Position numbers and translations under genes: made by a program. Shown piece by piece: positions 1 through 37,819 of a stretch of 37,819 nt of DNA (position 1 is the stretch's first letter; each line of letters opens with the position of its first letter). The notes under the pieces are model-generated. The model was not told the DNA's origin. It was given only the letters and a program-made list of their open reading frames with translations, and ran no database searches. The DNA is from Pirellula sp. Its GTDB lineage: Bacteria > Planctomycetota > Planctomycetia > Pirellulales > Pirellulaceae. The stretch is from NCBI GenBank assembly GCA_025459355.1, contig JALOQS010000007.1, positions 1 through 37,819 on the forward strand, in the 5' to 3' direction.

Positions 1-2
1 TG

Positions 3-734
3 TTAGCTCAGATTCCTATTCAGCAAGCAAGGTTTGCCGCAGCAAAGGCACTGCTTGATCAAAACGCGGCCACCGAATCGAATGCGAAACGGGAATACGA
101 ACGGGCCACTTCCATTCGAAATTCCAACGCACTTTCGGAAGAGGAAATTGATGCTCGGAAATTGAATTGGGAGACGGCCAAGGGGCGGAGCTTGGAAGCG
201 ATGGCACGCGTTGCCGAGGCACAATCGAATCTAAATCTTCTGGCGGGTGAGCCTATTGCGGCAAGCATCGAGGTGCAAAAGGCCGCGATTGAGTTAGCCC
301 GTGCGAACCGAGAGAAAGCACAAAATCTTTATGATCTATTGTCCATCGTGGCACCGAAGGATGGAGTGATACTAAGCGTTAAGATTCGAGTCGGCGAGTT
401 TGTTCCTGCTGCGGTTTTGTCGAGTCCGTTTATTACGTTGGGCGTGATTGACCCATTGCATCTTCGGGTCGACATTGATGAATCGGAGATACCTCGCTTT
501 CATCCTGGCTCGCGAGCCTTTGCTTCTTTGCGAGGTCAACCTGAGATCAAAGTACCGATTGAGTACGTTCGCACAGAACCGCTGGTCATCCCGAAGCGTT
601 CTTTGACTGGGACCGTAAGTGAGCGTGTTGATACGCGGGTCTTGCAAGTCATCTATTCCGCTGATCCCAAGACCCTTAATGCGTCCGTCGGCCAGCAAGT
701 CGACGTTTATATTGAAGAGACCAGGCACAACTAA
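3..734 (+). CDS. HlyD/RND-type periplasmic adaptor subunit, 5' truncated by the window edge
   Basis: The frame of ORF 162..734 is open back to the window start (LAQIPIQQARFAAAKALLDQNAATESNAKREYERA...). Coiled-coil hairpin followed by lipoyl/barrel-like 'IVAPKDGVILSVKIRVGEFV'. Confidence 0.8.
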   Translation, partial: LAQIPIQQARFAAAKALLDQNAATESNAKREYERATSIRNSNALSEEEIDARKLNWETAKGRSLEAMARVAEAQSNLNLLAGEPIAASIEVQKAAIELARANREKAQNLYDLLSIVAPKDGVILSVKIRVGEFVPAAVLSSPFITLGVIDPLHLRVDIDESEIPRFHPGSRAFASLRGQPEIKVPIEYVRTEPLVIPKRSLTGTVSERVDTRVLQVIYSADPKTLNASVGQQVDVYIEETRHN

Positions 735-744
735 CACTTCGTGT

Positions 745-1022
745 TCTCGTAACCGCATCGTAACCGATCTTGTAGCCGATCTCGCCAAGAGATTGGATGC
801 CTTCCCTGACACGCAATCCAAAGTCTGGTGACTTCGGCTACATAGACCTCTATCCCATCCCGCTCTTGTAACCGCTCTTGTAGCCACTCTTGTAGCCGAT
901 CTCGCCAAGAGATTGGATGCCTTCCCCGACGCACAATCCAAAGTCTGGTGACTTCGGCTACATAGACCTCTATCCCATCCCGCCCTCGTAACCGATCTCG
1001 CCAGAGATTGGATGCCTTCCCC
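745..1022. repeat. Tandem repeat, period 120 bp, about 2.3 copies, with internal ~12-bp subrepeats
   Basis: 771-865 and 891-985 are nearly identical (tgtagccgatctcgccaagagattggatgccttcc..cgacttcggctacatagacctctatcccatcccg); partial third copy at ~987-1022. Subrepeats of ctcttgta[ag]cc[ga]. Confidence 0.9.
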
Positions 1023-1085
1023 ACGGTTTGTAATGCTTCGCAAGCCGTTTCCCAATCCCTTTTAACTCGCGATTGAATTCTGGTT

Positions 1086-1091
1086 TATAAT
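1086..1091 (+). promoter_or_regulatory. Candidate -10 box (TATAAT) upstream of the CxxCH protein gene
   Basis: Exact TATAAT about 90 bp upstream of ATG 1182; no convincing -35 at standard spacing. Confidence 0.25.
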
Positions 1092-1181
1092 GAGCGGCCC
1101 ATCACGACCCGCATGGCCATCGGAAATCCTACCTCGTAACCCACCCCAATCATCATAAACCACTACCTCTCGCGGTTTGAT

Positions 1182-4100
1182 ATGCTTCATCGAAACCAGT
1201 TCTTCTATCAACACTTTAATCGCTATAACGTCAACTCGATCTATTGCGTTTGCATGATCTCGATTGCGTTAGGATTCCTGACAAACAGTGCGTCTGCTGT
1301 CGACGACACGGGTGATAAACGCACCACCCCGCAAACCGGCAAAGCTACGATCGAAGTCTACGACTCTCAAGCGACCGATACGCCCCGAATGGATGCTCAG
1401 ATGGCGGCCTCGTCAGCGAAACTCCCTGCTGGGTTTCGTTTACAAGTTGCAGCGCAGCAGCCTGATGTCGCTCAACCCATTGCGATGGCTTGGGATAGCC
1501 GTGGCCGTCTTTGGATCGTTGAGAACTATACCTATGCCGAACAGAAGATGAAGTTCGAAGACAGACTAAGCGATCGGATACTGATCTTCGAAGATCGCGA
1601 TAACGACGGCACACTGGAAACTCGCAAAGTCTTCTGGGATCAAGGCAAACATGTTACCAGTATTGAAATCGGTTTCGGCGGCGTTTGGGTGCTTGGTCCT
1701 CCGCAACTTCTTTTTATTCCCGATCTCGATCGCGATGACGTACCAGATGGTGAGCCTCAAGTTGTCTTGGATGGATTCGATGCCTTAACCACTCATCACA
1801 ACATGGCGAACGGACTCCGTTTCGGCCCCGATGGCTGGCTGTATGGTCGGCATGGAATTCAAGCCGTATCGAAAGTTGGCCCACCAGGTTCGTCTGATCT
1901 TGAGCGAAAAAATTTCTCTTGCGCGATTTGGCGTTATCATCCTCAACAAAAGATTGTTGATGTCGTCACCCACGGAACCACCAACTCATGGGGCATGGAT
2001 TGGGATAAGAACGGGCATCTATTCTTTATCAATACCGTCATCGGGCATCTTTGGCACGCACTTCCCAACGCTCACCTGCGTCGCATGTACGGTGAACATA
2101 TTGCTCCGGACATCTACGAATCGATGGAGATGGTGGCGGACCATTTTCACTTTGATCAAGGCAAAGAGGATTGGACAGCCGTTCGCAAAGGGGTAAGTGA
2201 TGCTACCGATGCGGCTGGTGGCGGCCACGCCCATAGCGGCATGCTTATCTACCAAGCGGATCAATGGCCAGAAGAATATCGGGATAAGCTGTACACTATC
2301 AATTTTCATGGTCGACGGCTAAACGTTGAACGATTGGATCGTGGTGAAGCCGGTTTCATCGGACGTCATGAACCAGATTTCTGCTTTATGGCTGACCCAT
2401 GGTTCCGAGGCATCGATCTATCAAGTGGACCTGACGGCAGCGTCTTGATTCTTGATTGGTCCGACACCGGAGAATGTCACGAGAACGATGGGGTGCATCG
2501 CCAGAGTGGTACCATCTATCGTCTAACGTACGGAGAAAAGAAGCATGAACGTGTTACAGATCTGCGTTCAGGGAGCGACGCAGACCTCTTAGATCACGCA
2601 AAAAGCGATAACGCATGGTATTCTCGCCAGGCGTTGCTTATTTTGCGAGAGCGGCAGGTTTCCAATCTTTTGGAACCACAAACCAAAGACATTCTTAAGC
2701 AATTAGTTGCACCTGAGAATTGTCATAAAATAAGTCTTCGCGAGCTCTGGGCGGCACAGGCATGTGGCGTTGTAGAGTTTGAGACACTCTATGATTTACT
2801 ATCTCATCCTAACGAACATATTCGTTGCTCTGTGATTCGGTCGTTATCCGAACCTGGTATGGCTTCGCAAGTCGAGGTTGCGAAATTACTAAGCGCTGCC
2901 GATAAGGAAACAAGCAATCTCGCCCGCCTCTATTGGCTGGGTGCTTTGCCACGTTGGAACGGGGATGGATGGTGGAACATCGCTGCCACGATGATCAAAC
3001 CAAAGACGCTGGATCAAGATCGCGATTATCCCCTCATGTTGTGGTATGCCATCAAGGATCGGCTCGTGCAACAACCTGCCCAAGGTGCTGAGTTTCTAGC
3101 CAAGTTGTATCAAACGACTAATTCCACTCCATCGCAATCGGTACCGTTTCGCAAGGTCGCGCACTTTGCCGCAAGACGATTGGCAACCATCATGCAACAA
3201 GACCCGCTGGGAATTGAATCTTTAGTTAAGGTCGCGAATCGCGTAGGTTCATCGATGCAAAAAGATGTAATGCTCGGAATGTTCGAGGGAACAAAAGGGC
3301 GAAGCAGACTTGAATCGCCTTCTGACTTCGAGACGTTGGCCGCATCGCTCCAAGTTGCTTTAGTGGATCCGAGCGAACAAGACAAACTGAAACGCCTGCG
3401 GACCATATTCGGCGATGGGCTTGCCCGAGAGCAGCTAGAGGCGTTAGTGAACGACCCATCACAGGAAAGTAGTTCGCGGCGTGAAGCTCTGCTTTCCCTT
3501 TATGCAACCAAGTCAGATGGAACGTCGGCGCTTGCAAAGAAATACGTGCGAGATTTGGCAGTACAATCGGCTGCAATCGAGATCATCTTAAAGTCAGGCA
3601 GTGTTGCTGATGCACAAGAGATCATCGATCTTTACACGCAACCCTTCGCGATTCGAGGCGAAGCACGCGATGTAGCGATACGTGGGTTAGCTGGTCGCCG
3701 CGAAACCATCCCATTGTTGATCGAAGCGGTCGAGGCGAAACGTATGGATTCGAATTTGGTGGATGCGATCATGTTGCGACAGTTTGTGATGTTAGATGAT
3801 CCAGCCATTACGTCGCGAGTCGAAAAGATTTGGCCACAGGTCAGCTCGTTTGGTAAAGATAAACTCACCAAGATTCAGGCCTTGGAAAAGCTCGTTACTG
3901 AGTCTGAGAATGCACCCGATTTAGCTAATGGGCGGCAACTGTTCCGACAGCATTGTTCCAGTTGTCACAAATTGTTTGGTGAGGGAGGAACGACCGCTCC
4001 GGAGTTGACCGGAGCCCAGCGATCGAATCTTCGATATCTCAGCGAGAACATTATCGACCCTAGTGCGAGCGTGGCTGACAATTACCGAGTCACCCTTTTT

Positions 4101-4325
4101 CAAATGGCCGACGGGACATTGGTTTCCGGCGTTGCAATCGTTGAAGACTCCGCAACCGTGACGGTGCAGACGACGCGCGATAAGATCGTGATTGAAAAAT
4201 CGGAGATAGAATCGCGGAAACGATCAACGCAGTCATTGATGCCTGAAGGATTGCTCGACTCACTGGACGATCAAGCAAAGATCGATCTGATGGCCTATCT
4301 TAAAAGCACGCATCAAATCCCGTAA
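1182..4325 (+). CDS. PVC-type haem-binding CxxCH protein (NHL/propeller-like dehydrogenase domain, HEAT-like repeats, C-terminal cytochrome c)
   Basis: 1047 aa. 'LPAGFRLQVAAQQPDVAQPIAMAWDSRGRLWIVENYTY' propeller start; C-terminal 'LFRQHCSSCHKLFGEGGTTAPELTG' haem motif at 3954-3968. Confidence 0.9.
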   Translation: MLHRNQFFYQHFNRYNVNSIYCVCMISIALGFLTNSASAVDDTGDKRTTPQTGKATIEVYDSQATDTPRMDAQMAASSAKLPAGFRLQVAAQQPDVAQPIAMAWDSRGRLWIVENYTYAEQKMKFEDRLSDRILIFEDRDNDGTLETRKVFWDQGKHVTSIEIGFGGVWVLGPPQLLFIPDLDRDDVPDGEPQVVLDGFDALTTHHNMANGLRFGPDGWLYGRHGIQAVSKVGPPGSSDLERKNFSCAIWRYHPQQKIVDVVTHGTTNSWGMDWDKNGHLFFINTVIGHLWHALPNAHLRRMYGEHIAPDIYESMEMVADHFHFDQGKEDWTAVRKGVSDATDAAGGGHAHSGMLIYQADQWPEEYRDKLYTINFHGRRLNVERLDRGEAGFIGRHEPDFCFMADPWFRGIDLSSGPDGSVLILDWSDTGECHENDGVHRQSGTIYRLTYGEKKHERVTDLRSGSDADLLDHAKSDNAWYSRQALLILRERQVSNLLEPQTKDILKQLVAPENCHKISLRELWAAQACGVVEFETLYDLLSHPNEHIRCSVIRSLSEPGMASQVEVAKLLSAADKETSNLARLYWLGALPRWNGDGWWNIAATMIKPKTLDQDRDYPLMLWYAIKDRLVQQPAQGAEFLAKLYQTTNSTPSQSVPFRKVAHFAARRLATIMQQDPLGIESLVKVANRVGSSMQKDVMLGMFEGTKGRSRLESPSDFETLAASLQVALVDPSEQDKLKRLRTIFGDGLAREQLEALVNDPSQESSSRREALLSLYATKSDGTSALAKKYVRDLAVQSAAIEIILKSGSVADAQEIIDLYTQPFAIRGEARDVAIRGLAGRRETIPLLIEAVEAKRMDSNLVDAIMLRQFVMLDDPAITSRVEKIWPQVSSFGKDKLTKIQALEKLVTESENAPDLANGRQLFRQHCSSCHKLFGEGGTTAPELTGAQRSNLRYLSENIIDPSASVADNYRVTLFQMADGTLVSGVAIVEDSATVTVQTTRDKIVIEKSEIESRKRSTQSLMPEGLLDSLDDQAKIDLMAYLKSTHQIP

Positions 4326-4364
4326 CACGCACCGCTAACAAGCACCGCTAACTCGCAGCTCCGT

Positions 4365-4388
4365 AGAACAAATTGCCTCAATTGTTCT
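4365..4388. terminator. Possible bidirectional terminator hairpin between convergent genes
   Basis: AGAACAA(A)TTG-CCT-CAATTGTTCT, about 10-bp stem with one bulged A, between stop codons at 4325 (+) and 4397 (-). No clear long U tract. Confidence 0.45.
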
Positions 4389-4396
4389 GCGATGGT

Positions 4397-6019
4397 TTAG
4401 CAGTGCAGTGGGGCGGCAGGGATTGAGATGGGCGAGTCAATGCTCTTGGTGGTAGATTGCGGGGACACGACCCCTTTTGATATGCACTCCATGATTGCAT
4501 AGACCGCAAGCTCGTCCCATGTTGAACCAGCTTCTTTGCACAGTATCGATTCGGCTCTCTCAGATGGCATGCCTTTCCGATAAGGTCGATCGCTAGTCAT
4601 GGCGTCATACGAATCGGCGACGGCAATGATTCTGCCAGCAAGAGGAATTTGTTCTCCGACGAGACCGTATGGATAGCCTTTACCGTTCACCGCCTCGTGG
4701 TGGTGCATAACCCCTGGTAAAACGTAGGCCAATGGTTTCAAGTGTTGAAGAATGTTATAGCCGATCTCGGGGTGTTTCTTAATGATTTCGAATTCTTCGT
4801 CGGTCAACTTATCTGGTTTGCTAAGAATCGAGTCGGGCACGCCGATCTTACCCACATCATGCAGCAATCCCGTCAAATAGATTCGTTCGCATTCCTCGGC
4901 ATCCAATCCCATTTGCTGAGCGATCGCCTTGGAGAATTCGGCCACACGGTCGCTATGACCGCAGGTGTATTGATCTTTTGCATCGATCGCGTTGATGACG
5001 GCGCGAATAACTCCGGTTACCAATTGCTCTTGTTCACGGAACAACTCCGAGTTCGCAGCGTGTGAGGATAATATTGTACCTAGACTTGCCAACAGTCCCG
5101 CCTCAAAGGTTCCGAATTGAAATCCGTTAGGATCGATCATCAAGAACTGTTCTGGTGATTGGCAGAAAAAGTCAACTTCCTTGTTGAGAGCCAACAAGTA
5201 GCCGTAGATTTTTCCGTTCTTTTCCAATCTCGTAAAAATACAATTTCGCAGTTCAGGAAAACCGTCGAACACAGTTGACGACGACTGCGTGTTAAAAACA
5301 GACGTTAGGCCCTTAGAATTTGACTCGCATCGCTTGACGAATTCGACCAATCGATTTGTCGATAGGGTTAGCGAACCGGAGGTGGACACCTTAACCCGGT
5401 CATCTGTCTCAGCATCCGAAATAAGCTCGATTGGGACCAGGCCTATGAACTCTGCATCGATTACTTGCCGAAGCTTTGGTAACTGAATCGAAACCAACTC
5501 ATGAATACTTTGTCGAAAGGTAGCGTTCCCAATTTGTTGGGAAACCGAACGCAGCCACGTAAGTTCTTCAAAATCCTTTGTGACTTGTTTAACGAACTCT
5601 TGGCGTTGAGCTTTCTGACGTTGCAGCTCATCCGCACTCCATTCGTATTGCCATGAGACCATGGCCAACTGCGAGAACAGGTTCGGCTCGAACGGTGCTC
5701 CAGGAGTAACACAGCACAGCACGAAGAATCGCTCTACGGGAAGAGCTGCTAGGAAAACGTCCTCGCTCTCGATCCCAATTCGATACCCGGGTACCAGAGT
5801 AAAGGGCGAGTCGATGTGGTCAAGCAGCGAGTCCGCTCGAAACCAATCAATCGATGCAAGGCACTTTTCGATTTCCGCGAGCGGTCGTTCCCCGTGACAG
5901 AAAACTTTTAGCTGGTGCTCATCGATCCGTCGAATCACCACAACTTCCAATGAACCCCTCTTTTCTAAGCCGCTTGCCCAGCGACGAACGATCGCTATTT
6001 CACGGTTAGTTAGAGTCAT
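4397..6019 (-). CDS. HD-GYP domain phosphohydrolase with an N-terminal GAF-like sensor region
   Basis: 'TCGHSDRVAEFSKAIAQQMGL...LLHDVGKIGVPD...HHHEAVNGKGYPYGL...IAVADSYDAMTSDRPYRKG' carries the HD and GYP signatures. Confidence 0.92.
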   Translation of the reverse strand: MTLTNREIAIVRRWASGLEKRGSLEVVVIRRIDEHQLKVFCHGERPLAEIEKCLASIDWFRADSLLDHIDSPFTLVPGYRIGIESEDVFLAALPVERFFVLCCVTPGAPFEPNLFSQLAMVSWQYEWSADELQRQKAQRQEFVKQVTKDFEELTWLRSVSQQIGNATFRQSIHELVSIQLPKLRQVIDAEFIGLVPIELISDAETDDRVKVSTSGSLTLSTNRLVEFVKRCESNSKGLTSVFNTQSSSTVFDGFPELRNCIFTRLEKNGKIYGYLLALNKEVDFFCQSPEQFLMIDPNGFQFGTFEAGLLASLGTILSSHAANSELFREQEQLVTGVIRAVINAIDAKDQYTCGHSDRVAEFSKAIAQQMGLDAEECERIYLTGLLHDVGKIGVPDSILSKPDKLTDEEFEIIKKHPEIGYNILQHLKPLAYVLPGVMHHHEAVNGKGYPYGLVGEQIPLAGRIIAVADSYDAMTSDRPYRKGMPSERAESILCKEAGSTWDELAVYAIMECISKGVVSPQSTTKSIDSPISIPAAPLHC

Positions 6020-6229
6020 TTGCTAGGCAGAGTCCATGTTTGACGATTATTACGATAACGCACTTTAGGTTGTCGAGCACAACGAAACCACAACTATGTA
6101 ACTCATGAATTGACAGAAAGAAACTGATTTGAAGAAAAAGTTATAAGAAATGCACGAAAGAGATTTGCCCCTGCAATATATGAGGCTTACAGTTGACGGC
6201 TCACTATCGGCAATGTATTTCTCCTCATC

Positions 6230-6646
6230 ATGTATCCATACCTAACAAACAATCCCGAGCCGAATTCTGGACTCCACATTCTTGTGGTGGAGGACAGTAT
6301 TGTTTTAGGTGAGGTGCTCAGGTTCAACCTGGAGCAAGAGGGGTTTCATGTTACATGGGCCGCCGACGGCAAGGAAGCGATCGAGTTGTTCGCTCAGGGT
6401 TGTTACGATCTAGTCGTGACCGATTACGAAATGCCGATTCTTAACGGCGAGCAGGTTTGCGACCAACTTCGTAACGAATGCCTCAGCGATGTGCCCATCA
6501 TCATGTGTACCGCCAAAGGGATGGAACTCGATCTACACAAGCTTGCTGACAAGTACGGCGTTAAAGCCATGCTTCAAAAGCCGTTCAGCGTTTCGGAACT
6601 GGCGGACCTAATCAAAGGGCTATTTGCGGTCAAAATCCCTGTTTAG
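6230..6646 (+). CDS. Single-domain CheY-like response regulator
   Basis: 'HILVVEDSIVLGEVLRFNLEQEGFHV..DLVVTDYEMPILNG..LQKPFSVSEL'; phospho-acceptor Asp and conserved Lys present. Confidence 0.92.
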   Translation: MYPYLTNNPEPNSGLHILVVEDSIVLGEVLRFNLEQEGFHVTWAADGKEAIELFAQGCYDLVVTDYEMPILNGEQVCDQLRNECLSDVPIIMCTAKGMELDLHKLADKYGVKAMLQKPFSVSELADLIKGLFAVKIPV

Positions 6647-6714
6647 TCGCAATCCTTGATCCAATTGCTAGAATGTGGTGCCTAGATTATTCGCACCAAC
6701 ATTAGGATTGATTC

Positions 6715-7815
6715 ATGCGACCGAACTCTTCCAACCCAGCTTTCAGCTTAAGCTCGTTCTGGCTAAAGCTCTTCAGCCTCGTTATCGTCCCCGTTTTGAC
6801 CGTGCCAGGCTGTGAACCTGCCAGACCTGCAGGCGGGGGAAAAAAGCAAGCGTCACAAAGTCTTAACCCCGATCAGGCGGCGAAAGCCAAGGAACTGCTC
6901 GGAGGAGCCAATTCTGCCAAACCAACCAAGATCAAACTGATCCTTAATTGGTACCCGGAAGCGGAACATGGAGGATTCTATGCCGCCCAAGCGGCGGGCA
7001 TCTATGCCAAGTACGGTCTCGACGTGGAGATCGTGCCCGGTGGTAAATCGACCCTCGTTCCTCAAGAATTGGTGCTCGGTAGAGTCGAGTTCGGCGTCGG
7101 CAATGCTGACGATGTCCTTATCGCTAGAAATCAGGAGATCGATCTCGTGGCTCTCATGGCTCCGATACAAGACGGACCGCGGTGCATTTTGACTCGCAAA
7201 GATTCGAATATCGATTCGTTTGAGAAGTTGAGAGATGTAAAGCTTCAAATCGATTCTTCACGACCTTACGTCTCGTTCTTAAAAAGCAAAGGACTCATCG
7301 GAGACAATGTTGAGGTCGTACCCTATTTCGGATCGGTCGCTCAAGTTGTCGCAGACAAGAATTTTGCTTGCCAAGGATACAACTTCAGCGAACCGTTTAT
7401 GGCGCGTCAACAAGGTGTTGATGTCAACGAATTGATGTTGTCTACCATCGGCTACAATCCGTACGCGAGCTTGTTAATCACAACATCAAAGTACGTAAAA
7501 TCAAACGAGGATGTGTGCAAGCGAATGGTTCAAGCGAGCATCGAAGGTTGGCAGAGATATCTGGAGTCACCTGAAGATGCCAACAAGATCATTCTCAGTC
7601 AAAACAAACAAGGGCTAGAAAAGGCAGCACTCGACTATGGCGTTACCGCTCTCAAGTCCCTGTGTATCCCGGCATCAAAAGACGCTTCGATCATCGGCGA
7701 TATGACCCCAGCCCGTTGGGAAGATTTGCACAAAACTCTTAGCGAGCTCCAGATTATCGATCCCAACAAGGTACCCATCAACGATGTCTACACCTTGAAA
7801 TTCCTAAGCAAGTAG
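6715..7815 (+). CDS. ABC transporter substrate-binding lipoprotein, NMT1/THI5-like
   Basis: Lipobox-like 'TVPGCEPA'; 'IKLILNWYPEAEHGGFYAAQAAGIYAKYGLDVEIVPGGKS' is typical of the NMT1/THI5 family. Confidence 0.88.
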   Translation: MRPNSSNPAFSLSSFWLKLFSLVIVPVLTVPGCEPARPAGGGKKQASQSLNPDQAAKAKELLGGANSAKPTKIKLILNWYPEAEHGGFYAAQAAGIYAKYGLDVEIVPGGKSTLVPQELVLGRVEFGVGNADDVLIARNQEIDLVALMAPIQDGPRCILTRKDSNIDSFEKLRDVKLQIDSSRPYVSFLKSKGLIGDNVEVVPYFGSVAQVVADKNFACQGYNFSEPFMARQQGVDVNELMLSTIGYNPYASLLITTSKYVKSNEDVCKRMVQASIEGWQRYLESPEDANKIILSQNKQGLEKAALDYGVTALKSLCIPASKDASIIGDMTPARWEDLHKTLSELQIIDPNKVPINDVYTLKFLSK

Positions 7816-7951
7816 CCATCGTCAAAAGTGCCAAAGCATGAACGGATGAAGATTGTCCAAAATAGAAAAGTGGGAGTTCTTGAGTAGGCACTCCCAAGCG
7901 GCGGACTAGAATTCATGGATTACCTTGTTCCGGTTAACCTGAGGTTTTACC

Positions 7952-8779
7952 ATGACAATTCGAACTCTGTGCCATAATGGCTTTTGCCCGCCACTGTTTG
8001 TCTTCATCTGCCTGCTTTTGTCATTCTCGATTCCGCTACCTCAGCGGTGTTTGGCGGCTGATGAAGTCTGGCAAGGAATCGTTGTTAGCTACAACATCCG
8101 CCACGGTCAGGGGATGGATGGCAAGCTGGATTTGGAACGAACGGCCAATGTCCTCAAGGAACTATCGCCCGACTTTGTAGGCTTGCAAGAAGTAGACAAA
8201 GGCGTGAGTCGCAGCGGTTCGGTGGATCAACCTGAGTTCCTGGCGAAAAAGCTCGGGATGAATCCTGCGTTTGGCAAATTCATGGATTATGACGGCGGGC
8301 AATACGGGTTGGCCATTCTGAGCAAACATCCCATTCTAGAGTCTGAGGTAATCGAATTGCCTCGCGGAAACGAGCCGCGTGTTGCCCTTGCTGCACTCGT
8401 TCAAATTCCGAACGGTGAAAAGATCACAGTCGTAAATCTGCATTTCGATTGGGTCAACGATGATCGATTCCGGTATGCGCAAGCGTCCAAGTTAAGAGAA
8501 CATCTCGATCGGTTAAAGACTCCTTATCTTTTGCTCGGGGATTTCAACGATCAAAGCGGCTCCAGAACGCTTGATCTACTAGGCAGAGATAATCTAGAAG
8601 CTGTGAAACCGACCGAAAATCGCTTCACGTTTCCGGCCAAGAATCCTGACATCGAGATCGACTTTCTCTTTGGCAGTCCAAAAAATCGCTGGGAATTCTT
8701 GGAAACCATGGTCGTTCCCGAAACAATGGCTTCAGATCACCGGCCAATTCGGACAACTTTTCGATTACAATTTCCGTAG
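7952..8779 (+). CDS. Secreted endonuclease/exonuclease/phosphatase (EEP) family protein
   Basis: 'VVSYNIRHGQGMDGKLDLERTANVLKELSPDFVGLQEVDKG...LLGDFNDQ...SDHRPI' EEP motifs after a signal peptide. Confidence 0.9.
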   Translation: MTIRTLCHNGFCPPLFVFICLLLSFSIPLPQRCLAADEVWQGIVVSYNIRHGQGMDGKLDLERTANVLKELSPDFVGLQEVDKGVSRSGSVDQPEFLAKKLGMNPAFGKFMDYDGGQYGLAILSKHPILESEVIELPRGNEPRVALAALVQIPNGEKITVVNLHFDWVNDDRFRYAQASKLREHLDRLKTPYLLLGDFNDQSGSRTLDLLGRDNLEAVKPTENRFTFPAKNPDIEIDFLFGSPKNRWEFLETMVVPETMASDHRPIRTTFRLQFP

Positions 8780-8827
8780 CAGTCCCACCATTCTGTATCG
8801 ATAAGCATCTCCTTTCCGATCGATCTC

Positions 8828-11116
8828 ATGAACGCATTTACCTACCAACCCCCTAGGTTTCTTGTCAAAAGATTCTTTCGAGTCGTAATCGCATGTTTGT
8901 TGCTCGCGAATGCCACTTGGGCGCAGGATTCTGTTCCGACGAATCGAGAGAACATTGAATTTGAGAATCACATCCAGGCGGTGTTATCTCGGAGCGGTTG
9001 CAATATGGGAGCATGCCACGGAGCGTTAGCTGGCAAAGGTGGTTTTCGGCTTTCGTTACGAGGTTACGATTCGACCACCGACCATTTCAATATCACGCGT
9101 CAAGATCGCGGTCGGCGTATCGACTTATCGAATCCGGCCGAGTCACTTTTGCTGATGAAAGCGACGGGAACGGTTCCTCACAAAGGTGGTGTGCGGTTAC
9201 AAAAAGACAGCGATGACTACCGATTGTTAGAAATGTGGATTGCGTCCGGAGCTATTGGTCCTCGCCCCACCGATCCGAAAATCGAAAGAATTGAAGTCTC
9301 CCCGTCAGATGTGAGTTTGTCCATGCACGACACACAACACATCACGGTGAGAGCGATCTACACCAACGGCAGGAGCGAGGATGTCACTAATTGGGCTAAA
9401 TTCACTTCAACCGATGAAGCCATAGCCGCTGTTGATGAGCAAGGAAAAGTTACCATCTTAGGGGCTGGCGAAGGAGCGGTATCCGTTTGGTTTTCTAGTA
9501 AAATCGCACTTGCTAGCATCAGAGTTCCCTTTGCGACAGATACGAAGATCGCTGAGGTAGACCGTTTTCGCGCGCCGCAAAGCGATGTTAGCCAACTCGA
9601 TAGAATCGTCTCAAATCATTTAGCCTCCCTCGGTCTCGAGCCATCTCCTATCTGCAGTGATAGTGAGTTCATTCGCCGATCTTCGCTTGACGCTACAGGC
9701 TGTCTACCGTCGGAGGAAGCGGTCAAAGCGTTTCTCGCTGACACATCACCAGATAAGCGCAGCCGATGGATCGACCAACTCTTGACCAGTCCAAGCTATG
9801 TCGATTATTGGACCTATCGATGGAGTGATTTACTAACCTTAAACAGCAATTTGCTCCGTACTGACGGTATGAAAGCGTACTATCAATGGATACGAAGTAG
9901 AGTCGAAAACAACACTCCTTGGGATGATTTTGTTCGCGAGATTGTGACCGCTCGGGGAGAAGCTTTGCAAAATGGTGCGACCAATTTCTATGCGATCAAT
10001 CAAGATCCAGAGAGTATGACCGAAAATGTTTGCCAAGCGTTTTTGGGTTTATCGATCGGTTGCGCAAAATGCCACAATCATCCGCTCGAAAAGTGGACCA
10101 ATGACCAGTACTATGCCATGGCTAACATGTTCGCACGCGTTCGAGCCAAAGGTTGGGGTGGCGAGGTTCGAAACGGTGATTCCGCGCGAACAGTGATGGT
10201 GGCTGATCGTGGCGATTTGATTCAACCCCTGCGCGGGATACCTCAACCGCCTGCTCCGCTCGATGGCACACCTTTAGATCCTAACGATACGGCCGATCGA
10301 CGCATTGCTCTAGCCGATTGGATGGTGTCTCGCGACAACCCTTATTTCACCAGAGCCATCGTTAATCGCATTTGGGCGGCTTACTTTGGAGTTGGGATTG
10401 TTAATTCGGTGGATGATTTGCGTTTGAGCAACCCCGCCAGCAATGAAGCGTTGATGGATTACCTTTGCCGTGAGCTAGTCGCGATGGACTACGATCTAAA
10501 ACGATTCATGCAATTGATCATGAACTCGGAAACGTACCAACGAAGCAGTGAATCGAACGATCGAAACATCAATGACAAGAAGTATTTTTCCCGATATTAT
10601 CCTCGCAGGTTGATGGCAGAAGTAATCCATGATGCCATCGTTGACATTACGGGTGTTCCCTCCGTCTTTGACCGCATCGCTTATTTGGGTGGTGATAAAA
10701 CTCCGACCACTTTTTACGCCAAAGGAACCAAAGCGATTCAGTTGTTTGATTCGAGTGTAGAAAGCGGATTTCTTCGAACCTTTGGTCGCAATCAAAGACG
10801 GATTACGTGTGAATGCGAGCGAAGCGATGAGCCTAGTATCATCCAAGTCTTGAATCTCAACAACGGCGACACGCTCAATGAAAAGCTTACTGCATCGGGT
10901 GGGATAGTCGACCAACTTTTAGAAAAGCATGGGGCTAATCATTCTGCGATCATCGAGTCGGCTTATCTGCGATGTCTTTCACGATACCCAACCGAATCAG
11001 AACAGCGTGCCATGCTCGACGAATTTAGCAAAGTTCCATCGGCTGAACAAAGAGTGTTCTTGGAAGACTTTCTTTGGAGTTTAATGACCTCGCGCGAATT
11101 CTTGTTCAACCACTAA
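8828..11116 (+). CDS. BIG2 + DUF1549 + DUF1553 domain protein (planctomycete cytochrome-like)
   Basis: Signal peptide; 'SRSGCNMGACHGALAGKGGFRLSLRGYD'; BIG2-like 'IERIEVSPSDVSLSMHDTQHITVRAIYTNGRSEDVT'; DUF1549 'GCAKCHNHPLEKWTNDQYYAMANMFARV'; DUF1553 'ADWMVSRDNPYFTRAIVNRIWAAYFGVGIV'. Confidence 0.92.
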   Translation: MNAFTYQPPRFLVKRFFRVVIACLLLANATWAQDSVPTNRENIEFENHIQAVLSRSGCNMGACHGALAGKGGFRLSLRGYDSTTDHFNITRQDRGRRIDLSNPAESLLLMKATGTVPHKGGVRLQKDSDDYRLLEMWIASGAIGPRPTDPKIERIEVSPSDVSLSMHDTQHITVRAIYTNGRSEDVTNWAKFTSTDEAIAAVDEQGKVTILGAGEGAVSVWFSSKIALASIRVPFATDTKIAEVDRFRAPQSDVSQLDRIVSNHLASLGLEPSPICSDSEFIRRSSLDATGCLPSEEAVKAFLADTSPDKRSRWIDQLLTSPSYVDYWTYRWSDLLTLNSNLLRTDGMKAYYQWIRSRVENNTPWDDFVREIVTARGEALQNGATNFYAINQDPESMTENVCQAFLGLSIGCAKCHNHPLEKWTNDQYYAMANMFARVRAKGWGGEVRNGDSARTVMVADRGDLIQPLRGIPQPPAPLDGTPLDPNDTADRRIALADWMVSRDNPYFTRAIVNRIWAAYFGVGIVNSVDDLRLSNPASNEALMDYLCRELVAMDYDLKRFMQLIMNSETYQRSSESNDRNINDKKYFSRYYPRRLMAEVIHDAIVDITGVPSVFDRIAYLGGDKTPTTFYAKGTKAIQLFDSSVESGFLRTFGRNQRRITCECERSDEPSIIQVLNLNNGDTLNEKLTASGGIVDQLLEKHGANHSAIIESAYLRCLSRYPTESEQRAMLDEFSKVPSAEQRVFLEDFLWSLMTSREFLFNH

Positions 11117-11141
11117 CGGATACCTTATCTAAAGGAAGAAT

Positions 11142-11981
11142 GTGTTACGGAATATGTTATCCCGCAGACGATTTCTAATGGGTAGCGCGTCCACTGCGGG
11201 CCTATCGTTGTTGGGCTGGACTTACTTTGTCGAGCCTCGGTGGCTGGAGATAACTCAAAGCGAGTTACTGGTTCCGAATTTGCCCGACAGCTGGGCAGGA
11301 AAACGATTGCTTCACATCAGTGATTTGCATGCGGGCAAAGTCACCACCAGTTACTTGCAAAAAGCCATTCGAATCGTCAATGAACTGGATGCGGATCTGC
11401 ACGCATTTACCGGTGATTTCATCGATCAAACGGGGGGCATTGAAGAACTTAAAAAAGTGCTGCATGATTACCGCCCGGCCAAACTGGGCTCGTTCGCTTG
11501 TTTGGGAAACCACGATTACGGGCAGGGTTGGTGGCAGGTCGAAGTGGCTGATCAAGTCACTGAGGTCGTAAGCCAGCGAGGCGTGGAGGTCCTGCGGAAT
11601 TCCCGATTCGAACGTGATGGTCTGCATTTCCTCGGGATTGACGATATGTGGTCGCCGAGATTTCAACCTACGGAATCTTTACAAGACTGGGATGCCGCTA
11701 ATGCCAGTCTTTGTTTGTGCCACAACCCAGACGTCTGCGATCTCCCCATTTGGGAAAATTTTCGAGGAGCAATTCTTTCTGGGCATACGCACGGTGGTCA
11801 GTGCAAGCCACCTTTTCTGCCCCCACCAATCTTGCCCGTGAGGAATCGACGATACACATCGGGGGCCTTTTCTTTGGACGCGACCCGCTCGCTCTACATA
11901 TCGCGAGGTGTAGGCCATTCGATGCGAGTTCGATTCAATTGCAGGCCGGAGATCGCGGTACTGACGCTAAAGCCATCTTAG
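11142..11981 (+). CDS. Tat-signal metallophosphoesterase (YkuE-like)
   Basis: 'SRRRFLMGSASTAGLSLLGW' twin-arginine signal; 'LLHISDLHAGK..FTGDFID..CLGNHDYG..LSGHTHGGQ'. GTG start preceded by AAGGAAG. Confidence 0.92.
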   Translation: MLRNMLSRRRFLMGSASTAGLSLLGWTYFVEPRWLEITQSELLVPNLPDSWAGKRLLHISDLHAGKVTTSYLQKAIRIVNELDADLHAFTGDFIDQTGGIEELKKVLHDYRPAKLGSFACLGNHDYGQGWWQVEVADQVTEVVSQRGVEVLRNSRFERDGLHFLGIDDMWSPRFQPTESLQDWDAANASLCLCHNPDVCDLPIWENFRGAILSGHTHGGQCKPPFLPPPILPVRNRRYTSGAFSLDATRSLYISRGVGHSMRVRFNCRPEIAVLTLKPS

Positions 11982-13315
11982 TTCTTTTGCGGAACAATGA
12001 CTTCTGGCTTTAAGGACTCGACTTGGATGTAGGCTGGGATGCTCGCTGGCACCGCGGGTTGGGAGGCTGTGCTTTGAGAGAGTTGATCTGTTGCTGATTC
12101 GGCACCGTTTGCAACAATCTTGGAATCATTCCAGAGCTCCGTGATATCCACCTCCAGAGTTCTTAGCATGTCGAAGACCACTGGCTGAAGGTCTTTGACG
12201 TTATAGGCCAAACTAACGACTCGACCGCCGCGAGCAATGTTGAGGCCGACAAAGTTTCCATCGATATCAACAATTGGCCCCCCGCATTGATGGGGCAGCA
12301 ACACCGTATCGTGTTGCATGACATTCTTAAAACCGGTGGCTCTCGAACTGATCTCGCCGTTGACTTCCATTTCGGTGCTGTCAAAGAGTGAGCTGGTGAG
12401 ATCCATCATCTGAGCTCGGAACGTCATCTTGCGACCATCTCGATCACATGTCAGTGTGGCGTGTTGACCAGCTGTGATCGACCTTAAGTGATCAAGAACG
12501 CGAGCTCGATTGGGGAGTTCAACTCCGTCGACGGCTTTAATGACATCACCCACCTGAACTCCGGCGCGATCCGCACCGCCGCCATCGACCACACTTTCGA
12601 TTAAAGCCCCATTTTGACCTGCCGGGGCCTCACCCAATCGAAGTCCGAGAACGGGTCGCTCAGAAGGAACGTTTCGTTTCGTAACGCTCAAAACGCCGAC
12701 ATTAAGAGGAGTCGATCGAATATTGGTACTTACTAGCCATCCACCCAGTGGCACATCGACCTTGGGATTGAGAACGACTGGTTGCAAACCTTCTCGTTCG
12801 ATCTTGAGAATAGCTAAATCAAGATCTACTTTTCTTAGAACGGTCGATCCGATGGCTTTGGTGCCATCGAACAATTTGACTTCGCATTGATCAGGGACTT
12901 CACTCGATTTGGAAACAATCCAACCGCCGGAATGAACGATGGCTCCCAACGCAACTTGACGATTCCCGTTCAAGATCTGAACGGTCGATTTCCACGCATT
13001 GCCTACTGAATCGCGAAATGCTCTGAGGGTTTGGTAGTGGGTTTTGGTATGACCGCGACCACTAAGCACTCCCACTTGATCGCCAACACTGTACCCCTGT
13101 TGAACCAACAACGATTTACCGGATGACTCGTTTGAATGACTTTGCGAGGCATCGTCATCCGTTGCAAGCGTTGAGCCAGAACCCTCTGCCGAGTAACTAA
13201 CCAATGTAACAGCTGGGTTAAAATCCGATGGGTCAGAAGGTCTTACATGACAGACACAAAACGAAATCAAGGCCGAGGCCAAAGCAACGCGAGCATGTCG
13301 GTTAATCCGTTTCAT
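11978..13315 (-). CDS. Degenerate HtrA/trypsin-like protein (predicted pseudoprotease) with an internal PDZ domain
   Basis: ORF track begins at a TTG (13342); ATG (MKRINRHARVALASAL) at 13315 is more likely. Trypsin-like blocks 'ALGAIVHSGGWIVSKSSEV', 'DLDLAILKIE', 'DTVLLPHQCGGPIVDIDGNFVGLNIA'; PDZ 'GALIESVVDGGGADRAGVQVGDVIKAVDGVEL' lies between them. Confidence 0.85.
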   Translation of the reverse strand: MKRINRHARVALASALISFCVCHVRPSDPSDFNPAVTLVSYSAEGSGSTLATDDDASQSHSNESSGKSLLVQQGYSVGDQVGVLSGRGHTKTHYQTLRAFRDSVGNAWKSTVQILNGNRQVALGAIVHSGGWIVSKSSEVPDQCEVKLFDGTKAIGSTVLRKVDLDLAILKIEREGLQPVVLNPKVDVPLGGWLVSTNIRSTPLNVGVLSVTKRNVPSERPVLGLRLGEAPAGQNGALIESVVDGGGADRAGVQVGDVIKAVDGVELPNRARVLDHLRSITAGQHATLTCDRDGRKMTFRAQMMDLTSSLFDSTEMEVNGEISSRATGFKNVMQHDTVLLPHQCGGPIVDIDGNFVGLNIARGGRVVSLAYNVKDLQPVVFDMLRTLEVDITELWNDSKIVANGAESATDQLSQSTASQPAVPASIPAYIQVESLKPEVIVPQKN

Positions 13316-13507
13316 GTAGCAATCCTCAATTCTATTCTGCAATCACTCTTACGAATTTAGCAAGCAACCGTTCCGACGACCCTTGCGATAAAACGGCCCA
13401 AAACTGTGTGACCCAAGTTAACGCAAGAGTTTATCCAGTATAGGCACTGTCGATCCCCTAGGATAGCAAATTCCCGTGCGGAAATGGTCGCTACGCCCAT
13501 CGAGATC

Positions 13508-13535
13508 CGCCGAAACCGTGTCGCCGAAACTGTGT
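13508..13535. repeat. Two tandem 14-bp copies of CGCCGAAAC[C/T]GTGT
   Basis: 13508-13521 cgccgaaaccgtgt and 13522-13535 cgccgaaactgtgt (13/14 identical). Confidence 0.8.
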
Positions 13536-13567
13536 TCGGTGTCCTCTCGGAGTCGCGGGCCATGTAC

Positions 13568-14740
13568 CTAATTTTTGGAGCCGATGATCATTCGAAGACG
13601 CATTCTTTTCGAGTCTCTTTCGATCTCAACCCACACCGAGTCACCAGGCACCATTGAATCCACTGCGTCCTTGAGTTGTTGGAATCTAGTGATCTCGTTT
13701 CCATCAAATTTCACGACGACGTCACCGGATCTCATCCCCGCACGAAAGGCAGGAGTGTCTCGCCCCACTTCTTGAATCAAGCACCTACCGTTGCTGTCTT
13801 CATCACGAGCCCCGGCGACTCCGATAAATGGCTGAAAACCTGGCAAAGCACCCCAAACCTCACGACTGATCAACCGTTCGTGGTTGTTGTAAAAAACCTC
13901 GATTGGTACGTGCATGTTTTCTTCAACATCGACACCAATGCGGCTGTGAATGCCGATCAGCTTACCTTCCAAATCAAAGAGTGGACCGCCACTATCGCCA
14001 CCGATAAGTGGGCAATCCGTAACCATGGTCGAGTCAATCATTTTTAGCACCCGCCCCACCCGAATCACAGCAGGGCGATCCGACTGCCAACCGCCAGGAT
14101 GTCCGACTGCGATCACCCACGATCCGTTTCGTAAATCGTTAGATCGCCCCAAGCTCGCGTGAGGCCATGGCTGCTTTGGGTCACTGAGCGGTGTCGTAAT
14201 CTTTACAACTCCTGCATCCTCGTTTCGGTTCAACCCCAAGGATTCCCCGTCAACCCTCGTTCCGTCATGAAGCGTGATTTGAATTCGTTGCGAAGCCTTT
14301 CCAGCGACGTGTGCTGCGGTCAAGATGTAACCATCTCCGCTCACGATTACGCCACTCCCCTGAGTGTTACCGTGCTGCAGATTGACCGTGACCAAGGGCA
14401 ATAGCTTGGATAAACTCGCCTGTTGCTTTTGAAGAATCACAAGCTCGTTTTTGTCGCGTGGATCAGCACCCAAGGCGAGCGACCTCAATGCGTCTGGCAA
14501 CGGAATCTTGGTCGTGGCCGATGGACTGTCTACTATCGTGGAGAAATAACTGGCTACTGCTGGCTTGGCTGAGGTTCTCGACTGCGATTGCCCCTCGCCA
14601 AGACGCTCCTGACCCAATACGGTGTTCGTTGAAAGCGCGAATGCGAGAACCGACGTGAAACAAAAGAGAGCTATCACTGCGGTATTACGGAATGTGGCTA
14701 TGAGGCGGGATGGGCAATCACCATACTTCCTAGCTATCAT
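13568..14740 (-). CDS. HtrA/Deg-like serine protease with C-terminal PDZ domain
   Basis: Complete triad motifs: 'GSGVIVSGDGYILTAAHVAG', 'NRNEDAGVVKI', 'GGDSGGPLFDLEGKLIGIHS'; PDZ 'RCLIQEVGRDTPAFRAGMRSGDVVVKFDGNEI'. Confidence 0.93.
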   Translation of the reverse strand: MIARKYGDCPSRLIATFRNTAVIALFCFTSVLAFALSTNTVLGQERLGEGQSQSRTSAKPAVASYFSTIVDSPSATTKIPLPDALRSLALGADPRDKNELVILQKQQASLSKLLPLVTVNLQHGNTQGSGVIVSGDGYILTAAHVAGKASQRIQITLHDGTRVDGESLGLNRNEDAGVVKITTPLSDPKQPWPHASLGRSNDLRNGSWVIAVGHPGGWQSDRPAVIRVGRVLKMIDSTMVTDCPLIGGDSGGPLFDLEGKLIGIHSRIGVDVEENMHVPIEVFYNNHERLISREVWGALPGFQPFIGVAGARDEDSNGRCLIQEVGRDTPAFRAGMRSGDVVVKFDGNEITRFQQLKDAVDSMVPGDSVWVEIERDSKRMRLRMIIGSKN

Positions 14741-14940
14741 GTTTCACTTTCCACTGATCTCGAGACAAAGATCTACTTCAAACGGCACAGCCGTCCCAAT
14801 CCGACTTCGAAAACGATTATTCGCTAAGCATAGTCAAAATGAAACCCACCAACTTTAAGAAAAATCCAAAACATTTGGAAACGGATGGACACCGGAGAAG
14901 CGTTATGCCGATTGCTCGGAATCAACCACAGAGGTAAATC

Positions 14941-15864
14941 ATGCCAAAGAGGCTAATTGTAGGGTGCGGTTACGTAGGATTTCCAGCGGCGAAACGGTGG
15001 GTCGAACAGGGGGACGAGGTTTTTGCTATCACCAGGCGGCCCGAGTTTTGCCTGGAACTCGAAAGGGCTGGTGTTCGGCCTATTGTTTGGGATTGGTACG
15101 CTGCTTGGGACCAAAACCAGCGACTGCTCGATTTCGTAGGTGGTCAATTATCAACGATTCTGATATCGGTCTCTCATGCTCAGGTGCCAAATCGCCCTCC
15201 CGAACGTACCCACGTTGATGGATTGAACCAACTTGCGGTTGCCTTGTACGGGAATAGCAATCCGCCCCATGCTGGGACCTTTTCTTCGTTGGGTGATTCG
15301 ACGAAATGGGTCTACCTTTCGACCACGGGGGTTTTCGGAAACGGATCGGATGGTGATTGGCAGGACGAAGACAGCATCGTTTCTCCGCTCCGCCCCGGTT
15401 CGATTGCAGCGAAAGAGGGAGAGGGTTGGATTCGCGAACACATCGACTTGAAGAACCGACTGATTCTTCGCCCCTCGGGAATTTATGGTCCTCTTCGAGT
15501 CCCCAATTGGCGGGCGATTCGAGACGGTGTTCCTCTGGCGACCCATCCTGATTCGTTTGTCAATCTGATTCATCTCGCCGACTTGGTCGATGTGATTTTG
15601 GAACTCTCCTCGAAACAAACGACGTACGATCTGTATTGCGTTTCCGATGGCAATCCGCCTAGTCGCCAGGAGTATTATCAACACATTGCCAAATTAGGTG
15701 GCTATCGTGAACCAATCTTTGCACCGGAGTCGTCTACCGCCAACTCACGCTCCGATTCGAATAAGCGAATCAGTTCCCAACGATTGCTTCAAGAATTGCA
15801 GAGGCCACTGGTTTTTCCGACGTACCGCGAAGGACTCGAAAGTTTGTTGTCTGAGTTAACTTGA
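14941..15864 (+). CDS. NAD-dependent epimerase/SDR-like protein (YeeZ-like)
   Basis: 'RLIVGCGYVGFPAAKRWVEQGDEVFAITRR', 'VYLSTTGVFGNG', 'ILRPSGIYGPLR'. Confidence 0.85.
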   Translation: MPKRLIVGCGYVGFPAAKRWVEQGDEVFAITRRPEFCLELERAGVRPIVWDWYAAWDQNQRLLDFVGGQLSTILISVSHAQVPNRPPERTHVDGLNQLAVALYGNSNPPHAGTFSSLGDSTKWVYLSTTGVFGNGSDGDWQDEDSIVSPLRPGSIAAKEGEGWIREHIDLKNRLILRPSGIYGPLRVPNWRAIRDGVPLATHPDSFVNLIHLADLVDVILELSSKQTTYDLYCVSDGNPPSRQEYYQHIAKLGGYREPIFAPESSTANSRSDSNKRISSQRLLQELQRPLVFPTYREGLESLLSELT

Positions 15865-15895
15865 AATACAACCAGCCAAGAAGACATCTAGAATT

Positions 15896-17182
15896 ATGAA
15901 CCAGATCCATAAACACAAAGCCATCGTCGTCGGTGCGGGATTGTCAGGACTTATTGCCGCTCGCGAGCTCCAGCAGAGCGGTTGGCAAGTCACCGTCCTG
16001 GAGGCACGGAATCGCGTTGGTGGACGCATCCAAACCGATTGCGTCGATGGGTTTCTTCTGGATCATGGCTTTCAAGTTTATTTGACGGCTTACGAAACAG
16101 CAGGCCATGAGCTGAATCTGCCTGAACTCGGGTTGAAGTGCTTTCCTGCTGGCGCTCTGATTCAATTCCGGGGTAAACGATATCGAGTTGGCGATCCCAT
16201 GCGATGTGAGTTAACCCAGGCCTTGGGTCAACTCTTCACGACAGCCATCGCACCGATTGGCACGGTTTCGGACAAATGGAAACTGCTTCAATATCAGAAT
16301 CGAATCACACGCCTGTCCGAACAACAGGTTTTCCTAGAGTCACGTGTACCTGCACTGGATCGACTTAAACAGCTCGGATTCTCCGACGTCATGATCGAGC
16401 GATTCTTTATTCCATTCTTTCGCGGCATATTCCTGGATTCCAATTTTGATATCGCCTCGGACCGATTCGACTTTGTATTCCGCGCGTTTAGCTCCGGATT
16501 TGCAGCATTGCCCAAATGCGGTATGGGAGCCATCCCTCATCAGATCGCATCGGAGCTACAAAACGGCAGTATCCACCTCAATAAATCTGTCGCAAGCGTT
16601 AAGCCACGTATGGTGGTAACATCCGATGGGCAAGAGATACATGGCGATGCCATTATCGTTGCGACCGAGGAGCCATGTGCCAACCGATTACTCGCCTCGT
16701 TCCTCGCTCAGTCCAGCGTTCCCGCCCCTCCTAACAGCACCGCTTGCGTGTACTTTGCGGTCAACAATCCTCCGCTCCGAGAATCGACCCTCGTGCTTAA
16801 CGCGGACCGAATCGGGCCAATCAACAACCTATGCTTTCCAAGCTTTTGCCAATCATCCTACTCGTCGGACCACCGCGCGTTATTAAGCGTGAGTACAGTG
16901 GGAATCCCATCGGAACAAGGAGATGCACTGGTGTCGAGTGTCCGTGAACAACTGGTGGATTGGTTTGGCCAGCAGGCGAATTCATGGCAGCACTTGAAGA
17001 CGTATTTGGTGCCGTATGCTCTCCCTTCACAATCCGTGGCTGCTTTGGCACGAACGCCGACCATTCGCGTTGCAGAAGGGATCTATCGTTGCGGCGATTA
17101 TTGCAGATCTGCTAGCATCGAAGGGGCGATTCAAAGCGGTTTAGAAGTGGCAGGCTGTATTCAACGCGAACTCATGGTCTAA
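15896..17182 (+). CDS. FAD-dependent oxidoreductase (flavin amine oxidase/protoporphyrinogen oxidase-like)
   Basis: 'KAIVVGAGLSGLIAARELQQSGWQVTVLEARNRVGGRIQTD' dinucleotide-binding motif; C-terminal 'IYRCGDYCRSASIEGAIQSGLEVA'. Confidence 0.92.
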   Translation: MNQIHKHKAIVVGAGLSGLIAARELQQSGWQVTVLEARNRVGGRIQTDCVDGFLLDHGFQVYLTAYETAGHELNLPELGLKCFPAGALIQFRGKRYRVGDPMRCELTQALGQLFTTAIAPIGTVSDKWKLLQYQNRITRLSEQQVFLESRVPALDRLKQLGFSDVMIERFFIPFFRGIFLDSNFDIASDRFDFVFRAFSSGFAALPKCGMGAIPHQIASELQNGSIHLNKSVASVKPRMVVTSDGQEIHGDAIIVATEEPCANRLLASFLAQSSVPAPPNSTACVYFAVNNPPLRESTLVLNADRIGPINNLCFPSFCQSSYSSDHRALLSVSTVGIPSEQGDALVSSVREQLVDWFGQQANSWQHLKTYLVPYALPSQSVAALARTPTIRVAEGIYRCGDYCRSASIEGAIQSGLEVAGCIQRELMV

Positions 17183-17203
17183 GAAAGAGACTCCAATCAT
17201 AAG

Positions 17204-19750
17204 ATGCCTAAAGTTTCTTTACCCATAGATGCCCATGTATTAGCAATCTGGGAAGCCGTCTCTAACAATCCGATTGTCGTCGTGGAGGCTCCTCCTGGTT
17301 CAGGCAAAACCACTCGCATCGCCCCTTATCTTGCTGGTCGATTGAGGGAGAGACACGATGACCGGCGCATTCAATTGTTACAACCTCGACGACTGGCTGC
17401 TCGTTCCGTTGCTCAGAGAATTTCATTCGAGGAAAATTGCCCGCTGGGAGACCGTGTCGGCTATCAAGTTCGTTTCGAAAACCGGACCAATCAACAAACA
17501 CGCGTCGTCGTTTCGACCGAAGGTATCCTGCTGCGTAGGTTGCAAGATGATCCGTTGATTGAGGATGTTGCGATCGTTTTGTTGGATGAGTTTCACGAAC
17601 GATCTTTGGACTCCGACTTAACCCTCGGCATGCTTCGCCGATTGCAACAAACGATGCGCGACGATCTCAGAATTGTCATCATGTCCGCCACGATTGACAC
17701 CAACTCGATACAACGAGTCCTCGGGCCTGTACCAATTGTTTCGGTTGATAGCCGTTGTTTTCCAGTCCAAATTCGCTTTCGTCCGATTCCGTCGCCCAAG
17801 ATAAAACCAGTGGAACACATGGCGGACAGCCTGTTGGATATCGTACCCAAACACGATGGTGATGTCCTCGCGTTTCTACCCGGTGCTGGTGAAATTGAAC
17901 GCACCGCCACTCTGCTAGAACGATCCTCGCTCTCACGAGATTGCGATATCGTCAAGCTTTATGGAACCATGCCACTCGAAGAACAATCTCGAGCCATCGA
18001 AACGGGAGTTCGGCGCAAGATTGTGTTAGCCACCAACATAGCGGAAACCTCGTTAACGATCGAAGGCATTCGCATCGTAGTCGATAGCGGATTGGCCAGG
18101 GTCATGCGATTCTCTTCCGACGTTGGTTTGGATCGATTGTGTTTGGAGAATATTAGCCAAGCGTCGGCCACGCAGCGCACCGGCCGAGCGGGACGTGTGG
18201 CTCCGGGCATTTGTTATCGTTTATGGTCAGAGGCCTCTGATCGTGCTCGTGCTCCTTATTTGGAACCCGAGATTGTCCGAGTCGATTTGGCGTCTGCCGC
18301 ATTGCAACTTTATGCCTGGGGCGAAGGATCCGCTAGCGATTTTCCTTGGTTGGAACCACCACATCCCGATGCTTGGCGAGCCGCAGAGCAGTTGCTCACC
18401 CATTTAGGGGCTATCGCAAATGAAAAGATTACGCCGTTGGGTAAGCAGTTGGTCCGCTTGCCCATTCATCCTCGCTTAGCTCGATTGCTGGTCGAATCCG
18501 TTCGCTTACGATGCGAGCCAAGAGCTTGTCTTTTGGCGGCCATGTTGTCGGAACGCGATCCGTTCGATCGGAGGGAAAGCCGAGATGCCCGGCCGGGCAT
18601 GGTGACACGCTCTGTTAATCGTTGGGACAGCGATTGCATTGAACGACTGGAAATCATCGAGGATTTTCTACATGGACGCAATCGCTCGTCCTCTTTCGGA
18701 GAGTTGAATCGAAACGCGGTTAGCAATATCACATCCGTGGCAAAACAACTCCAACAGGCTCTCAAAGAATTATCGATCGGTCCCAATAGAGAAGTCGTCC
18801 CTGACACGGAACGCGAGTCTCTGATGCTTTGTCTGTTAGCTGGTTATCCAGATCGGCTGGCTCGTCGGCGTGGGCCGGGTAAAAGCAACGGACTAATGGT
18901 TGGAGGAAAAGGTGTCACGCTGGCACCTCAAAGCGGGGTGTGTGAGCCAGAATTCTTTCTTTGCATCGATGTCGATTCAGGACGTGGTGATGCCAATGTC
19001 AGGCAGGCCAGCGGAGTTAATAGCGATTGGGTTATGAATGGCGCTGTCGAGAGAGAAGAGTGTTTCTTTCATCCGACTCAGAAACAAATTGTTGCACGAA
19101 AACAAACGGTTTGGATCGATTTGGTACTCCATGAGACTCCCACAGCCATCACGGATTTGGCCAGAGCGAAAGCGATATTGTTCCAAGCGGTCCGGCAAAA
19201 TTGGGAAACCACCTTTCCCAAAGATGACGAAACCATGATTAGTTTTATCGAGCGAGTAAACTGTTTGAGGGAGTGGTTGCCCGAATTGGAGTTACCGCTG
19301 ATTGATCAAAGTGTTTTGTTTGCTGTAGCGGAACAACTTTGCGAAGGAGCCCGGTCTTTATCCGACGTCAAAAATGGATCTTGGCTCGATTGGCTTCGAT
19401 CGAGATTTTCCAACGAACAATTGAACGCCGTGGAGCGAGAAGCGCCAGCCAGGATTGTTGTGCCCAGTGGTAGCTCCATTAAACTTCAATACGCTACAGG
19501 AAAAGCACCGGTGCTAGCGGTCAAGATCCAAGAGGTCTTTTCCATGAAGTCGACACCGCGAGTTGCTAAGGGACGAATCCCTGTATTGCTACACCTGTTG
19601 TCGCCCGCCATGCGACCACAACAAATCACAGACGACCTCGAATCCTTTTGGGCAAATGGTTACCCCGAAGTCAAAAAGGAGTTGCGGCGCAGATATCCCA
19701 AACACTCTTGGCCGGACGACCCTACAACCGCTACTCCGGGGAAAAAGTAA
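17204..19750 (+). CDS. hrpB: ATP-dependent helicase HrpB
   Basis: 'VVVEAPPGSGKTTRIAPYL', 'LLDEFHERSLDSDL', 'MSATID', 'QRTGRAGRVAPGICYRLWSE', and an HrpB-type C-terminus. Confidence 0.93.
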   Translation: MPKVSLPIDAHVLAIWEAVSNNPIVVVEAPPGSGKTTRIAPYLAGRLRERHDDRRIQLLQPRRLAARSVAQRISFEENCPLGDRVGYQVRFENRTNQQTRVVVSTEGILLRRLQDDPLIEDVAIVLLDEFHERSLDSDLTLGMLRRLQQTMRDDLRIVIMSATIDTNSIQRVLGPVPIVSVDSRCFPVQIRFRPIPSPKIKPVEHMADSLLDIVPKHDGDVLAFLPGAGEIERTATLLERSSLSRDCDIVKLYGTMPLEEQSRAIETGVRRKIVLATNIAETSLTIEGIRIVVDSGLARVMRFSSDVGLDRLCLENISQASATQRTGRAGRVAPGICYRLWSEASDRARAPYLEPEIVRVDLASAALQLYAWGEGSASDFPWLEPPHPDAWRAAEQLLTHLGAIANEKITPLGKQLVRLPIHPRLARLLVESVRLRCEPRACLLAAMLSERDPFDRRESRDARPGMVTRSVNRWDSDCIERLEIIEDFLHGRNRSSSFGELNRNAVSNITSVAKQLQQALKELSIGPNREVVPDTERESLMLCLLAGYPDRLARRRGPGKSNGLMVGGKGVTLAPQSGVCEPEFFLCIDVDSGRGDANVRQASGVNSDWVMNGAVEREECFFHPTQKQIVARKQTVWIDLVLHETPTAITDLARAKAILFQAVRQNWETTFPKDDETMISFIERVNCLREWLPELELPLIDQSVLFAVAEQLCEGARSLSDVKNGSWLDWLRSRFSNEQLNAVEREAPARIVVPSGSSIKLQYATGKAPVLAVKIQEVFSMKSTPRVAKGRIPVLLHLLSPAMRPQQITDDLESFWANGYPEVKKELRRRYPKHSWPDDPTTATPGKK

Positions 19751-19839
19751 AGTTTCCATTAACTAAAGTTCCAAAAGCGTAGTCTTGAGCGAATCCGCAG
19801 CGCGATAAGAATGATGTCGCGTGGAAACTTTAGTTTTTC
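19741..19839. repeat. Imperfect inverted repeat (18-bp arms, 1 mismatch) overlapping the hrpB stop codon
   Basis: GAAAAAGTAAAGTTTCCA (19741-19758) versus TGGAAACTTTAGTTTTTC (19822-19839, reverse complement GAAAAACTAAAGTTTCCA). An extra partial copy AACTAAAGTTCCA lies at 19761-19773. Confidence 0.85.
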
Positions 19840-20030
19840 TTTGCGGTGAGTTGTTGTCCTCGCGAGCGTAGCGACCGGCATCGCTGATCCGATTTTCCAA
19901 ATGTCGGAATCTGTTTTTGGTCGACAGAAACGGTTCGATAGGGAATGGTATACCGCTTTGTTCTCGGAACAAACGCTATGACTTTCTGTTAGTCCGAACT
20001 CGGAACCCCGACAAAAGACAATCGAATCGA

Positions 20031-22025
20031 ATGAATTCGTTCATCACCAATCCTGCCGTCAAAAGCATTTTACGAGGCATTCTCGTTTGGGCTCCGTTAT
20101 GGATTTTGACGACTATCATTTTTGGTGCGCTCGGCGTTGTTTATGCGTTCTTTCTCAAAACCGATACCTACATCGCGTCGCAAGCGCTTCTGGTACGGGA
20201 CGAAGCCAACGGCGCCGTGATGAGGCTCGGTCGCTTTCAAAGCCAAACCGAAATGAAAGCGGCCCAAGAAACGATACTTGAGATGGCGAAAAGCCATCAA
20301 GTAGTCAGAGACGCCTTGGTCGAGGTGGGAGAACCACCGATGATTATGAATTGGTTTCTCCCGGCTTCGTTTTCTGGTGAATATCCGTCCAAAGAGTTGG
20401 TCGAGGAGACAGCTAGCCAAGCCATACAAGTTCACGCTCCAAAAGGGACAGAATTTGGCACGACCGAAATCATCTATTTGGATGTTAAGTCCAATACCAA
20501 AGAGCATTCCCGACTACTCAATAAAGCCCTGTGCGATGCGCTCGAATCTCGTTTGCAACAAGTACGACGAGCTCGTGCTGACGGCGTCATTCTGGAACTA
20601 CTGAGTGCACGCGATTCCCGTCGCCAAGCATTAACCGATGCGACCGAAGAACTCGTGGAAGTCGAACGAGCCGCTGGGTCAGATCTAACCGACCTACGCG
20701 GGCTGACCGAAACCGTTGGCGGCACGTCTTCCTCGCGGGCGGAGCTGGAACAAATCAAGAACGAAATTCGCCAATCCGAGGCCGCTCGCCAAGCTTTGCT
20801 TTCTGACCGGGATATGTTAACGAAAGCGTCCGAAGACCCACAAGGATTCCTCGTTGCACCAAGCTCAGTGCTCAATGCTCACCCAGGTCTCAAAAGGATG
20901 CGCGAAGGCTTGGCGGATTCACAAATCCAAGGTGCACATATACTTGGAAAGTTTACCGCCGACCATCCTTCTGCGATCGCTTCTCAATCCGCACAGTCCG
21001 CCATAGCAAACCGTTTCTCCAATGAACTCAAAGCGGCTATCGCAACGGTCGATGCGGATTTATCTCTTGCCGAAAGCAAGCTACAGCGATTGGAGAGCCA
21101 AAAGTTAAAATCAGAAGAAAGATTAGGAACCATCGCCGAGGGACGCGCTTCGTACGCAAATCTTGTAGCGGAAGTAAAATCCAAAACCGCATTGCTGGAA
21201 GCCGCTGAGCGAGAGTTAGCAGGCGCTCAAGCCGCGCGCGACGCCTCCATCTCCACCAGTCTACTCACGCGACTCGATGCACCGATTGTGAGCGACCGAC
21301 CTACCGGACCGGGTCGAACCACTTTGTCGGGACTCAGTGCAGTCGCTGGTTTAGTCTTTGGTCTGGGTGTTGTATTCGCGATTACACCCATCGATATGGG
21401 GCCAACTTACGGTAGACGATCTCGTGACAAAGTTACTGGCAGGCGAGCTGCCGACGAATCTCTTACATCCGAACGTCCATCGCTCAGCAACCATGATCCT
21501 AATGACCCTCAGGTATCATCAGTCGAGCCCAAGCCATCACTGAATACGACGAACATCTACTCGGAATCGTCGTCTATCAAACCGACTGCCAACAATGATG
21601 TCATGGAGCTGTTAACTGAGACCAATTCCAACAGCGCCGATGACCTCTTTGCCAAGATCATGGAAAAATCTATGACGGTACATCGCAGGGCAAAGTTGAA
21701 TATGCAGTTCGATATTGAACCCGTTGAGGACCACAAGAAAACAGACGAGGGCGAACCACAACGCGATCAATCCGACTCGGGAAATCGTCCACCCTCGACC
21801 CACAAAGGTAGCCAAGACCGGGTGAGATTTACAACCGACGTGGATAATGCTTTCCGTGAATTGGCGCGTCTTAAATCCCTAAAACCAGATTGCCACAACG
21901 AAGAACAAAATATCGATAAGAAAATAAACGAAATCAAAGCACTTCTCGAAGCAATGGGTTATCCCGCCAACACTGAGATCTTAAAGAAACAAGGTTACAT
22001 TCGCCCACGTCCATCCCAGTCATAG
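20031..22025 (+). CDS. Wzz/GumC-like polysaccharide chain-length determinant/transport protein without a kinase domain
   Basis: 'GILVWAPLWILTTIIFGALGVVYAFFLKTDTYIASQALLVRDE', coiled-coil region, second TM 'LSGLSAVAGLVFGLGVVFAI', then ~210 aa polar tail. The ORF-track start at 19917 is a TTG; ATG 20031 is preferred. Confidence 0.75.
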   Translation: MNSFITNPAVKSILRGILVWAPLWILTTIIFGALGVVYAFFLKTDTYIASQALLVRDEANGAVMRLGRFQSQTEMKAAQETILEMAKSHQVVRDALVEVGEPPMIMNWFLPASFSGEYPSKELVEETASQAIQVHAPKGTEFGTTEIIYLDVKSNTKEHSRLLNKALCDALESRLQQVRRARADGVILELLSARDSRRQALTDATEELVEVERAAGSDLTDLRGLTETVGGTSSSRAELEQIKNEIRQSEAARQALLSDRDMLTKASEDPQGFLVAPSSVLNAHPGLKRMREGLADSQIQGAHILGKFTADHPSAIASQSAQSAIANRFSNELKAAIATVDADLSLAESKLQRLESQKLKSEERLGTIAEGRASYANLVAEVKSKTALLEAAERELAGAQAARDASISTSLLTRLDAPIVSDRPTGPGRTTLSGLSAVAGLVFGLGVVFAITPIDMGPTYGRRSRDKVTGRRAADESLTSERPSLSNHDPNDPQVSSVEPKPSLNTTNIYSESSSIKPTANNDVMELLTETNSNSADDLFAKIMEKSMTVHRRAKLNMQFDIEPVEDHKKTDEGEPQRDQSDSGNRPPSTHKGSQDRVRFTTDVDNAFRELARLKSLKPDCHNEEQNIDKKINEIKALLEAMGYPANTEILKKQGYIRPRPSQS

Positions 22026-22150
22026 AATTTTTTTGAACCTTACGAGTTGACTCGGTCGTACAATGACGCAACTGGTTCGCGACCGTTAACACTCGTGCTC
22101 GATTGAGCATCACCATTCAAAAAGTTTTTTGATTACGACGGATACAACCT

Positions 22151-23041
22151 ATGAAGACAAGATTTTTCGGTATTGCTCTCGCAGTTGTTGCGGGACTGAA
22201 CGGCGTTGCTAACGCCCAAAAGAACATTGTAGAAACCGCTGTTGAAGCTGGCAGCTTCAAGACCTTGGTAGCCGCTGCGACCGCAGCTGACCTTGGTGGC
22301 GCTCTCTCCGGCCCTGGACCATTCACCGTTTTCGCACCTACAGATGAAGCTTTCGCAAAGTTGCCAAAGGGTACTGTAGAAACATTGCTCAAGCCTGAGA
22401 ACAAGGCAAAGCTTCAAGCGATTCTCAAGTATCACGTCGTCTCCGGCACAGTTATGGCCGCAGACGTAGTGAAGGTTAAGGGTGCTGTTTCCCTAAACGG
22501 TCAACGAATTGCTGTTAAGGTTGATGGCGGCAAAGTCGCTGTTGACAGTGCAAACGTTGTCAAGACTGACATCAAGTGCAGCAATGGCGTGATCCACGTT
22601 ATCGATAGCGTGATTCTACCATCGACCGATTTGATCCCTGCTGTTGCCGACAAAGCTGGCAGCTTCAAGACCTTGCTAGCTGCAGTTAAGGCCGCTGGTC
22701 TTGCAGAAACTCTCAGCGGAGAAGGTCCATTCACTGTATTCGCACCAACCGATGCAGCGTTTGCAAAGATTCCAGAAGCGACCTTGAAGGATCTGCTCAA
22801 GCCAGAAAACAAAGACAAGCTTGTTGCGATTTTGACCTACCACGTTGTTCCAGGCCGTGTCTTCTCCGAAGGTGCTTTGGAAGCAAAGTCCGCTAAGACC
22901 GTCCAAGGTTCCAGCGTCAAGATCTCCGTCAAAGACGGTGCAGCCTATGTTGATAATGCCAAGATTGTCACCACCGACATCAACGCAGCTAACGGCGTGA
23001 TCCATGTGATCGACACCGTGATTATGCCACCAGCTAAGTAA
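22151..23041 (+). CDS. Secreted protein with two fasciclin (FAS1) domains
   Basis: Two copies of '[67 protein letters not shown]...[11 protein letters not shown]' after signal '[22 protein letters not shown]'. Confidence 0.95.
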
Positions 23042-23069
23042 GCTTGACGATTATCCGTCCAAAAATAAG

Positions 23070-23102
23070 AAAGGGCAGCGTGCAATATCGCTGCCCTTTT
23101 TT
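23070..23102 (+). terminator. Intrinsic terminator downstream of the FAS1 gene
   Basis: AAAGGGCAGCG-TGCAATAT-CGCTGCCCTTTTTT: 11-bp perfect stem, 8-nt loop, U tract. Confidence 0.92.
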
Positions 23103-23155
23103 CGTATCGAGCCCGAACAAACTTCGCGCGAGCTGACAGTTAAATCAATTTCCGA

Positions 23156-24481
23156 CTAGAGGGTCCAGCCCTTGCGATACTCTTTGTGGAGTAGATTGTT
23201 AGCGGATTCGGAATTGGTTACTTTGAATTTATCTGTATCCCATGCCAGTTCCTCACCAGACTTGTAAGCCACGACTCCTAGGAGGACTGCTTCGGTGAGT
23301 GCACCGGAATATTCAAAGTTACAAGTGGTTGGCTTTCCGGTTCGTATGGCTTCAAGCCATTCTTCGTGATGCCCGATCGATTCAGGAATGGTTGGCTCGG
23401 GTCGAACATAGGAAGTGTATTTGTCGTGAGGAAGCAAAACATGCTCACCGTAGTTGGAAAGAATGATCCCTTCGCTTCCGACAAACAATTGCCCGCCACC
23501 CCAGTTAAATGGATTGCCGTTACGATCCTTTAGTTCGTTTAGCTTGTCTGGTCGGCGTCCACTGTCGTACCACGTAACCTTTACTTCGGGTGCATCGCCG
23601 CGAGCTGGATAGAGATAATCGACAATGGCCCATTCGGGAGGCGTTACCGGATCGAATTCTGTTCCCTTTGCACTAATTTTAACCGGCGCCTTTAGATCTA
23701 GTGCCCAATGAACCAAATCGAGAAAGTGACAACCAAAGTCACCCAAAGCGCCGGTCCCGAAATCCCAAAATCGTCTCCAATTGAACGGATGGATCGATTG
23801 GCTGTAGGGTCTATCAGGAGCTGGGCCTAACCAAAGATCCCAATCCAAGTGTTTGGGAACTGTTATCCCGCTCTCAAACTTGCCGCCGGTGTATTTTGCA
23901 CCAGCCCATACGTGGACCTCGCGTATCGGTCCGATCGCACCCGCACGGATTAGCTCCACCACGCGTCTATAATTGGACCCTGCGTGAATCTGTGTCCCCA
24001 TCTGTGTTGCAACGCCAGCTTCCTTAGCGAGCTCTCTTAAAACGCGCGTTTCATAGACGGTGTGCGTCAGCGGTTTTTCGCAATAGACAGGTTTGTTCAT
24101 CCGAAGTGCCATAGCGGCAGCGGGAGCGTGTGTATGGTCAGGCGTACCTACTAGTACACCATCGATCTTATCGGATTCCTTTTCCAGCATGATTCGAAAG
24201 TCCTGGTAGCGCGCAGCCTCTCGATACTTTTGAGCTCCCTTTTCTAGTAACTCCTTGTCAACGTCGGCGATAGCGATGATGTTTTGCGAACTACAGCCCG
24301 CAATGTTTTCACCAGCTCGCCCCGTAGCACCGATAGCGACCAAGTTTAATTTTTCGTTCGGTGACGTAGACGCCTTGGTCGGCGTAGGATTGAGGTGATA
24401 ACCTAGGAATGCTGCTGAAGAGGTCGTTACAGTCGTAGACAAAAAATGTCTTCGACTCGAATTGGGTTGGAGTCGATTCAT
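23156..24481 (-). CDS. Gfo/Idh/MocA family oxidoreductase with Tat-like signal
   Basis: 'SSRRHFLSTTVTTSSAAFLG'; 'KLNLVAIGATGRAGENI'; 'GVLVGTPDHTHAPAAAMALRMNKPVYCEKPLTHTV'. Confidence 0.93.
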   Translation of the reverse strand: MNRLQPNSSRRHFLSTTVTTSSAAFLGYHLNPTPTKASTSPNEKLNLVAIGATGRAGENIAGCSSQNIIAIADVDKELLEKGAQKYREAARYQDFRIMLEKESDKIDGVLVGTPDHTHAPAAAMALRMNKPVYCEKPLTHTVYETRVLRELAKEAGVATQMGTQIHAGSNYRRVVELIRAGAIGPIREVHVWAGAKYTGGKFESGITVPKHLDWDLWLGPAPDRPYSQSIHPFNWRRFWDFGTGALGDFGCHFLDLVHWALDLKAPVKISAKGTEFDPVTPPEWAIVDYLYPARGDAPEVKVTWYDSGRRPDKLNELKDRNGNPFNWGGGQLFVGSEGIILSNYGEHVLLPHDKYTSYVRPEPTIPESIGHHEEWLEAIRTGKPTTCNFEYSGALTEAVLLGVVAYKSGEELAWDTDKFKVTNSESANNLLHKEYRKGWTL

Positions 24482-24498
24482 GAGAAATCCCTTTTTTG

Positions 24499-24516
24499 GG
24501 TGGGAGGAACAGTGGC
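24499..24516 (-). promoter_or_regulatory. Leader motif shared with the second Gfo/Idh/MocA gene (sense: GCCACTGTTCCTCCCACC)
   Basis: Ends 17 nt upstream of the start codon at 24481; near-identical motif 18 nt upstream of the start at 32660. Confidence 0.45.
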
Positions 24517-24604
24517 CGAAGGGGCAATGGGTGGGAATCTGACTATTATACCGAATTCAGCCGCAGCGTTTTTGATGAGAACTGCTACTCGTTCCCCATG
24601 ATAA

Positions 24605-26686
24605 TTAGTCGCTAACCATCGCGACCGACTCAACGGTTGTATCTCGAGAAATCTCGTTGTAGCTCAGAATTTTGGCCAGCGGCAGATTTTCGCTTGTCAT
24701 TTGCCGCAGCGGAATGCGAATTTTGGGACTGACCAAAACGCATAGAGGCCGACTTTGTTGCTCCAGTTTTCTGAGTTGATCGGCAATTTTTTGGCACGTC
24801 TTATTCACGACATCAGGAGACATTCTTAAAAACACGCCACGATCGGTTTGTTCTGCCCCCGCTGCGATTCGATCTTCGACAGCTGGATCGAGCGTAACCA
24901 CTTTTAACACCCCGTTTGAATCCCGGAATCGGTGGGATATCGTTCGAGCCAATCGATGGCGGACATATTCCGTAAGCCAAATCGGATCTTTGACACGATG
25001 GGCAAAGTCGCCAAGCGTTTCGAGAATGAGACCGAGTTGCCTGATGGGGATATCTTCTTTGAGTAGGTTTTGGAGAACTTGTTGAACTTCGGACAGTTTC
25101 ATAAGTCCAGGTATCAATTCTTCGACAACGGTCGGTGTTGTCTTCTTCAATTGATCCACCAACTGTTTCGTCACCTCACGAGTGAGTAATTCTTCTGCAT
25201 GGCGTCGCGCTGTTTCCTGGACATGCGTTGCGACCACGGCTCCGCATTCAGCCACTTGGTAGCCATAGATCTCCGCATGTTGTCGCCGACTCGGATCGAT
25301 CCAAAATGCTCGTTTCCCGAACGCGGGATCAGTCGTTTCTTCCCCTTCGATTGGTCCCAAGGTGAGTCCCGTATCGATCGCTAAGAGTCTATCCGTGCGA
25401 ACCATTCCCGTCGCAATCCGGTTTCCGTTTAAGGAAAGCTCGTACGAGTACTCTGGTAAACTCATACGATCTTTAATTCGAACCATCGGCAGCAGGATCC
25501 CCATCTCGCTCGCTAAGGTGGCGCGGACGGTAGAGATTCTCTTCATCAAATCACCACCGCGATTGGGATCTGCCAAAGCGATGAGTTTCGCTCCTAACTC
25601 CAATCTCATAGGATCGACTTCGAGATAATCTTCGGCCTTCTTTTCGGCAGGTGCTTCTTTCTTAGCGGAGGCTTCGGTTTGCTTCTTCTGCTTCTCTTCC
25701 TGTGCAACTTGTTGTTTGGTTTGCTTGGTCATCATGATAGCGAGACCGATGCAGCCTAATCCCATAGTTAGTAACGGCATGGTCGGAAGTGCCGTAAAGA
25801 TTAATAGGAGCAAGAAGCCTCCGGAGATAAAAAGAGCTTCCGGCTTAGAAAAGATCTGCTTCAGAAATTCGCCTGAGAAGTTGCTACTCTGGGCGCTTCG
25901 AGTTGTTAAAAGCGCGGCTGCTAACGAGATGAGAAATGCGGGAACTTGACTAACCAGACCGTCACCGATCGTGAGCTTGGAGTAGATCGATGCAGCTTCA
26001 CTCAGTGAGAGACCCGCATACATGTAGCCCATGTAGAGTCCGCCAAAGAGATTGATAAAGGTGATGGCTATACCTGCGATCGCATCTCCTCGAACAAACT
26101 TCGATGCACCGTCCATGGCTCCATAAAAATCCGCTTGGCGCGAGACCTCTTCACGGCGGCGTTGGGCTTCCTTTTCGTCAATGGCTCCCGCGCTGAGATC
26201 TGCGTCGATGGCCATCTGTTTGCCGGGCATACCATCCAATGCGAACCGCGCAGCCACTTCACCAATACGTGATGCTCCCTTGGTGATTACGATAAAGTTG
26301 ATTAAGAATATGATAACGAAGAGAATGATACCTACTTCGAGCGAATCTCCAGAAACGAATTCACCGAATGCTCGTATCACCCCACCGGCAGCTTCCAGTC
26401 CTTCGTCTCCTGTTTTGGTCAAAATCAAACGTGTCGTCGCCAAATTAAGAACCAGTCGAGACAATGTCGTCGCGACCAGCATGGCCGGGAATATATTGAA
26501 CTCCATCGGCGTTTTGGCATAAATGGTCGTGAGAAGAACGACGACTCCAATTGCGATATTGGCCGAGAGCAGGATATCCAGCAGCGTCGGCGGCAGCGGT
26601 ACCAGAATCACCGCCAAACATGCAATAATTCCTAGCGGAAGAATCGCATCTTTGTAGTTCTGCCATACTCGCATCCATCCGCTCAT
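24605..26686 (-). CDS. flhA: Flagellar biosynthesis/type III export protein FlhA
   Basis: FHIPEP block 'ITKGASRIGEVAARFALDGMPGKQMAIDADLSAG'; N-terminal TM bundle; C-terminal 'LRMSPDVVNKTCQKIADQL'. Confidence 0.95.
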   Translation of the reverse strand: MSGWMRVWQNYKDAILPLGIIACLAVILVPLPPTLLDILLSANIAIGVVVLLTTIYAKTPMEFNIFPAMLVATTLSRLVLNLATTRLILTKTGDEGLEAAGGVIRAFGEFVSGDSLEVGIILFVIIFLINFIVITKGASRIGEVAARFALDGMPGKQMAIDADLSAGAIDEKEAQRRREEVSRQADFYGAMDGASKFVRGDAIAGIAITFINLFGGLYMGYMYAGLSLSEAASIYSKLTIGDGLVSQVPAFLISLAAALLTTRSAQSSNFSGEFLKQIFSKPEALFISGGFLLLLIFTALPTMPLLTMGLGCIGLAIMMTKQTKQQVAQEEKQKKQTEASAKKEAPAEKKAEDYLEVDPMRLELGAKLIALADPNRGGDLMKRISTVRATLASEMGILLPMVRIKDRMSLPEYSYELSLNGNRIATGMVRTDRLLAIDTGLTLGPIEGEETTDPAFGKRAFWIDPSRRQHAEIYGYQVAECGAVVATHVQETARRHAEELLTREVTKQLVDQLKKTTPTVVEELIPGLMKLSEVQQVLQNLLKEDIPIRQLGLILETLGDFAHRVKDPIWLTEYVRHRLARTISHRFRDSNGVLKVVTLDPAVEDRIAAGAEQTDRGVFLRMSPDVVNKTCQKIADQLRKLEQQSRPLCVLVSPKIRIPLRQMTSENLPLAKILSYNEISRDTTVESVAMVSD

Positions 26687-26852
26687 CGATTGGCTCTCGC
26701 ATCCCGTCTTGAGAAAATTTCCAAAGAATCCGGAAAGTAGCTGGAAAAGTGGACGGATGTCTATATCGGTTAGAATAGAAACTGTTGTAATCTACCTATC
26801 TTGTTGTTCACCATAAACCAATTTGATTCGCTAGCATAAAACCGCTCAAGGA

Positions 26853-27974
26853 ATGTCATCCCCAGAGTCTGTCATCAATAGTTATCCGGAGTGGGCGCCA
26901 CGATTTTGGCATGGCATGCAATCCAAAACGTGGTTCTCCTATTTGAAGAAAAATCGATTTCGAATTGGTTGGAATCGAATGCATGTGGCGTTTGGTGTAT
27001 CCGCCTTTATGCCATTCTCGGACTTGATGGCCTTAACTCACTATCTACTGTTCAATCGCGCCATTGAGAGAACCGCACTGGCTGGTCCTCCCCTTTTTGT
27101 CTTGGGTCACTGGCGAAGTGGAACAACACTTCTCCATGAGTATCTAGGTCTGGACGACCGATTCGCATCCCCCACAACATTTCAGTGTTTCGCACCGGCT
27201 CATTTCCTTTTAACGGAGGCGCTGGTGACGCGATTCGGTGGTTGGTTGCTGCCTGACAAGCGGCCCATGGATAACATGAAAGCCGGTTGGGCGCTACCGC
27301 AAGAAGACGAGTTCGCTTTGATGAACCTCGGCGCTCCGACTCTTTATGCGCGAATGATGTTTCCGCAAAACGGTTTCCCCGATGAGAACACCTTGGCCGA
27401 CCAGGATTTCACGGAAGAACAAAAGATCAAATGGAAGTACTTGATGAACTGGTTTGTAAAGGCCCTCACGTATAAGAATCAAAAACCACTCATCCTAAAA
27501 AGTCCTCCTCACACCGGTCGCATTGGAATGTTGCGAGAGCTTTATCCGGATGCCAAGTTTATTCATATCGTTCGAGATCCTCGAAGCCTCTTTCCCTCTA
27601 CGATGAAGTTATGGCGTTCGTTGGATCAAGTTCAGGGGCTTCAAAGACCCATCGCTGATGAGCAATTGGAACCCTTTGTGTTTCGGTGTCTGCGTCGCAT
27701 GTATAGCTCCTTTGACCAGGGTCGGAGCGGCCTAACCGATTCACAAATTATCGATGTCAAATACGAAGATTTGGCCAAGGATCCCTTAAACGTTGTGTCA
27801 ACGATTTACAAGCAACTGGAACTCGGTGAGTTGGAGATTGTAAAGGCTAAGATTCTCGAAAAGACTAATTCCCAAATCGAATACAAGACGAATCGGTTCT
27901 CCAAGAATACTGACCGAGAAGATCGCATTCTCTCAGAGTGGCGGGACTATGCATCTCGTTATGGCTACCTTTAA
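26853..27974 (+). CDS. Sulfotransferase family protein
   Basis: 5'-PSB-like loop 'VLGHWRSGTTLLHEYLG' and 3'-PB-like 'FIHIVRDPRSLFPSTMKLW'. Confidence 0.92.
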   Translation: MSSPESVINSYPEWAPRFWHGMQSKTWFSYLKKNRFRIGWNRMHVAFGVSAFMPFSDLMALTHYLLFNRAIERTALAGPPLFVLGHWRSGTTLLHEYLGLDDRFASPTTFQCFAPAHFLLTEALVTRFGGWLLPDKRPMDNMKAGWALPQEDEFALMNLGAPTLYARMMFPQNGFPDENTLADQDFTEEQKIKWKYLMNWFVKALTYKNQKPLILKSPPHTGRIGMLRELYPDAKFIHIVRDPRSLFPSTMKLWRSLDQVQGLQRPIADEQLEPFVFRCLRRMYSSFDQGRSGLTDSQIIDVKYEDLAKDPLNVVSTIYKQLELGELEIVKAKILEKTNSQIEYKTNRFSKNTDREDRILSEWRDYASRYGYL

Positions 27975-27977
27975 GCT

Positions 27978-28592
27978 ATGGAATTCAACTTTCAATCTAT
28001 CTCCGCTCAAAATCGCTACAAGCTTTTGGTCTCGTTGATTGTGCCTAGACCGATCGCATGGGTTTCCACTTGCAATGCGAACGGTTCTATCAATGTCGCT
28101 CCTTTTAGTTTCTTCAATGCCATCGGCTCAGACCCGGCGCTGGTGGTTATGGGAATCGGTGATCACCCCGATCGACCTAAAGACACTGCCGCGAATATTG
28201 AAAGAACCAAAGAGTTTGTCGTCAATCTAGTTCCGGAATCGCTCGCGCAGGCGATGAGTGACTCAGCTACCGATTTTCCTCCTGAGGTCTCCGAGGTTGA
28301 GGTACTTGGTTTGCAAACCTCGCCATCGTCGTTTGTAAAGCCTCCTAGAGTGGTCGGTTCTCCAGCCGCTCTGGAATGCAAACTAGAACGTATCGTTATC
28401 ATTGGACAAAATCGGATCATCTTTGGAGAGGTCATTAACGCTTGGGTCGACGATCGATTCGTTATGAGCCCTGACAAAGCCTACATCGACACTAATGCTT
28501 TTAAGCTGATTGGCAGAATGAGCGGCGCTGGGGGCTATACCTCAACGCGAGATACATTCCAGATCGAGCGTAAAAAATTCAGCGACTCCTAA
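27978..28592 (+). CDS. Flavin reductase-like (FMN-binding split-barrel) protein
   Basis: 'SLIVPRPIAWVSTCNANGSINVAPFSFFNAIGSDPALVVMGI' typical of the flavin reductase/DIM6 family; starts 3 nt after the sulfotransferase stop. Confidence 0.9.
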   Translation: MEFNFQSISAQNRYKLLVSLIVPRPIAWVSTCNANGSINVAPFSFFNAIGSDPALVVMGIGDHPDRPKDTAANIERTKEFVVNLVPESLAQAMSDSATDFPPEVSEVEVLGLQTSPSSFVKPPRVVGSPAALECKLERIVIIGQNRIIFGEVINAWVDDRFVMSPDKAYIDTNAFKLIGRMSGAGGYTSTRDTFQIERKKFSDS

Positions 28593-28646
28593 CCTGTGCA
28601 TTTCAGTCATCGGATCGCACGGGAAGCCTATCGCGTTGTCTGCGAT

Positions 28647-29348
28647 TCAAGATGACTTGGCTTTGCTTTCGAGAGCTTGTTTGACCAGCAGATGATATCG
28701 AACCAATTCCGGTACGCTGGATATGCCGAGCTTTTTCATCATCCGCGAACGCCTAGCCTCTATGGTTCGCATGGACAGAGACAGATTTCTCGCGATCGTT
28801 TTGTTGAGATGACCTTGGGCTATTCCATCGATAACCTGGATCTCTGCTTGCGTTAACTTGCTCCATCTTTCCAGCAGCGTTGATTCTGATATACCCAATG
28901 CATGGGTAATGATACTCTCCTCACACTGGATTTTGGGCTCCTCGAGTTTCCAGCCAAAGCAAAGAATTCCTACCACCTCAGTCCCGACCACAACAATCTG
29001 TCGACGTAGCGCGACCTGTGATCGGACCTCACCAAACCCAATCTCACAAACTTCGTGTTGGCATTCACCCGGTTGCAGCAGGAACTCATTTTCGCTCTTG
29101 ATCGTGTGATTCCATGGATGATCGGTCAAAATGTCATTGAGAGAAATATTGTTGAGGCGACTTTTTGGTATCCCGCACAAACTCATTAGCGAACCGCTTG
29201 AGTATCGAATGACGCGCTTCGTATCGTATGTGAGTACGAACGCATCACAATTCTTAGCGTCGAAAAAACCAGATAAGAGGGTAAGAGGCGACGACAAAGC
29301 CACTCGAAGCTGAGTGTCGAGAGATAGAATTGGCTGATCGCTGCACAT
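28647..29348 (-). CDS. LuxR-family transcriptional regulator with PAS-like N-terminus
   Basis: C-terminal HTH 'LTQAEIQVIDGIAQGHLNKTIARNLSLSMRTIEARRSRMMKKLGISSVPELVRY'. The ORF-track start at 29441 is a TTG; ATG at 29348 is preferred. Confidence 0.85.
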   Translation of the reverse strand: MCSDQPILSLDTQLRVALSSPLTLLSGFFDAKNCDAFVLTYDTKRVIRYSSGSLMSLCGIPKSRLNNISLNDILTDHPWNHTIKSENEFLLQPGECQHEVCEIGFGEVRSQVALRRQIVVVGTEVVGILCFGWKLEEPKIQCEESIITHALGISESTLLERWSKLTQAEIQVIDGIAQGHLNKTIARNLSLSMRTIEARRSRMMKKLGISSVPELVRYHLLVKQALESKAKSS

Positions 29349-29457
29349 GAGTTCCTCTGCTGTTCCGATCCGTCGTTTCTTCAAAACAGCCCAAATTGGG
29401 ATCTCGGCACTGTATGTGGGTGGATCAGCAGAGTCAATCAAAAAGATGTTTTTATTT

Positions 29458-30321
29458 TTATCGTCTTTCTACCGCAGAGCCCTCCGCCATTTGCGCAGGA
29501 CTGCTGCCATTTGGATCTATGCGCGGAATTGCGTCCTTTTGAAAGACGACCCCCGCTCGGTGGTCGATTACGCCGACCGGCGGTTCGGTGTTGATCGAGG
29601 GTGGTTGACCCGCTCTGAAGCGTTTCCCAGCGAAACGAGTTCCCCGGTAGATGGTTCCCTGCTGGATTGGGCCGATTCCTAAGAACCAGGTGTCGCGAGC
29701 GTTGCTTCCCGCCTGGGCTATTCCCGTTTGGTAAACGGGCTCCCGCGTTTCGCGGTCGTATGCGAACACCGCCACCTTGGATGCCGCACTCTTTAACTCT
29801 CGTTTGGCGAGCGAAAGCTCTGGAATCGCGGGCAAATTTCCTCCCCCGCCTACAACTGACGAAGCGCTGGAAAGAAAATTGTTGGCGGGCAAACCATAGG
29901 TCACACTGTGCCCGTCCAGGCCGATCGCTCCGCAGCGTGCCTCGCAAATGACATCTGCCAGATCTTTGGTATCCACCAATAAACAGCCTGCGGCAATCAT
30001 CTGTTGCCGTATGGCGCTGATGACATAGTCAGAATTTACCATGGTGTTGTGGATTTGCGGCATGACCGTCTGCTTACCCATGGCGGTGATGTAAGTCGTA
30101 TCCAAGAAGACTTTGGCACCACCAAGCGGCCGAAAATCCAGCTTCGCGACCGCCGAGTCGACGGCATCGGACATGAGCAATTGCTCGGTTGCGGTAAAGA
30201 CTTTCGTGCTACCACAACCGGACGCTAAAACCTGCATCAGGAACAACGCTGTGATCATTGCGAATCGCGGCATAATTCTGCTGGGTAGGGAGTTTTGCTG
30301 GTGGGATCTAATCTGACTCAT
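29458..30321 (-). CDS. Predicted lipoprotein of unknown function (perhaps DUF6655-like)
   Basis: 'MPRFAMITALFLMQVLASGCGST' lipobox, probable start at 30273; conserved-looking 'TATEQLLMSDAVDSAVAKLDFRPLGGAKVFLDTTYI'. Family name is from memory and uncertain. Confidence 0.65.
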   Translation of the reverse strand: MSQIRSHQQNSLPSRIMPRFAMITALFLMQVLASGCGSTKVFTATEQLLMSDAVDSAVAKLDFRPLGGAKVFLDTTYITAMGKQTVMPQIHNTMVNSDYVISAIRQQMIAAGCLLVDTKDLADVICEARCGAIGLDGHSVTYGLPANNFLSSASSVVGGGGNLPAIPELSLAKRELKSAASKVAVFAYDRETREPVYQTGIAQAGSNARDTWFLGIGPIQQGTIYRGTRFAGKRFRAGQPPSINTEPPVGVIDHRAGVVFQKDAIPRIDPNGSSPAQMAEGSAVERR

Positions 30322-30467
30322 GACCTTAACGCTGGAGGAAGGCTCGGGTCGGGAAAATAACTGATCCTCGCCATGTCCGAAATAGCGAGCAGGTAAACCT
30401 GCTAAATCAGATAAGATAGGTAACTCATCGAGCGAAACTAATCGCTATTGGGTCTACTATTGCGAGA

Positions 30468-30932
30468 TTAGCCAGCTATCTGCCTGTAGGCTTCGTACAT
30501 ACCAATCCCAACCGAAACGGACAAATTGAGACTTCTCACTGGTCCAATCATGGGGAGCGAAACGCAGTGACTTTCGTAATGGGATCGAAGAGTCTGCGGT
30601 AGCCCACTGGTTTCACTACCGAACAATAACCAATCTCCCCGTTGGTACTTAACAGAGGAGTAATTCGTTGTTCCGAATTTGGTGAACAACCAAAGTCGGC
30701 TTTCATCGATATAGGGCAGCATGTGCTGCCAAGAATCTACTGCTTGCCAATTCAAGTGTTGCCAGTAATCGAGACCGGCTCGCTGAACTTGCTTCTCATC
30801 GATGCGAAAGCCTGTCGGTCTAACAATCCAAAGCTTAGCGTTCAGCGATACACACGTTCGACCAATGTTTCCTGTATTCTGAGGAATCTCTGGTTGGAAC
30901 AAGATAACATTTAGCGTAGGCTCTGAACTCAA
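30468..30932 (-). CDS. trmL: tRNA (cytidine/uridine-2'-O-)-methyltransferase TrmL (SPOUT family)
   Basis: 'LNVILFQPEIPQNTGNIGRTC', 'LLFGSETSGLP', 'SLPMIGPVRSLNLSVSVGIGMYEAYRQ'. TTG start preceded by AGGATAGAGA. Confidence 0.92.
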   Translation of the reverse strand: MSSEPTLNVILFQPEIPQNTGNIGRTCVSLNAKLWIVRPTGFRIDEKQVQRAGLDYWQHLNWQAVDSWQHMLPYIDESRLWLFTKFGTTNYSSVKYQRGDWLLFGSETSGLPQTLRSHYESHCVSLPMIGPVRSLNLSVSVGIGMYEAYRQIAG

Positions 30933-30935
30933 TCT

Positions 30936-31292
30936 CTATCCTGAAATATTTTTTAGTAGGTCATTAAAGCCCGGGATCAAATCGGCTCCACCCGTTATGT
31001 CACGAATCGCTGACACATGCAGTTCCTTCGCTTTGCGATTGGCTTCATTCATCGCTTCTGTTACGAGCCTCTGCGTTAGGTTTTGGTGTACCGAATCGAG
31101 CAATGTTGTCGAGATACTGGTGCTCAAAACAACTCCTAAGCCAGACATCTCGACATGGACTGTGCCGAGTATATCGTAGCTAGATCCGTATACCCTAGCT
31201 GCCTCTAATCTCTCTTGCATGAGCTGAACCTGTGGCCCTAATTGGGACAGGTTCTTCATGGCACTCGCGAATTGCGTTATGTTTTTGAACAT
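30936..31292 (-). CDS. YbaB/EbfC family nucleoid-associated protein
   Basis: 118 aa; 'MKNLSQLGPQVQLMQERLEAARVYGSS...VHVEMSGLGVVLSTSISTTLL...LVTEAMNEANRKAKEL' pattern. Confidence 0.85.
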   Translation of the reverse strand: MFKNITQFASAMKNLSQLGPQVQLMQERLEAARVYGSSYDILGTVHVEMSGLGVVLSTSISTTLLDSVHQNLTQRLVTEAMNEANRKAKELHVSAIRDITGGADLIPGFNDLLKNISG

Positions 31293-31331
31293 AGATACTG
31301 AGGTCGCTCGTTAGTCTCTTTGGGATGGCTC

Positions 31332-32660
31332 TTATTCTTCTTTAAACCTGTAGCGGCCTGGCATTGGCACGACGACTTCTGGTGCTTCTCCCCAGGCGAT
31401 TCTGTCTGGACCGAGCTTCATGTCGCTCTCCATGAGATCTTTCCAAGTGATCACTTCCCCGGAGTAAGCTGCTTCACGTCCCATAATGGCCATCAACGTA
31501 CTCTTGCTCATGTAGTCTCCATTATTCAAAGCTTCACCTCGTCGAATGGAATTCATCAACGCTACATGCTCCAGTTCGTACATGCTGGGTTTTTTACCCT
31601 CGTATTGCCAATTGGTTTCTCCCTTGATGGAATTAGCCAAGATTTTAGCTGTGCCTTTGGTCCCGAAAACAAAGTCCTCAGTCTCGCTAAAGCACTCTGA
31701 CATTTGCCTGGTTTGTGCAAAACATCGCGTTCCATCTTCCCATTCGTACACCACGGCGAAATGGTCATAAACGTCACCAAACTTTGGATCGGTTCGTACT
31801 TGTCTTCCCCCTGTGCCATAGCACTTTACGGGTGGAACGTCGTTATGCAACCACATAGCTTTGTCGAGCGAATGTATGAACTGCTCGACGATATGGTCAC
31901 CACTCAACCATCGGTAATACAACCAATTGAGGACTTGATTGTGCATCGGCGTCCACTCGGGCTTAGGGACTCGGGACCAAAGTGTTCCCGTCAAGTAGTT
32001 TTCTTGGATGTTGACGATCTCGCCAATCGCACCTGAAAAGATTTGCTCCATCGTAGCTTTGACACCCAAGTCATATCGCCAACACAATCCCGATACGACG
32101 CTGAGTCCTTTTTCTTTGGCCATCTCGCTCGCGGCCATTACACGTCGTACGCCGACTGGATCAACGGCTACTGGTTTCTCGCAGAAGACATGTTTGCCTG
32201 CTTTTACGGCGGCTTCCATTTGTGCTGGACGGAATCCTGGCGGCGTCGCCAACAACACAACATTGATGTCGGTGGCCAAGATTTGATCCAAACATTCCCA
32301 ACCGGAAAAGCTTTGGTCGTCCGTTACCGCGTACTGGTCGCCCAAGGTCTTGCTTAGATTATTCTTTCCGTCGTTCATGCGTTCGTAAAACACATCGGCG
32401 ATGGCTGTCAGTCGGCAACCTGGGTCCGCCGTCATGGCATCTTTGGCTGCCCCGCTCCCTCGGCCTCCGCAACCAATTAAACCAACCTTGATAATGTCGC
32501 TTCCAGCGGCGTGGGCTGATCTCGCCAGAAACGCTGAGCTGCTGAGTGCAGCCGCGGCGCTGCCAGTTGCCAGCGTTGTCTTGAGAAATGATCGCCGACC
32601 TGCTTCGCTGCCCGGAGTTTCTTTGGAAGTCGAATCTGTTGATGCTTTGGCTTGGTCCAT
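31332..32660 (-). CDS. Gfo/Idh/MocA family oxidoreductase with Tat signal
   Basis: 'GRRSFLKTTLATGSAAAALSSSAFLARSAHA'; 'IKVGLIGCGGRGSGAAKDAM'; 'VVLLATPPGFRPAQMEAAVKAGKHVFCEKPVAVDPVG'. Confidence 0.94.
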   Translation of the reverse strand: MDQAKASTDSTSKETPGSEAGRRSFLKTTLATGSAAAALSSSAFLARSAHAAGSDIIKVGLIGCGGRGSGAAKDAMTADPGCRLTAIADVFYERMNDGKNNLSKTLGDQYAVTDDQSFSGWECLDQILATDINVVLLATPPGFRPAQMEAAVKAGKHVFCEKPVAVDPVGVRRVMAASEMAKEKGLSVVSGLCWRYDLGVKATMEQIFSGAIGEIVNIQENYLTGTLWSRVPKPEWTPMHNQVLNWLYYRWLSGDHIVEQFIHSLDKAMWLHNDVPPVKCYGTGGRQVRTDPKFGDVYDHFAVVYEWEDGTRCFAQTRQMSECFSETEDFVFGTKGTAKILANSIKGETNWQYEGKKPSMYELEHVALMNSIRRGEALNNGDYMSKSTLMAIMGREAAYSGEVITWKDLMESDMKLGPDRIAWGEAPEVVVPMPGRYRFKEE

Positions 32661-32678
32661 GTTTTGTAATTAGTCGAA

Positions 32679-32695
32679 GGTGGGAGGAATGTGGC
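32679..32695 (-). promoter_or_regulatory. Leader motif shared with the first Gfo/Idh/MocA gene (sense: GCCACATTCCTCCCACC)
   Basis: Ends 18 nt upstream of the start codon at 32660. Confidence 0.45.
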
Positions 32696-32802
32696 GGGAT
32701 TAAAGGCTACAAATTTCCTTTGTTTGATCTATCCTGTGGTATCACGGCCTTTCGCTTTTACGGCCTAGTGATCACTCTCGGTTATAACTCAACCCAACCC
32801 AT

Positions 32803-33471
32803 ATGCAACAAGACAGCGGAACCGAAGGGGACGAATTTCCTCTTTTAGACGACCAAATCGAGCCCGATGACATGCCGGAAATGCGTGGTCGCTATTTCCG
32901 TGACGAGGACGAACAATCCTTTCGCGAGTGGATTGTGGGTGCCCCTCAAATCGAACTGGAAATCGGCTCGGGCAAGGGTCTTTTTCTGCTCAACCAATGT
33001 CGTGAACGCCCCAACGTTCGATTTGTGGGACTGGAATTGGCCGCTAAGTACGCTTGGGATTGCCAATCGAAAGTCCAACGCGATAACCTCGACAATATTC
33101 GCTTCTATGCGTGCAATGCGGTCGCCGTCATCGATCAAGATGTTCCTGACGCCAGTATCGATGCTGTTCACGTCTATTTCCCAGATCCGTGGTGGAAAGC
33201 TAAGCACAAAAAACGCCGAGTTCTTAACGAACAAAGTCTGCAAAACATCCAGCGAATCCTAAAACCTAACGGCGAACTCCATTTTTGGACCGATGTTCTG
33301 GATTATTACGAACTGACCTTGGAACTGATCGATCAAGTTACCACACTCGAAGGTCCGTTCTTTGTCGACACTCCCGAAGCGAAACACGACATGGATTACC
33401 GAACTCACTTTGAAAGACGTACCCGTCGAAACGGTCTGCCCGTTTATCGCAGTCGATATTGCAAGACCTAA
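32803..33471 (+). CDS. trmB: tRNA (guanine-N7-)-methyltransferase TrmB
   Basis: 'IELEIGSGKGLFLLNQCRERPNVRFVGLELAAKYA', 'VHVYFPDPWWKAKHKKRRVLNEQ'. Confidence 0.94.
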   Translation: MQQDSGTEGDEFPLLDDQIEPDDMPEMRGRYFRDEDEQSFREWIVGAPQIELEIGSGKGLFLLNQCRERPNVRFVGLELAAKYAWDCQSKVQRDNLDNIRFYACNAVAVIDQDVPDASIDAVHVYFPDPWWKAKHKKRRVLNEQSLQNIQRILKPNGELHFWTDVLDYYELTLELIDQVTTLEGPFFVDTPEAKHDMDYRTHFERRTRRNGLPVYRSRYCKT

Positions 33472-33483
33472 TTCAGCTTGTGC

Positions 33484-34614
33484 TTACCAACGAGTCATAA
33501 ACGCTCGCTCGTAGAGTTCTACCCCTCGGCTCAATTGGTCGAGGCTTATCCACTCGTCGCACCGATGCGCTTGTTCAATGCTGCCCGGACCACAAATCAC
33601 CATTCGTCGCAATCTTTGCAGTACTCCTGCATCGGTTGCGTAACACACCGAATACGATCGCTGCTGTCCAGTCAATTCCAACATCTTGCCTACAAAGTCA
33701 CTCTGAGGATCGACGCTCCATGGTCTAGCTGAATACTTCGTTCTACATTCCAAACCAAATTGCTCAGCGATCCTCCTTACTTCACTTAAAAGCGGCTCGT
33801 GATCGACCGCGGGCATGGCTCGGAAAAAGTTATTCAGTATCGCCATCGATGTGGTCACATTTACTGCTTCCGGTTCATTGCTTATGGTCATGTTCCACGA
33901 CAACGTGGGTGGATCAAAGCTTTTGTCGTGGTACTGCGGATCAGTCTCTGCTCGGTTTCGCAACTCAAGAAAACGACTCAAGGCAGGTATCAGTTTGTAA
34001 TTGGCGTTGACGCCGCCGTTGGTGCTGGTGTGGGCGCTAACCCCCTTGGCCACTATGGCAAAACTCTCCGCTCCTTTGTGAGCGTGAATGACTTGCAGCT
34101 CGGTTGGCTCGCCCACTATTCCCATCGTATCATGGGTTACCATCTCTTCGAAAAGCTTGGAATGTTGGTTCACAAAGGAAGCTCCTCGCATGCCGACTTC
34201 CTCGTCGCTGGTCACGACAAAGTAAAGTGGCTGATCGTTATGGACGTTGGCTGCGGCTGTTAGTGCTGCCGCTAAGGAACCTTTCATGTCGCATGTCCCT
34301 CGCCCGTAGAGCCTACCGTCTTTTTGGTATCCCTCGAACGCTCCACTAAAATCTGGTTCCCAATCCTCCGCTGGTACCACATCGGTATGAGCCAAATAAG
34401 CGACCCCTCCCAATCCTGCCCCTCGCTTGGCTACCACACACACCTTGGGGACTTTTTCTTCGTCCTCGTAAGTCAGCCATTCCACATCAAAACCTATTTC
34501 TGCCAGTCTAGCAGCTACGAACTGGCTTACCTCGACGTTGCTTCGGTCACTTACCGATGGAAAGCTAACCATTTGCTGGGTCAGTTCTATGGCTCGGCTT
34601 AATCTTTGCGACAT
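33484..34614 (-). CDS. argE: M20-family peptidase, acetylornithine deacetylase-like
   Basis: 'AYLAHTDVVPAEDWEPDFSGAFEGYQKDGRLYGRGTCDMKGSLAAALTA', 'VTSDEEVGMRGA', 'GEPTELQVIHAHKG'. Confidence 0.85.
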   Translation of the reverse strand: MSQRLSRAIELTQQMVSFPSVSDRSNVEVSQFVAARLAEIGFDVEWLTYEDEEKVPKVCVVAKRGAGLGGVAYLAHTDVVPAEDWEPDFSGAFEGYQKDGRLYGRGTCDMKGSLAAALTAAANVHNDQPLYFVVTSDEEVGMRGASFVNQHSKLFEEMVTHDTMGIVGEPTELQVIHAHKGAESFAIVAKGVSAHTSTNGGVNANYKLIPALSRFLELRNRAETDPQYHDKSFDPPTLSWNMTISNEPEAVNVTTSMAILNNFFRAMPAVDHEPLLSEVRRIAEQFGLECRTKYSARPWSVDPQSDFVGKMLELTGQQRSYSVCYATDAGVLQRLRRMVICGPGSIEQAHRCDEWISLDQLSRGVELYERAFMTRW

Positions 34615-34807
34615 GTGGTTTTCGTGTTCTTTAACGATTTTCTAATGCGTAAAAAGGGCTCTGACGGACGCTTTCCCGCCATCGGCCTCCCCGGTTCCAC
34701 CGAAAAACCTCGGTTTGTTCATTCTATCGACTGCCGGGTCAGCTGTCCTGACTATTCCTATTGCGGTATCTTTAGCGATACAGATTCCCCTAACTCGAGG
34801 CTCAACC

Positions 34808-36106
34808 ATGAACAATATGCGTCAAGTCATTTCGCTCATCCTAGGTGGCGGCCGAGGTACTCGGTTGTTTCCCCTCACCAAAATCCGAGCAAAACCTGCG
34901 GTACCCTTGGCTGGCAAATATCGGCTTATCGATATCCCAATCAGCAATTGCCTGCACAGCGGGATCAACCAAATCTACGTGGTTACCCAATTCCTAAGCG
35001 TTTCGCTCCACCAACACATTCGCCAAACTTATCGCTTTGATAACTTCAGCGGGGGCTTCGTTGAACTTCTCGCCGCCCAGCAAACTATGGAGGGTGGTAC
35101 GGAATGGTTCGAAGGGACCGCCGACGCGGTCCGCAAAAACCTTCGATACTTTGACGAAAAGGATTGCAAATACGTTCTCATCCTCAGCGGTGACCAACTC
35201 TACCGCATGGATTATGCCAAGATGTTGGAAACCCATATCCAAACCGGTGCCGATGTGACGATCGCTGCCAAGCCTGTGGCTCGCTCCGAAGCTCACGCCC
35301 TCGGCGTTATGCGTTGCGACGATTCCGGCCGCGTCACTGGCTTCCTCGAAAAGCCTAAAACCAACGAAGAAATCGATATGGTCTCGACCGACCCTTCGTG
35401 GATCGACGCTCGGGGTATTCCCGCTCAAGGCCGCGACTGCCTGGCCAGCATGGGCCTCTACATCTTCAACAAAGAACTTCTCTTCGATGTTCTCAACAAA
35501 ACCAACTACAGCGACTTTGGCAAAGAAGTCTTCCCTGCCGCTATCCGTTCCCGAAAAGTCCAAGTTCACTTGTACGATGATTACTGGGAAGATATCGGTA
35601 CCATCAAAGCTTTCTACGATGCGAACCTGTCGCTAAGTCAAAATGCTCCACCATTCAACTTGTTCGATGCCGATCGACCTGTTTATAGCCGAGCTCGATT
35701 CTTGCCCCCCTCGGTGCTCGACGGAGCTCATATCTCGAATTCTCTCTTGGCGGACGGTTGCCGCATCGGTAAAGGGACTCGCATCGAAAACAGCGTCATT
35801 GGCCTACGATGCATTATCGGCGAAGGGGTTACGATCAAGAACAGCATCATCATGGGAAGCGATTATCTGGAGACCGAAGAAGAGGTTGCCAAACGATTGG
35901 CCGAGGGCAAAGTTCCCTGCGGAATTGGTTCCGGCAGCCTTATCGATGGAGCCATCCTGGATAAAAACTGCCGGATCGGTCGACATGTCCAAGTCGTCAA
36001 TCGACTTAGCCTAACCGACTCCGACAAATACGAACCATGCTACATCCGTGACGGAATCCCGATCGTCTCGAAAGATGCGACTCTATCCGACGGTTGGACA
36101 ATGTAA
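34808..36106 (+). CDS. glgC: Glucose-1-phosphate adenylyltransferase
   Basis: 'VISLILGGGRGTRLFPLTKIRAKPAVPLAGKYRLIDIPISNCLHSGINQIYVVTQF', C-terminal beta-helix. Start set at ATG 34808 rather than 34715. Confidence 0.94.
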   Translation: MNNMRQVISLILGGGRGTRLFPLTKIRAKPAVPLAGKYRLIDIPISNCLHSGINQIYVVTQFLSVSLHQHIRQTYRFDNFSGGFVELLAAQQTMEGGTEWFEGTADAVRKNLRYFDEKDCKYVLILSGDQLYRMDYAKMLETHIQTGADVTIAAKPVARSEAHALGVMRCDDSGRVTGFLEKPKTNEEIDMVSTDPSWIDARGIPAQGRDCLASMGLYIFNKELLFDVLNKTNYSDFGKEVFPAAIRSRKVQVHLYDDYWEDIGTIKAFYDANLSLSQNAPPFNLFDADRPVYSRARFLPPSVLDGAHISNSLLADGCRIGKGTRIENSVIGLRCIIGEGVTIKNSIIMGSDYLETEEEVAKRLAEGKVPCGIGSGSLIDGAILDKNCRIGRHVQVVNRLSLTDSDKYEPCYIRDGIPIVSKDATLSDGWTM

Positions 36107-36122
36107 GCGTCTCTCTAGATCA

Positions 36123-36317
36123 GCGTCCCTCTAAATAGGTAATAAGCTATTTATATGTTGTAGTAGTAGTAAGGGACGCGAAACTGTCAGAAAACAGCGA
36201 AAGCCGCGCAAGAAACCAATCTATACGCGGCTATTCCAGAGGATTACACCTGTGGAAAACTTGTCGCTGAAGGAATCAATTCGTGTCAAAAGCTGGTCTT
36301 TGTAAGCAGGCTTTTGA
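36123..36317. other. Structured intergenic region with at least three successive hairpins (possible ncRNA/leader)
   Basis: GCGTCCCT(36123-36130)/AGGGACGC(36172-36179) enclosing TAAATAG/CTATTTA(36132-36153); AGCCGCG/CGCGGCT(36202-36232); TCAAAAGC/GCTTTTGA(36286-36317). Confidence 0.5.
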
Positions 36318-36380
36318 ACATCGAAGTTGACAATGTTGGCAGCTAGAACGACAGAAAACAGAAAACACCAAACAAGCAAC

Positions 36381-37049
36381 ATGTTATCCACCAAAATAGC
36401 AGCGGTAGCCTTTGATATGGACGGGCTGCTGCTCAACACGGAGGATCTCTACAACGATGTCGGAGAGATTCTCATGCAACGACGAGGTAAACTCTACCGA
36501 GATTCCGTCAGGAAACGAATGATAGGTTTGCCTGCCCCCCAAGCATTCGGTGTCTTGATCGAAGCGGAGTCTCTCACGGAAACTTGGGAAGAACTCCATG
36601 ATGAGACCCTGGAGATATTCGAAGAGATTTTGCCGTTTAGATTGGCCTTGATGCCAGGAGCCAAGGAGTTGTTGACGTTAGTCGAAGCCTTAAATATTCC
36701 CAGGTGTGTCGCGACGAGCTCATCGCGAGAATTCGCTGAAAAGGCGTTGCAGCAAGTGGGGGTTTTAAGCCATTTGAATTTTGTTCTCACTGCTGCAGAT
36801 GTCCCGCGAGGAAAACCGTACCCGGACATATACCAGGAGTCAGCCAAACGTATGGCTATCGAGGTGTCGTCGATGTTGGTACTTGAGGATAGTCCCAATG
36901 GAACACGAGCTGGGGTAACCGCTGGGGCGTATGTGGTGTCGGTGCCTAACGAACACACGGCGGGAGGAGACTTCACAGGTGCCCAATGGATAGCCGACAC
37001 GCTTCAAGACGAACGACTCTACCACCTACTACCTGCACCTACTTCGTGA
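36381..37049 (+). CDS. HAD-superfamily phosphatase (beta-phosphoglucomutase-like)
   Basis: 'AAVAFDMDGLLLNTEDLYNDVGE', 'CVATSSSREFAEKAL', 'GKPYPDIYQESAKRM', 'LVLEDSPNGTRAGVTAGAYVVSV'. Start at ATG 36381 preferred over 36327. Confidence 0.9.
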   Translation: MLSTKIAAVAFDMDGLLLNTEDLYNDVGEILMQRRGKLYRDSVRKRMIGLPAPQAFGVLIEAESLTETWEELHDETLEIFEEILPFRLALMPGAKELLTLVEALNIPRCVATSSSREFAEKALQQVGVLSHLNFVLTAADVPRGKPYPDIYQESAKRMAIEVSSMLVLEDSPNGTRAGVTAGAYVVSVPNEHTAGGDFTGAQWIADTLQDERLYHLLPAPTS

Positions 37050-37090
37050 AACACTGGCTTCGTGAAACACTGGCATGAACGAGGATAAAC

Positions 37091-37819
37091 TTAGGCTGTG
37101 TGGTTGTGCTTGCGAATGTAATTCTTAACGGAGAATTTGCTGCGAGTCGAATCACTTGTCATGTAACGGATCTTGCCGAAGATAGGACGCTCAGGCCCCC
37201 AAGCACGATCGTATCGACCCAACACCCAAAAGATGCCGCTGTAGGAATTGGGATCGCGGCCATCTAACGCATACTTGTTGTTGAGATGAATCATGGTCTT
37301 TAACGCTTGCTGCGGTGTATCTGACCAGTGCAATATCTTCTTGCCCCACAACATTCGAAGATAGTTATGGATCCGCCCTTCATGCACCAATTGATTCTGA
37401 GCAGCATTCCACAATTCGTCGTGAGTGCGAGCTTGCTCGAATTCTTCCATAGAGTAGACGTATTGCCGAGGATCGTCCGCATGTTCCGCCAATGTCGTTT
37501 GTGCCCAATCGGGTAATGATTCGTAACGATCAAAGTTTGGCTCTCTCACGCACATGTTAAAGCCGATCTCTCGCCATGTCATGAGTTGATCGATAAAGGC
37601 TTCAGCATCGACGGACATGTTCCAAAAGCCGTTCATCTTGCCATTCGGTTTGCTTAGTTTTTTGGGAGCCCAGTCCTCAGCTTTGGATACTTCGAAAAAA
37701 ACTTCAAACGAACTCATAGAGCCAAAATGAAGATGAGGTGACAACCACGAGGAGCCTTGCAATTCCGGTTCATTGCGGTCATGTTCGTACTTGGATAAAC
37801 GCGATTTCAAAAATCGATT
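37091..37819 (-). CDS. phr: Class II CPD (deoxyribodipyrimidine) photolyase, N-terminus truncated by the window edge
   Basis: 'NYLRMLWGKKILHWSDTPQQALKTMIHLNNKYALDGRDPNSYSGIFWVLGRYDRAWGPERPIFGKIRYM'. The frame stays open to the last base; the 'M' at 37810 is a TTG inside the gene. Confidence 0.92.
   Translation of the reverse strand, partial: NRFLKSRLSKYEHDRNEPELQGSSWLSPHLHFGSMSSFEVFFEVSKAEDWAPKKLSKPNGKMNGFWNMSVDAEAFIDQLMTWREIGFNMCVREPNFDRYESLPDWAQTTLAEHADDPRQYVYSMEEFEQARTHDELWNAAQNQLVHEGRIHNYLRMLWGKKILHWSDTPQQALKTMIHLNNKYALDGRDPNSYSGIFWVLGRYDRAWGPERPIFGKIRYMTSDSTRSKFSVKNYIRKHNHTA

Follow-up and report, generated by a model that had tools for sequence, protein, structure and literature searches.

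An HtrA-like pseudoprotease with a PDZ domain nested in its protease fold, and its genomic association with an active HtrA in Planctomycetota

We identified a gene, P0001 (11978..13315, minus strand; 445 aa, ATG at 13315), in a 37,819-nucleotide stretch of DNA from Pirellula sp. (hereafter the window) that encodes a protein whose chymotrypsin fold is interrupted by a PDZ domain. This interruption is a conserved feature of the family. P0001 has the HtrA (S1C) fold and, judged by its residues, a dismantled active site, which makes it a pseudoprotease. A gene for an intact HtrA-like protease, P0002, lies beside it, and adjacency, fusion and co-occurrence across genomes strongly support a genomic dependence of the nested module on the one clade of active HtrAs to which P0002 belongs. 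Because the module is retained across the phylum together with this particular HtrA, P0001 is probably a non-catalytic subunit that would sense signals and activate P0002 in trans.

Results

A PDZ domain inside the protease fold

P0001 begins with a predicted hydrophobic export segment (residues 10-24) and a spacer, extending to residue 87, that has low confidence in the AlphaFold2 model. The first part of the protease domain (approximately residues 108-222; 12650..12994, minus strand) was delimited using Pfam, a family profile and AlphaFold2, and consists of barrel 1 and the first two strands of barrel 2. The PDZ domain (residues 223-300; 12416..12649, minus strand), located by the same three approaches, is nested in loop L3. 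It is followed by a conserved S-x-R-x-x-G-F linker and the second part of the protease domain (together residues 301-386; 12158..12415, minus strand; profile and AlphaFold2), which supplies the rest of the barrel-2 strands and the C-terminal helix and contains the QHD and HQCGGP blocks. The disordered C-terminal tail (11978-12090 of the window) ends in a VE(A/S)LKPEV-x-x-P-like motif that is conserved among relatives of the same genus though the surrounding tail varies. The motif is possibly a docking peptide.

The original prediction, made from the DNA sequence alone, was that the trypsin-like blocks are split with a PDZ domain nested between them, and Pfam, a profile match in three pieces and a confident AlphaFold2 model all agree with it. 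Pfam returns a single Trypsin_2 match above the cut-off over residues 130-357, and the PDZ_2 match (223-300) falls within it. The family profile A1, built from 52 relatives of P0001, was aligned to HtrA chains in the PDB and matches the DegP-like chain 22kg as 55-158 on 94-201, 269-323 on 205-264, and 158-257 (the PDZ domain) on 269-376. From the order of these pieces, the PDZ domain stands in place of 22kg residues 202-204, which is loop L3, and the insertion falls directly ahead of the conserved IQTD strand. In the AlphaFold2 model pLDDT is mostly 92-98 across residues 101-300 and 321-390, and the strand order runs from barrel 2 (193-196, 205-214) through the PDZ domain (225-302) to the remaining strands (332-335, 347-349, 355-362, 368-372). 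Neither the profile alignment nor the model places the PDZ domain outside a complete fold, and the HQCGGP block, taken in the original prediction to be the serine loop, does align with the serine loop of DegP-like chains. Foldseek matches the model to DegQ, DegS, MucD, HtrA2 and a mycobacterial HtrA (E ~1e-14 to 1e-12), with DegQ, DegS and HtrA2 among the best. TM-scores are low, about 0.2-0.36, because the chain order differs from that of the targets and the model includes a disordered portion of approximately 100 residues; here the E-values and targets are informative and the TM-scores are not.

Nesting is common to all 81 relatives examined, and these form one clade, so the layout is not a product of chance. 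The number of nested PDZ domains varies, with one, two and four found in 90, 4 and 1 of 95 modules, respectively, and the site is identical throughout. A 1146-aa fusion (L159:3244-6681) carries four tandem PDZ domains nested in the pseudoprotease, and a 962-aa fusion (L156:4747-7632) carries two at the same L3 site as the others. On the chains with two and with four nested PDZ domains Pfam identifies four and five PDZ domains, respectively, those outside the nest included. The degenerate catalytic residues described below might be expected of a decaying pseudogene, or of a misassembled gene that mimics an inverted domain order. However, all 81 modules, from 19 sampled families and a single clade, share the layout, open frames and invariant residues. 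This conservation already refutes such a reading, to which we attach next to no probability.

Loss of the catalytic residues

By alignment, the position of the catalytic histidine (His57) is occupied in P0001 by Ser138 (12902..12904, minus strand) and that of the catalytic serine (Ser195) by Cys344 (TGC, 12284..12286, minus strand), and the catalytic aspartate (Asp102) is kept as Asp166 (12818..12820, minus strand). All three had been read correctly in the original prediction. We counted the residues at these positions in the 81 nested modules extracted from fetched loci. Histidine does not occur at position 57 in any of them (Ser 78, Thr 2, Asp 1), and the aspartate is present in 81/81. The Ser195 position is Cys in 72, Met in 3, Val and Ile in 2 each, and Thr and Leu in 1 each. 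Position 193, which provides the oxyanion Gly193, is Gly in one module and another residue in the remaining 80. The protein had been called a degenerate HtrA, and the loss of His57 from every module and of Gly193 from 80/81 bears this out. As regards the conservation of its unusual features among homologues, the PDZ insertion is constant (81/81) and the change of His to Ser nearly so (78/81), whereas the change of Ser to Cys holds in 72 and fails in nine.

Two further residues are well conserved near the former active site. Lys136 (12908..12910, minus strand), two residues ahead of the lost His57, is Lys in all 81 modules by alignment, and Asp166, likewise invariant, might be its pairing partner. 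In the QHD block, His335 (12311-12313, minus strand) aligns with His in 72/81 and is retained by most modules that lost the Cys. The nine modules without Cys keep most of the neighboring motif and, for the most part, the residues assigned below to sensing, with the L3 Arg present in six and the QHD His in eight.

A changed, Cys-based chemistry had also been suggested for this protein. P0001 would then be a cysteine peptidase with Cys344 in the role of Ser195 and either His335 or Lys136 as the base instead of His57, and the strong conservation of the Cys (72/81), the QHD His (72/81), the Lys (81/81) and the Asp (81/81) is consistent with such an enzyme. However, nine modules have Met, Val, Ile, Leu or Thr where the Cys would be and still keep most of the remaining motif, with the QHD His among the retained residues in eight. 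Non-Gly residues occupy position 193 in 80/81, and for the pseudoprotease MamO it has been argued that no oxyanion hole can form with such a residue (PMC4794232). The nested module is also always accompanied by an intact protease. With His57 absent from every module as well, catalysis by Cys344 is very unlikely. A catalytic Cys would not give way to Met, Val, Ile or Leu. For this reason, and because position 193 is non-Gly in all but one module, we call the family pseudoproteases. The non-proteolytic regulatory or binding role that was offered alongside the Cys chemistry appears to fit.

The family shows the sequence features expected of an HtrA-derived pseudoprotease, namely a clade-wide loss of catalytic residues on a homologous fold (81/81 without His57, in one clade). 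As to membership in S1C itself, P0001 has the Trypsin_2 fold and lacks both the His-Asp-Ser triad and the Gly193 oxyanion hole. The PDZ domain of S1C proteins follows the whole protease domain; here all modules examined have it within L3. The curated HtrA models (NCBIfam TIGR02037 and others) are not reached by P0001, which scores 65 bits where the cut-off is 416.

An active HtrA partner

The gene P0002 (13568..14740, minus strand; 390 aa), recognized by Pfam and alignment as an intact HtrA-like protease, adjoins P0001 upstream on the same strand with a 252-bp spacer, and its own PDZ domain is in the usual C-terminal place. Alignment identifies catalytic His144 (14309..14311), Asp175 (14216..14218) and Ser250 within GGDSGGP (13991..13993), all on the minus strand, and His-Asp-Ser is retained in 73/74 partners. 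The partner clade has a recognizable signature: GHPGG in the LD region, an invariant R-x-G ahead of a shortened L3, GGDSGGPLFD, and GIHS. It is set apart from ordinary HtrAs by approximately 100 bits in the genomes checked. The intact HtrA next to P0001 had been seen in the original prediction; that it is a constant partner of the nested protein had gone unrecognized. Scans for promoters and terminators gave nothing above chance, and co-transcription across the 252-bp gap is at most a possibility. Elsewhere in the window a FHIPEP (FlhA-type) gene (24605-26686, E 1.1e-242) lies among unrelated genes, and a PSCyt2/PSD1 (DUF1549/DUF1553) gene is also present, which would suggest a host of planctomycete type.

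The same-strand partner is immediately upstream of 50 of the 81 nested modules, and in another 24 the two are fused, the module making up the C-terminal half. Seven modules are neither adjacent nor fused by our cut-off. One of these, L066, is a fusion that scores under the cut-off, and the genomes of the remaining six have a partner-clade gene elsewhere (216-243 bits, with the next HtrA at 115 or less). In 21/36 fusions the active protease runs into the nested module with no PDZ domain in between, and the nested PDZ domain is therefore the sole one.

L066 is a paralogue from the same genome as P0001 (contig C81, L066:2344-5952, 1203 aa). It consists of a kinase domain, a membrane helix (410-428), two trypsin domains, of which the first is degenerate and the second has its His, Asp and Ser, and a nested module with Cys. 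The kinase domain is of the Ser/Thr type, with the motifs HRDIKPAN and DFG. From this order of domains, L066 reads as a receptor-like kinase with a protease/pseudoprotease pair as its probable ectodomain.

The full-length nested arrangement was found in most genomes of the same genus and in many families of the order in a search of 60 relatives. In an even sample of 392 genomes across the phylum, the module occurs in 71 genomes with 19 family codes, counting matches at E ~1e-35 or better; a raw tally of 277 includes plain PDZ matches. The partner profile A3 was run on the same 392 genomes with a cut of E 1e-43 or better, placed at a score gap after inspection. A strong partner is present in 67 genomes, all 67 of which have the nested module, and these account for 67 of the 71 module genomes. 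Of the other four, three show a weaker partner match, and the fourth is a genome of 55% completeness. Shared ancestry is not corrected for in the Fisher test of this co-occurrence (p = 2.5e-71). A tree computed from 218 columns with a quick method groups the nested sequences in one clade and the partner sequences in another (SH-aLRT 99), and three ordinary HtrAs from the genome of P0001 fall outside both.

Among 198 Bacteroidota genomes none has the nested module at E 1e-25, thus there is no sign of it in that phylum in this sample. A single-sequence scan of genome contigs with P0001 found only PDZ matches, in Winogradskyella, and a plasmid collection gave no match to the protein. In a defence-system library P0001 is unmatched, and P0002 has weak matches only within its protease domain.

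Relay residues and a putative two-chain mechanism

In ordinary HtrA proteases, signals from the PDZ domain are relayed through loop L3, the very loop into which the PDZ domain of P0001 is inserted. The effects of PDZ ligands run both in cis and in trans in these proteins (PMC11642142; PMC5666011). Across ordinary HtrAs the L3 of a subunit influences the LD loop of its neighbor, and work on HtrA1 describes this effect between monomers via the equivalent Arg302 (PMC5666011). In P0001 the profile alignment places Arg214 (12674..12676, minus strand), just ahead of the insert, on the Arg of the L3 activation cluster (DegS Arg178 / DegP Arg187), and Gln334 (12314..12316, minus strand), past the insert, on the Gln of the cluster (DegS Gln191 / DegP Gln200; PMC11642142 numbering). 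These residues, which flank the PDZ domain, are Arg and Gln in 63/81 nested modules each, and at the equivalent positions of the partner clade the Arg is found in 7/74 and the Gln in 12/74. Three ordinary HtrAs in the same genome, whose sequences were read by eye, retain both.

We propose that the protease folds of P0001 and P0002 would come together as the subunits of an HtrA trimer do. The nested PDZ domain would bind a ligand, either a protein C-terminus or an unfolded-protein signal, and this binding would shift the L3 of the pseudo-subunit. This loop would in turn drive the active-site loops of the neighboring catalytic subunit, so that proteolysis is turned on, or is held off in the unliganded state. 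Sensing and cutting would thus be divided between two specialized chains, the pseudo-subunit and its partner. A model of a fused protein (pTM 0.73) would allow its two halves to pack together. The LD loop of the partner (GHPGG) departs from the HtrA consensus, and on the receiving end the partner may therefore deviate from the classical relay. The fuller version of this proposal is more tentative than the sensor role itself: the partner may have given up the L3 Arg and the Gln of its own relay from the PDZ domain to the active site, and this relay would be supplied in trans by a pseudo-HtrA whose L3 carries between one and four PDZ domains, in free and fused pairs and in receptor-kinase fusions.

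Judged from sequence, P0001 may control P0002 either by activation or by inhibition. A dedicated inhibitor, locking the partner until released by PDZ ligands, would be expected to show the same adjacency, fusion and co-occurrence as an activator, and in unliganded DegS the PDZ domain and L3 are autoinhibitory (PMC11642142). However, the L3 Arg and the cluster Gln, which are retained, are residues that stabilize the active state, yet Arg178 also takes part in inhibitory contacts. Overall we consider an inhibitor unlikely, at perhaps a third of the weight given to the activator. It is also conceivable, and we think less probable still, that P0001 is an adaptor for substrate delivery or a holding chaperone whose PDZ domains gather clients and leave the conformation of the partner unchanged. 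One, two or four PDZ domains at one site resemble a tunable binding array, and in 21/36 fusions no other PDZ domain is present, as an adaptor might have it. However, such a role leaves both the choice of L3 as the insertion site and the retention of the L3 Arg and the cluster Gln unexplained. A sensor and activator subunit is the reading we prefer.

Discussion

Signaling from the PDZ domain to the active site has been studied in HtrA proteins mainly in homotrimers. Each subunit there is both sensor and cutter, and effects in cis and in trans are consequently hard to separate. Evolution seems to have divided these roles in the pair described here, in which the chain with a PDZ domain in the relay loop is predicted not to cut and the cutting chain is mostly without the relay residues. 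If the proposal is true, the pair would be a natural system for the direct measurement of trans-activation. It would also represent a widespread envelope-protease module, with a receptor-like kinase version included, in bacteria whose stress sensing is poorly known.

Comparison with known systems

The closest structural relatives of P0001 are the HtrA/Deg proteases (MEROPS S1C: DegP, DegQ, DegS, HtrA1-3), which share its chymotrypsin fold and type of PDZ domain and are its best PDB matches by both profile and fold. In contrast to them, P0001 has the PDZ domain inside the fold at L3 rather than after it, has lost the His, the Ser and Gly193, and always has an active partner. A regulatory PDZ domain inserted in the protease domain is known from the S41 proteases Prc/Tsp and CtpB (PMC6686036). 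However, their fold is structurally unrelated to that of HtrA and they are catalytically active (PMC6686036). P0001 was rejected as an S41 protease, its protease parts matching Trypsin_2 and not S41. The plant proteins Deg5 and Deg8 are likewise specialized HtrAs in one compartment, and the PDZ status of Deg5 is unusual (PMC3640471). Unlike P0001, Deg5 has no PDZ domain and no nesting and keeps the triad, though no protease activity was detected (PMC3640471).

In its mode of action P0001 may be most like MamO, without being MamO itself. MamO is a pseudoprotease required for proteolysis by MamE and resembles P0001 in being a degenerate HtrA with a non-Gly residue at position 193 that is encoded with an active HtrA, MamE (PMC4794232). 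It differs in that it keeps the His and Asp, has Thr for the Ser, binds metal, has no nested PDZ domain described, and carries a TauE transporter domain that is needed for MamE activation (PMC4794232). Assignment of P0001 to the MamO family was rejected, since the match to NCBIfam NF040961 is weak: it covers 40 residues at E 8.6e-5 and scores 21 bits, where the cut-off is 800. We found no description of a PDZ domain nested in an HtrA fold in the open-access papers searched. An HtrA-derived pseudoprotease with an active partner is of a known kind, whereas the nested architecture with one to four PDZ domains and the pairing across a whole phylum appear to be new.
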